DNA from: Segatella copri
GTDB taxonomy: Bacteria; Bacteroidota; Bacteroidia; Bacteroidales; Bacteroidaceae
DNA: 45,898 nucleotides
Reading direction: 5' to 3'
Assembly: GCF_009494395.1 (NCBI RefSeq)
Contig: NZ_VZCB01000022.1
Span: forward strand, 1-45,898
The notes under the pieces were generated by a model that did not search any database, was not told the origin of the DNA, and saw only the letters and a program-made list of their open reading frames with translations. Made by a program: the position numbers and the translations under genes. This document shows positions 1 to 45,898 of this stretch, piece by piece (the stretch's first letter is position 1; every line of letters begins with the position of its first letter).

Positions 1-71
1 CTCATAACCTTTTCATTTTTAGTGTATTTGGTGAATGGTAAAAAATAGGTAAAAAATAAATTAATAATGTT

Positions 72-103
72 CTTGCGTCTTTCCCTACAATTTTGTACTT
101 TTG
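72..103 (+). promoter_or_regulatory. Bacteroidota-type promoter for the first small gene
   Basis: A -7 element TACTTTTG lies at 96-103, matching the Bacteroidota consensus TAnnTTTG. CTTG at 72-75 sits 20 bases upstream in place of the -33 TTTG box. The start codon is 42 bases downstream. Inferred from consensus only. Confidence 0.6.
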
Positions 104-144
104 CAGCGGAAATTAAAACAAACAACAACTAAAAAGTTGAGATT

Positions 145-378
145 ATGAAGAAATTGTTTTTAATGTCAGCCTTTGCGCTGATGGGAGTTGTGGCTAATGC
201 TGCTGAGCATGTTGGAACAGTTGTAACTACGTCTTGTGGAAAACAAATCATGACAGTAGCACCTGAGTTTTTCTCTAAATCAGAGGAATTCGTTGACTAT
301 ATAGAAGATTTGAACGAAACTTATTGCGGAGAAAGAAAAGGTGCTCATGCTGAAGCACGTATAAATAATGTAAAATAG
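145..378 (+). CDS. Small secreted protein, unknown function
   Basis: I do not recognise a family. The 77-residue product begins with a clear signal peptide: a Lys-Lys start, a hydrophobic stretch to about residue 18 and a likely cleavage site near ANAAEH. The mature part is only about 57 residues, is mostly hydrophilic and contains two cysteines (in TTSCGK and TYCGE) that could form a disulfide in the periplasm. The ATG lies about 40 bases downstream of a good promoter. The next gene, encoding a GLPGLI-family secreted protein, follows after about 10 bases, so the two are probably co-transcribed and may act together outside the cytoplasm. That link is an inference from position. Confidence 0.6.
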   Translation: MKKLFLMSAFALMGVVANAAEHVGTVVTTSCGKQIMTVAPEFFSKSEEFVDYIEDLNETYCGERKGAHAEARINNVK

Positions 379-401
379 AGGTTTGCTTATGGATAAAATA
401 A

Positions 402-1217
402 TTGTATTTTTGTGTATTTCCGTTATTGACAAATGCTCAAACTATATCTGGACCTTTGGCAAATGAGCCTGCAAAGCTAGGTACGAAAAAAATAGTTGAT
501 TCTAGTATTATAGAATGTATCTACAACTATCGCGTCATCGACCATAGCTTAGGTGATATGAGAGAGTATCATGCTATCTTAGAATTAGGTGATTCATTTT
601 TTAAATATGAAAGTTATGGCTCATATAGATTGGACTCTGCTCTTGTTGGCAAGCAACAAATGACTCTTGGAGAATATTTTGATTTCTACAATAAGTATAG
701 TCCCGACTTTAAAGAATTCTTGCTAGAAAATGTAAATGCGAATAAATTATCTTATTATGGTAAGGTCTCAATAGATAAATTTATGTATCATGAGGAGGTT
801 CCTCATATAGATTGGGCTTTATCCGATAGTACGAAAGAAATATGTGGCTATTTATGTCATCAAGCAACAGCTACTTTCCGTGGACGTAATTGGATAGCTT
901 GGTATTGTGATATACCTAAAAGTGTAGGACCTTGGAAGCTAAATGGATTGCCAGGGTTAATTCTTGCGGCGGAAACAGAAGATAAAGAGCATACTTTTTC
1001 TGCGATTTCTGTTCGCAAATCAAGTTCACCAATTACTGTCAACGACAAAGAGTATTTCAAGACTACTCGTGAGCACTTTAATCAAGCTTTGGCTGATTAT
1101 AAGTCTAATCCAGCAAAGTCTTGGAAAAATTCTCCTTTAGCTCCTAAAGATATGAATGGAAAACCTATGCCTATGCCAAAAAGGAAATTGTTCTATAGTC
1201 CTTTGGAAAAGGAATAG
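402..1217 (+). CDS. GLPGLI family secreted protein, signal peptide interrupted by a frame change
   Basis: The open frame encodes a protein with the motif GLPGLI at residues 182-187, in the context GPWKLNGLPGLIL, which defines a Bacteroidota family of secreted proteins of unknown function. The open frame has only a TTG available at 402, immediately after an in-frame stop. A well-placed ATG at 389, with GAGG about 8 bases upstream, is in a different frame and encodes MDKIIVFLCIS before leaving the GLPGLI frame. Removing one base from the five-T run near 406-410 would join them as MDKIIVFCVFPLLTNAQT, a convincing signal peptide. So the gene is either frameshifted, expressed by slippage, mis-sequenced, or uses the TTG with a shortened signal peptide. 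The body of the protein shows no further damage. Confidence 0.75.
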   Translation: MYFCVFPLLTNAQTISGPLANEPAKLGTKKIVDSSIIECIYNYRVIDHSLGDMREYHAILELGDSFFKYESYGSYRLDSALVGKQQMTLGEYFDFYNKYSPDFKEFLLENVNANKLSYYGKVSIDKFMYHEEVPHIDWALSDSTKEICGYLCHQATATFRGRNWIAWYCDIPKSVGPWKLNGLPGLILAAETEDKEHTFSAISVRKSSSPITVNDKEYFKTTREHFNQALADYKSNPAKSWKNSPLAPKDMNGKPMPMPKRKLFYSPLEKE

Positions 1218-1295
1218 CAGCAAGGCAGTTTAATAAAAAGTTGCGTATTTTCTAATAAGAATAAGTATGTAGGAAACATATAAAAGAGATATACA

Positions 1296-2081
1296 ATGGA
1301 AAAGAAAATGATGAAACAAATGATGATGGCGTTGCTTTTGGCGATGATGCCTTTTGCAGCAAGCGCACAGGAAACTCCTGTCGTACAGGAACAAGCAGAT
1401 AGTTTGCTGTCTCCTAGTATAATGGTGAATCGACATTTCTATGTCAAGGATTTGCCTTTGGATGTATCGAAGGTGAAGTATATGTCAGCCATCAAGTATG
1501 GAGAAAATGGCAACTTGATGGTTTTTACGATGTATCCCAACTTTACTATGCCTAAGGAATGGGAAAAATATGAGATACCTCGCAGTAGAGTGAAATCTCT
1601 ATCAGAGATAGAAGACCGAATAGAGACTTATCAGCAGATGTTGTCTTTGACGAGGCATAACGAGAATGCTGACGCATTGAGTGGCAAACCGTTGCCAGGT
1701 TCCTTTGCTTTGCACGATTTGAACGGAAAACTTTGGACAGAACAGTCGCTCAAGGGACATAAGGTAGTAATCAACGCATGGTATTCAGGCTGTGGACCTT
1801 GTTTGCGAGAAATGCCTATCCTTTCGGAGTGGAAGAATAAGTATCCTAATGTGATATTTCTCTCTGTAAACTTCGAGAAAGCTGATAAGGTAAGGAAGAT
1901 AACGGAGGCACGTGGCTTCAATTGGACTCATCTTTATGGTGATAATTATTTCGTGAAATTTGTTGGCTCAGGCGGTTTTCCTCTCTTCATCGTCCTAGGT
2001 GAGGATGGCTTGATACGTTATATGGTGAATGGTACCAATGAGAAGATACGTCAGGATATTTTGAACGTTATTAATAAGTAG
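1296..2081 (+). CDS. TlpA-like thioredoxin-fold thiol-disulfide oxidoreductase
   Basis: The 261-residue product has a signal peptide rich in Met and Leu, with likely cleavage after ASAQ near residue 25. An N-terminal region of about 100 residues matches nothing I recognise. A thioredoxin-like domain follows from about residue 130, with the active-site CGPC at 166-169 and the cis-proline in GGFPLF at about 229. This is the pattern of periplasmic TlpA/ResA-type reductases, which reduce or shuffle disulfides in exported proteins. The WCxxC tryptophan is replaced: the site reads YSGCGPC. The gene follows the GLPGLI gene by 78 bases on the same strand and may service cysteine-containing secreted proteins such as its neighbours. 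Its stop codon lies inside the stem of a terminator shared with the convergent adaptor gene. Confidence 0.8.
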   Translation: MEKKMMKQMMMALLLAMMPFAASAQETPVVQEQADSLLSPSIMVNRHFYVKDLPLDVSKVKYMSAIKYGENGNLMVFTMYPNFTMPKEWEKYEIPRSRVKSLSEIEDRIETYQQMLSLTRHNENADALSGKPLPGSFALHDLNGKLWTEQSLKGHKVVINAWYSGCGPCLREMPILSEWKNKYPNVIFLSVNFEKADKVRKITEARGFNWTHLYGDNYFVKFVGSGGFPLFIVLGEDGLIRYMVNGTNEKIRQDILNVINK

Positions 2082-2134
2082 TAAAAGCCAAAGGGGGCAT
2101 GAACACAAAATGCCTCCTTTGGCTTTTACTACTT
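2076..2134. terminator. Bidirectional terminator between convergent genes
   Basis: Arms at 2076-2099 and 2111-2134 pair over about 24 bases with one G-T pair, around an 11-base loop. The outer part AAAAGCC/GGCTTTT supplies a T-rich tail in both directions. The stop codon of the thioredoxin gene (2079-2081) lies inside the left arm. Confidence 0.85.
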
Positions 2135-2151
2135 ATTCTATACTGCTAAGA

Positions 2152-3273
2152 TTATTCTTCATCATCCTTGTTGTCTGCCACAACCTGCGGACCTCTTACT
2201 TTGTCCTTCAGGCTCAGACCCTTCTTGATTTCGATGTTCACACCATCGCTCAATCCGGTGGTTACTTGCTTGCGCTCGTAGGTCTTCTTCTCGCCGCTGC
2301 CCTTTACGATATAGACAAAGGTGCTGTCGCCGCTGAATTCGATGGCACTCTCCGGAACGGTGAGAACCTTCAGAGCCTTGGATAATACTATCTCAGCATT
2401 GGCACTGTAGCCGGAACGGATCTTGCCGCCCTTTACTGAGCGGACGGCAGCCTTTACCTCAAACTGGTTGGCACCATTGTTCTCTACAGCCTTTGGAGAA
2501 ATGTACTCCAGGTCGGCATCAAACTTCAGGTCCTGCATCGCTCCGATGGTAATCTTCATCGGCATTCCCACTACCAGATTACCCACTTCGGTCTCGTCGA
2601 TGTTGCCACGGAAGATGAGGTCGTTCATGTTTGCCACACTGGCGATGGTGGTTCCATCATTGAAGGTGTTGGCAAGAATCACGGAGTTACCTACCTTGAC
2701 AGGAATATCGAGGATAATTCCCGAAATGGTAGAACGGATGAGGGTGGAAGAGGCGCTGGCATTGCTCTTGGAAACACCATCACGAACTACTTCGAGCGCA
2801 TCCAGGGCGGCAACCTTCTCCTCCTTTGCCTGCTGTAACGACTGTTTCACTTTGTCAAACTCATCGGCGCTGACCAGCTGCTTCTTGTAGAGTTGTTCCT
2901 CGCGACCATAGTTTACCTGTGCCTGCTTCAGGTTAATTTCGGCAAGGCGCACACGAGCCTGCGCCGAACTGAGCTGTCCCATATCCGGAATCACCTTTAC
3001 CTTGGCGATTACCTCGCCTGCCTGCACGAAATCGCCTGCCTGCTTGCAGATTTCGGTGATGATACCGCTGATCTGAGGCTTTACGTTCACCTCGTTGCGA
3101 GGCTCAATCTTACCCGTAATCACCGTGGTCTTCAACACATCGCCCATCTTTGGGGTAAACTCGGTATATTCCACAGGTTTAGGCTGTGATTTCTCATAAA
3201 GGAACACGAAGGTTCCGATGAAAATCAAGGCGACTATCGCCGCAACTATCAACTTTGAATACTTCTTATACAT
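2152..3273 (-). CDS. HlyD/MacA-type periplasmic adaptor of an ABC exporter
   Basis: The 373-residue product has one N-terminal membrane anchor (about residues 9-25) and then the standard adaptor layout. A first lipoyl half lies near 60-95 (VKPQISGIITEICKQAGDFV), an alpha-helical hairpin rich in Gln, Lys and Glu at about 98-165, the second lipoyl half near 178-210, and beta-barrel and membrane-proximal domains after that. Such proteins connect an inner-membrane MacB-like exporter to an outer-membrane TolC-like channel. It is the last gene of a set with two permeases and an ATPase upstream on the same strand, which supports the MacA role. No TolC gene is visible here. The start codon touches the edge of a repeat array in the 110-base gap to the permease. 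Substrate unknown. Confidence 0.88.
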   Translation of the reverse strand: MYKKYSKLIVAAIVALIFIGTFVFLYEKSQPKPVEYTEFTPKMGDVLKTTVITGKIEPRNEVNVKPQISGIITEICKQAGDFVQAGEVIAKVKVIPDMGQLSSAQARVRLAEINLKQAQVNYGREEQLYKKQLVSADEFDKVKQSLQQAKEEKVAALDALEVVRDGVSKSNASASSTLIRSTISGIILDIPVKVGNSVILANTFNDGTTIASVANMNDLIFRGNIDETEVGNLVVGMPMKITIGAMQDLKFDADLEYISPKAVENNGANQFEVKAAVRSVKGGKIRSGYSANAEIVLSKALKVLTVPESAIEFSGDSTFVYIVKGSGEKKTYERKQVTTGLSDGVNIEIKKGLSLKDKVRGPQVVADNKDDEE

Positions 3274-3379
3274 TGAACTTTGAATTTTGAACGTTGAACT
3301 TTATGATTACCTGATGAACTCTGAGATATTGACTTGAAGCATTTCATAAAGTTCAATGTTCAAATCTCAAAGTTCAAAG
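3271..3379. repeat. Inverted pair of GTTCAAA-type heptamer arrays
   Basis: Arms at 3271-3306 and 3344-3379 are inverted copies, 32 of 36 positions identical, around a 37-base spacer. Each arm is a degenerate run of GTTCAAA/TTTGAAC units with a period near 7. The pair fills the gap between the permease and adaptor genes and includes the adaptor start codon. As RNA it would form one long hairpin. Confidence 0.8.
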
Positions 3380-3383
3380 TTAT

Positions 3384-4631
3384 TTATTCGTCTCTCATTG
3401 CATCTACTGGCTTGATGCTCATGGCTCGCCACGCTGGGGCAAGTCCGGCTAGGCCGCCTAGAATGCAGATGAGGATGGCTGAAGAGATGGCTGTCCAGAA
3501 ATCTACCTGGAAATGGGCGGTGAGAATGCCATCCGTGGTGTTCGCCATCTCCAGCATCTGCAGGATGGCTACTCCGAAGATGATGCCGCTCATGCCTGCC
3601 ACCAGGGTGAGAAGAATACTCTCTGAGATGATTTGCGAGAGAATCATCTTCGGTGTGGCTCCGATGGCTCGGCGAATGCCTATCTCGGTGGTTCGCTCCT
3701 TCACTGTTACCATCATGATGTTGGAAACTCCGATGGCACCGGCGAGAAGGGTGCCGATACCTACCAGCCAGATGAGGAAGTTGACGCCCTTAAACAGGTT
3801 GTCGAGCATCTGGAAGAGCACCTCCGTATTGAATACCATGATTCCTTTTTCATCCGAAGGGTCGATGTTGTGGGCCCTGGCTATGGTTTCACGCATTCGC
3901 TGGGCGATGCTGCTCATCACCACGCCCGGCTTACCGGTGGTGGCGATGATGTCGATGGCGGTTCCGCGGTTGTAGGCGGTGCGGAGCACGGATTGCGGAA
4001 TGGTGATGGTTTCGTCGGCTCTACCGCCGAAGTTGATGCCATTTCCCGAGCGGTAATCTACACCCACCACCGTGTAATAGGTGGAATCCACTCGTACACT
4101 CTTGCCGCACGGGTCACCGCCGCCGGGGAAGAGGGTCTTGTAAATCTGTTTGCCGATGACGCAAACCTTGCGCTGGCGGCGCACATCCATCTCGTTGATG
4201 TATCTGCCGTAAAACATTTTAGGTGCGGAAACCTGGGCGTAATCGGGATTCACGCCCTGCGTGCTGCCGCTGAATTTCTTGTCGCCAAACACCACCGACT
4301 TGTTGCCTCCGAAGAGCAGCGGGGTAATGACATCGAGTTCGGGCACCCTGTGGCGCAGTCGCTCCAGGTCTTTCTCTTCCATCTGCCAGGATCGTCCCTT
4401 GTTGAATCCCTTGTAGGGTTTGGTGGTGTTCTGTGCCCAGATGATGGCGGTGTTGGTGGCAAAGCCTGTGAAGTTGTTCTGCAGTATCTCCTTCAGTCCC
4501 TGGCCGCCACCCATCAGGGCGATGAGCATAAACACGCCCCAGAACACGCCGAAGCCCGTGAGCAGACTGCGGCTCTTGTTCCTCGTGATGGTGTCGAGTA
4601 TCTCTTTATATGTATCTAAATCTAATCGCAT
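3384..4631 (-). CDS. MacB-type ABC transporter permease (second of pair)
   Basis: The 415-residue product has the MacB/FtsX architecture. One membrane helix near residues 22-45 (LLTGFGVFWGVFMLIALMGG) is followed by a large periplasmic domain of about 220 residues, then three membrane helices in the last 140 residues. The cytoplasmic coupling segment VKERTTEIGIRRAIGA between the second and third helices is typical of the family. It has no ATPase domain, so it must use the separate ATPase encoded at 6024-6740. It lies 16 bases downstream of a paralogous permease, suggesting that the two form a heterodimer. Such exporters move lipopeptides, antimicrobials or envelope components across the periplasm; the substrate cannot be told from sequence. 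Confidence 0.88.
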   Translation of the reverse strand: MRLDLDTYKEILDTITRNKSRSLLTGFGVFWGVFMLIALMGGGQGLKEILQNNFTGFATNTAIIWAQNTTKPYKGFNKGRSWQMEEKDLERLRHRVPELDVITPLLFGGNKSVVFGDKKFSGSTQGVNPDYAQVSAPKMFYGRYINEMDVRRQRKVCVIGKQIYKTLFPGGGDPCGKSVRVDSTYYTVVGVDYRSGNGINFGGRADETITIPQSVLRTAYNRGTAIDIIATTGKPGVVMSSIAQRMRETIARAHNIDPSDEKGIMVFNTEVLFQMLDNLFKGVNFLIWLVGIGTLLAGAIGVSNIMMVTVKERTTEIGIRRAIGATPKMILSQIISESILLTLVAGMSGIIFGVAILQMLEMANTTDGILTAHFQVDFWTAISSAILICILGGLAGLAPAWRAMSIKPVDAMRDE

Positions 4632-4647
4632 AATAATAATTTATAGT

Positions 4648-5937
4648 TTATTCTGCTCTCAGCGCCTCTATCGGTCGGATTCTTGCTGCCTTGATGGCTG
4701 GGATGAGTCCGGCGATGGTGCCTGCGATGACGATGGCGATGGTGGCGCCGATGCAGGTGCCGAGGCCCACCGTAGGGTTCACAAACATGGCGGCTTTAAA
4801 CAGTCCGGTATCTATGGTGGTGTGACCGATAGTTGCGTCCATGATTTCGTTTGCTGCCACGCCGCAGACCATTCCGATGTAGCCGAAGAACGAGGTGATG
4901 ATGATGCTCTCGGTGATGATGAGCTTCAGTATCGACCAAGGTTTGGCACCGATGGCTTTTCTTACGCCAAACTCTCGGGTTCGCTCCTTCACGGTGATGA
5001 GCATGATGTTGCTTACGCCCACGATGCCGCTCAGCAGGGTGAACAGACCTACTATCCAGAGTGCAGTCTGCATGATGCCGATTCCTTGGTTCATCTGGAT
5101 ATTGTCCATGTATCGGTTCCAGAGCCAGATGGTGCGGTCGTCATCAGGGGCTGCCTGATGGTTATTGTTGATGCTGGCACGATAGTTCTTCTCAAACTGC
5201 TCGTTATCCTCCTGGGTCTTCAGGTTCTTGATGGTGAACTCCAGGCTTCCTGCATCATCGCCCTTGGCATAGATGGTCTTGATGGTGGAGTAGGCGATGA
5301 AGGCTTCGGTATTGTTGCGCGATTCATCATCCTTGTAAATTCCTACCACCTGGAAGTTGAGGTTGCTGATCTTTACGTTCTTGCCCACCAGCGAACGGTA
5401 GTCTTTGCAGAGTTCCTTGGCCTGGCTTCGGCTCAGCACCACATTCTTGCGCTGGTCCTTCATATCGATTTCGTTGATGAATCGTCCGGCAATCAGCTCC
5501 GTCTTGTCGATTTTGGGATGTGTAGGAGCCACACCCACCAATGACTGGCTTGCCACATAATTATCGCCGTAGTTGATGTTCACGTTATACTGTTCCAATC
5601 TTCCACCCACATCATCCACGTACTGGCCGTAGGTCTCGTTGCTGATGAGGATGTCCCTGTCGTTGAGCGTGATGCTTCTGCCTTCCTTCAGTCCCTTGTA
5701 AGCCTTGGAGGTTTCGCCTGGGAATACTCGCATGGAGTTGGCTAGGAATCGGGTGCTTTGCTGCAACTGGGCATTAATCAGTCCGTTGCCGGCGCCCAGC
5801 AGGAATATCAGCATGAAGATTCCCCAGGCAACGGCAAATCCCGTGAGCGAAGTGCGGAGCTTGTTTCGCTTCGACGTGCTCCATACCTCTGAGAGGAGTG
5901 AAGAGTGTAGAGTGAAGAGTGAAGAATTCATATGCAT
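4648..5937 (-). CDS. MacB-type ABC transporter permease (first of pair)
   Basis: The 429-residue product is a paralogue of the next permease. An N-terminal membrane helix (LTGFAVAWGIFMLIFLLGAG) starts near residue 31, then come a periplasmic core domain and three C-terminal helices with the coupling segment VKERTREFGVRKAIGA. The first 15 residues (MHMNSSLFTLHSSLL) are unusual because they are encoded by a GAGTGAA-type tandem repeat array; family members normally begin close to the SEVWSTSKRNKLRT segment. ATG codons at 5937 and 5931 are both possible. The array may have invaded the original start, or the true start may be a non-ATG codon further in. It is transcribed with the adjacent permease, adaptor and ATPase genes. 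Confidence 0.87.
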   Translation of the reverse strand: MHMNSSLFTLHSSLLSEVWSTSKRNKLRTSLTGFAVAWGIFMLIFLLGAGNGLINAQLQQSTRFLANSMRVFPGETSKAYKGLKEGRSITLNDRDILISNETYGQYVDDVGGRLEQYNVNINYGDNYVASQSLVGVAPTHPKIDKTELIAGRFINEIDMKDQRKNVVLSRSQAKELCKDYRSLVGKNVKISNLNFQVVGIYKDDESRNNTEAFIAYSTIKTIYAKGDDAGSLEFTIKNLKTQEDNEQFEKNYRASINNNHQAAPDDDRTIWLWNRYMDNIQMNQGIGIMQTALWIVGLFTLLSGIVGVSNIMLITVKERTREFGVRKAIGAKPWSILKLIITESIIITSFFGYIGMVCGVAANEIMDATIGHTTIDTGLFKAAMFVNPTVGLGTCIGATIAIVIAGTIAGLIPAIKAARIRPIEALRAE

Positions 5938-6023
5938 TGTGTATTGTTTTAAAAATTAATAACCCCGAAGAGATGTCAGAGAAAGACAATTGGATTCTTC
6001 ACTCTTCACTCTTCGTTCTTCAC
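5898..6023. repeat. Inverted pair of GAGTGAA-type heptamer arrays
   Basis: Arms at 5898-5929 and 5992-6023 are inverted copies, 28 of 32 positions identical, separated by 62 bases. Units are GAAGAGT and variants. The left arm lies in the first codons of the permease gene and the right arm ends at the stop of the ATPase gene. Same architecture as the pair at 3271-3379, with a different unit sequence. Confidence 0.8.
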
Positions 6024-6740
6024 TTACTTTACGTAGTCTTTCGATACGAGATGATGGTCTCTGTTGTCTTCGATGCTTCCGATGAGTCCGTCCTTGATAT
6101 GGATAACCTTATCGGTCTCGTTGGCAACACCGCTTTCGTGGGTTACCACCACGATGGTCATTCCCTCTTTCTGGTGCAGTTCCTTCAGCAGGTCCATCAC
6201 TTCCACGCTCGTTTTGGAATCGAGAGCTCCGGTAGGCTCATCGGCAAGGATGATTTCCGGTTTGGTGATGAGGGCACGGGCGATGGCTACACGCTGCTTC
6301 TGTCCTCCCGACATCTCGTTAGGATAATGGTTGGCCCATTGCTTCAAGCCCAGTTTGTCGAGATATTCCATCGCCAGTTCGTGGCGCTTCTTGCGGCTCA
6401 CGCCCTGGTAGAAGAGTGGAAGCTCCACGTTTTCCACCGCTGTCTTGAATGAGATGAGGTTGAACGACTGGAAGATGAAGCCGATCATCTTGTTGCGGTA
6501 TTCGGCAGCACGGGTTTCCGAGAGGTCTTTGATGAGCACATCATTGAGTCGGTATTCACCCGTATCGTAGTTGTCGAGAATACCCAATATATTTAATAAG
6601 GTGGATTTTCCCGAGCCGGAAGCACCCATGATGCTGACGAACTCGCCACGTTCGATGTCGAGGTCGATGCCCTTCAGCACATGGAGTGGCTGAGCACCCT
6701 GGTAGGTCTTGTTGACGTCTTTTAGATGAATTAATGACAT
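6024..6740 (-). CDS. MacB-like ABC transporter ATP-binding protein (LolD/MacB family)
   Basis: Counting from the Met at 6740 the product is 238 residues, the usual size for a stand-alone LolD/MacB-type ATPase. It has Walker A GASGSGKST at 39-47, the Q-loop in FIFQSFN near 91, the signature MSGGQ at 143-147, Walker B IILADEPT ending near 170, and the switch His in VVVTHE near 201. The frame is open upstream to 6806, but the preceding 22 residues include an inverted repeat and match no family start, so 6740 is preferred. The two permeases directly downstream lack ATPase domains and should be its partners; the protein would sit at the inner face of the cytoplasmic membrane and drive export by ATP hydrolysis. 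Confidence 0.9.
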   Translation of the reverse strand: MSLIHLKDVNKTYQGAQPLHVLKGIDLDIERGEFVSIMGASGSGKSTLLNILGILDNYDTGEYRLNDVLIKDLSETRAAEYRNKMIGFIFQSFNLISFKTAVENVELPLFYQGVSRKKRHELAMEYLDKLGLKQWANHYPNEMSGGQKQRVAIARALITKPEIILADEPTGALDSKTSVEVMDLLKELHQKEGMTIVVVTHESGVANETDKVIHIKDGLIGSIEDNRDHHLVSKDYVK

Positions 6741-6779
6741 ATAATACGTTTGTTTATTGCTATGAATTTTAAACGTTAG

Positions 6780-6811
6780 ACGCTTGCAACCTTCTGAAAG
6801 TTGCAAGCGTA
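6780..6811. other. Stem-loop in the gap upstream of the MacB-type ATPase gene
   Basis: The 11-base arms ACGCTTGCAAC and GTTGCAAGCGT pair around a short loop. On the + strand a run of seven T follows shortly; on the - strand, the sense strand of these operons, no strong T-run follows. It could be an attenuator or weak terminator between the GntR-containing operon and the exporter operon, or a mRNA-protecting structure. Confidence 0.6.
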
Positions 6812-6902
6812 ACTCTTTTTTTAAAACGTTATTACATACACCTTATTATATATAAGGCAAAGACAGAAGCTATAAATATATATTTGAGGATGAATAGTGT
6901 CA

Positions 6903-7274
6903 TCATATCTTTATCTTTTTGAGATTCTTCTCCAACTCTTCCTTCACTTCATCGATGGAGATGTCGAGAAGCTGCATTTGTCGGGCGAGTTCTGGGAGTT
7001 TTTCTTTCATAAACTCCTTTTTGCGGGTCTTCTTGATCTGCTTCTTGGCTCCCGCGGAAACAAAGTAGCCCAGACCTCGCTTGTTGTAGATAATCTCATC
7101 GGTGGCAAGCAGGTCGTATGCCTTCACGGCTGTGTTGGCATTTACCTCCAGCAGCACGGCGTATTCCCTGACGCTCGGTATTCGTTCGTCCTCCTTGTAC
7201 TTGCCTGCCAGGATTTCATCGCTCAATCGCTCGGCTATCTGTATGTATATTGCTTTATCGTTACTGAAAATCAT
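6903..7274 (-). CDS. GntR family transcriptional regulator, YtrA-like
   Basis: The 123-residue product has an N-terminal winged helix-turn-helix with typical GntR features: AIYIQIAERLSDEILAGKY, then IPSVREYAVLLEVNANTAVKAYDLLATD as the recognition region, then the wing ending YFVSAGAK near residue 79. The C-terminal part is a short charged helix of about 40 residues, as in the YtrA subgroup, which lacks a large effector domain. YtrA-type regulators commonly repress adjacent ABC transporter genes, often in response to cell-wall stress. Here the gene is third in the run, after the ATPase and permease genes, instead of first as in ytr operons. It probably controls this operon and perhaps the downstream exporter; the target is inferred from position. 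Confidence 0.88.
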   Translation of the reverse strand: MIFSNDKAIYIQIAERLSDEILAGKYKEDERIPSVREYAVLLEVNANTAVKAYDLLATDEIIYNKRGLGYFVSAGAKKQIKKTRKKEFMKEKLPELARQMQLLDISIDEVKEELEKNLKKIKI

Positions 7275-7339
7275 AATACTTTTGCTTTAAAGTTTTATCA
7301 TTCTTATCGATATTTTCTTTTCATACTTCTTTTCTTCTC

Positions 7340-8209
7340 CTAGATGTTGATCCACTTGTTGCAGATTACCTGCATGCGGGTGAAGAGCTTGTAGGATGCC
7401 CAGAGGCTGAAGGCTGCCAAAGCAAGGAAAACGACCGACCAGAAGATTGCCATGCAGAGAGAAGTGCCTGGATTATCATAGTTAAGATGCTTGAAGAAAT
7501 CGAAAGCTCCCCATTCTTCAAGTTCGCTGCCACAATAACCTATAATCATGAAAATGATAATGCCAGATACGGCTGTCAGGATGATTGGCTGTTTGCGGAA
7601 AAATGTGCCGCCTAGCAGGCAGAAGGAGTAAATCATGGTGAGAAAGCTCCATCCGAGTATGGCTGCATCTATTTTATATTGCCATGCTAAGATACTGATA
7701 GGGTTGTTACAGGTGGTATCTATTGCGGCTTCGTATATTTGTCTTAGAGAACTTCCGATGATGCTTGCATGGTAACCGGGAGTCATGAAGAAGCTCAATA
7801 CAAACTGCACGAAGTCGGCTATAAGCGTAGCAATCACCATGATGAGGATACTGCCAACACTCATCATCAGGAAACGAGCTGCATATTTTTCCAGATTGTT
7901 GGCTGGCAACATCAGAAAGTTCTCTCGTTGCAGCTTGGTCTTCGTATTGCTAAAGATGTTGCAGGCAGATACAAAGAAAAACGCTATTAAAATAGTGGCA
8001 AGGAATCCTGTCATGCTATCTTCGTAGTAATTACCCAAATCTCCTCCTACAATGTAATGGCTATGAGGGAAGGTATAAAGCATGGAAATGGAAAGCATGA
8101 TGATGCCGATAGCCAATCCTGCAATACTGTAGAAATAGCTTTTCCAGTTGGTAAGCAAATCCCAACGCAGCACCATTCCGAATCTATGTAAATCAAAAGT
8201 CTTGTTCAT
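7340..8209 (-). CDS. ABC-2-like multi-pass membrane protein, putative transporter permease
   Basis: The 289-residue product has about six hydrophobic segments: near residues 25-46, 70-88, 113-140, 185-203, 210-228 and 253-275. It has no signal peptide and no recognised catalytic motif. The N-terminal segment RFGMVLRWDLLTNWKSYFYS resembles the cytoplasmic lead-in of ABC-2 type permeases. It lies 84 bases after an ABC ATPase gene and 65 before a GntR regulator, so it is most simply the membrane partner of that ATPase. Confidence in the transporter role rests mainly on the neighbours; the sequence itself is weakly diagnostic. Confidence 0.75.
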   Translation of the reverse strand: MNKTFDLHRFGMVLRWDLLTNWKSYFYSIAGLAIGIIMLSISMLYTFPHSHYIVGGDLGNYYEDSMTGFLATILIAFFFVSACNIFSNTKTKLQRENFLMLPANNLEKYAARFLMMSVGSILIMVIATLIADFVQFVLSFFMTPGYHASIIGSSLRQIYEAAIDTTCNNPISILAWQYKIDAAILGWSFLTMIYSFCLLGGTFFRKQPIILTAVSGIIIFMIIGYCGSELEEWGAFDFFKHLNYDNPGTSLCMAIFWSVVFLALAAFSLWASYKLFTRMQVICNKWINI

Positions 8210-8293
8210 AATCGTTGTTATTTAAAGATGATTTTATATTTTTCTAATTCTCGATAATCTTGATGAACTTGATCTGAGCTTGATGAATAGCTC

Positions 8294-9118
8294 TTATTCG
8301 GCAAGCTTTCCGCCAATCACTGCATTGAACAGCAATTCCAGGTTCATCTGTGTTTCCTGCTCACCCTCCTGTCGCTTGCAGATGGCGGCATTGCCCTGCA
8401 GGGTTGGCTCGGCGTAGAGCACGGTGTCGTCCATTTCCTGTGGGTTGCGATATTCGAAGGTGTATTTCCCGCAGATGTCTGAAACCGATGCATCGAGCAG
8501 GAGCTGGCTCTGGTTCATGATGATGATGTGGTCGAGCAGTGACTCTACATCGTGCACCTGATGAGTGGAGATGATGAGGGTGCGGTCTTCCGTCATATTA
8601 TTGGCGATGACCTTACGGAACTGGCTCTTCGATGGGATGTCGAGACCATTGGTTGGCTCGTCCATCAGAAGAAAGCGGGTACCCGTGGCGAGTGCGAAAC
8701 TCATGAATACCTTCTTCTTCTGTCCCATCGAGAGTTCGTTCAACTTGAGAGAGAGTGGTAAATCAAAATCCTTGAGGCAACGGTCCAGCACTTCCTGCGA
8801 GAAGTTAGGATAGAACTCCTGGTTCATCTTCACGTAGGTGGCGAGGGAAACGTTGGGCAGTTCAAACTCTTCGGGCACCATGAAGATGTCCTTCAGCATC
8901 TCGGCTTTGCGATCTTGTGCCGAAATGCCATCCACGAGAACGGTACCTTGTTGCTGGCGGAGCAATCCGCTGATGAGGTAGAGCAGAGTGCTCTTGCCTG
9001 TACCGTTCTTACCGAGCAAGCCATAAATGTTGTTCTCCTTGAGTTCCAAAGAGAAATCTCTAAATACAAGGTGCTTGCTACCTGGGTATCTGAAATCAAT
9101 GTCTTTAATCTGTATCAT
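8294..9118 (-). CDS. ABC transporter ATP-binding protein, YtrB-like
   Basis: The 274-residue product carries Walker A GKNGTGKST at 36-44, a variant signature LSMGQ at 129-133, Walker B FLLMDEPTNGLD at about 149-160 and the switch His in ISTHQVHD near 186. The C-terminal tail of roughly 70 residues after the ATPase core is variable. The LSMGQKKK signature and length fit ABC-2 exporter ATPases of the YtrB/CcmA type. It is the first gene of a run that continues with a membrane protein and a GntR regulator, with a strong Bacteroidota-type promoter about 40 bases upstream. Likely part of a drug or cell-envelope stress exporter; the substrate is not known. Confidence 0.88.
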   Translation of the reverse strand: MIQIKDIDFRYPGSKHLVFRDFSLELKENNIYGLLGKNGTGKSTLLYLISGLLRQQQGTVLVDGISAQDRKAEMLKDIFMVPEEFELPNVSLATYVKMNQEFYPNFSQEVLDRCLKDFDLPLSLKLNELSMGQKKKVFMSFALATGTRFLLMDEPTNGLDIPSKSQFRKVIANNMTEDRTLIISTHQVHDVESLLDHIIIMNQSQLLLDASVSDICGKYTFEYRNPQEMDDTVLYAEPTLQGNAAICKRQEGEQETQMNLELLFNAVIGGKLAE

Positions 9119-9158
9119 AATCTTTAATGTTTTAGTGTACTACTTCAATAGAACACTG

Positions 9159-9190
9159 CAAAGGTATGCTTTTTTTCAATAAGTTCCAAA
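9159..9190 (-). promoter_or_regulatory. Bacteroidota-type promoter for the ABC-GntR operon
   Basis: On the - strand TACCTTTG (9159-9166) is preceded by TTTG (9187-9190) with exactly 20 bases between, a full match to the TTTG/TAnnTTTG consensus. It points to the ATPase gene starting at 9118. No gene is seen in the remaining part of the 9119-9376 gap apart from the polA terminator. Confidence 0.8.
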
Positions 9191-9300
9191 CTTTTGGGTA
9201 ATTATTTTCATACTTTAACGTAATGTTAACATTATCACCTTATTATATTAAGAAAGCGGATTGTAATGCTAAGTAGATGGTTATAAAAATATGCAAAAGA

Positions 9301-9340
9301 AAAGGCCCGATATAGATGAAATATCTACATCGGGACCTGA
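9301..9340 (-). terminator. Rho-independent terminator of polA
   Basis: On the - strand GGTCCCGATGTAGAT pairs with ATCTATATCGGGCC (one mismatch, one bulge) and is followed by TTTTCTTTT. It lies about 35 bases past the polA stop codon. Confidence 0.8.
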
Positions 9341-9376
9341 AGTTTTGGGAATAGTTTTTGCTATATATACTGTTTA

Positions 9377-12139
9377 TTAATGTGCTTCTAGCCAGTTCTT
9401 TCCCCAGCCGGCATCGGCAATTAGAGGTACGCTGAGCTTGTAAGCATTCTGCATTTCTTCTACAACAATCTTCTCTACTTTCTCTTTTTCCTCAGGGAAG
9501 ACAGAGAAGTTGAGTTCATCGTGTACTTGGATTATCATCTTGCTCTTGATGCCTTCAGTCTTGAATCGGTTAAAGATTCTGATCATGGCCACTTTGATGA
9601 TGTCTGCTTCTGAACCTTGGATAGGAGCATTGATGGCATTGCGCTCTGCGAAGCCTCTTACTGTACCGTTCTTGCTGTTGATATCTGGCAGATAACGTCG
9701 TCTATGGAAGAGAGTTTCGGCATAGCCTTTCTCTCTTGCCATTTCCTTAGATTTCTCCATATATGCCTGAACACCGGGGAAGGTACGGAAGTAATCTTCG
9801 ATGATTTGCTTCGCCTCCTTGTTTTCGATGTTCATGCGCTGGGCGAGTCCGTAGGTGGTAATACCATAGATAATTCCGAAGTTGGCGGTTTTTGCCTTCT
9901 TGCGCTGTGTGTCTGTGACATCTTTGATGTCCTCATGCCAGATTTTGGCAGCAGTAGCTGCGTGGATATCGGAACCTTCCCGGAATGCTTCTACCATGTT
10001 TGGATCTTCACTCAAATGCGCCATGATACGAAGCTCTATCTGAGAGTAGTCTGCAGAAAAGAATAGACAACCTGGCTCTGGAATGAAGCATCGGCGTATC
10101 TCCTTTCCGTCATCATCACGTACTGGAATATTCTGTAGGTTTGGATCGCTTGAAGAAAGGCGGCCAGTTGCAGTAATTGCCTGGTTGAAGGAAGCGTGAA
10201 TATGTCCTGTACGAGGATTGATAAGCTTTGGAAGAGCATCTACGTAGGTGCCGAGAAGTTTCTTTAAACCTCTGTAATTCAGAATCTCATCAATGATAGG
10301 ACTCTTGCTGCGCAATTGTTGAAGTACTTCTTCGCTTGTCACATACTGTCCCGTTTTCGTCTTCTTTGGCTTCTCTACAATCTTCATCTTTCCGAAGAGG
10401 ATTTCTCCTACTTGGCGAGGAGAACCAATATTGAAGGATTCGCCAGCCAACTCATAGATATGGTGTTCTATTTCTGAGAGTCGGTTGGTTAAATTATTAG
10501 ACGTTTCCTTTAATGTATCCGTGTCGATGCATACTCCGTTCATCTCCATGTGGGCAAGAACCGGTACCAGTGGCATTTCTACATTCCAGAACAGGTCTTC
10601 ACAATCTATCTCCTTGAGTTTTGGTTCCAATACATTTTTCAATCTCAGTGTGATATCTGCATCTTCAGCTGCATACTCGTAAACTTCGGATGGAGCGAGG
10701 TCGCGCATTGATTTCTGATTCTTTCCCTTTGGGCCAATCAACTCTTCGATGTGGACAGTTTGGTAATGAAGGAAAACCTCTGCCAGATAATCCATGTTGT
10801 GATAGAGTTCTGGTTGGATGATGTAGTGGGCGAGCATCGTGTCGAACATCTTTCCCTGGATCTCTACTCCGTAGTTCATCAAGACCTCGTAGTCGTACTT
10901 GATGTTTTGTCCCACTTTCAAGATTTCAGGGTTTTCATAGAGTGGTTTAAAGATGTTTACGATTTTTAAGGCTTCTTCACGATTTGCTGGGATCGCTACA
11001 TAGAAAGCCTCTTTCTCTTTGACAGCAAAGCTTAATCCTACCAATTCTGCATCGATTGCAACCGTTGATGTAGTCTCTGTATCTAGACTGAGAATTTGCT
11101 TTGTAATTAAATAGTCATAAAGAGATTTCGCATCTTCCTCTGTTTCAATGAGTTTATATGAATGCTCAACCGTTTTAATGGTGTCAAAACTCGTGTTTTT
11201 TTGCTCTTCTTGACCATCTGCTGGCTGTGCGCCAAATAAATCGAGCTCTCCTGTAGGTTTTGTTTGCACCTTTTGAGGTTTTTTAAGAACTCGGTTGGCG
11301 AACGACTTAAACTCTAGTTCTGTGAAGATTTCATCCAACTTGGCGTTGTCTGGCTCTACCAATTTCAAGTCTTCCATTTTCAAGTCCACAGGAACGTCTG
11401 TTCTGATAGTTGCTAGGAACTTTGAGATTTTGATATCTTCAATAGCTCCTTCTACTTTTTCTCGGAGTTTGCCTTTTACTTTAGATGAATTTTCAATCAA
11501 GCCTTCTACACTACCAAACTCATTGATGAGTTTGACAGCTGTCTTTTCTCCAACACCTGGGCAGCCAGGGAAGTTATCTGCAGAGTCTCCCATTAAAGCA
11601 AGGAGGTCAATTACCTGGAGTGGGGAAGCGATGCTGTATTTTTCTTCAATCTCTTCCACTCCTAATTTTTCATAGCCACCTCCATGTCTTGGTCGGAACA
11701 TGTATACGTTGTCTCGAACCAGCTGACCATAGTCTTTATCTGGTGTCAGCATATAGGTTTCAATACCTTTTTCTCCTGCTTGAATTGCTACAGTTCCAAT
11801 GATGTCATCTGCCTCGAAACCGTCTACCTGTAGGATTGGAATATGGTAGGCTTCCAGGATATTTTTGATGATAGGGACTGAGATTTTGATGTCTTCAGGA
11901 GTTTCTTCTCGCTGAGCTTTATATCCAGGAAAAGCCTCATGTCGGAATGTCTTTCCATGGTCGAAAGCTACCGCTATGTGGGTAGGTTTCTCCTTGGTAA
12001 GTATCTCATTGAGGGTATTGCAAAATCCCATGACACACGAAGTATTGAGTCCCTTCGAATTGATACGAGGAGACTTCATAAAGGCGTAATACGACCTATA
12101 AATGAGCGCATAAGCGTCTAAAAGGAACAATTTATCCAT
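9377..12139 (-). CDS. polA: DNA polymerase I
   Basis: Counting from the Met at 12139 the product is 920 residues, full length for the family. The N-terminal 5' nuclease domain begins MDKLFLLDAYALIYRSYYAF and includes the DGFEADDIIGT and GDSADNFPGCPGVGEKTA segments. The 3'-5' exonuclease domain retains LSLDTETT and the later Asp in YAAEDADITLRL, so proofreading looks intact. The polymerase domain has motif A SADYSQIELR, the O-helix KTANFGIIYG and motif C IQVHDE. It fills gaps and removes RNA primers during replication and repair. The frame is open three codons upstream (Met at 12148), but MDKLFLLDAY is the usual family start. Transcribed alone and divergently from the polyprenyl synthase gene. 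Confidence 0.97.
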   Translation of the reverse strand: MDKLFLLDAYALIYRSYYAFMKSPRINSKGLNTSCVMGFCNTLNEILTKEKPTHIAVAFDHGKTFRHEAFPGYKAQREETPEDIKISVPIIKNILEAYHIPILQVDGFEADDIIGTVAIQAGEKGIETYMLTPDKDYGQLVRDNVYMFRPRHGGGYEKLGVEEIEEKYSIASPLQVIDLLALMGDSADNFPGCPGVGEKTAVKLINEFGSVEGLIENSSKVKGKLREKVEGAIEDIKISKFLATIRTDVPVDLKMEDLKLVEPDNAKLDEIFTELEFKSFANRVLKKPQKVQTKPTGELDLFGAQPADGQEEQKNTSFDTIKTVEHSYKLIETEEDAKSLYDYLITKQILSLDTETTSTVAIDAELVGLSFAVKEKEAFYVAIPANREEALKIVNIFKPLYENPEILKVGQNIKYDYEVLMNYGVEIQGKMFDTMLAHYIIQPELYHNMDYLAEVFLHYQTVHIEELIGPKGKNQKSMRDLAPSEVYEYAAEDADITLRLKNVLEPKLKEIDCEDLFWNVEMPLVPVLAHMEMNGVCIDTDTLKETSNNLTNRLSEIEHHIYELAGESFNIGSPRQVGEILFGKMKIVEKPKKTKTGQYVTSEEVLQQLRSKSPIIDEILNYRGLKKLLGTYVDALPKLINPRTGHIHASFNQAITATGRLSSSDPNLQNIPVRDDDGKEIRRCFIPEPGCLFFSADYSQIELRIMAHLSEDPNMVEAFREGSDIHAATAAKIWHEDIKDVTDTQRKKAKTANFGIIYGITTYGLAQRMNIENKEAKQIIEDYFRTFPGVQAYMEKSKEMAREKGYAETLFHRRRYLPDINSKNGTVRGFAERNAINAPIQGSEADIIKVAMIRIFNRFKTEGIKSKMIIQVHDELNFSVFPEEKEKVEKIVVEEMQNAYKLSVPLIADAGWGKNWLEAH

Positions 12140-12199
12140 AATATTCATTTTTGTGGTGTAAAATTACTAAAAAAATGCGATATTTCAAGAAGAATTGAT

Positions 12200-12207
12200 T
12201 AATTTTG
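12200..12207 (+). promoter_or_regulatory. Candidate -7 element for the polyprenyl synthase gene
   Basis: TAATTTTG matches TAnnTTTG and lies 40 bases before the ATG at 12247. No good TTTG is found 19-21 bases upstream, so this is a weaker call. The divergent polA promoter must share this 107-base gap. Confidence 0.45.
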
Positions 12208-12246
12208 TATCAAAATTTAGAAATTAAGTAGATTTACTCATATTAA

Positions 12247-13224
12247 ATGGACTATTTATCACTTATCAAGCAGCCTATTGAGGCTGAATTGGCAGATTTC
12301 ATAGATTTGTTCAACAAATCTTTGATGCATAGTGACGGGCTTCTTTCTCAAGTGCTCGATCACATACGTCAGCGTGCAGGAAAGCGTATGCGACCTATGC
12401 TCATCTTGTTGATGGCCCGTAATTTTGGTAAAATTTCTACCGTCACACAGCATTCTGCTGTAGGATTGGAGCTGCTTCACACAGCTTCTCTTGTGCATGA
12501 TGATGTTGTAGATGAGAGTGGGGAGCGCCGTGGCCAAGCTAGCGTCAATGCCACATATAATAATAAGGTTGCAGTGTTAGTAGGTGATTTTATTCTCTCT
12601 ACTGCCTTGCTTCATGTTTCTTATTCTCATTCTGAGGAGATTGTTCGACATCTTGCTGAGTTGGGACGTATCTTGTCAAATGGAGAGATACTTCAGTTAA
12701 ACAGTATCAGTAATGAAGAAATCTCGGAAGATATTTATTATCAGGTTATTAAACAGAAGACGGCTGCTCTCTTTGAGGCTTGTGCCGGTATCGGTGCCAT
12801 GTCAGCAAATGCTTCAGAATTGCAGATAGAAGCGGCTAAGCGCTTTGGTCAGAACCTGGGTATTATCTTCCAGATTCGTGATGATATTTTTGATTATTAC
12901 GATTCTAAGGAGATAGGTAAACCTACTGGTAATGATATGACAGAAGGTAAACTCACTCTTCCTGTTATCTATGCTTTGAAAGCTACTGGTGATGAGGAGA
13001 TGATAAAGTTGGCAAGAAAGGTTAAAGCGCATGCGGTTTCCCAAGATGAAATAGCTCAGTTAGTTGCTTTCACAAAGGAGAATGGTGGTATTGAATATGC
13101 AGACAGGCGCATGTGGGATTTTCATGCTGAGGCTATGGATTTCCTTGATAATTATGTTGAAGACAAGGATGTATATAATGCCTTGAAGGCTTATCTTGAT
13201 TTTGTGATTGAGCGCAAAGCATAA
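12247..13224 (+). CDS. Long-chain polyprenyl diphosphate synthase
   Basis: The 325-residue product is a trans-isoprenyl diphosphate synthase. It has the first aspartate-rich motif in HDDVVDE (Asp85, 86 and 89) and the second in RDDIFDYY (Asp212, 213 and 216), plus the GKRMRP segment near 45-50 that binds isopentenyl diphosphate. It condenses isopentenyl diphosphate with an allylic primer to make the side chain of a respiratory quinone, in Bacteroidales usually menaquinone. The residues before the first Asp motif (LLHTASLVHDD) are small and medium sized, as in long-chain enzymes, but chain length cannot be fixed by eye. It is transcribed alone, with a strong terminator following. Confidence 0.9.
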   Translation: MDYLSLIKQPIEAELADFIDLFNKSLMHSDGLLSQVLDHIRQRAGKRMRPMLILLMARNFGKISTVTQHSAVGLELLHTASLVHDDVVDESGERRGQASVNATYNNKVAVLVGDFILSTALLHVSYSHSEEIVRHLAELGRILSNGEILQLNSISNEEISEDIYYQVIKQKTAALFEACAGIGAMSANASELQIEAAKRFGQNLGIIFQIRDDIFDYYDSKEIGKPTGNDMTEGKLTLPVIYALKATGDEEMIKLARKVKAHAVSQDEIAQLVAFTKENGGIEYADRRMWDFHAEAMDFLDNYVEDKDVYNALKAYLDFVIERKA

Positions 13225-13251
13225 TTCGCTTGTTGACTCTTATAAAAATAG

Positions 13252-13306
13252 TCGCCCTGAGAAGACAAAAGTATTGCCTATGAATGCTTTTGCCATTTCA
13301 GGGCGA
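13252..13306 (+). terminator. Terminator of the polyprenyl synthase gene
   Basis: TCGCCCTGA (13252-13260) pairs with TCAGGGCGA (13298-13306), with an inner stem CAAAAG/CTTTTG, and is followed by TTTTATTATT. A long, near-continuous hairpin of 55 bases. Confidence 0.85.
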
Positions 13307-13376
13307 TTTTATTATTAATCTTATACTTAGGGTTTTACTCCTATTCTAAGTACTTTTATTCTTTCTTGGCGTATCT

Positions 13377-14312
13377 TTAAAAGTACTTGATTTCCTTACC
13401 TACGATTTCGCTCAAAAGGAGGTTTGTCAAGCGTGATGTTCCCAGTCGTAACCACTGGTTGGTCAACCATTTCTCGCCTAAGACTTCCTTTACGATGGTA
13501 TAGTATACCACTGCATCGTGAACGGTGTTAATGCCACCTGCAGGCTTGAAACCAATCTGGATGCCCGTCTTCTCGTAGTATGCCTTGATTGCCTGGCACA
13601 TAACGTAGGCAGCCTCTGGAGTAGCTGAAATCTTCTCCTTACCGGTTGAAGTCTTGATGTAGTCTGAACCTGCATACATTGCAAGAACTGAAGCCTTCAT
13701 AATGTTGCTACAGTTCTTCAGGTCGCCAGTTTCCAGGATGCACTTCATCTTGTGCTCTCCACATGTCTCTTTGAGCTCCTGAATATCATCGCAGAGGCCT
13801 TCGTAATCTTCGCTGAAGAACTTACCGACAGGCATTACGATATCTACCTCTGTAGCACCATCCTTGATAGCCATGGCTGTCTCGGCAATCTTTACCTCGA
13901 TGAATGTCTGTGAAGATGGGAAATTGCCGCTTACTACTGCGATTTCTACGCCATCTACCTCCAAACTCTGACTGATAAGACCTGCAAAGTTAGGGTAGGT
14001 GCATACGGTTGCTACATGAGGAAGTTCTGGGTAATCCTTTGCAAACTGGTTTACCTTTTCAATCATTGCCAGGATGCTTTCTTCTGTATCTTCTGTGTGA
14101 AGAGAAGTAAGCTCGATACTACCGAAGAGGAACTTCTTCACCTCCATAGTCTCATTCTCAGCTACCTTCTCATCAAGAATCTTCTTCACTTCTGCTGCGA
14201 TTTCCTCATCATTGAGGTCGCAATTATACTGTTTCAATACAGATAAATACTTGTCGTCCGACTCGCTATACTGTCCCTGCTGTGCAAGAACCTGTTCTTT
14301 AATACTGCTCAT
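13377..14312 (-). CDS. deoC: Deoxyribose-phosphate aldolase
   Basis: The 311-residue product cleaves 2-deoxyribose 5-phosphate into glyceraldehyde 3-phosphate and acetaldehyde during deoxynucleoside breakdown. The Schiff-base lysine is in SDYIKTSTGK (Lys220), the second lysine in GFKPAGG (Lys256) and the catalytic Asp in EVDIVMPVG (Asp157). The protein is longer than the roughly 220-260 residues common in the family because of about 60 extra N-terminal residues rich in Glu and Lys. It is the last gene of the mnmG-to-deoC run and is separated from the MazG-like gene by a 90-base gap containing a triple tandem repeat. Confidence 0.95.
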   Translation of the reverse strand: MSSIKEQVLAQQGQYSESDDKYLSVLKQYNCDLNDEEIAAEVKKILDEKVAENETMEVKKFLFGSIELTSLHTEDTEESILAMIEKVNQFAKDYPELPHVATVCTYPNFAGLISQSLEVDGVEIAVVSGNFPSSQTFIEVKIAETAMAIKDGATEVDIVMPVGKFFSEDYEGLCDDIQELKETCGEHKMKCILETGDLKNCSNIMKASVLAMYAGSDYIKTSTGKEKISATPEAAYVMCQAIKAYYEKTGIQIGFKPAGGINTVHDAVVYYTIVKEVLGEKWLTNQWLRLGTSRLTNLLLSEIVGKEIKYF

Positions 14313-14357
14313 ACTTTATGTTACTTTTTTAATTATTAAAGTTAAGTTATTTATATG

Positions 14358-14429
14358 ATTCCCTTCATTTCGGGTGTTTTATTCCTTTCAATTTCGGGTT
14401 GTTTATTCCTTCAATTTCGGGTTATTCTT
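14358..14429 (-). repeat. Three tandem copies of the 3' end of the MazG-like gene
   Basis: Three units of 23-25 bases (14358-14380, 14381-14404, 14405-14429) share the core ATTCC-TTCAATTTCGGGT. The unit nearest the gene encodes its last residues NPKLKE and reaches its stop codon; the two further units repeat the same segment past the stop. Confidence 0.85.
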
Positions 14430-14729
14430 ATGTCTTTCCGAATCCCTTTGGGTCTTTTTGTCGATGCTTTTCTGAAGTTCTTCTGTAAGATCTATCCCCG
14501 TTTGATTGGCAAGACAGATGAGAACCCAGAGAACGTCTGCCATTTCCTCGCCGAGGTTAGGCTTTTCGCCCTTCTTGAAGCTCTGGTCGCCGTATGTTCG
14601 GGCGATGACACGAGCCAGTTCTCCTACTTCTTCCGTGAGACAAGCCATATTGGTAAGTTCGCTGAAATAGCGAACGCCATATTCCTTAATCCACTTATCT
14701 ACTGCTTCCTGTGCTTCTTTTATAGTCAT
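14403..14729 (-). CDS. MazG-like nucleotide pyrophosphohydrolase
   Basis: The 108-residue product has the compact all-alpha MazG fold signature: EEVGE at 33-37 and EEMAD at 61-65, which together bind the Mg ions used for splitting pyrophosphate from (d)NTPs. The short single-domain form resembles house-cleaning enzymes that hydrolyse non-canonical nucleotides such as dCTP analogues; the exact substrate is not clear. Its start codon overlaps the stop of the upstream membrane-protein gene as ATGA, indicating translational coupling. The C-terminal tail (KNNPKLKE) is encoded by one unit of a tandem repeat that continues beyond the stop codon. Confidence 0.88.
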   Translation of the reverse strand: MTIKEAQEAVDKWIKEYGVRYFSELTNMACLTEEVGELARVIARTYGDQSFKKGEKPNLGEEMADVLWVLICLANQTGIDLTEELQKSIDKKTQRDSERHKNNPKLKE

Positions 14730-14986
14730 AACAGATGATCTTTAATTATGAAATAAGTCAAACATAGCCATAATCCAGTCATGAATATAGCGGCAATGGT
14801 GTTATAGATACCGATTTTTCCATTCTCCCTTTTGTCGCTGATGAACTCCATATTCAAGCCAATGGCAACGAGGGTTTCACCAACATATTCTGCCCATGGA
14901 TTGTTTAAGAACCTTTGAGAAAAGGTAAACGTTATGATCATTCCTATAGCCAGGAACCAACTTTTATATTTTAAAATCTTTTCCAT
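14726..14986 (-). CDS. Small membrane protein, unknown function
   Basis: The 86-residue product has two or three hydrophobic segments: near residues 10-25, a weaker one near 35-47 and a strong one near 58-80. It has no signal peptide cleavage site, and no family is recognised. It sits between dtd (21-base gap) and the MazG-like gene (4-base ATGA overlap), so it is certainly expressed as part of this operon if the operon is transcribed. The tight coupling suggests that it is a genuine gene despite its small size. Confidence 0.7.
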   Translation of the reverse strand: MEKILKYKSWFLAIGMIITFTFSQRFLNNPWAEYVGETLVAIGLNMEFISDKRENGKIGIYNTIAAIFMTGLWLCLTYFIIKDHLL

Positions 14987-15007
14987 CTATTCTCGAATGT
15001 TTGTTTT

Positions 15008-15460
15008 TTACTCCTTATTATGGGTGTCCATCAAGATGGTAACAGGACCATCATTCAGTAATTCTACCTTCATGTCGGCACCAAATTCGCCTGTTCCTAC
15101 TGGCTTTCCGAGTGCATCGGATAGCTTTTTGCAGAACTCTTCATAGAGTGGGACACTGATTTCGTGCTTGGCAGCTCTTAGCCAGCTAGGGCGATTACCC
15201 TTCTTGTAGCTGGCGAAAAGGGTGAACTGGCTAATCACCAGAACCTCGCCGTTTACATCCATGATAGAGCGGTTCATCACATGATTCTCGTCGTCGAAAA
15301 CACGAAGGCCTATGACCTTTCTAACCAACCAATCTACGTCTTCAGATGTGTCGCTTTCCTCAATGCCAAGAAGGATAAGATAGCCTTGTTTGATGGCTGA
15401 TTTTACTTCTCCTTCAATGGTAACAGAGGCATGGCCGACACGTTGTATTACTATTCTCAT
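15008..15460 (-). CDS. dtd: D-aminoacyl-tRNA deacylase
   Basis: The 150-residue product removes D-amino acids (and glycine from tRNA-Ala) wrongly attached to tRNA. The two hallmark motifs are present: SQFT at 77-80, which with the Gly-cisPro element in NDGPVT (136-141) makes the chiral-proofreading pocket. The length is normal and the start MRIVIQRVGHASV is typical. It lies in the mnmG-apt-uvrC-dtd run. A GTTCAAA-type repeat lies directly upstream of its start codon, between it and uvrC. Confidence 0.95.
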   Translation of the reverse strand: MRIVIQRVGHASVTIEGEVKSAIKQGYLILLGIEESDTSEDVDWLVRKVIGLRVFDDENHVMNRSIMDVNGEVLVISQFTLFASYKKGNRPSWLRAAKHEISVPLYEEFCKKLSDALGKPVGTGEFGADMKVELLNDGPVTILMDTHNKE

Positions 15461-15466
15461 ATTACT

Positions 15467-15503
15467 ACTTTGAAATTTGAATGTTGAACATTGAACTTTA
15501 TGA
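15467..15503. repeat. Short GTTCAAA-type heptamer array upstream of dtd
   Basis: The segment reads as TTTGAA/GTTGAAC units including the palindrome AATGTTGAACATT. It lies 7-43 bases upstream of the dtd start codon and resembles the arms at 3271-3379. Confidence 0.6.
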
Positions 15504-15570
15504 ATAGCATTTTGCGGAATTCAGGGTTCTGTTCAATCCTTATTATATTATTATCTTATAGATTCAACTG

Positions 15571-15578
15571 CAAATATA
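15571..15578 (-). promoter_or_regulatory. Candidate internal -7 element upstream of dtd
   Basis: On the - strand TATATTTG matches TAnnTTTG and lies just after the uvrC stop codon, about 110 bases upstream of dtd. No TTTG at -33 was found, so this is tentative. It would allow dtd and its followers to be expressed apart from uvrC. Confidence 0.35.
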
Positions 15579-15584
15579 CGACTT

Positions 15585-17432
15585 TTATTTCATATTCTCG
15601 CCTTTTTCGGCGAAATATTTCGCAAGAATTTCGGCTTTATGAGGGCCTAATACCTCGGTAAGTTGTTCCAGCGATGCTTCTTTTATCTTTTTCACGCTCT
15701 TAAACTTGCTCAGGAGCGCCTCTTTTGCCTTAGGACCGATGCCTTTGATATCGTCTAGTTCCGAATGCAGAGCGTGCTTGCTTCGCTTTTCGCGATGGAA
15801 GGTGATGGCGTATCTATGTACCTCGTCCTGTATCTGCGTCAATACCTTGAAAAGCTCGCTTTCTGGTGGTAGAGCGATGGTTTGTGGCGGAAAACCGTAG
15901 AGAAGTTCGTTGGTGCGATGGCGGTCATCCTTGGCAAGACCTGCGATAGGGATTTCCAGGTGCAGTTCGTCTTCTATCACCTCTCTTACCACCTCCATCT
16001 GCCCCTTGCCACCATCGGTGATGATGAGGTCTGGCAGGGGAGTTTCTTCCTCTATCATGCGGCTGTATCTTCGTCTTACCACCTCCTGCATCGAAGCATA
16101 ATCATCCGGTCCTTCCACCGTCTTGATGTTGTATTTTCTATAGTCCTTTCTTGATGGTTTCATACCTTTATATACTATACATCCAGCTACGGCATCCGTG
16201 CCCGATATGTTGGAATTATCGAAGCATTCTATCTGATAAGGCAGTTTTGGCAGTTTTAGTTTTACCTGCAATTCCTTCATCAATCGGGTTTGCTTCTGTT
16301 CCGGATTGAGCTTTTCTGCCTGCTTCAAACGGTCGAATTTATACTGCTTGCAGTTCATTTCCGATAGCTCCAGAAGGTGCTTTTTGTCGCCTCTCTGCGG
16401 CACGAAGAAGGTGGCGTCTTTTAGTTTCCATTCCATCTCGAAAGGCACGATAATCTCTTTCGAAGTGGAGTGGAAACGCTCTCTGATTTCAGGTATGGCG
16501 GTAATCAGAAGCTCCTCGTCGCTCTCCTCCAGCTTGCGTTTATATTCGTAGGTGAAGCTCTGGTTGATGGTGCCGTTTTTCACGTGAATATAGTTGATGA
16601 AGGCGTTCTTGTTGGCGTCATCATTCACGATGGTGAAGACATCTACGTCGGTAATGGTATGGCTTACCACCTCGCTTTTTGCCTCAAATTCGTCCAACAA
16701 CTGATACTTCTTTTTGTATTCTTCGGCAACCTCAAAGCGGAGAAGTTCGGCATTTTTCATCATCAAGTCATAGAGATATTTGCCAACTTCCCGGGTGTTT
16801 CCCTTCAGAATTTCACGTGCTTGGCGCATGTTTTCCTGATATTCCTCGTAGCTTTGTTTGTTGATGCAAGGTGCTCCGCAGTTATGAATATGATACTCTA
16901 AACAGGGTTTATATTTGCCTTCAGCAACGCCTTGTTTTGTGATGGGAAAGCGGCATGTGCGTGGTTTGTAGAGCTTTTTGATGACCTCTAAAACTGCATA
17001 CATGCTGCCTATATGAGGGTAAGGACCGAAGAATGTTCCCACCTTTTTATTGATATGGCGAGTCTTGAAAATGCGAGGAAAATACTCGTTTGTAACGCAT
17101 ATAGAGGGGTAGGTTTTGCCGTCTTTCAGCAAAACATTATACCTTGGATTATACTTTTTAATAAGGCTGTTTTCCAGCAAAAGTGCATCTTCTTCGGTAT
17201 TGACGACGGTGTATGAGATGTCGAAAATCTTAGAAACAAGTACCTTTGTCTTGTATCTATCTACCTCTTTATGGAAGTAGGATGACACTCTTCTCTTCAG
17301 ATTTTTCGCCTTTCCCACGTATATAATCGTATGGTTTTCGTCGTAATATTGATAGCTTCCTGGCTTCTCCGGCATGCTTAAAACTATACTTTTTAGCCTT
17401 GCTAATCTTTCCTCATTTTCTTGTTTCGTCAT
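15585..17432 (-). CDS. uvrC: Excinuclease ABC subunit C
   Basis: The 615-residue product makes both incisions in nucleotide excision repair, together with UvrA and UvrB. The N-terminal GIY-YIG nuclease domain is clear (KPGSYQYYD, then IIYVGKAKNLKRRVSSYF). A UvrB-binding region lies near the middle, followed by the RNase H-like C-terminal nuclease with ECFDNSNISG and VVRRRYSR, and helix-hairpin-helix DNA binding at the end (DDIKGIGPKAKEALL). All parts are present and the length is normal. It is preceded by apt, with an unusual hairpin holding a parS-like site in the gap, and followed by dtd. Confidence 0.97.
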   Translation of the reverse strand: MTKQENEERLARLKSIVLSMPEKPGSYQYYDENHTIIYVGKAKNLKRRVSSYFHKEVDRYKTKVLVSKIFDISYTVVNTEEDALLLENSLIKKYNPRYNVLLKDGKTYPSICVTNEYFPRIFKTRHINKKVGTFFGPYPHIGSMYAVLEVIKKLYKPRTCRFPITKQGVAEGKYKPCLEYHIHNCGAPCINKQSYEEYQENMRQAREILKGNTREVGKYLYDLMMKNAELLRFEVAEEYKKKYQLLDEFEAKSEVVSHTITDVDVFTIVNDDANKNAFINYIHVKNGTINQSFTYEYKRKLEESDEELLITAIPEIRERFHSTSKEIIVPFEMEWKLKDATFFVPQRGDKKHLLELSEMNCKQYKFDRLKQAEKLNPEQKQTRLMKELQVKLKLPKLPYQIECFDNSNISGTDAVAGCIVYKGMKPSRKDYRKYNIKTVEGPDDYASMQEVVRRRYSRMIEEETPLPDLIITDGGKGQMEVVREVIEDELHLEIPIAGLAKDDRHRTNELLYGFPPQTIALPPESELFKVLTQIQDEVHRYAITFHREKRSKHALHSELDDIKGIGPKAKEALLSKFKSVKKIKEASLEQLTEVLGPHKAEILAKYFAEKGENMK

Positions 17433-17459
17433 ATCTCTAAGGAGTTTTTAAGGGTAAAA

Positions 17460-17493
17460 GAGCGTTGCTGTTCCACGTGAAACTGCAACGCTC
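17460..17493 (-). terminator. Terminator-like hairpin between apt and uvrC with parS as its loop
   Basis: Arms GAGCGTTGC (17460-17468) and GCAACGCTC (17485-17493) are perfectly complementary. The 16 bases between them are exactly the parS-like site, itself a near-palindrome. On the - strand the hairpin is followed by TTTTACCC, so it could terminate apt transcripts. Confidence 0.75.
17469..17484 (+). promoter_or_regulatory. parS-like ParB binding site 1
   Basis: TGTTCCACGTGAAACT matches the parS consensus TGTTnCACGTGAAACA at every position but the last. parS sites nucleate the ParB-CTP partition complex and usually lie near oriC. No parA or parB gene is in the window. Confidence 0.8.
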
Positions 17494-17544
17494 GTGTGTT
17501 GTTAAAGTACATTTTTGCTGCCTTAAACAGCATGTTAAATGCTT

Positions 17545-18075
17545 TTACAACTGTAATAGAGTAGATACTTCTACGTCGTCATCGAAGATTTTTCTGCCTT
17601 CGAAATTCTCGTTTACAAGCTCGATAATGAAGTTTGCATATACTTTTTTCGGGTGGAATTTCTTCACCAGATTGCATGCAGCCTTCATGGTTCCGCCGGT
17701 AGCGAGAAGGTCGTCGTGGAGGAGGATTACATCGTTCTCATTGATGGCATCTTCGTGGATTTCGATAGTGTCCATACCGTATTCCTTTGCGTAACTTTCC
17801 TGTACGGTTTTGCAAGGAAGTTTACCTGGCTTGCGGCATAAAACTACGCCTGCACCGAGTCGGATAGCTAGGGCAGAAGACATTACGAAACCGCGTGATT
17901 CGATACCTACGATTTTGGTAATTCCCTTATCTTTGTAGATCTCGTACATCTCGTCACAAATCTCTTTGAGAGAATCTGGATTCTTGAAAAGGGTGCTGAC
18001 ATCGCGGAAGTTTACACCCTTGATTGGCCAATCTGGAATGCAACGCAGATTGTCTAATAATAGCTGATTATTCAT
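17545..18075 (-). CDS. apt: Adenine phosphoribosyltransferase
   Basis: The 176-residue product salvages adenine by transferring the phosphoribosyl group of PRPP to give AMP. The type I phosphoribosyltransferase PRPP loop VILLHDDLLATGG is at about 116-128, and IVGIESRGFVMSSALA near 55-70 is the typical purine-side segment. Size is normal. The order mnmG, apt, uvrC, dtd on one strand looks like an operon; parS-like sites lie in the gaps on both sides of apt. The start codon ATG gives MNNQLLLDNLRCIPDWPIKGVNF, a usual N-terminus. Confidence 0.95.
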   Translation of the reverse strand: MNNQLLLDNLRCIPDWPIKGVNFRDVSTLFKNPDSLKEICDEMYEIYKDKGITKIVGIESRGFVMSSALAIRLGAGVVLCRKPGKLPCKTVQESYAKEYGMDTIEIHEDAINENDVILLHDDLLATGGTMKAACNLVKKFHPKKVYANFIIELVNENFEGRKIFDDDVEVSTLLQL

Positions 18076-18259
18076 TACTTTTTTGTTTATTTATTAATAC
18101 TTATTCTCTTTCTTTTTTATCTTGTTTCCTATCGTATGAAACGGGTTGTGGCTTCTTGGTCTTGTACCTCCATTTTGCCCGTTAATACGTACTGTTCTTA
18201 TTCCTTTTCTTCGGTTTTATCCTCTTTTGTTTTATGAAACATAAAGTTTTACTTTAACT

Positions 18260-18311
18260 ATAAAATACTTGATGTAACCATGTTTAATTGGCTAGATATC
18301 AAGTATTTTAT
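18260..18311 (-). terminator. Hairpin downstream of mnmG
   Basis: ATAAAATACTTGAT (18260-18273) and ATCAAGTATTTTAT (18298-18311) are perfectly complementary over 14 bases around a 24-base loop. AT-rich ends could give a T-tail on either strand. It lies about 60 bases past the mnmG stop. The remainder of 18076-18369 holds a parS-like site and a doubtful small reading frame, discussed as a finding. Confidence 0.65.
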
Positions 18312-18319
18312 GTATATTG

Positions 18320-18335
18320 CGTTTCACGTGGAACA
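18320..18335 (-). promoter_or_regulatory. parS-like ParB binding site 2
   Basis: On the - strand TGTTCCACGTGAAACG matches parS at 15 of 16 positions and shares its first 15 bases with site 1, in opposite orientation and about 850 bases away. It lies 34 bases past the mnmG stop codon. Confidence 0.8.
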
Positions 18336-18369
18336 ATTGAGTCTGGCGCAGCTTTCTCCGTATGACTGA

Positions 18370-20241
18370 TTATCTTCCTAGCAGTACCAGCAGTACGTTG
18401 ATGTCGCTTGGAGAAACTCCTGGAATTCGACTTGCCTGAGCTAAGGTTTCCGGATCGATTCGTTCAAGCTTTTGGCGGCCTTCTGTGGAGATTTCCAGTA
18501 TCTCGGAATACTTGAAGCGTCCTTTGATTTTGATGTTCTCCAGTCGGTGCATCTTGTCTGCGATGAGTCGTTCTCGATCGATGTATCCTTTGTACTTCAT
18601 TTTGATTTCTGCCGCTTCTGCAATCTCTTCTTTTCGATTGGCTGGCGCATCCATCGCTGCCTTCAGGTCGGGAATAATCTCCGATAGATTTTGAAGGTTC
18701 AAGTGTGGACGAGCAACGAGGTCGATAAGTTTGCAGCCTGCTCGAAGTGGTGTTGTGCCTAGAGCCTCAAGTTTTGGATTGATCTCGTCTTTCTTGATAG
18801 GATAGTTTGCGCAGAAGTCAATGATTCTTTCGATGGCATTTTTCTTCTCCATCCACCAGTCGTAGCGGTCGCGTTTGGCAATGCCCAGCTCGTATGCTTT
18901 CTCGGTGAGTCGGGAGTCGGCATCGTCTTGTCGGAGTAGGATGCGATATTCGGCTCTTGAGGTGAACATTCTGTAAGGCTCGTCAACTCCCTTTGTTGTG
19001 AGGTCATCGATGAGTACGCCGATGTAACTTTCGTCTCGTTTCATTTCGAAAGTCTTGTCGCCAGTACAATGTAGGGCTGCGTTGATTCCAGCAACGGTGC
19101 CTTGGCCTCCAGCTTCCTCGTAACCGGTGGTTCCGTTCACCTGTCCGGCAAAGAAGAGACCCTTGATGATTTTCGACTCCAGCGAATGCTTGAGTTGGGT
19201 AGGGTCGAAGTAATCGTACTCGATGGCGTAACCTGGTCGGTAAATCTTGGCGTCTCTCAATGCTGGAATTTCATGGAGTGCCTTCAGCTGGATGTCCATC
19301 GGCATACTTGATGAAAATCCGTTCAGATACATTTCATTCGTGTCTTCGCCTTCTGGTTCCAGAAATAACGGATGCTGTTCCTTGTCTGGGAAGGTGACGA
19401 GCTTGGTCTCGATGCTTGGACAATAGCGAGGACCGGTGCTTTGAATCTGACCATTATATAAAGGAGAGTCATCGAGTCCGCTTTTCAGAATGTCGTGAAC
19501 CTTCTTGTTGGTGTAACATGTCCAGCAAGGAAGTTGCTTCAGTATGCGATGATCGCACATGTATGAAAATTGATGGAAGTCGCTGTCGCCAGGTTGCTCT
19601 TCCATATCTTCAAAGTGAACGCTGCGCTTGTCGATGCGGACCGGTGTTCCTGTTTTCATTCTTGCAGTGGTGATTCCCCATCGGGTGATGCTTTCGGTGA
19701 AATGATGAACGGCAGGTTCTGCACATCTTCCACCTTCCACCATCTTTCTTCCCACGTGCATCAGTCCGTTGAGGAAAGTGCCGGCAGTAATGATGATGCT
19801 CTTGCCGTAGAACTCAGCGCCCCAGATGGTGCGCACACCGATGGCTTCTCCGTCGGCAACGAGCAACTCGTCGGCCTGGTCTTGCCAGATGTCGAGGTTG
19901 TCGGTGTGGTCGAGTATGGTTCTCCACTCCCAGATGAATTTACCTCGGTCGCATTGTGCTCTAGGACTCCATACGGCTGGTCCCTTGCCGATGTTCAGCA
20001 TTCTGAACTGGATGGCGGTCTTGTCAGTGACAATACCCATCTGTCCGCCCAGTGCGTCAATCTCTCGTACAATCTGTCCCTTTGCAATGCCTCCGATGGC
20101 AGGATTGCAACTCATCTGACCAATCTTGTTCATGTCCATCGTTATCAAGCAGGTCTTGGCTCCCATGTTTGCGGAGGCAGCTGCAGCCTCGCATCCGGCG
20201 TGGCCACCACCGATAACGAGAACGTCATAATTGAATCTCAT
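18370..20241 (-). CDS. mnmG: tRNA uridine-5-carboxymethylaminomethyl modification enzyme MnmG (GidA)
   Basis: The 623-residue product works with MnmE to modify the wobble uridine of several tRNAs, using FAD. The N-terminal dinucleotide fold VIGGGHAGCEAA is at 9-20 and the family segment CNPAIGGIAKGQIVREIDALGG follows. FAD- and tRNA-binding portions are complete and the C-terminal helical domain ends normally (SRIPGVSPSDINVLLVLLG). It starts the housekeeping run on the - strand and shares a divergent promoter region with the fumarate reductase operon. The presence of parS-like sites just downstream recalls the gidA-oriC linkage of many bacteria. Confidence 0.97.
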   Translation of the reverse strand: MRFNYDVLVIGGGHAGCEAAAASANMGAKTCLITMDMNKIGQMSCNPAIGGIAKGQIVREIDALGGQMGIVTDKTAIQFRMLNIGKGPAVWSPRAQCDRGKFIWEWRTILDHTDNLDIWQDQADELLVADGEAIGVRTIWGAEFYGKSIIITAGTFLNGLMHVGRKMVEGGRCAEPAVHHFTESITRWGITTARMKTGTPVRIDKRSVHFEDMEEQPGDSDFHQFSYMCDHRILKQLPCWTCYTNKKVHDILKSGLDDSPLYNGQIQSTGPRYCPSIETKLVTFPDKEQHPLFLEPEGEDTNEMYLNGFSSSMPMDIQLKALHEIPALRDAKIYRPGYAIEYDYFDPTQLKHSLESKIIKGLFFAGQVNGTTGYEEAGGQGTVAGINAALHCTGDKTFEMKRDESYIGVLIDDLTTKGVDEPYRMFTSRAEYRILLRQDDADSRLTEKAYELGIAKRDRYDWWMEKKNAIERIIDFCANYPIKKDEINPKLEALGTTPLRAGCKLIDLVARPHLNLQNLSEIIPDLKAAMDAPANRKEEIAEAAEIKMKYKGYIDRERLIADKMHRLENIKIKGRFKYSEILEISTEGRQKLERIDPETLAQASRIPGVSPSDINVLLVLLGR

Positions 20242-20266
20242 AATCTATATTTTTTCTAATTTTCGG

Positions 20267-20274
20267 CAAAAGTA
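20267..20274 (-). promoter_or_regulatory. Candidate mnmG promoter -7 element
   Basis: On the - strand TACTTTTG matches TAnnTTTG and lies 26 bases upstream of the mnmG start. A TTTG lies 22 bases further upstream, slightly longer than the usual 19-21. Confidence 0.6.
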
Positions 20275-20305
20275 AGAAATAAAATCGAAATTTTAGCAAA
20301 AATAC

Positions 20306-20336
20306 TTTGATAAATCATTAAAATATAGTAATTTTG
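20306..20336 (+). promoter_or_regulatory. Promoter of the fumarate reductase/succinate dehydrogenase operon
   Basis: TTTG (20306-20309), 19 bases, then TAATTTTG (20329-20336): a full match to the Bacteroidota consensus. The leader to the ATG at 20464 is about 120 bases and contains a 20-base tandem repeat. Confidence 0.8.
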
Positions 20337-20357
20337 CAGCAGACTTGCGAAAATATA

Positions 20358-20401
20358 CCTAGAAATGAGGATTGCAGAATGCCTAAAAATAGGTATTGCA
20401 G
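20358..20401 (+). repeat. Imperfect tandem repeat in the operon leader
   Basis: Two 20-base units (20358-20377 and 20382-20401) sharing about 15 positions, both ending ATTGCAG. The second contains CCTAAAAATAGG, a short hairpin. It would be transcribed in the 5' leader of the fumarate reductase operon. Confidence 0.6.
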
Positions 20402-20463
20402 GGACGAAAAATGTGGAATATAAATTAGTTTCAAACAGTTAAATAATTAAAATTCAATCATTT

Positions 20464-21147
20464 ATGTGGTTAATCAATTCATCTATTGGTAGAAAGGTAG
20501 TGATGTCAGTAACTGGTATCGCTCTTATTCTATTCTTGACATTCCACGGTTGCATGAATGTTGTTGCTCTCTTCTCAGGAGATGCTTACAACATGATTTG
20601 CGAATTGTTGGGTGCTAACTGGTACGCCGTAGTTGCAACTTTGGGTTTGGCAGCTTTGGCAGTTTGTCACATCGTTTACGCTTTCATCCTGACAGCACAG
20701 AACCGTCGTGCTCGCGGTAACCAGCGTTACGAGGTAACAGCAAAGCCAGAGAAAGTAGAGTGGGCTAGCCAGAACATGTTGGTGCTCGGTATCATCATCG
20801 TTCTCGGTTTGTTGCTTCACCTCTTTAACTTCTGGTACAACATGATGTTTGCAGAGCTTTTGGGTACAAGCTTCGGTCACAGCCCAGCAGACGGCTTCGC
20901 ATTCATTCAGGACACCTTCGCTAACCCAGTATTCGTAGTTCTCTACATCATCTGGTTGGTAGCTCTTTGGTTCCACCTCACTCACGGTTTCTGGAGTGCT
21001 ATTCAGACTCTCGGTTGGAGCGGTAAGACTTGGTTCTGCCGTTGGAAGATGATTGGTATGATTTACTCTACCATCCTGCTTCTCCTCTTCATCGTAGTTG
21101 TATTGGCATTCGCTTTCGGTTGCGCTCCATCTTTGTGCTGCGCATAA
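20464..21147 (+). CDS. Fumarate reductase/succinate dehydrogenase cytochrome b subunit
   Basis: The 227-residue product has five membrane helices (about 14-36, 55-77, 103-125, 153-177 and 197-219), the layout of type B enzymes with one large dihaem cytochrome b. Candidate axial histidines are His28, His69, His119 and His171. It anchors the flavoprotein and iron-sulfur subunits encoded next and passes electrons between menaquinol and fumarate. In anaerobic Bacteroidales the enzyme mainly reduces fumarate to succinate. The cysteine-rich end (CAPSLCCA) is unusual. Codon choice (GCT, CGT, GGT, AAC) is strongly biased here and in the next two genes, as expected for very highly expressed proteins. 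Confidence 0.93.
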   Translation: MWLINSSIGRKVVMSVTGIALILFLTFHGCMNVVALFSGDAYNMICELLGANWYAVVATLGLAALAVCHIVYAFILTAQNRRARGNQRYEVTAKPEKVEWASQNMLVLGIIIVLGLLLHLFNFWYNMMFAELLGTSFGHSPADGFAFIQDTFANPVFVVLYIIWLVALWFHLTHGFWSAIQTLGWSGKTWFCRWKMIGMIYSTILLLLFIVVVLAFAFGCAPSLCCA

Positions 21148-21179
21148 TTCGTGTAATCATTTAAGTATTAAAAAAGATT

Positions 21180-23162
21180 ATGGCAAAAACATTAAATTCT
21201 AGAATACCTGAAGGACCAGTTGCTGAGAAGTGGACCAACTATAAGGCTCATCAGCGTTTGGTTAACCCAAAGAATAAGTTAAAGCTCGACGTTATCGTTG
21301 TAGGTACAGGTTTGGCAGGTGCTTCTGCTGCTGCTTCTCTCGGCGAGATGGGCTTCAATATTTTGAACTTCTGCATCCAGGACTCTCCACGTCGTGCTCA
21401 CTCTATCGCAGCACAGGGTGGTATCAATGCAGCTAAGAATTATCAGAATGATGGTGACTCTGTTTACCGTCTGTTCTACGATACTGTAAAGGGTGGTGAC
21501 TACCGTGCTCGTGAGGCTAACGTTTACCGTTTGGCTGAGGTGAGCAACGACATCATCGACCAGTGTGTAGCTCAGGGCGTTCCTTTCGCTCGTGAGTACG
21601 GTGGTATGCTGGCTAACCGTTCTTTCGGTGGTGCTCAGGTATCTCGTACATTCTATGCTAAGGGTCAGACAGGTCAGCAGCTCCTCCTCGGTGCTTACTC
21701 TTCTTTGAGCCGCATGGTTGAGGCAGGTAAGGTTAAGCTCTTCACCCGTTACGAGATGGAGGATATTGTGATCGTTGACGGTCACGCTCGTGGTATCATC
21801 GCTAAGAATTTGATCACAGGTAAGTTGGAGCGTTTCTCTGCCAACGCCGTAGTTATCGCTACCGGTGGTTATGGTAACGCTTACTTCCTTTCTACAAACG
21901 CTATGGGTTGTAACTGTACAGCAGCTATCCAGTGCTACCGCAAGGGTGCTGACTTCGCTAACCCATCTTACGTTCAGATTCACCCTACATGTATCCCTGT
22001 TCACGGTACAAACCAGAGTAAGTTGACTTTGATGTCAGAGTCACTCCGTAACGATGGTCGTATCTGGGTTCCTAAGAAGATTGAGGATGCCAAGGCATTG
22101 CAGGCTGGTACAAAGAAGGGTTCTGATATTCCTGAGGAAGACCGCGACTACTACTTGGAGCGCCGTTACCCAGCATTCGGTAACCTGGTTCCTCGTGACG
22201 TGGCTTCTCGTGCAGCTAAGGAGCGTTGCGACAAGGGCTTCGGTGTCAACAACACAGGTCTTGCCGTATTCCTCGACTTCTCTGAGTCTATCAACCGTCT
22301 CGGTATCGACGTTATCCTTCAGCGTTATGGCAACCTCTTCGATATGTATGAGGAGATTACCGACGTTAACCCAGGTGAGTTGGCTAACGAGATCAACGGC
22401 GTGAAGTACTACAACCCAATGATGATCTTCCCTGCTATCCACTATACAATGGGTGGTATCTGGGTTGACTACGAGTTGATGACCACTATCCCTGGTCTCT
22501 TCGCTATTGGTGAGTGTAACTTCTCTGACCACGGTGCTAACCGTCTTGGTGCATCTGCTTTGATGCAGGGTTTGGCTGACGGTTACTTCGTATTGCCATA
22601 CACTATCCAGAACTACTTGGCCGACCAGGCATTGTGGCCAAAGCTCTCTACCGATCTCCCAGAGTTCGCAGAGGCAGAGGCAGGTGTTCAGAAGGAAATC
22701 GACCGTCTGATGGGTATTCATGGCAAGCGCTCTGTAGATTCTATCCACAAGGAGTTGGGTCACATCCTTTGGGAGCACGTAGGTATGGGTCGTACCAAGG
22801 AAGGTCTTGAGGAAGGCTTGAAGAAGATGAAGGCTCTCCGCGAGGAATTCAACAAGAACCTCTTCATCCCTGGCAAGAAGGAAGGCTTGAACGTAGAGTT
22901 GGATAAGGCTATCCACTTGCGTGACTTCATCTTGATGGGCGAGTTGATCGCTTACGACGCATTGCACCGTAACGAGAGCTGTGGTGGTCACTTCCGTGAG
23001 GAGTACCAGACAGAGGAAGGCGAGGCTAAGCGTGATGATGCAAACTTCTTCTACGTAGGTTGCTGGGAGTATCAGGGCAACGATACAACTGCTCCAGTGC
23101 TCAACAAGGAACCTCTCGAGTATGAGGCAATTAAGGTACAGACAAGAAATTACAAGAATTAA
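21180..23162 (+). CDS. Fumarate reductase/succinate dehydrogenase flavoprotein subunit
   Basis: The 660-residue product is the catalytic subunit. An N-terminal FAD-binding fold [12 protein letters not shown] lies near 40-51. The histidine that carries covalent FAD is His74 in [11 protein letters not shown]. The active-site region follows (HPTCIP, then [17 protein letters not shown]), and the C-terminal domain has [13 protein letters not shown]. It lies 32 bases after the cytochrome gene and 15 before the iron-sulfur gene. The extra roughly 30 residues before the FAD fold fit the type B Bacteroidota group. Strong codon bias makes the opposite strand look open over hundreds of codons; those antisense frames are artefacts. 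Confidence 0.96.
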
Positions 23163-23177
23163 AAAGCGAACAAGACA

Positions 23178-23936
23178 ATGGCAAGAAATATAAGTTTCAC
23201 AGTTAAGTATTGGAAGCAGGACGGCCCTACAGCACAGGGTCACTTCGATACACACGAGATGAAGAACATCCCAGATGATACCTCATTCCTCGAGATGCTC
23301 GACATCTTGAACGAGGAGCTCATCGAGTCAGGTCAGGAGCCTTTCGTCTTCGACCACGACTGCCGCGAGGGTATCTGCGGTATGTGCTCTCTCTATATTA
23401 ATGGTACACCACACGGTAAGACAGAGCGTGGTGCTACAACATGTCAGCTCTACATGCGTCGTTTCAACGATGGTGACGTTATCACCGTTGAGCCTTGGCG
23501 TTCTGCAGGTTTCCCTATCATCAAGGACTGTATGGTAGACCGTTCAGCATTCGACAAGATCATCCAGGCAGGTGGTTACACCAGCATCCGTACAGGTCAG
23601 GCTCAGGATGCCAACGCTATCCTGATTCCTAAGGAGAATGCAGACGAGGCAATGGATTGCGCTACATGTATCGGTTGCGGTGCTTGTGTTGCTGCATGTA
23701 AGAATGGTTCTGCAATGCTCTTCGTCAGCTCAAAGGTTAGTCAGTTGGCACTTCTCCCACAGGGTCGTGTAGAGGCTGCTGCCCGTGCTAAGAAGATGAT
23801 TGCACGTATGGATGAGCTCGGATTCGGTAACTGTACAAACACTCGTGCTTGCGAGGCTGTTTGTCCTAAGAACGAGTCTATCGCTAACATCGCCCGCTTG
23901 AACCGTGAGTTCTTGAAGGCTAAGTTGGCTGACTAA
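23178..23936 (+). CDS. Fumarate reductase/succinate dehydrogenase iron-sulfur subunit
   Basis: The 252-residue product carries the three clusters that wire the flavin to the haems. The [2Fe-2S] ligands are Cys62, 67, 70 and 89. The [4Fe-4S] ligands are Cys164, 167 and 170 with Cys229, and the [3Fe-4S] ligands are Cys174, 219 and 225, in [11 protein letters not shown] and [12 protein letters not shown]. An additional Cys161 lies just before the second set. It is the last gene of the three-gene operon and ends shortly before a hairpin. The product functions at the cytoplasmic face of the inner membrane. Confidence 0.95.
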
Positions 23937-23961
23937 TCCACCGTATCTCTTAAGACACCGG

Positions 23962-23998
23962 AATTTTCTCTCTGCATCTTTACGGATGCGAGAGAATT
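23962..23998 (+). terminator. Candidate terminator of the fumarate reductase operon
   Basis: CTCTCTGCATC and GATGCGAGAG pair with a one-base bulge, extended by AATT/AATTTT on the outside, 25 bases past the stop. The T-tail is short (TTTTCTC). Confidence 0.6.
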
Positions 23999-24060
23999 TT
24001 CTCAAAAACCCTTCACTCTTCACCTTTTGAGTGTAAGCGATTGAAGGATAGGCAGTTGGG

Positions 24061-24110
24061 TGGGTGAAGAGTTGAATTGACTCTTCACCCACCCTTCACC
24101 TTTTTATAGG
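24061..24110 (+). terminator. Second hairpin, built from GAAGAGT repeat units, with a T-tail
   Basis: TGGGTGAAGAGT and ACTCTTCACCCA (12 bases, perfect) enclose 7 bases, followed after ACCCTTCACC by TTTTTATA. It looks like a terminator, possibly formed from repeat units of the GAAGAGT class seen elsewhere in this gap. Confidence 0.55.
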
Positions 24111-24176
24111 ACTGGAGCTTTTTGGGCTCTTTGGCTCTGTAGCTATTCCATTGTGAGTCAGCGATTTACATTTATA

Positions 24177-24286
24177 GGTGAAGAGTAGTGAAGAGTAGTG
24201 AAGAGTCAGCGCCACTCTTCACCTCACAAATCCCCTGTGTTTATCGGGATTTCAGGCTAAATGGTGAAGAGTGAAGAGTGAAAACG
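24177..24286. repeat. GAAGAGT-type tandem repeats in the 23937-24623 gap
   Basis: The gap of nearly 690 bases has no gene. It contains three direct copies of GTGAAGAGTA-like units (24179-24207) facing an inverted copy ACTCTTCACCT (24213-24223), and another short array GTGAAGAGTGAAGAGTG near 24264-24280. Units match those at 5898-6023 and 30975-31006. Confidence 0.7.
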
Positions 24287-24450
24287 AGAGTAGGCTTTTT
24301 ACGACGGAAACGTAAGCTGCCTCCGCATTTATACCTTGCATCATTCAAAAAGCAGTAACAGCTGATAAAACTAATGCTGCATCCTGAAGGTTAAGGAGTA
24401 CGTTGCTCGGCAGTAAGGCTACATCCCGATTTGGTTTAGGCCTCATTCCA

Positions 24451-24519
24451 ATTATTGCCTAGTTATGGCATCTTTTTGCCCTTTAGGAGGGCAATTTATT
24501 GCCATTGCTAGGCAATAAT
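24451..24519. repeat. 69-base near-perfect palindromic element
   Basis: Outer arms 24451-24470 and 24500-24519 are 20 bases with 18 matches (ATTATTGCCTAG...), enclosing an inner stem TTGCCC/GGGCAA (24476-24481, 24489-24494). It has the form of a REP or MITE-like hairpin element. It has no T-tail and is over 100 bases from the next gene. Confidence 0.7.
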
Positions 24520-24623
24520 CCTTATGTCGTGAGAGAGCTGCAGAATACAGTAACTATCATAGTTAGATGCAGTAAATAGTAATAAATAAAGTATTATTCT
24601 ATAAAGATATAAAAAGAGCATAA

Positions 24624-26129
24624 ATGATGAACCAAGCGACTCAAGACTTTATTCGCCAGCATCAGGACGATGATGTCCGCCAGCTGGCTTTTCTCGGAAG
24701 CAAGTATCCGGAAGTAGATATGCCTTTCGCTCTCGATCAGATTCGCGGGCGAAAGATGGCTCGCGTCAAGTTGCCTCGTTGGGCAAGTCTCGAAGGCATC
24801 ATCTATCCTCCTCATATTTCTATGGAGCAATGCTCCTCTGAATCTACTGCGCTTTACAAGGCAGAACTGGCTGCGAGATTGCTCGGCTTGCCAGTATCTT
24901 CATCTTCTGCAGAAAAAGAAAATGAGAGCGCAAATGAAAATGAGGTTGCAAAAGCTTCCGATTCTCATTTTTCCAAAATTCGCGAATTTGCGGGCGATAG
25001 GGCGGTTGATTCAGAATTCGCCAAAAATGGAGCCACTTCTGAAAATCAACAGATATTAACAAAACCAGGTGAGGATGTTAACGAAACAAAAGAAGATGTC
25101 TGCAAAGCAGATTTTTCAGAAGAAATCGGGTTTGTAGATTTGACTGGTGGCTTTGGAGTAGATTTCTCTTATATTGCAGCCCGGTTGGGAGTGAAGTCGA
25201 TGTATGTGGAGCGTCAGGCACATCTCTGCGAGGCAGCGAAAGAGAACTTCGGGCGATTGGGCTTGAAGAACGCCATCGTGAAGAATGGGGATGGAATTGA
25301 GGTTCTTCATTCTTTTCATCCAAAGAAAAAAGATGTAGCATCAGCTGATGATTCTTTAGGCATCACTTATGACCAACCTCTGTCATTACTTAAGACCAAC
25401 CTTGGTCTTAAGATAATCTTCATTGATCCTGCCCGTAGAGACGATGCGGGCAACAAGGTGGTATCTTTGAAGGATTGCACGCCCGATGTCACCGTTTTGC
25501 AGGAAGAGATGCTTTTGAAGGCTGATTACGTCATCGTCAAACTCTCTCCGATGCTCGACTGGCACCGTGCTATTAGCGAATTAAGCCACGTAAGAGAGGT
25601 TCATATCATCTCCGTGAACAATGAGTGCAAGGAGCTTCTTTTAGTGCTCTCAGCGCGAAATATGGGCAATCTCCGCATTTATTGTCTCAATGATGCCCAG
25701 TCCTTCGTCTGCGAAAAATCGGATATGGAGTCTTCTTCCGTCAAGATTGCCCCATCCACGCTTGAAGAGATGCAGTATCTTTACGAGCCGAATGCGTCGT
25801 TGATGAAAGCCGGCTGTTTCGGTGTTCTTTCCGGGCGCTATGATGCAAGGATGCTTTCCAAGAACAGTCATCTTTTCGTGAGCCGTGAACCTATCACCGC
25901 CTTCCCCGGCAGAAGTTTCCGCATCATTGCCGTATCCTCCTTTAATAAAAAGGAGTTGAAGCGTCATCTGTCAGGAATCACCAAGGCAAACATCGCTACC
26001 CGCAATTTCCCACTTTCCGTGGCAGAATTGCGCAAGCGTCTGAAGCTGAAGGATGGTGGCGAAACCTATATTTTCGCCACCACTTTGAGCGATGAGAGCC
26101 ATGTGCTGGTGATTACGAATAAAAAATAG
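24624..26129 (+). CDS. THUMP-like domain class I SAM-dependent methyltransferase
   Basis: The 501-residue product has the Rossmann methyltransferase motif I VDLTGGFGVDF at 171-181, an acidic motif II YVERQ near 194, and the motif FIDPARRD at 266-273 that replaces the usual catalytic NPPY-type motif in this RNA methyltransferase-like group. A C-terminal region resembles the THUMP-like domain of Bacteroidota proteins annotated as RNA methyltransferases; the RNA target is unknown. Two segments look inserted. Residues 91-166 form a low-complexity, Glu/Ser/Asn-rich linker, and residues 232-262 (KKKDVASADDSLG...) include a stretch encoded by a palindromic tandem repeat. Translation could begin at either of two adjacent Met codons. 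Confidence 0.8.
   Translation: MMNQATQDFIRQHQDDDVRQLAFLGSKYPEVDMPFALDQIRGRKMARVKLPRWASLEGIIYPPHISMEQCSSESTALYKAELAARLLGLPVSSSSAEKENESANENEVAKASDSHFSKIREFAGDRAVDSEFAKNGATSENQQILTKPGEDVNETKEDVCKADFSEEIGFVDLTGGFGVDFSYIAARLGVKSMYVERQAHLCEAAKENFGRLGLKNAIVKNGDGIEVLHSFHPKKKDVASADDSLGITYDQPLSLLKTNLGLKIIFIDPARRDDAGNKVVSLKDCTPDVTVLQEEMLLKADYVIVKLSPMLDWHRAISELSHVREVHIISVNNECKELLLVLSARNMGNLRIYCLNDAQSFVCEKSDMESSSVKIAPSTLEEMQYLYEPNASLMKAGCFGVLSGRYDARMLSKNSHLFVSREPITAFPGRSFRIIAVSSFNKKELKRHLSGITKANIATRNFPLSVAELRKRLKLKDGGETYIFATTLSDESHVLVITNKK
25365..25410 (+). repeat. Palindromic 23-base tandem repeat inside the methyltransferase gene
   Basis: Two adjacent 23-base units (25365-25387, 25388-25410) share about 18 positions. 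The second, with the next two bases, contains the perfect palindrome CTTAAGACCAA-CC-TTGGTCTTAAG (25389-25412). It stays in frame and encodes part of residues 248-263. Confidence 0.75.
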
Positions 26130-26162
26130 CAGAATGTGATAAATTAAACAAACTATAAAGTT

Positions 26163-27500
26163 ATGAACAAATTAAGAACTATCTATCTGTCGTTCATGTT
26201 TATCCTGGCGATGAACATGGCGAGTGTGTTAAGTATGAAGGCGGAGAATTATCCGTATCGCTGTGACTATCTTTGGCTTACCGTGCCCGATCATGCCGAC
26301 TGGCTCTATAAGACGGGCGAGCAGGCTAAGGTGGAAGTAAGTTTCTATAAGTATGGAATTCCCCGTGACGGCGAGGTGAACTATGAAATTGGCGATGACA
26401 TGCTGAAGGCAGACAAGCAGGGAAGCTTCAGGTTGAAGAATGGGCGCGCCATAGTGAACATAGGAACCCGAAAGACTCCGGGCTTCCGAGATTTGAGATT
26501 ATTCTATAAGCTCGATGGCAAAACCTACCAGCATCATATAAAAGTAGGATTCTCGGTAGATAAGATTCAACCTTATACCCAGGAGCCTAAGGATTTTGAT
26601 GCATTCTGGCAGCAGGCAAAGGACGAACTGAAGAACGTTCCTTTGAGCTATACCAAGGAACTCGCCAAGGAATATTGTACAGATAAGATAGACTGTTATC
26701 TTGTTAAGCTTCAGATAGATAAGAAAGGCCATGCGATGTATGGCTATCTCTTCTATCCAAAGAATGCCAAGCAGGGTAGCCATCCTGTGGTTCTCACACC
26801 TCCAGGAGCCGGCATCAAAACCATCAAGGAACCTATGCGCAATAAGTATTATGCCGAGAATGGATTTATCCGCTTCGAGATAGAGATTCATGGTCTCGAT
26901 CCACGTCTCCCAGCCGAAACTTTTCTGGAGATAAGCCAGGGATTCAACGATGCAAACGGCGGTTATCTTGCCAATGGATTGGAAGATAAGAACCGCTATT
27001 ATATGAAGCATGTTTATCAGGGATTGGTGCGCTGCATCGACTTCCTGACCTCTCTGCCAGAGTGGGATGGTAAGAATGTGGCTGTGCAGGGCGGAAGTCA
27101 GGGTGGAGCCTTGGCTATTATCGCAGCTGGTTTAGACAAGCGCGTTACCCAGTGCGTGGCTAATCATCCTGCGCTCAGCGATATGGCTGCTTATGCCGAG
27201 AAGGGAAGAACGGGCGGTTATCCTCACTTCAATAAATATCATGAGATATTGAAGAACAAGGATTGTTTCAATACGATGGCTTATTATGACGTGGTAAACT
27301 TTGCCCGCAAGGTAACGGTTCCAACCTATCTTACCTGGGGATACAACGACAATACCTGTCCGCCAACCACCAGCTACGCCGTGTGGAATACCCTGAAATG
27401 CGAGAAGGAATCGTTGCTTACACCAATCAACGAGCATTGGACAACCACCGACACCAATCGCAAGCAGATGGAGTGGATTAAGAAGCATCTCATCAAGTAA
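26163..27500 (+). CDS. Secreted acetylxylan esterase-like alpha/beta hydrolase (AXE1 family, CE7-like)
   Basis: The 445-residue product has a signal peptide (cleavage near residue 27), an N-terminal beta-sandwich-like region of about 110 residues, then an alpha/beta hydrolase. The nucleophile is Ser312 in VQGGSQGGAL, the acid is Asp396 in WGYNDNTCPP and the base His425 in NEHWTT. The sequence CPPTTSYAVWN after the Asp is typical of acetylxylan esterase/cephalosporin C deacetylase enzymes, which remove acetyl groups from xylan-derived sugars. Such enzymes fit a gut or rumen Prevotella. The gene is not in a recognisable polysaccharide utilisation locus. Its 3' end appears partly duplicated after the stop codon. 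Confidence 0.85.
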   Translation: MNKLRTIYLSFMFILAMNMASVLSMKAENYPYRCDYLWLTVPDHADWLYKTGEQAKVEVSFYKYGIPRDGEVNYEIGDDMLKADKQGSFRLKNGRAIVNIGTRKTPGFRDLRLFYKLDGKTYQHHIKVGFSVDKIQPYTQEPKDFDAFWQQAKDELKNVPLSYTKELAKEYCTDKIDCYLVKLQIDKKGHAMYGYLFYPKNAKQGSHPVVLTPPGAGIKTIKEPMRNKYYAENGFIRFEIEIHGLDPRLPAETFLEISQGFNDANGGYLANGLEDKNRYYMKHVYQGLVRCIDFLTSLPEWDGKNVAVQGGSQGGALAIIAAGLDKRVTQCVANHPALSDMAAYAEKGRTGGYPHFNKYHEILKNKDCFNTMAYYDVVNFARKVTVPTYLTWGYNDNTCPPTTSYAVWNTLKCEKESLLTPINEHWTTTDTNRKQMEWIKKHLIK

Positions 27501-27549
27501 AGACGCATCCTATCAAGAAGCATCTTTTAAAGAGGCTCTCATCAAGTGA
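27480..27549 (+). repeat. Degenerate copies of the esterase gene 3' end
   Basis: The last codons AAGCATCTCATCAAGTAA are followed by degenerate echoes: GCATCCTATCAAG, AAGCATCTTTTAAAG and GGCTCTCATCAAGTGA. The last again ends as a stop codon. Similarity is visible but imperfect. The rest of the gap to 27712 holds the next promoter. Confidence 0.55.
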
Positions 27550-27648
27550 TGATTCCGCCAAAACCACCACTAATCGGGTGATATAAGCCACTTTGTGGCT
27601 CGTAATCATTCTTGAACCCCTAAAAAACTGAAAATAAAGATAGCAATA

Positions 27649-27680
27649 TTTGGTCATTTGGCGAAATATTGCTATTTTTG
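27649..27680 (+). promoter_or_regulatory. Promoter of the YghO-like gene
   Basis: TTTG (27649-27652), 20 bases, then TATTTTTG (27673-27680), a full match to the Bacteroidota consensus; the ATG is 32 bases downstream. Confidence 0.8.
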
Positions 27681-27712
27681 CATCCTATAATATTGCAAAC
27701 TAGTTTGAAATC

Positions 27713-28864
27713 ATGTCATTAATAGAAATTAAAAAGGTCGAAAGCAAGAAGGATTTGAAGACGTTCATTGACTTTCATTACGACCTCTACGAAGGCAACG
27801 AATATGATGTGCCTAATCTTTTCAGCGACGACATGAATACTCTGAGCAAGGACAAGAACGCAGCGTTCGAGTTCTGCGAAGCTGAGTATTATCTTGCCTA
27901 TAAGGACGGCAAGTTGGCAGGTCGCGTCGCTGCCATTATCAATCATAAGGCAAACAATAAATGGGGTAGGAAATCGGTCCGTTTCGGCTGGATTGATTTC
28001 ATTGACGACCGCGAGGTTTCCAAGGCTCTTCTCAATGCAGTAGAAAAATATGGTAAGGAGAAGGGAATGGAAGATATTGTAGGTCCGCTGGGTTTTACCG
28101 ATATGGATCCAGAAGGCATGCTTACCTGGGGCTTTGACCAGCTCGGCACAATGCCTACCATTTATAATTATTCATATTATCCGGAGCACATAGAGGCCCT
28201 GGAGGGTTTTACCATTGATAATAAGTATGTAGAGTATAAACTGATGGTGCCAGATACCATCCCGGATAAATATGCCAAGATTGCGGCGATGATAGAGAAA
28301 AGATACAATCTCCATGTCCGCAAACTTACCCGTAAGGATATTTATCAGGGCGGATTCGGACAGAAGATTTTCGACCTCATCAATGATACATACAAACATC
28401 TCTATGGTTATTCCGAACTTTCACAGAAGCAGATAGACCAGTACATCAAGATGTATCTGTCCTTGCTCGATCTGAACTTTGTGACAGCCATAGAAGACTG
28501 GACTACCGAGGATCATAAGATGATAGGTATCGGCATTACGATGCCTTCCCTTTCCAGAGCCCTGCAGAAGTGCCATAGGGGCAGGCTGTTTCCTTTTGGC
28601 TGGTGGCATCTGTTGCGTGCCATCAAGTTCCATAAGACCAAGATTGTCGACCTCCTGCTTATCGGTATCCAGCCGGAATACCGTGCAAAGGGTGCCAATG
28701 CGCTGCTCTTTGCCGACCTGATTCCTATCTATCAGAAGTATGGAATCGAGTGGGGAGAAACACAGGTGGAAATGGAAGATAATGCTGCCGTACAGGGACA
28801 ATGGGGCGTCTTGGATCCAGTCCTTCACAAGCGCCGCAACTGCTATATTAAGAGTATCAAGTAA
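27713..28864 (+). CDS. YghO-like GNAT-related protein, function unknown
   Basis: The 383-residue product resembles the YghO group, soluble proteins that carry GNAT acetyltransferase-like folds but have no assigned reaction. The N-terminal half has YYLAYKDGKLAGRVAAIIN, like an acetyltransferase beta-strand pair. The C-terminal half ends with LLLIGIQPEYRAKGANALLF, which recalls the acetyl-CoA pyrophosphate loop pattern Q-x-x-x-R-x-x-G/A but with changes. There is no signal peptide and there are no membrane segments. It has its own strong promoter and does not look co-transcribed with neighbours. Substrate unknown. Confidence 0.75.
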   Translation: MSLIEIKKVESKKDLKTFIDFHYDLYEGNEYDVPNLFSDDMNTLSKDKNAAFEFCEAEYYLAYKDGKLAGRVAAIINHKANNKWGRKSVRFGWIDFIDDREVSKALLNAVEKYGKEKGMEDIVGPLGFTDMDPEGMLTWGFDQLGTMPTIYNYSYYPEHIEALEGFTIDNKYVEYKLMVPDTIPDKYAKIAAMIEKRYNLHVRKLTRKDIYQGGFGQKIFDLINDTYKHLYGYSELSQKQIDQYIKMYLSLLDLNFVTAIEDWTTEDHKMIGIGITMPSLSRALQKCHRGRLFPFGWWHLLRAIKFHKTKIVDLLLIGIQPEYRAKGANALLFADLIPIYQKYGIEWGETQVEMEDNAAVQGQWGVLDPVLHKRRNCYIKSIK

Positions 28865-28963
28865 ATAGTAATTGTTGTGTTGACAATTATCTGATAAACA
28901 GAATATTGCAACATCATTTGCTATGTTATAAGAAAATAAATAAGAATAACTAAGGAGGAAATC

Positions 28964-30973
28964 ATGGCTGAAGATAAAAACTTAAATAATAACGATTTGA
29001 ATGCCGCTGATGAGCTTGCCAAAGCCTCTCAGGAGCAGCAGCCGGTAGAATATACCGACGACAACATCCGACACTTGAGCGATATGGAGCATGTGCGTAC
29101 CCGTCCGGGTATGTACATCGGTCGTCTGGGTGACGGTAATCTGCCGGAAGACGGAATCTACGTGCTCCTCAAGGAGGTGGTAGATAACTCTATCGACGAG
29201 TTCAAGATGGGCGCTGGAGCCAGATTGGAGATTGATATCGAAGACCATCTGCGGGTCAGCGTGCGCGACTATGGTCGTGGTATTCCTCAGGGAAAGCTCG
29301 TAGAGGCAGTAAGCGTGCTGAACACCGGAGGTAAGTATGACAGCAAGGCGTTCAAGAAGAGTGTCGGACTGAACGGTGTGGGTGTGAAGGCGGTGAATGC
29401 CCTCAGCTCTCACTTCGAGGTAAAGTCATTCCGTGACGGCAAGGTGCGCCATCTGAAGTTTGAGAAAGGTATTCTGAAAAGCGACAAGACCGAAGATACG
29501 GAGGACGAGAATGGTACCTTCATCTTCTTCGAACCGGATAATACCCTGTTCAAGAACTATTCTTTCCACGATGATTTCGTGGAGACGATGCTCCGCAACT
29601 ATACTTATCTGAACACCGGACTCACCATCATGCACAATGGTCGCCGCATCCTCAGCCGTCATGGTTTGAAGGATTTGCTGACCGACAACATGACCAATGA
29701 AGGTCTCTATGAGATTGTTCACATGAAGGGCGAAGACATCGAGATCGCCTTTACCCATACCAATCAGTATGGCGAGGAGTACTATTCCTTCGTGAATGGT
29801 CAGCACACCACCCAGGGCGGTACTCATCAGAGCGCCTTCAAGGAGCATATTGCCAGAACCATCAAGGAATTCTACGGCAAGTATGAGTATGGCGACATCC
29901 GAAACGGACTGGTGGCTGCCATTGCACTGAACGTAGAGGAGCCGGTGTTCGAGAGTCAGACGAAGATTAAGCTCGGAAGTACCACAATGTCTCCGAACGG
30001 AGGCGAAACCATCAATAAGTATGTGGGCGATTTCCTGAAGAAGGAAGTAGATAACTATCTCCATATCCACAAGGATGTGGCTGAGATTCTGGAGAATAAG
30101 ATCAAGGAGAGCGAGCGTGAGCGCAAGGCGATGGCTGGCGTTACCAAACTGGCGCGTGAGCGTGCCAAGAAGGCGAACCTTCACAACCGCAAGCTGCGCG
30201 ATTGCCGCATCCACTTCAGCGATGCCAAGAACGAGCTGAAGGAGGCAAGTTCCATCTTCATCACCGAGGGTGATTCTGCCAGCGGAAGCATCACCAAGAG
30301 CCGCGACGTGAACACCCAGGCGGTATTCTCGCTGCGAGGAAAGCCATTAAACTGCTATGGTCTGACCAAGAAGGTGGTTTACGAGAACGAGGAGTTCAAC
30401 CTGCTGCAGGCTGCCCTGGATATAGAAGACGGTTTGGACGGATTGAGATATAATAAGGTGATTGTGGCTACCGATGCCGATGTGGATGGAATGCACATCC
30501 GCCTGCTCATCATCACCTTCTTCCTGCAATTCTTCCCAGATCTCATCAAGAAGGGCCACGTGTATGTGCTCCAAACCCCATTGTTCCGAGTGCGCAACAA
30601 GCGAACCAAAATCAAGAACAAGCAGGCTGTAGCGGATGCTGATGCCAAGCTGGGACCTAAGGAGAAGAAAGGCGACTTCATTACGCATTACTGCTACAGC
30701 GATGAGGAGCGCCAGCAGGCCATCAAGGCGCTGGGTCCTGACCCGGAAATCACCCGATTCAAGGGATTGGGAGAGATTTCGCCAGAAGAGTTTGCCCATT
30801 TCATCGGTCCGGATATGCGATTGGAGCAGGTAACGCTGCACAAGACCGACCAGGTGCAGAAACTCTTGGAGTATTACATGGGTAAGAATACGATGGAACG
30901 TCAGAACTTCATCATCGACAACCTGGTGATTGAAGAGGATATTCCGGAGGAAGACTCAGCACCGTTGGATTAA
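28964..30973 (+). CDS. parE: DNA topoisomerase IV subunit B (type IIA)
   Basis: The 669-residue product is the ATPase/Toprim subunit. The GHKL ATPase has Glu71 and Asn75 in [11 protein letters not shown], the YGRGIP segment near 103-108 and the lid [11 protein letters not shown]. The transducer domain follows. The Toprim metal site is EGDSASG at 435-441 with DADVDG at 504-509. Length and the short C-terminus fit the ParE-like group of Bacteroidota more than GyrB. It decatenates sister chromosomes with ParC, which is not in the window. An unusually good Shine-Dalgarno sequence (AAGGAGG) lies about 6 bases before the ATG, rare in this phylum. Confidence 0.9.
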
Positions 30974-30974
30974 A

Positions 30975-31006
30975 TGAAGTGAAGAGTGAAGAACGAAGAG
31001 TGAAGA
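30975..31006 (+). repeat. GAAGAGT-type array after parE
   Basis: Runs of GTGAAGA, GAACGAAGA and GTGAAGA units begin right after the parE stop codon and continue to 31006. Same unit class as 5898-6023. Confidence 0.65.
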
Positions 31007-31035
31007 ATTCAAGTGCTTTCGGGGGGTAACCATTG

Positions 31036-31069
31036 AAAAAAGCGCTGTTAACTGTTAACCTGTTAACTC
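31036..31069 (+). repeat. GTTAAC element, copy A
   Basis: Five or six A, four variable bases, then CTGTTAACTGTTAACC and TGTTAAC: three GTTAAC palindromes in 22 bases. It lies 30 bases after the preceding repeat array and about 40 before the S41 protease gene. Confidence 0.75.
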
Positions 31070-31109
31070 TTGAAGGATTTCTCTCTTTCATAAACTTTAG
31101 TTTTAAGAA

Positions 31110-32693
31110 ATGAAGAAATATCTATTTATTGCGCTCATGGCATTCCTGGCAGTAACTTCTGCCAATGCCCAGCTGCGCATCAAGATGGGCAAGAACAGCC
31201 CGATAGAGAAGTTGGGTAGGGCGGAAATCGCCATTACCAACCTCTATGTGGATAGTGTGGATGAGAACAAGCTCGTAGAGGACGCCATCCGAGGCATGCT
31301 CGAGAAGCTGGACCCTCATTCTTCTTACGCCACGGCCAAGGAAACCAAGGCGATGAACGAGCCGCTGAATGGAAGCTTTGATGGCATTGGCGTGCAGTTT
31401 AACATGGTAGATGATACCTTGCTCGTCATCCAGCCCGTAGTGAATGGGCCTTCCGAGAAGGTTGGAATCATTGCTGGCGACCGTATCGTGGCGGTAAATG
31501 ATACTGCCATTTCGGGCGTGAAGATGAGCAAGGAGGAAATCATGAAACGCCTTCGCGGTCCTAAGGGAACAACGGTGAATCTTACCATCGTGCGCCGGGG
31601 CATCAAGGATAAGCTCACCTTCAAGGTGAAACGTGACAAGATTCCTGTAACCACGATGGATGCGGCTTATATGATTCGCCCGGGCATCGGATACATCCGT
31701 CTGGGAAGCTTCGGCCTTACCAGTCATAAGGAAGTGACGATAGCGATGGATTCGCTGAAAAAGAAGGGAATGAAAGACCTTATCTTCGACCTCGAGGATA
31801 ATGGTGGCGGTTACTTGCAGGCTGCGGCTCAGATAGCCAATGAATTCCTTCAGAAGGGCGATCTCATCGTTTATACCAGCGGTCGTGCAGCTCCCCGTCA
31901 GGAGTATAAGGCGCAGGCTAACGGCAGATGGCGCAAGGGAAAGGTGGTAGTGCTTACCAATGAGTTTACAGCTTCTGCCGCAGAGATTGTTTCCGGAGCC
32001 ATCCAGGATCAGGACCGTGGAGTAGTGGTAGGTCGCAGAACCTTCGGCAAGGGATTGGTGCAGCGTCCACTCACCTTCGATGATGGCAGCGAGATTCGTC
32101 TCACCATCGCCCATTATTATACGCCTAGCGGCAGATGCATCCAGAAGCCGTATAAGAAGGGAGACAGACTGGATTATGCGATGGATCTCGACAACCGTTA
32201 CAAGCATGGCGAGTTCACCAACCAGGACAGCATCCATCTTTCAGATAGCTTGAAGTATTATACTTTGCGCAAGCATCGTGTGGTTTATGGTGGCGGCGGA
32301 ATCATGCCTGATTATTTCGTTCCGCTGGATACTACCAAGTACACCAAGATGCACCGTCAGCTGGCAGCCAAGAGCATTGTCATCAACCACAGTCTGAAGT
32401 TTATCGATGCTCACCGCAAGGAGCTGAAGAGCCAGTATAAGGATTTCAACAAGTTCCTGGCAAGCTACGAGGTTCCTTCTTCGCTCATTGAAGGCATTAT
32501 CGCAGAGGGCAAGAAGGAGAAGATAGAACCTAAGGATGAGGCTGAATTGGCTCAGACGAAGAAATACCTGGCTGTGCAGCTGAAAGCCCTTGTAGCGCGA
32601 GATATCTGGGATATGAGCCAATACTTCCAGGTTTGGAACGAGACCAATGAGATAGTTCAGCGAGCCGTGCAGCTGCTGACCACGGGAAAGTAA
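31110..32693 (+). CDS. S41 family C-terminal processing protease
   Basis: The 527-residue product has a signal peptide (cleavage near residue 20), a tail-binding PDZ domain at about 90-175 (GIGVQFNMVDD, then GDRIVAVND) and the S41 protease core. The catalytic pair is Ser289 in FTASAAEIVSGA and Lys314 in RTFGKGLVQ. Such proteases act in the periplasm on C-terminal tails of envelope proteins. A C-terminal region of about 150 residues follows and is rich in charged helix, ending near a terminator. It lies 136 bases after parE, with two kinds of repeats in between, so co-transcription is uncertain. Confidence 0.92.
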   Translation: MKKYLFIALMAFLAVTSANAQLRIKMGKNSPIEKLGRAEIAITNLYVDSVDENKLVEDAIRGMLEKLDPHSSYATAKETKAMNEPLNGSFDGIGVQFNMVDDTLLVIQPVVNGPSEKVGIIAGDRIVAVNDTAISGVKMSKEEIMKRLRGPKGTTVNLTIVRRGIKDKLTFKVKRDKIPVTTMDAAYMIRPGIGYIRLGSFGLTSHKEVTIAMDSLKKKGMKDLIFDLEDNGGGYLQAAAQIANEFLQKGDLIVYTSGRAAPRQEYKAQANGRWRKGKVVVLTNEFTASAAEIVSGAIQDQDRGVVVGRRTFGKGLVQRPLTFDDGSEIRLTIAHYYTPSGRCIQKPYKKGDRLDYAMDLDNRYKHGEFTNQDSIHLSDSLKYYTLRKHRVVYGGGGIMPDYFVPLDTTKYTKMHRQLAAKSIVINHSLKFIDAHRKELKSQYKDFNKFLASYEVPSSLIEGIIAEGKKEKIEPKDEAELAQTKKYLAVQLKALVARDIWDMSQYFQVWNETNEIVQRAVQLLTTGK

Positions 32694-32699
32694 CTATAG

Positions 32700-32733
32700 A
32701 AAAAACGGCTGTTAACTGTTAACCTGTTAACCC
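32700..32733 (+). repeat. GTTAAC element, copy B
   Basis: AAAAAACGG then CTGTTAACTGTTAACC and TGTTAACCC, starting 7 bases after the S41 protease stop codon. Nearly identical to copies A and C. Confidence 0.8.
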
Positions 32734-32751
32734 GTGAGGTAATGATATAAG

Positions 32752-32793
32752 AAAAGGTCGTGAGGTTTCTGATAGAATTTCACGGCCTTTTTT
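32752..32793 (+). terminator. Terminator of the S41 protease gene
   Basis: AAAAGGTCGTGA pairs with TCACGGCCTTTT (one G-T pair), followed by a T-run TTTTTT. It lies about 60 bases past the stop, after the GTTAAC element. Confidence 0.8.
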
Positions 32794-32833
32794 GTGTATT
32801 TATCTTCCAAGAACGCAAGTCCGCTAGGCGTCC

Positions 32834-33045
32834 CGGCGGATTTGCAATCCGCCGTCAAAAAATGTTCGACCTCTTAACCCCGGGGGATTTGTAATCCCCC
32901 AACAAAAGAAAAAGCATACTCCTTTGCTGCGGATTTCAAATCCGCAGAGCCTCAATAGGTTAGGACATTTTTTAACGCCGGATTTCAAATCCGCCGGGTC
33001 GCCTAACGGTTTCAATCCGGCGGGTCGTCTGGCGGATTTGCGTTC
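32834..33045. repeat. Cluster of REP-like palindromes
   Basis: At least four hairpins share a GGATTT-nn-AATCC-type core: 32834-32854 (CGGCGGATT/AATCCGCCG), 32882-32900 (GGGGGATT/AATCCCCC), 32927-32947 (CTGCGGATTT/AAATCCGCAG) and about 32977-32997. A decayed fifth lies near 33005-33040. They occupy most of the gap between the S41 protease terminator and the transporter gene. No gene is seen. Confidence 0.75.
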
Positions 33046-33066
33046 ATGAATCCTTTCCGAATTCAT

Positions 33067-34038
33067 TTACTTCTTCTCATGCATGCGATCCCATTTCAGA
33101 TAGATTCCGGCAAGGATGGTGCCCGAAATACTGTGCCAGGCACAGCTGATGGCGCAAGGCAATACGGCAAGAGGCTGGGCGGCAAAGAAATTGCCGGCAA
33201 GTACTGTAGCAAGACCGGCATTCTGCATTCCCACCTCAATACTGATGGTACGCTTCTTGGCGGTATTGAATCCGGCAAGTTTTCCGGCGAGCCAACCGAG
33301 ACAGTAACCCAGCGTGTTGTGGCAGAAAACCACTGCAAAAGTCCAGAGGAAAAGTGATAAGCCACGAGCCACCAAGTCATCGTGAACCGTAGAAATCACA
33401 CCTCCCACGATGATTGCCAGACACGTAACGCTGATGCCCGGCATCAGACTCTGAATGGTAGGGAAGCAATCCTTCTTGCCATAGATATAATTCAAGGCGC
33501 AGCCGATGGCCACAGGGATAATCGTAACTATCAGAATGTTGATGAACATTCCCACAGCATCTACATGGATAATCTCGCCAGCCGTAATCTTCATCAGCAG
33601 CGGAGTCATCACTGGTGCAAGAATTGTAGAGGCGCAGGTCATTCCCACAGAAAAAGCCACATCGCCATGGCAGAGATAACTCATGATGTTGCTCGAAACG
33701 CCGCCCGGACAGCAACCTACCAGCAGGATTCCGAGTGCCAGGGCTGGGTCAAGATGCCACACATGCACCAGGGTGTAAGCCACACCCGGCATGATGATGA
33801 ACTGGGCGCAGGCACCGATAAAGACATCCAGCGGGCGCTGAGCCAGAATCTTGAAGTCGTTGGTGGTCAAGGTCAGACCCATGGTGAGCATGATGATGCC
33901 GAGAATGACGGTTTGAGTAGTTCCGCGCACCCAGTCGAAGGTATGTGGGAAGAAGAATGTGAACACTGCAACACCTATCACGAAGATAGATGTGTAATTG
34001 GCCAGCAGCTTGCTGAGCCCTTGAAATAACTTAAGCAT
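33067..34038 (-). CDS. Bile acid:sodium symporter (BASS) family transporter
   Basis: The 323-residue product has about nine or ten membrane helices and the family segments GACAQFIIMPGVAY and GCCPGGVSSNIMSYLCHGDVAFSVG, where the broken helices of the core domain form the Na+ site. BASS members carry bile acids, pantoate, keto acids or other organic anions; the substrate here cannot be assigned. It is transcribed alone towards the REP cluster and has its own full promoter. The protein begins MLKLFQGLSKLLANY with no signal peptide, as usual. Confidence 0.9.
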   Translation of the reverse strand: MLKLFQGLSKLLANYTSIFVIGVAVFTFFFPHTFDWVRGTTQTVILGIIMLTMGLTLTTNDFKILAQRPLDVFIGACAQFIIMPGVAYTLVHVWHLDPALALGILLVGCCPGGVSSNIMSYLCHGDVAFSVGMTCASTILAPVMTPLLMKITAGEIIHVDAVGMFINILIVTIIPVAIGCALNYIYGKKDCFPTIQSLMPGISVTCLAIIVGGVISTVHDDLVARGLSLFLWTFAVVFCHNTLGYCLGWLAGKLAGFNTAKKRTISIEVGMQNAGLATVLAGNFFAAQPLAVLPCAISCAWHSISGTILAGIYLKWDRMHEKK

Positions 34039-34129
34039 AATTCTATTTCTTTTAAAATCCTGATATTTCTCTCTTATTATATAATCTCTCTTACTATCCT
34101 CCTTCTTTCCTCTCTTTCAATATTGGGTG

Positions 34130-34161
34130 CAAAAGTACGTCTTTTCTACTGAATAAACAAA
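34130..34161 (-). promoter_or_regulatory. Promoter of the BASS transporter gene
   Basis: On the - strand TTTG (34158-34161), 20 bases, then TACTTTTG (34130-34137), a full match to the Bacteroidota consensus. It is about 90 bases upstream of the start codon. The rest of this gap holds the ruvB upstream region. Confidence 0.8.
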
Positions 34162-34291
34162 TTATTTAATAATTAAATATCAAATTATAACATTTTTCTT
34201 GGTTTGAGCTTACAAATCTGCACGAATCATCTTGGATTGTGCAATATCTGAGGCAAAATAATTCGGCTTTTCTTCTTTAATTCCGCAACAA

Positions 34292-34299
34292 ATGTGTAA
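34292..34299 (+). promoter_or_regulatory. Candidate ruvB promoter -7 element
   Basis: TAACTTTG lies about 35 bases upstream of the ruvB ATG and matches TAnnTTTG; the -33 box is poor (CTTT). Positions are approximate by one or two bases. Confidence 0.5.
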
Positions 34300-34332
34300 C
34301 TTTGCACCCATATTATCGATAATAGTCATAGA

Positions 34333-35367
34333 ATGAACGAAGATTTTGATATAAGACAAGAGACGGTTTCGCCTGCTGAAAAGGAATTCGAGAAGGCGCT
34401 GCGCCCACTGAAGTTCTCCGACTTCAGCGGACAGAATGGCGTGGTGGATAATCTCGAAGTCTTTGTTGAGGCAGCCAAGTATCGTGGCGAACCGCTCGAC
34501 CATACCCTCTTGCACGGTCCTCCCGGATTGGGTAAGACTACGCTGAGCAACATCATCGCCAACGAACTGGGCGTAGGATTCAAGATTACATCAGGCCCTG
34601 TGCTCGATAAGCCGGGCGACCTGGCAGGTATCCTTACCTCCCTGGAGCCTAACGATGTGCTCTTCATCGATGAAATCCACCGCCTTTCGCCAGTGGTAGA
34701 GGAGTATCTCTATTCGGCGATGGAGGATTACCGCATCGACATCATGATAGACAAGGGTCCTTCGGCACGAAGCATTCAGATAGATCTGAATCCGTTTACC
34801 CTCGTTGGAGCCACTACCCGCAGCGGTCTTCTCACGGCTCCTCTCCGTGCCCGTTTCGGAATCAATCTGCATCTGGAATACTACGACCCTGAGACGCTTC
34901 AGAAGATTATCAAGCGAAGTGCCATGCTCCTGCAGGTGCCTATAGAAGATGAGGCGGCAGTGGAAATCTCCCGCCGTTCGCGTGGAACCCCTCGTATTGC
35001 CAACTCGCTGCTCAGAAGAGTCAGGGATTTCGCTCAGGTGAAGGGCAACGGAACCATCACCTTCGAGATTGCTCAGGTGGCTCTCAAGGCGCTGAATATC
35101 GACCAGTATGGCTTGGACGAGATTGACAACAAGATTCTCACCACCATCATCGACAAGTTCCGTGGAGGTCCGGTGGGCGTAAGCACCATCGCCACGGCTA
35201 TCGGTGAAGATGGCGGCACCGTAGAGGAGGTTTACGAGCCATTCCTCATCATGGAAGGCTTCATCAAGCGTACACCTCGAGGCAGAATGGCCACCAAGCT
35301 TGCCTATGAGCATCTGGGCAGGAATCCGTATGCAAGCAACATCATGCAGGGCGACCTGTTTGAATAA
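34333..35367 (+). CDS. ruvB: Holliday junction branch migration helicase RuvB
   Basis: The 344-residue product is the motor of the RuvABC complex that moves Holliday junctions in recombination and repair. It has Walker A GPPGLGKT at 62-69, Walker B FIDEIH at 111-116, sensor 1 [10 protein letters not shown] near 158-167, and Arg172 and Arg174 in LRARFG. A C-terminal winged helix includes the family end segment [10 protein letters not shown]. Length is normal. It heads a tight group with coaD (11-base gap) and ybeY (19-base gap). Confidence 0.97.
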
Positions 35368-35378
35368 AGTTCAAAGTA

Positions 35379-35864
35379 ATGAAGATAGGAATATTTACGG
35401 GTACATTCGACCCATTTACGATAGGACATCAGAACATCGCCGAGCGTGCCTTGCCCATGTTCGACAAGCTCGTGATAGCAGTGGCGATGAGCAAGCTGAA
35501 ACATGCGCAGGAGGAAATCTCGAAGCGTGTGGAGGATATCAAGGCCGTTTTTCCGAAGGAATGTGCAGAGCTGGTAGATGCGAAGGATGCATCCAAGGGC
35601 TACCGCCTGGAGGTGGTTGCTTACGATGACCTCACCATCGACCTGGCGCATCGCCTGGGAGCTAAGTTCCTGGTTCGTGGCGTCCGCTCTGCCAAGGATT
35701 TCGAGTACGAGCGAGAGCAGGCTGACATCAACAAGCAGTTGGGCGGCGTAGAAACCATCCTGCTGTTTTCCGACCCAAGATACAGCAGCATCAGCTCAAC
35801 GCTGGTGAGGGAGCTGAGATTCTTTGGAAGAGAAGTAGATGAATTTTTACCAAAAATAAAATAA
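35379..35864 (+). CDS. coaD: Phosphopantetheine adenylyltransferase
   Basis: The 161-residue product performs the fourth step of coenzyme A synthesis, joining ATP and 4'-phosphopantetheine to dephospho-CoA. The nucleotidyltransferase motif TIGH is at 14-17 (in GTFDPFTIGH), the substrate segment LVRGVRSAKDFEYE lies near 98-111 and the ISSTLVRE motif at 138-145. The start follows ruvB after 11 bases; a GTTCAAA unit lies between the ruvB stop and this start. Size is as in the family. Confidence 0.95.
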   Translation: MKIGIFTGTFDPFTIGHQNIAERALPMFDKLVIAVAMSKLKHAQEEISKRVEDIKAVFPKECAELVDAKDASKGYRLEVVAYDDLTIDLAHRLGAKFLVRGVRSAKDFEYEREQADINKQLGGVETILLFSDPRYSSISSTLVRELRFFGREVDEFLPKIK

Positions 35865-35883
35865 AAATAGGAGGAAGAAGCGT

Positions 35884-36318
35884 ATGATAACATACAATGT
35901 AGATGGCGTGAAAATGCCAAAGATCAAGAAGCGCGACACCAGTGCCTGGATTCGCAAGGTAGCTGCCTCTCATGGCCGCAAGGTGGGAGAGATAGGCTAT
36001 ATGTTTGTAGATGACGAGAAGATTCTCGAAGTGAACAACGAGTATCTGGGTCATGATTACTATACCGATGTCATCACCTTCGATTATGATGAGGATGATG
36101 TGATTAACGGCGACATCGTGATTTCGCTCGATACCGTGCGCACCAATGCCGAGCAGTTTGGCAAGACCTACGATGATGAGCTTCACCGCGTCATCATCCA
36201 CGGCATCCTGCACCTCTGCGGCATCAATGATAAGGGGCCGGGAGAGCGTGAAATCATGGAGGAGAACGAGAACAAGGCACTCGCCCTGCTCGAAGGTGCT
36301 TCTATATTGAAGAAGTAA
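35884..36318 (+). CDS. ybeY: Endoribonuclease YbeY (rRNA maturation factor), variant metal site
   Basis: The 144-residue product has the YbeY fold (upstream segment YTDVITFDYD, then the zinc-site region HGILHLCGIND). YbeY takes part in 16S rRNA 3' maturation and ribosome quality control. The usual metal-binding pattern is three histidines spaced as in HGxLHLxGYDH; here His106 and His110 are present but the third position is Asp116. Asp can bind zinc, so the site may still work. An AGGAGG Shine-Dalgarno-like sequence lies about 12 bases before the ATG. It is the last gene of the ruvB-coaD-ybeY group. Confidence 0.9.
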   Translation: MITYNVDGVKMPKIKKRDTSAWIRKVAASHGRKVGEIGYMFVDDEKILEVNNEYLGHDYYTDVITFDYDEDDVINGDIVISLDTVRTNAEQFGKTYDDELHRVIIHGILHLCGINDKGPGEREIMEENENKALALLEGASILKK

Positions 36319-36383
36319 GAAGTTCTGATTATGGTAGGTTGTTTAAGGCAACAATAGATGATATTGTTAAATATTTTTAAGCA

Positions 36384-36767
36384 ATGGGGAATAAAGAGTG
36401 GATTGCTTTTGCAAATGAGAAAAAATGTAATCACGCAAAGAGCTTGATAAAGAGTGGATTTATTAGTTGGGTAAATACAGCTAATTTTGAAGTAGGAGAT
36501 ATAGTATATTTGTTTATGTCAAATACTAGAAACGTTAGATTTAAAACTCAAGTTGTTGCCGATAATTGTAAGCGTGAGGATTCTGAATATTGGCTTGAGC
36601 AAGCTCCTACGGATATTACTTTTAGATTAAAGTTGGTTGCAGAATATTCTGGAGACCAATTGAATGAAAGTGTATTGATTAAGCATGGTTTTAAAGGTGG
36701 TAGATCACTTCAAACTCCAAGCTATAAGAATGAAAATTTGATGGATTATATAAAGTCAATCTTTTAA
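36384..36767 (+). CDS. EVE/PUA-like domain protein, possible modified-nucleotide reader
   Basis: The 127-residue product resembles the EVE-like domains often found at the N-terminus of HNH or McrBC-type restriction proteins: a start like EWIAFANEKKCNH, then FISWVNTANFEVGDIVYLFMS, then RFKTQVVADNCKREDSEYWLE. EVE domains belong to the PUA-like superfamily that binds modified bases in DNA or RNA. Here the domain stands alone with no nuclease. The gene is clearly AT-richer than ybeY and dusB on either side, which suggests recent acquisition. It is followed by a strong bidirectional terminator. The family call is from recall of the motif pattern, with moderate certainty. Confidence 0.6.
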   Translation: MGNKEWIAFANEKKCNHAKSLIKSGFISWVNTANFEVGDIVYLFMSNTRNVRFKTQVVADNCKREDSEYWLEQAPTDITFRLKLVAEYSGDQLNESVLIKHGFKGGRSLQTPSYKNENLMDYIKSIF

Positions 36768-36772
36768 AAGTA

Positions 36773-36812
36773 AAAGGGAGAAACTAACAGGTGTCTGTTG
36801 GATTCTCCCTTT
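36773..36812. terminator. Bidirectional terminator between the EVE-like gene and dusB
   Basis: AAAGGGAGAA (from 36773) pairs with TTCTCCCTTT (36803-36812), with an inner stem AACAG/CTGTT. The gene on each strand ends within about 10 bases of it. Confidence 0.85.
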
Positions 36813-36821
36813 GTCATTATG

Positions 36822-37811
36822 TTAGCTTTCTAAACTTTTGATTCTCTCCCTACATTCTTTCAGAATCCCAGTTAGTTCTTCCACGGTCGTGGCTCTCAGC
36901 ATGGCGATTCTCGTCTGGCGGAAATCAGGAATGCCCTTGAAGATAGGGGAGGCGGCTAGGTGGCGACGGGTGTGGAGAATGCCTCTGTACTCATCGATGC
37001 GCTCTACGTTGATGCGGAGCTGCTCCTCCAGGAGGTCAATCTTCTCATCTACGGTTAATGGGGCAGCACCCGTATTATCCAGATAATCACGAATTTCCTT
37101 GAAAATCCATGGCCTTCCGAAGGTGGCTCTGCCAATCATCACCGCATCTACGCCGTAGCGATCAAAAGCAAGCTTGGCTTCTTCCGGGGTCGTAATGTCG
37201 CCGTTGCCGATGATAGGAATATGGATGCGGGGGTTGTTCTTCACCTCACCGATGAGGCTCCAGTCAGCTTCGCCCGTATACATCTGGCTTCGGGTTCTGC
37301 CGTGGATGGTGAGCGCCTGGATTCCGCAATCCTGTAGCTGCTCGGCAAGCTCGGTGATGATGAGGTTCTCGCAATCCCAACCCAGTCGGGTTTTCACGGT
37401 TACGGGCACATTCACCGCCTTCACCACTTCTCTTGTAATATCCAGCATCAGCGGAATATTGCGGAGCATTCCGGCTCCCGCACCCTTTCCGGCAACCTTC
37501 TTCACCGGGCAACCGAAGTTAATATCAATCACATCCGGCTTCGCCTGTTCCACGATCTTGGCAGCTTCCACCATATCCTCGGTGGTGCGACCGTAAATCT
37601 GAATGCCCACAGGGCGCTCCTCATCGCTTATCGTAAGCTTGCTGACAGTACTCTTGATGCTTCGCACCAAGGCTTCCGCCGATACGAACTCAGTATAAAC
37701 CATGGCAGCTCCGAATCGCTTGCAGAGCATGCGAAAGCCAATATCTGTTACGTCTTCCATCGGAGCGAGGAAGAGGGGCTGAGGCCCAAATTCTATATTA
37801 CCTATTTTCAT
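36822..37811 (-). CDS. dusB: tRNA dihydrouridine synthase, DusB-like
   Basis: The 329-residue product (from the Met at 37811) is an FMN enzyme that reduces specific uridines in tRNA D-loops. The N-terminal PLFLAPMEDVTDIGFR, the catalytic Cys101 in INFGCPVKKV, and the FMN/phosphate segments TIHGRTR and IPIIGNGDI are all family features. The frame is open further upstream to 37952, but a promoter-like TAACTTTG lies inside that extension and MKIGNIEFGPQPLFLAPM is the typical start, so 37811 is preferred. Inverted GAGTTAA arrays lie directly upstream. Confidence 0.93.
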   Translation of the reverse strand: MKIGNIEFGPQPLFLAPMEDVTDIGFRMLCKRFGAAMVYTEFVSAEALVRSIKSTVSKLTISDEERPVGIQIYGRTTEDMVEAAKIVEQAKPDVIDINFGCPVKKVAGKGAGAGMLRNIPLMLDITREVVKAVNVPVTVKTRLGWDCENLIITELAEQLQDCGIQALTIHGRTRSQMYTGEADWSLIGEVKNNPRIHIPIIGNGDITTPEEAKLAFDRYGVDAVMIGRATFGRPWIFKEIRDYLDNTGAAPLTVDEKIDLLEEQLRINVERIDEYRGILHTRRHLAASPIFKGIPDFRQTRIAMLRATTVEELTGILKECRERIKSLES

Positions 37812-37819
37812 CGTTTTAT

Positions 37820-38017
37820 GAGGAGTTAAAGGAGTTAAGGAGTTAAAGGAGTTAAGACAAATGCTTCGAAAATGATAATCCTTGATATTCCTTCTCCAAA
37901 ATTTCGGCTGCAAAGTTACACTTTTTTTATGAGAAATTGCCATGATATACAAAAAAACATGAGTATCTCATAACTGTTGTCTTAACTCCTTAACTCCCTT
38001 TAACTCCTTAACTCCTC
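37820..38017. repeat. Inverted pair of GAGTTAA-type arrays around the dusB promoter
   Basis: Left arm 37820-37860 and right arm 37977-38017 are inverted copies of 41 bases, each made of about four GGAGTTAA(A) units; the outer 10 and inner 11 or more bases are identical. The 116-base spacer contains the dusB -7 element. The arms fill the gap between dprA and dusB. Confidence 0.85.
37911..37918 (-). promoter_or_regulatory. dusB promoter -7 element
   Basis: On the - strand TAACTTTG matches TAnnTTTG, about 100 bases upstream of the chosen start. The -33 box is weak. It lies between the two inverted arrays. Confidence 0.55.
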
Positions 38018-38024
38018 CTTTGAT

Positions 38025-39155
38025 TCACTTCAAAAGATGATACATTCCTCCTGCCAGGGTGCGGATGATTCCCTTCATTTCCATCTGGAAGAGGAGGGAG
38101 GTGAGGCGGGAGATGTCGATATTCGACTTCACGCTGATGATGTTGATTTGCAGGTCGTTGGTCTTGGAGAGGATTTGGACGATGAGCTCCTCCTCGGGCG
38201 ATAGTTCCGGGAAGAGGCAGCGCTCGATGCCCTGCTGCTTGGCTCTCATCAGGGTTGCGTCATCCTGCCAGCGCATGTCCTTCACAAAGTCCTCGGCGCT
38301 GGTGATGAGGGTGGCGCCGTTGTCCCTTATCAGGTTGTTGCAGCCTTCGCTGTAGTGGTCGCCTATCCTCCCCGGGAAGGCGAAGACGTCACGGCCGTAG
38401 GATTGCGAAATGCCGCAGGTGATGAGACCGCCGCCATGAGAGGCGCTCTCTATCAGGATGCAGGCATCCGACATTCCCGCCACGATGCGGTTGCGGCGCA
38501 CGAAGTTAATCTTATCGGCGTTTGTCTGGGTAAGGAATTCGGTGAGCAATCCGCCTTGCTCTATCATTCTCGCTGCCGTATCCCTGTGTTGGCGGGGATA
38601 GAGGTCATCGAGGCCATGAGCCAGTACGCCCACGGTTTCGTAGCCGCAGGCGAGCGCCTGTCGGTGTGCCATGATGTCTACGCCATAGGCCAGGCCGCTC
38701 ACGATGAGCACACGAGGGGAGAGCTGCTTCAGGTCGGAGATAAAGCGGCGGATGAGGTCTTCGCCGTACGGGGTGCAGTGGCGGGTTCCGATGATGTTGA
38801 TGACCCGCTGCTGGTTGAGGTTGGCGTTGCCTTTATAGAAGAGCATCAGAGGGGCGTCGTCGCAATCCTTGAGTCGCTGGGGATATCGGTCGTCGTTCAT
38901 CGTTATCGGCTCTATGCCGTATCGGATGTCGTATTCCAGTTCTACTTCTGCGCGTTTGCGCGCCTCATCGCAGTTCTTGAGGGCGTTCACGAGCTTATCC
39001 GAGGCATCTGGGAGAAGGCTTCGGATGTCGTTTCTATGCTCCATGATGAGCGTGGCGGAGCCTGTTCTTCTGTATAGCTCCAGTATCCCTGCAAGGCTGA
39101 AGTAGTTGAGCCTTGTCAGGAGGATGGTGTTTAATATTTCCTGTTGGTCAGCCAT
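38025..39155 (-). CDS. dprA: DNA-processing protein DprA
   Basis: The 376-residue product loads RecA onto incoming single-stranded DNA during natural transformation and is widely conserved even in bacteria not known to be competent. The extended Rossmann fold carries NIIGTRHCTPYG near 115-126, IVSGLAYGVDIMAH near 151-164 and the GGGLIT and GRDVFAFPGRIGD segments. An N-terminal helical domain precedes it and a C-terminal winged-helix-like domain follows. The stop codon lies close to the inverted GAGTTAA array. Upstream lies a 222-base gap with REP-like palindromes. Confidence 0.94.
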   Translation of the reverse strand: MADQQEILNTILLTRLNYFSLAGILELYRRTGSATLIMEHRNDIRSLLPDASDKLVNALKNCDEARKRAEVELEYDIRYGIEPITMNDDRYPQRLKDCDDAPLMLFYKGNANLNQQRVINIIGTRHCTPYGEDLIRRFISDLKQLSPRVLIVSGLAYGVDIMAHRQALACGYETVGVLAHGLDDLYPRQHRDTAARMIEQGGLLTEFLTQTNADKINFVRRNRIVAGMSDACILIESASHGGGLITCGISQSYGRDVFAFPGRIGDHYSEGCNNLIRDNGATLITSAEDFVKDMRWQDDATLMRAKQQGIERCLFPELSPEEELIVQILSKTNDLQINIISVKSNIDISRLTSLLFQMEMKGIIRTLAGGMYHLLK

Positions 39156-39220
39156 AAGCTTTATCTTTTTATGGGGTTATAGATGGGAGGAAGGAGGGGG
39201 AAGCAGGAGGGAGCAGGAGG

Positions 39221-39360
39221 GACCGAGCGATGGAATCGCTCGGAACGGGAGCGCGAGGGGGCTACGCTTGCTCCTTTATTTCTGCACCACAGTTCCGAGC
39301 GATTCCATCGCTCGGTCCTTCCCTGGTCTTCCCTGGTCTTTCCTGGTCTTCCCCCGGTCC
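39221..39360. repeat. Inverted pair of 26-base palindromic units with decamer repeats
   Basis: Unit 1 (39221-39246) and unit 2 (39292-39317) are perfect inverted copies; each contains the palindrome CCGAGCGAT/ATCGCTCGG. Immediately after lie four copies of a TTCCCTGGTC decamer (39317-39360), and before it GCAGGAGGGA repeats (39203-39222). This fills the gap between dprA and the DUF2851 gene. Confidence 0.75.
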
Positions 39361-39377
39361 TTCTTTTTCTTTCCCCT

Positions 39378-40670
39378 TTACCTCTTCAGGTATTCGTAAC
39401 CGATGCGGCAGCGGAGGCATTCCTTCTTGTCGCAGTATTCCTTCTTCAGCTGGATGAGGGCCTGGCTGTCGCCGGCGTTTTCCACCACCAGGCCGCATTG
39501 CTGCCACATCCTTACTATGTGGTTGTTCTCGGCCTTCAGTTCCTCCAGGAAGTCGAAGGCGCGGTCGCAGAATTTCTCTTCTCCGCGGTGCCTGCCGTAG
39601 GCGAAGAGGATGGGGACTACCGTGTTGATGATGAGCAGATTGAGCGAGAAGGGGGAGATGTGCTTCTCGTTCTTTACACTCGTGCTGCCAAAGGTGTAAT
39701 GGGTTTCCCAATACTCCGTGACGCTGGTAGAAAGCACCTTCTTCGCCTCCTTCACCGTGGTGGCCTCCAGCAGCTGGCTGAGGCTGGCACGGCGGTTGTA
39801 ATAAAGATTGGCAAGCTGCGAGATGCGGATATGAGGGAAGTTCTGAGGGCGAAGTCTCAGGAATCGCCACAGCTTGTAATCCATCGGCTGCATCGAGAAC
39901 TTATGCGAGAGATAGAGATATTCATTCCTCAATCTTGCGAAATAGCCGTCGTTCAGGGCGTCTTTCTGATAGCGTTCGGGGATGGTGTTGAGCTCCAGCA
40001 GTCCCGCCTGACCCATGAAAATGGCTTCTATCTGGAAGAGGTCGTCCCGGTGATGGTCCACGGCTCTGAGCGGCAGGTTCAGAGCCCACTGTTCGAAGGC
40101 TTCGCCATTGATTCCGAAGCCGAAATTGCGCGCCAGGGTCACGAAATAGGCGTTCTCCCAATCACCGTTGCATTGTCGGACGCGCTCTTCTATCGCCTCT
40201 GTTTTCTGCGAGAGCCGTTCGGTTTGCAGGGCGCTCATCCACGAGTGGATGGTGAGCCTGGTGAGCGATGGAATGATTTGATAGCAAGGAGGATATTGGT
40301 CGATGGTTAAGAGTTCCTGATAGTGTTTCAGTACGTGTTCGGGGATGTTGAGCTGCATCTGCACAAGGGGTTCGCCCTTCGAGTTTTTGGCATCGAGGTC
40401 GATGATGCCGCAGACGTGCAGTATCACGTTGTCGTATCTCTCATCCTTGTCGTGGGCATGAAGATACCAGTCGCTCGCCTTGTCGTGAATCTCCACGTTG
40501 CCCACCCATAGGGTTCCGTTGATTTTCAGCTTGGCGTTGAAGAAGTCGGGCCCTGCATTGCGGTTGTGGAGTCCGGGGTCGATAACTTCCACCTGCCGCT
40601 GGTCGGTGGTGGTGAGAGGGGAGAGTGGGAAGAGTTTGTGCTTCCACACGTAGTGAAGTAGTTGCTCCAT
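39378..40670 (-). CDS. DUF2851 family protein, unknown function
   Basis: The 430-residue product (from the Met at 40670) belongs to the Bacteroidota DUF2851 family by overall look: start MEQLLHYVWKHKLFP, the segment GLHNRNAGPDFFNAKL, then GNVEIHDKASDWYLHAHD near 60-77. The spacing of conserved His, Asp and Glu in the N-terminal part resembles a nuclease-like metal site, but no function is established. The C-terminal part has four cysteines near the end (CLRCRIGYEYLKR and the upstream CDKKEC). The frame is open 16 codons further upstream, but those residues look unlike the family. Transcribed with dprA direction. Confidence 0.8.
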   Translation of the reverse strand: MEQLLHYVWKHKLFPLSPLTTTDQRQVEVIDPGLHNRNAGPDFFNAKLKINGTLWVGNVEIHDKASDWYLHAHDKDERYDNVILHVCGIIDLDAKNSKGEPLVQMQLNIPEHVLKHYQELLTIDQYPPCYQIIPSLTRLTIHSWMSALQTERLSQKTEAIEERVRQCNGDWENAYFVTLARNFGFGINGEAFEQWALNLPLRAVDHHRDDLFQIEAIFMGQAGLLELNTIPERYQKDALNDGYFARLRNEYLYLSHKFSMQPMDYKLWRFLRLRPQNFPHIRISQLANLYYNRRASLSQLLEATTVKEAKKVLSTSVTEYWETHYTFGSTSVKNEKHISPFSLNLLIINTVVPILFAYGRHRGEEKFCDRAFDFLEELKAENNHIVRMWQQCGLVVENAGDSQALIQLKKEYCDKKECLRCRIGYEYLKR

Positions 40671-40779
40671 ATTGTTTCGGCTTTTATGGTTTATAGGATT
40701 GCCTCTTTCGGAACGCAAGTTCTTTTGCTTGACCTTGATGGATGCAAGTTCTTCGCTCGTGTGCGGAAGGGGAGTATTG

Positions 40780-40813
40780 AAAAATCAGCTGTTAACTGTT
40801 AACCTGTTAACCC
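40780..40813. repeat. GTTAAC element, copy C
   Basis: AAAAATCAG then CTGTTAACTGTTAACC and TGTTAACCC on the + strand. It overlaps the stop codon (40807-40809) of the thioesterase gene, which is on the - strand. Copies A and C also share ATTGAAAAA just before the element. Confidence 0.8.
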
Positions 40814-41220
40814 TGAGGAGAGAAGTATTTCTCGAATGCCTTGTCGTAATCCTCGCTGTTGCCCAGCTTTCCGTTGATGAGGCAGACGAGTTCTACGGTT
40901 GCCTTGAGGCAGAGCTTCTCGTCGCTGGCACGGAAGATGTCCTGATGGAAGACATATCTTACGCCCTGCTTCTCCAGCCACAGACGCGAGAGGAATTCAT
41001 CATCGCATTGCAGCGGAACCTTGTACTGCAGGTTCATTCTCGCCACCACGGCATCCACGCCCTTGTTGTGCATTTCGGCAAAGCTGAGGCCGCATTCCTT
41101 CAGGAAGAGATGGCGGGTATGCTCCATGTAGTGCAGATAGTTGGCGTTGTTCACAATGCCCTCAATATCGCACTCGTAATCCCTCACTTCCATCTTTGTC
41201 TCGAATATGTATTTGCTCAT
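40807..41220 (-). CDS. Hotdog-fold acyl-CoA thioesterase (4HBT/YbgC-like)
   Basis: The 137-residue product (from Met at 41220; a second Met at 41223 is possible) has the hotdog thioesterase pattern: a first strand KMEVRDYECDIEGIVNNANYLHYMEHTR with the catalytic Asp18 position, the helix YLHYMEHTRHLFLKECG and the strand VARMNLQYKVPLQCDDE. These enzymes hydrolyse acyl-CoA or acyl-ACP thioesters in the cytoplasm; chain length is not evident. The stop codon is formed by a GTTAAC repeat element, so the last residues (FSPQG) are probably set by where the repeat was inserted. Confidence 0.88.
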   Translation of the reverse strand: MSKYIFETKMEVRDYECDIEGIVNNANYLHYMEHTRHLFLKECGLSFAEMHNKGVDAVVARMNLQYKVPLQCDDEFLSRLWLEKQGVRYVFHQDIFRASDEKLCLKATVELVCLINGKLGNSEDYDKAFEKYFSPQG

Positions 41221-41343
41221 CATTTTCTCTTTTTTAGTTACTAAATGAGGCTAAAAGCCTTAAATCACTGCAAAAATAACCAAAATTTTCTATTTATTAT
41301 TATAATAACAAGGATTTTTCAAGGTTTTTCAAAGAAAAAATTG

Positions 41344-41351
41344 TATTTTTG
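41344..41351 (+). promoter_or_regulatory. Candidate dapB promoter -7 element
   Basis: TATTTTTG matches TAnnTTTG and lies about 120 bases upstream of dapB. No clear TTTG lies 19-21 bases before it. Confidence 0.5.
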
Positions 41352-41472
41352 CCGAAACGTTTGGTTTGAGGAGGCAAAGAATGACGATGCAAAAACGCAA
41401 TGGCAAGCTTTCTCCTTCTCCCTGCCATACGGAAATATCAGTTAGAGTAAAACAAATAAAATTTAGATAAAG

Positions 41473-42234
41473 ATGAAAATTGCTTTGATCGGCTACGGAA
41501 AGATGGGACACATGATCGAGGAGATCGCCCTGCAGCGTGGCCACGAAATCGTATGTAAGATTGACGTGAATAACCCTGAGGATATCGACAGTCCGGAGTT
41601 CTGCTCTGCCGATGTTGCCATCGAGTTTACCAACCCTACTGCCGCTTACGGCAACTATCTGAAGGCTTTCTCCCACAACGTGAAGGTGGTTTCAGGTTCT
41701 ACAGGTTGGATGAAAGACCATAAGGAAGACGTGGAGAAACTCTGCGCCGACGGTAAGCAGACCCTTTTCTGGGCGTCTAACTTCAGCATCGGTGTAGCCA
41801 TCTTCTCTGCCGTAAACCGCTATCTGGCTAAGATCATGAACGGTTTCCCACAGTACTCCGTATGCATGCAGGAAACCCACCACGTGCACAAACTTGATGC
41901 GCCATCAGGCACAGCCATCACACTGGCCGAGGAAATTATCGACAACATCGACAGAAAGAAAGATTGGAAGCGTGGCGTAACTTATTGGACAGAGGATGGT
42001 CATCACGATGAGGGCGATGCAAACATCACCGATGAGGATTTGGTCATCAACTGCGTACGCGATGGCGAGGTTCCAGGAATCCATGCCGTGATGTACGACA
42101 GCGATGCTGATATGATTACCATCGAGCACAGTGCCCACTCACGCAAGGGATTTGCTCTCGGAGCTGTTCTCGCTGCTGAGTTCACAGCCACCCATTCCGG
42201 CTTGCTCACAACCTCAGATTTGTTTAAGTTCTAA
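41473..42234 (+). CDS. dapB: 4-hydroxy-tetrahydrodipicolinate reductase
   Basis: The 253-residue product makes tetrahydrodipicolinate in the diaminopimelate/lysine pathway, feeding peptidoglycan synthesis. It has the NAD(P)-binding GYGKMG at 7-12 and the catalytic/substrate segment ETHHVHKLDAPSGTA near 138-152. The N-terminal domain is short, as in other Bacteroidota enzymes. It starts a group with lepB after 14 bases and a second S26 protein; coupling of cell-wall and secretion genes is an inference from position only. Confidence 0.95.
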   Translation: MKIALIGYGKMGHMIEEIALQRGHEIVCKIDVNNPEDIDSPEFCSADVAIEFTNPTAAYGNYLKAFSHNVKVVSGSTGWMKDHKEDVEKLCADGKQTLFWASNFSIGVAIFSAVNRYLAKIMNGFPQYSVCMQETHHVHKLDAPSGTAITLAEEIIDNIDRKKDWKRGVTYWTEDGHHDEGDANITDEDLVINCVRDGEVPGIHAVMYDSDADMITIEHSAHSRKGFALGAVLAAEFTATHSGLLTTSDLFKF

Positions 42235-42248
42235 TAAATCTAATAAAT

Positions 42249-43697
42249 ATGATTGACAAGCAGAAACAAAAACTCAATATGAAGGTGCAGTGGGCGAAGT
42301 TCGCAGTAGTTCTCGCCCTCTATCTTCTCTTCCTGGTTTGGGTAGAGAGCTGGCTGGGACTCATCGTGGTTCCGTTCATCTTCGATGTCTACATCACCAA
42401 GAAGATTCACTGGCAGTGGTGGAAGGATGAAGAAGGCCCTGTGCGCTTCATCATGAGCTGGGTAGATGCGCTCGTGTTCGCGCTCGTAGCGGTTTATTTC
42501 ATCAACCTCTTCTTCTTCCAGAACTACGTCATTCCGTCTTCCTCTCTCGAAAAGAGTCTCCTCACGGGCGATTATCTCTTCGTGAGCAAGGTAAGCTACG
42601 GACCTCGCATCCCTCAGACTCCGCTCACCATGCCTTTAACCCAGCACACCATGCCGCTGGTCAACGTGAAGAGCTACATTGAGTGGCCTCACTGGGATTA
42701 CCGCCGCGTGAAGGGATTGGGCAACGTGAAGCTCAACGACATCGTTGTGTTCAACTATCCTGCCGGCGACACCCTCTGCAACGAGGAGCGCTATCAGGCG
42801 AACGATTACTATCAGATGGTTTACTCCATCGGCGACCAGATACTGGAGCAGAACGGCCAGCAGCAGGATGTCCGCGTGCTGAACCCATTGCAGCAGCGCC
42901 ACTACTTCGAGAAAGTGTATGCTGCCGGTAGAAACTACATCCTGAACATGCCGGGCGAATATGGCGACATCATCAGCCGTCCTACCGACCGCCGCGAGAA
43001 CTACGTGAAGCGCTGCGTGGGTTTGCCTGGTCAGACCCTGCAGATCAAGAACCGCATCGTTTATCTTGACGGCAAGGCAAACAAGGAGCCTGATAACGTG
43101 CAATATACCTACAAGATGAAGCTCAAGGGCGAGTTCCCTATCGACCTTGCCGATGAGCTGGGAATCACCAACGAAGACCTGCTGATGTATAATCAGAGCG
43201 GCGTGATTCCACTCACCAAGAAGGCTTATCTGGCCCTGAAGGCGAACAAGAACCTCGTGGAGAGCATCTCCATCAACACCGATGCAAGATACGGCGACCT
43301 GTATCCGCTCAACGCCTACACCGGCTGGACATGCGATAATTACGGTCCTGTATGGATTCCGAAGAAGGGCAAGAGCATCGCTCTGACGCTGAAGAACCTG
43401 CCTGTTTACGAGCGTTGCATCAAGGTTTACGAGGGCAACGACCTGAAGGTAGACAGCCAAGGCAACATCTTCATCAACGGTAAGTTGGCGAAGAGCTACA
43501 CCTTCAAGCTCGACTATTACTGGATGATGGGTGACAACCGCCACAACTCAGCCGACAGCCGCTACTGGGGCTTCGTGCCTGAGGATCACATCGTGGGCAA
43601 GCCTATCTTCATCTGGTGGAGCCACAGTCCTGATCATCCAGGCTTCTCAGGCATCCGCTGGAACCGCCTGTTCAACTTCGTAGATAACATCAAGTAA
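42249..43697 (+). CDS. lepB: Signal peptidase I
   Basis: The 482-residue product cleaves signal peptides from exported proteins at the outer face of the inner membrane. Two N-terminal membrane segments (about 18-47 and 70-90) precede the protease. The catalytic serine is Ser99 in VIPSSSLEKSL and the general-base lysine Lys254 in VKRCVGLPGQ. The closing GDNR motif MGDNRHNSADSR is present. It is much longer than the roughly 320 residues of E. coli LepB because of a large insertion between the two catalytic regions (residues about 115-240), as seen in other Bacteroidota. The next gene, 11 bases on, is a degenerate paralogue. Confidence 0.94.
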   Translation: MIDKQKQKLNMKVQWAKFAVVLALYLLFLVWVESWLGLIVVPFIFDVYITKKIHWQWWKDEEGPVRFIMSWVDALVFALVAVYFINLFFFQNYVIPSSSLEKSLLTGDYLFVSKVSYGPRIPQTPLTMPLTQHTMPLVNVKSYIEWPHWDYRRVKGLGNVKLNDIVVFNYPAGDTLCNEERYQANDYYQMVYSIGDQILEQNGQQQDVRVLNPLQQRHYFEKVYAAGRNYILNMPGEYGDIISRPTDRRENYVKRCVGLPGQTLQIKNRIVYLDGKANKEPDNVQYTYKMKLKGEFPIDLADELGITNEDLLMYNQSGVIPLTKKAYLALKANKNLVESISINTDARYGDLYPLNAYTGWTCDNYGPVWIPKKGKSIALTLKNLPVYERCIKVYEGNDLKVDSQGNIFINGKLAKSYTFKLDYYWMMGDNRHNSADSRYWGFVPEDHIVGKPIFIWWSHSPDHPGFSGIRWNRLFNFVDNIK

Positions 43698-43708
43698 GAA
43701 AGATAGAT

Positions 43709-44197
43709 TTGAAAATCGCAGTTAAATTCCTAATAGCTTTAGGTTTATCGCTGCTCCTGGTGTGGGTGGTGCGAACCTTTGCCTTCACTGTCTTCACGGT
43801 GCCCGCCGGAGGTCTTCCTCCGCAGCTGAAAGCAGGCACTCGGGTGATAGTGAATAGGATTGACTGCGATTTTTTCAATCGCGGCGATGTGGTTGTCTTC
43901 ACCGATTCCGTGTTTGCTCCGGCTAAGAATCAAACCAAGGTCAAAGGTCAGAGACAGGCTGGAAATCAAGTTCAGCCTAACCCCCGGAAATTCGTCTCAG
44001 AGGCTTATTTCATCGGTAGGGTAGAGAAGCTTCCGGGTGATACGATTCTCATCGATACGGTGAAGTATATCATTCCTACGGTCTGCTGTAAGCGCTGCGG
44101 CTGCAAGGATTGCCGCTTCTATCTCCTGAAGACCCCAACCGGGCAGCAGGTGGTGCATAAGCATCAGATGATAGGCAAGGCTTACAAGCTGTTCTAA
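43709..44197 (+). CDS. S26 signal peptidase-like protein lacking both catalytic residues
   Basis: The 162-residue product is an S26 paralogue with one N-terminal membrane helix (about 4-26). The segment corresponding to the catalytic IPSGSMxPTL reads VPAGGLPPQL, so the serine is Gly35; the segment corresponding to KRVxGLPGD reads GRVEKLPGD, so the lysine position is Gly103. Between the residual folds lies a cysteine cluster CCKRCGCKDC at 126-135. It would therefore be an inactive binding protein, perhaps assisting LepB, or a metal-binding one. The only available start is TTG at 43709, 11 bases after the lepB stop. The length is about half that of LepB and the frame is fully open. Confidence 0.75.
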   Translation: MKIAVKFLIALGLSLLLVWVVRTFAFTVFTVPAGGLPPQLKAGTRVIVNRIDCDFFNRGDVVVFTDSVFAPAKNQTKVKGQRQAGNQVQPNPRKFVSEAYFIGRVEKLPGDTILIDTVKYIIPTVCCKRCGCKDCRFYLLKTPTGQQVVHKHQMIGKAYKLF

Positions 44198-44212
44198 ACG
44201 TAAAGAGTAATC

Positions 44213-44273
44213 ATAAAGTTCAAAGTTCAAAGTTCAAAGTAAAGAAAGTTCAAATCTCAAAGTTCAAAGTAAA
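44213..44273 (+). repeat. Direct GTTCAAA heptamer array upstream of the WbqC-like gene
   Basis: Consecutive AAGTTCAAAGTTCAAAG units with a second stretch GTTCAAATCTCAAAGTTCAAAG fill the 76-base gap and end at the TTG start codon of the next gene. Unlike 3271-3379 the copies are all direct. Confidence 0.85.
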
Positions 44274-44891
44274 TTGAAAGCCCTTCTTTCCTCCACATAT
44301 TTCGGTCCCATCCAGTGGTATCAGAAGCTGAACCGCTACGATGAATGCCTGATAGAGCGCCACGAGAGCTTTATCAAGCAAACCTATCGCAACCGTATGA
44401 TCATCCCGACCACCAACGGTCCTCTCTCGCTCACCATCCCCACCAATCACGACATCTCCCTGTCGATGAAGGACATCCGCATCTCCGACCACGCCAACTG
44501 GCGCCACGTCCACTGGAATGCGCTCCTTTCCGCCTACGGCGAGAGCCCCTTCTTCGAGTATTACCAGGACGACATCCGCCCCTTCTACGAGAAGAAATAC
44601 GAGTTTCTCTTCGATTTCAACATGGAGACTACCGAGAAGATGATAGAGCTTCTCGACATCCGTCCCAAGATTTCAATCACCGAAGCCTATATTCAGAGTA
44701 AAGAACTGAAAGAAGAGGATGAAATCAAGGATTTCCGCGATGCTATTCGCCCAAAGAAGCCGCTTCCTGACGCTGAATTCGCTCCCAAGCGCTATTATCA
44801 GGTCTACGGGCAGAAGCACGGTTTCCAGCCGAATATGAGCATCCTGGACCTCCTTTTCAATGAAGGCAACGAGGCGATATTCTACCTATAA
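44274..44891 (+). CDS. WbqC-like family protein
   Basis: The 205-residue product resembles the WbqC family: an N-terminal STYFGPIQWYQKLNRYD, then KQTYRNRMIIPTTNGPLSLTIP, and HANWRHVHWNALLSAYGESPFFEYYQDD. WbqC-like proteins are linked to O-antigen or polysaccharide synthesis in some bacteria, with no established reaction. No signal peptide or membrane segment. The start is TTG at 44274, placed directly after a GTTCAAA repeat array; no in-frame ATG is near. The end of the gene, with its stop codon, forms half of the following terminator stem. Confidence 0.8.
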   Translation: MKALLSSTYFGPIQWYQKLNRYDECLIERHESFIKQTYRNRMIIPTTNGPLSLTIPTNHDISLSMKDIRISDHANWRHVHWNALLSAYGESPFFEYYQDDIRPFYEKKYEFLFDFNMETTEKMIELLDIRPKISITEAYIQSKELKEEDEIKDFRDAIRPKKPLPDAEFAPKRYYQVYGQKHGFQPNMSILDLLFNEGNEAIFYL

Positions 44892-44915
44892 ATCATTAAG
44901 GTAGAGTATCGCCTC
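44871..44915. terminator. Bidirectional terminator overlapping the 3' end of the WbqC-like gene
   Basis: GAGGCGATATTCTACCT (44871-44887) pairs with AGGTAGAGTATCGCCTC (44899-44915) with one G-T pair over 17 bases. The last codons of the WbqC-like gene lie in the left arm. Confidence 0.8.
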
Positions 44916-44952
44916 GCAGCTTTCTTATAATTCAATGAGCCTGGTTCCGTAA

Positions 44953-45639
44953 TTAGAAGTAGTAGGCCAGCTTTGCGCGCAAGCCATTGTGATCGATTCC
45001 GTATTTATATTTGCTGCCGTCCCAGCCTGCCGGCTGCTTGTAAGCGGAGGACATGCCGCCAAGATTCATGCCAGCCGACCAGTGCTTGCTGAGCATGTAT
45101 TCGCATCCCATTTCCGCATAGACGCCAAAGCCATCTACGGTGGCGAAATCGTCGTCTGTGCAGGCGTAGCCAAGGCTCAGCAGCAGATTCCAGATGAAGC
45201 GCTTGTTGGTCTTGTAGGCCATTTTGTAACCCGCACCGACGAAATAGTTCATGATTACATCGTTGACGTCATTGCCGCCGTTTCTAGGGATTTTCACCTT
45301 GGTTCTGCTGCCCATGCCATTAATGGAGAAGCCGATATAAAAAGGACGGCGGGTGTTCTTCAGTTTCCACAGATGGGCGTATTCCATGGTCACGTCGAAG
45401 CCGGTAGGCGTTCTGCCCAGTTTATCGCCGTTGGCCGTAAGAATTTCGTTGCTGAGCCATGAATATCCGCTGCTTACGCTGATGCTGTTGGCTGGCAGAT
45501 AGCGCTTCTCGTTGTCTGCATCTTCTACCACAACCTTCTTCTCCTGCTCTTGCGCGCAGGCCTTCTGTGAAGGAATTCCACTCAGAAATAGCGCAAATGA
45601 GGCGCATGCAGCCAATTTTGCTGCTGATTTTGAATTCAT
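44953..45639 (-). CDS. Secreted outer-membrane beta-barrel-like protein
   Basis: The 228-residue product has a long signal peptide (hydrophobic core near residues 9-22, cleavage near CAQEQ) and then alternating polar/hydrophobic strands typical of a small outer-membrane beta-barrel, ending with LRAKLAYYF, a terminal aromatic strand for barrel assembly. Segments such as VSSGYSWLSNEI and NYFVGAGYKMAYK look like barrel strands. No enzymatic motif is seen; it may be a structural or receptor-like porin. It is transcribed alone on the - strand and its promoter lies 35 bases upstream. I do not recognise a named family. Confidence 0.7.
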   Translation of the reverse strand: MNSKSAAKLAACASFALFLSGIPSQKACAQEQEKKVVVEDADNEKRYLPANSISVSSGYSWLSNEILTANGDKLGRTPTGFDVTMEYAHLWKLKNTRRPFYIGFSINGMGSRTKVKIPRNGGNDVNDVIMNYFVGAGYKMAYKTNKRFIWNLLLSLGYACTDDDFATVDGFGVYAEMGCEYMLSKHWSAGMNLGGMSSAYKQPAGWDGSKYKYGIDHNGLRAKLAYYF

Positions 45640-45672
45640 ACGTTTTAAAATTTATTGTTAATAATTTGGCAG

Positions 45673-45680
45673 CAAAGGTA
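45673..45680 (-). promoter_or_regulatory. Candidate promoter of the beta-barrel gene
   Basis: On the - strand TACCTTTG matches TAnnTTTG about 35 bases upstream of the start codon; the -33 box is weak and the segment upstream is T-rich. Confidence 0.55.
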
Positions 45681-45798
45681 TAAAAAAAAAAACGGAATTC
45701 CATAGAAATATATGGGGAAATAATGGGGAATGTAATGTTAACAAATATAACTCGCTCTAAATTGGACTTTGATTGAATATCAAGAACTTGGGCGTTTG

Positions 45799-45849
45799 CC
45801 TATATTATATAGGTAACAATATGGAAACGAGCGGACTTCTGCTCGTTTC
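45799..45849. other. Two small hairpins in the terminal gap
   Basis: CCTATA/TATAGG near 45799-45813 and GAAACGAGC/GCTCGTTTC (45824-45832, 45841-45849) could act as a terminator or leader structure. A TATCTTTG on the - strand (45889-45896) could be a promoter pointing to the left. No gene is seen between 45640 and the end of the window. Confidence 0.5.
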
Positions 45850-45898
45850 TGTATTTTGCAATATACAAAGAACGCCTTAATTCGGGGACAAAGATACG

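Follow-up and report, generated by a model that had tools for sequence, protein, structure and literature searches.

One palindrome between apt and uvrC of Segatella copri probably has two uses, as a parS that would be read by ParB and as the tip of a hairpin that would terminate apt transcription. With parS and a likely apt terminator in one palindrome, one sequence would serve two machines. The simplest account is that a palindrome fixed for ParB has been turned into the tip of an apt-end hairpin by several lineages. On this account, a widespread centromere-like site would have become part of ordinary gene punctuation on more than one occasion. The protein site would stay fixed, and the arms on either side of it would evolve under the constraint to pair.

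The element and its predicted fold

The window is the whole stretch of DNA analysed here, positions 1-45,898 of the forward strand of contig NZ_VZCB01000022.1 in the S. copri assembly GCF_009494395.1, a draft of 3.9 Mb in 111 contigs. The genes mnmG, apt and uvrC are co-oriented in it (Table 1). On the minus strand, the element reads GAGCGTTGC-A-GTTTCACGTGGAAC-A-GCAACGCTC and is followed by TTTT. The stop codon of apt lies 51 bases ahead of it, and 27 bases separate the hairpin from the uvrC start.

Table 1. Features at and around the apt-uvrC gap of the window
Feature	Position	Strand	Basis or remark
Imperfect palindrome, 34 bp	17460..17493	-	Likely intrinsic terminator of apt, by its predicted hairpin past the gene; parS as upper stem and loop
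parS core, site B, GTTTCACGTGGAAC on apt strand	17470..17483	.	apt-uvrC gap; the assembly has one other exact core
Hairpin 5' arm, GAGCGTTGC on apt strand	17485..17493	-	Sequence and covariation
Hairpin 3' arm, GCAACGCTC on apt strand	17460..17468	-	Sequence and covariation
TTTT, 3' of hairpin on apt strand	17456..17459	-	Sequence
apt, adenine phosphoribosyltransferase	17545..18075	-	NCBIfam NF002636, above cut-off
uvrC, excinuclease subunit C	15585..17432	-	NCBIfam TIGR00194, above cut-off
mnmG (gidA)	18370..20241	-	NCBIfam TIGR00136, above cut-off
Second parS core, site A, without arms	18321..18334	.	mnmG-apt gap; exact core

A sequence-only reading of the window had placed GAGCGTTGC at 17460-17468, TGTTCCACGTGAAACT at 17469-17484 and GCAACGCTC at 17485-17493 and had claimed the minus-strand TTTT. 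Re-reading the sequence confirms these letters and places, with the TTTT present as AAAA at 17456-17459. The same reading took the 16-base site to be the exact open loop of the hairpin. Instead, parS is predicted to form the upper part of the stem in a single hairpin.

In the fold predicted for the apt strand, 9 pairs are followed by a single A/A mismatch, 5 further pairs within parS and a 4-base loop. Its energy is -21.2 kcal/mol with a z of -4.9, and none of 200 shuffles (0/200) was equally stable. G-C pairs make up 6/9 of the lower stem, so that a stable G+C-rich transcript stem, as in an intrinsic terminator, stands just 3' of apt. These arms at a gap of 3-20 are found once in the 3.9 Mb assembly, which rejects a genome-wide repeat, and a known RNA family is rejected as the element has no Rfam match.

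Identity and spread of the parS site

Site B is almost certainly a chromosomal parS, at which ParB binding is predicted. Its 14-base core matches the degenerate core GTTYCACGTGRAAC at 14/14. Against the plain consensus TGTTTCACGTGAAACA, the 16-mer matches at 14/16 with two mismatches; the 15/16 given earlier is true only against TGTTYCACGTGRAACA.

Exact GTTYCACGTGRAAC cores occur twice in the 3.9 Mb assembly, 851 bp apart, both in the window and flanking apt. Allowing one mismatch adds 1 place in the assembly against 4 for a reversed control pattern, so the exact matches alone are informative. Counting 16-mers that differ from parS at no more than 3 places gives 2, and 0.17 are expected by chance. 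The cognate ParA and ParB genes are adjacent on another contig (C57) of the assembly. The ParB carries the ParB_N, HTH_ParB and ParB_C domains (N-terminal, HTH and dimerisation), and its nearest solved chains are Spo0J and ParB. A consensus core, few clustered copies in a conserved position and a cognate ParA/ParB pair are thus all found, as for a chromosomal parS.

The core is widespread. It is present in 80/100 genomes of the genus (exactly two copies in 68; reversed control 3/100), in 142/149 of the family (control 11/149), in 139/148 of the phylum (control 7/148) and in 118/119 of the family of genome G567 (control 2/119). The genus loci L001-L259, with 8 lacking apt and 78 duplicates dropped, gave 173 distinct apt loci including the window. 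Among the named relatives in one Apt-based scan (best 80 of 149), the nearest is Segatella copri with an Apt 98% identical.

Both exact cores surround apt in 140/173 of these deduplicated loci, and the gene order mnmG-parS-apt-parS-uvrC is conserved. The others have the B core only (16), the A core only (6, in 2 of which the uvrC start is out of view) or neither (11). Among the deduplicated loci that show both apt and the start of uvrC, an exact B core is present in 156/171, and 11 of the 15 loci without it have B at one mismatch.

In 8 loci (L039, L053, L057, L079, L107, L108, L178 and L197), an identical one-base variant, CACATG or its complement for CACGTG, occurs at both sites. Such paired variants suggest a joint change of the two parS sites and, presumably, of ParB.

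Site A has spacing features of its own. It ends 34 or 35 bases ahead of the apt start in 48/146 genus loci, as against 245 bases in the window. The same 34/35-base spacing is seen in 23/26 Bacteroidaceae loci where apt adjoins parS, as measured from tblastn match starts. Between site A and apt, the window also has an inverted repeat (18260-18311) whose perfect 14-base arms stand 24 bases apart and for which Rfam gave no match.

Covariation of the arms

The S. copri-group alignment comprises the window, L050, L006 and L051 and is gap-free over 60 bases. All 14 pairs are formed in 4/4 sequences, that is, in 56/56 cells, and RNAalifold recovers the same hairpin unaided. Both sides have changed in 5/9 arm pairs, compared with 1.5 in shuffles and 0 in all slid controls. 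All these two-sided changes set L051 apart from the other three sequences, so they may represent one evolutionary stretch. In genome G778, the letters at the hairpin are identical to those of L051.

The compensating changes are the strongest sequence evidence that the arms are selected, from a small set of four sequences, in which the structure behaves as one under selection. The non-Watson-Crick cells in the four sequences are all G-U on the apt strand, three in the arms and one in the core, with none broken. One arm pair is G-U in two sequences and another in one; the core pair is G-U in the window, which has no other. This pattern favours an RNA of the apt strand as the form in which the pairing would be kept.

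Recurrence of the arms

We scored contiguous Watson-Crick arms of at least 7 beside the core, and the null paired 5' and 3' flanks across loci. Such arms occur at the apt-uvrC site B in 11/156 genus loci against 0.22 expected, and at the mnmG-apt site A in 0/146 against 0.08 expected. With a lower bar, a run of 6, site A has 2/146 against 0.31 expected. The alternative count of at least 9 of 11 pairs gives 11/156 at site B (0.45 expected) and 0/146 at site A (0.17 expected).

When loci are instead scored by a fold energy of at most -15, the apt strand has 17/156 at site B and 1/146 at site A, and the opposite strand 18/156 and 2/146. Hence no strand preference is seen at site B by fold energy (17 on the apt strand vs 18 on the other). 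In the arms of all 18 hairpins, G-U and A-C cells number 9 and 7, and this comparison has no strand signal either.

Labelling a locus by arms or energy (the union label) yields hairpins in 18/156 genus loci, and the strict label holds the 11 loci with arms. By construction of the search, each counted hairpin centres on an exact parS core. A FastTree tree was built from concatenated pieces of MnmG, Apt and UvrC; on it, the 18 union hairpins require at least 13 changes and the 11 strict ones at least 8, where gain is indistinguishable from loss. The arm sequences vary among lineages.

In the other 138/156 genus loci, parS is retained but a strong hairpin is missing. The sequence-only reading had named this outcome as one that would refute arms acting together with the site, and the arms are rejected as a component of parS. 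The C.A core variant is found in 0/18 hairpin loci and 40/138 others; its p of 0.007 is nominal because the rows are related, and the contrast is partly circular because the union label uses fold energy. With the arms-only label, the counts are 0/11 and 40/145 with a nominal p of 0.067.

Outside the genus, we used 87 loci of other genera or families, 59 from the family and phylum sets and 28 from the family of G567. Arms of at least 7 are present at 2/51 parS sites 3' of mnmG against 0.04 expected, where the 51 include Bacteroidaceae mnmG-apt sites, and at 2/52 sites 5' of mnmG against 0.06 expected. Elsewhere they are present at 0/14 sites. In L277, from another bacteroidotal family, parS at 2228-2241 lies between perfect arms of 16 bases at a distance of 20 bases past mnmG, and TTTTATTT comes next on the strand of mnmG; L349 has 11-base arms 21 bases past mnmG.

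Likely termination of apt

The hairpin is likely a terminator for apt with parS within it, at which RNA polymerase would stop. The sequence-only reading had called it terminator-like, and a parS inside such a hairpin is supported by the exact cores, the recurrent arms, the covariation and the enrichment of T past the arms. In the ten bases 10-19 past the core, the 11 strict hairpin loci have 5.5 T and the 145 others 2.2. The tail direction is not clean, because A in the mirrored ten bases ahead of the core is also raised, at 5.4 against 3.6. The tail in the window is just UUUU, and a simple terminator scan, which requires 5 T in 8 together with a loop length of 3-8, left the element uncalled.

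In the mechanism we propose, the palindrome centre would be bound by ParB as duplex DNA, and the arms and centre together would fold as an RNA hairpin, which is followed by UUUU and would end apt transcription. RNA polymerase would traverse parS before it stops, because the T-tract lies beyond parS. The hairpin would guard uvrC against read-through rather than parS against RNA polymerase. The arms may have been gained repeatedly, as few substitutions outside the core would be enough; the 14-bp palindrome already gives the hairpin top.

A terminator at this place is not generally needed, because only 17/138 non-hairpin loci show an alternative one. These have a separate G+C-rich hairpin with a T tail between apt and parS by a stringent search, compared with 0/18 hairpin loci. 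Moreover, uvrC may need read-through or a promoter overlapping the element, because the gap between the hairpin and uvrC is only 27 bases.

This short gap and the common direction of mnmG, apt and uvrC would also suit a hairpin that does not terminate. It would then be a 3'-end stabiliser or an RNase processing point in an apt-uvrC transcript, again with parS at the tip. The T-tract of 4 that the scan left uncalled fits this role, as do the weak T tails in several hairpin loci such as L098, L224 and L241. The enrichment of T past the arms and the occurrence of arms at the apt-uvrC site with none at the mnmG-apt site speak against it, and we regard it as unlikely. Termination of apt is the reading that we prefer.

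A block in parS register ahead of uvrC

The gap between apt and uvrC is under a second, unexpected constraint, by a block locked to parS. The B core ends 36-42 bases ahead of the uvrC start in 107/156 loci, and its distance from apt ranges from about 4 to 500 bases (5th to 95th percentile). Among loci without the hairpin, the leaders of the 88 whose gap is 38-42 hold 20.4 bits of information when aligned by parS vs 14.1 when aligned by the start codon. The 41 loci that have the modal gap gave a 22-base profile, AAAAACCCTTTAAACAAAGGAG, and with it the parS register beats the start-codon register in 61/70 other loci scored, with gaps of 34-48 and 45 loci left unscored.

At site A, the downstream block tracks the start codon instead (14/14 loci with a gap of 34). 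Among the 18 hairpin loci, the best block match is in exact register in 8, weakly so in L109, and one base off in 2. In the window, the block is undetectable at 17433-17459 on the minus strand, where the best score is 2.2.

The -7 box of Bacteroidota promoters is TAnnTTTG. This motif is present in just 1/88 of the uvrC leaders searched, so no promoter is identified. We also rejected CTTTAWACAAAGG, taken from the block, as a general promoter, since its 19 matches in 8/12 genomes include 3 at uvrC. Further matches include an unrelated repeat in genome G024 (L367, L374, L378-L382), where several copies carry TTTAGCTACG...AGCTACG, or a similar sequence, ahead of CTTTAWACAAAGG and adjoin no parS. 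The block resembles a rigid unit in parS register, which could be a uvrC promoter or an extended centromere.

In another reading, ParB bound at parS would be a roadblock or operator that switches the terminator or the expression of uvrC, and segregation would be coupled to purine-salvage and repair genes. A possible link of chromosome partition with transcription had also been suggested in the sequence-only reading. The block register in 61/70 loci scored is consistent with such a switch, and in Pseudomonas aeruginosa the promoters beside parS3 and parS4 are described as repressed by ParB (PMC5521831). The hairpin is missing in 138/156 genus loci and the block is undetectable in the window, so the switch seems to us improbable here.

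A broader version makes parS the hub of a composite control element, in which a single rigid DNA stretch would serve as apt terminator, centromere and uvrC leader alike. ParB loading would then set the amount of transcription that continues from apt into the DNA-repair gene uvrC. We give this version the same low standing as the switch. If it were true, gene expression would read out chromosome segregation.

Cruciform and chance readings

The sequence-only reading offered a cruciform recognised together with the site as another explanation. The arms and parS, a 34-bp near-palindrome, would be capable of extrusion, and they could be read as one, either as a cruciform in the DNA or as an extended site for ParB. 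All counted hairpins do centre on an exact parS core, though by the construction of the search. The G-U cells of the S. copri-group alignment, which fall in two pairs of the arms and one of the core, would be mismatches in DNA and leave the cruciform unsupported. Moreover, no fixed arm sequence would be read, because the arms differ between lineages, and parS stands without a hairpin in 138/156 genus loci. We therefore reject the cruciform or extended site, which is very improbable.

Chance complementarity around parS, to which the lack of arms in most genus loci and the small set of four sequences could lend some room, is hardly credible and is rejected by the recurrence of arms at site B (11/156 vs 0.22 expected) and by the 5 arm pairs changed on both sides.

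Comparison with known systems

The proposed dual-use palindrome resembles the chromosomal parS of ParABS systems of the Spo0J/ParB type in having a core palindrome in two clustered copies, genes for ParA and ParB and a conserved gene order. Unlike the known ones, the core here is also, though only in certain lineages, the tip of an RNA hairpin that is predicted past the end of a gene and is conserved. As a likely terminator, it resembles the Rho-independent ones in having a 9-bp lower stem with 6 G-C pairs and a position 51 bases past the apt stop codon. It differs from the typical ones in that the upper stem and loop would be a fixed protein-binding site, for ParB as predicted, and the U run that follows is just 4 long. 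It differs also in that the arms turn over and the tip is constant.

The P. aeruginosa parS3 and parS4 are similar in that parS adjoins genes whose transcription it could influence (PMC5521831). There, promoters are reported to be repressed, whereas here the site is shared with a likely terminator, as predicted from sequence. In gut bacteria including Bacteroides caecimuris, parS clusters are described from the consensus with two mismatches allowed together with Hi-C, and the B. caecimuris cluster is said to accompany a large origin domain in the Hi-C maps (PMC10197239). The site described here shares the consensus and the phylum with that cluster.

A search of titles and abstract openings in the open-licence literature gave no report of a parS within a terminator among the matches listed, which include papers on plasmid RA3 with both words. 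Relatives with and without arms make a natural set for comparing RNA polymerase, termination and ParB loading at one place.

Other hairpins in the window

Perfect hairpins with a stem of at least 9 and a loop of 3-16 number 14 in the window, whereas 12 shuffles average 2.25; the window thus holds other such hairpins as well. A neighbouring pair at 24058-24094 and 24198-24222 has common GTGAAGAGT arms. At 32834-33000, there is a series of short hairpins armed by GGATT...AATCC, three of them with perfect stems of 8-9 and the series with no tRNA or Rfam match.
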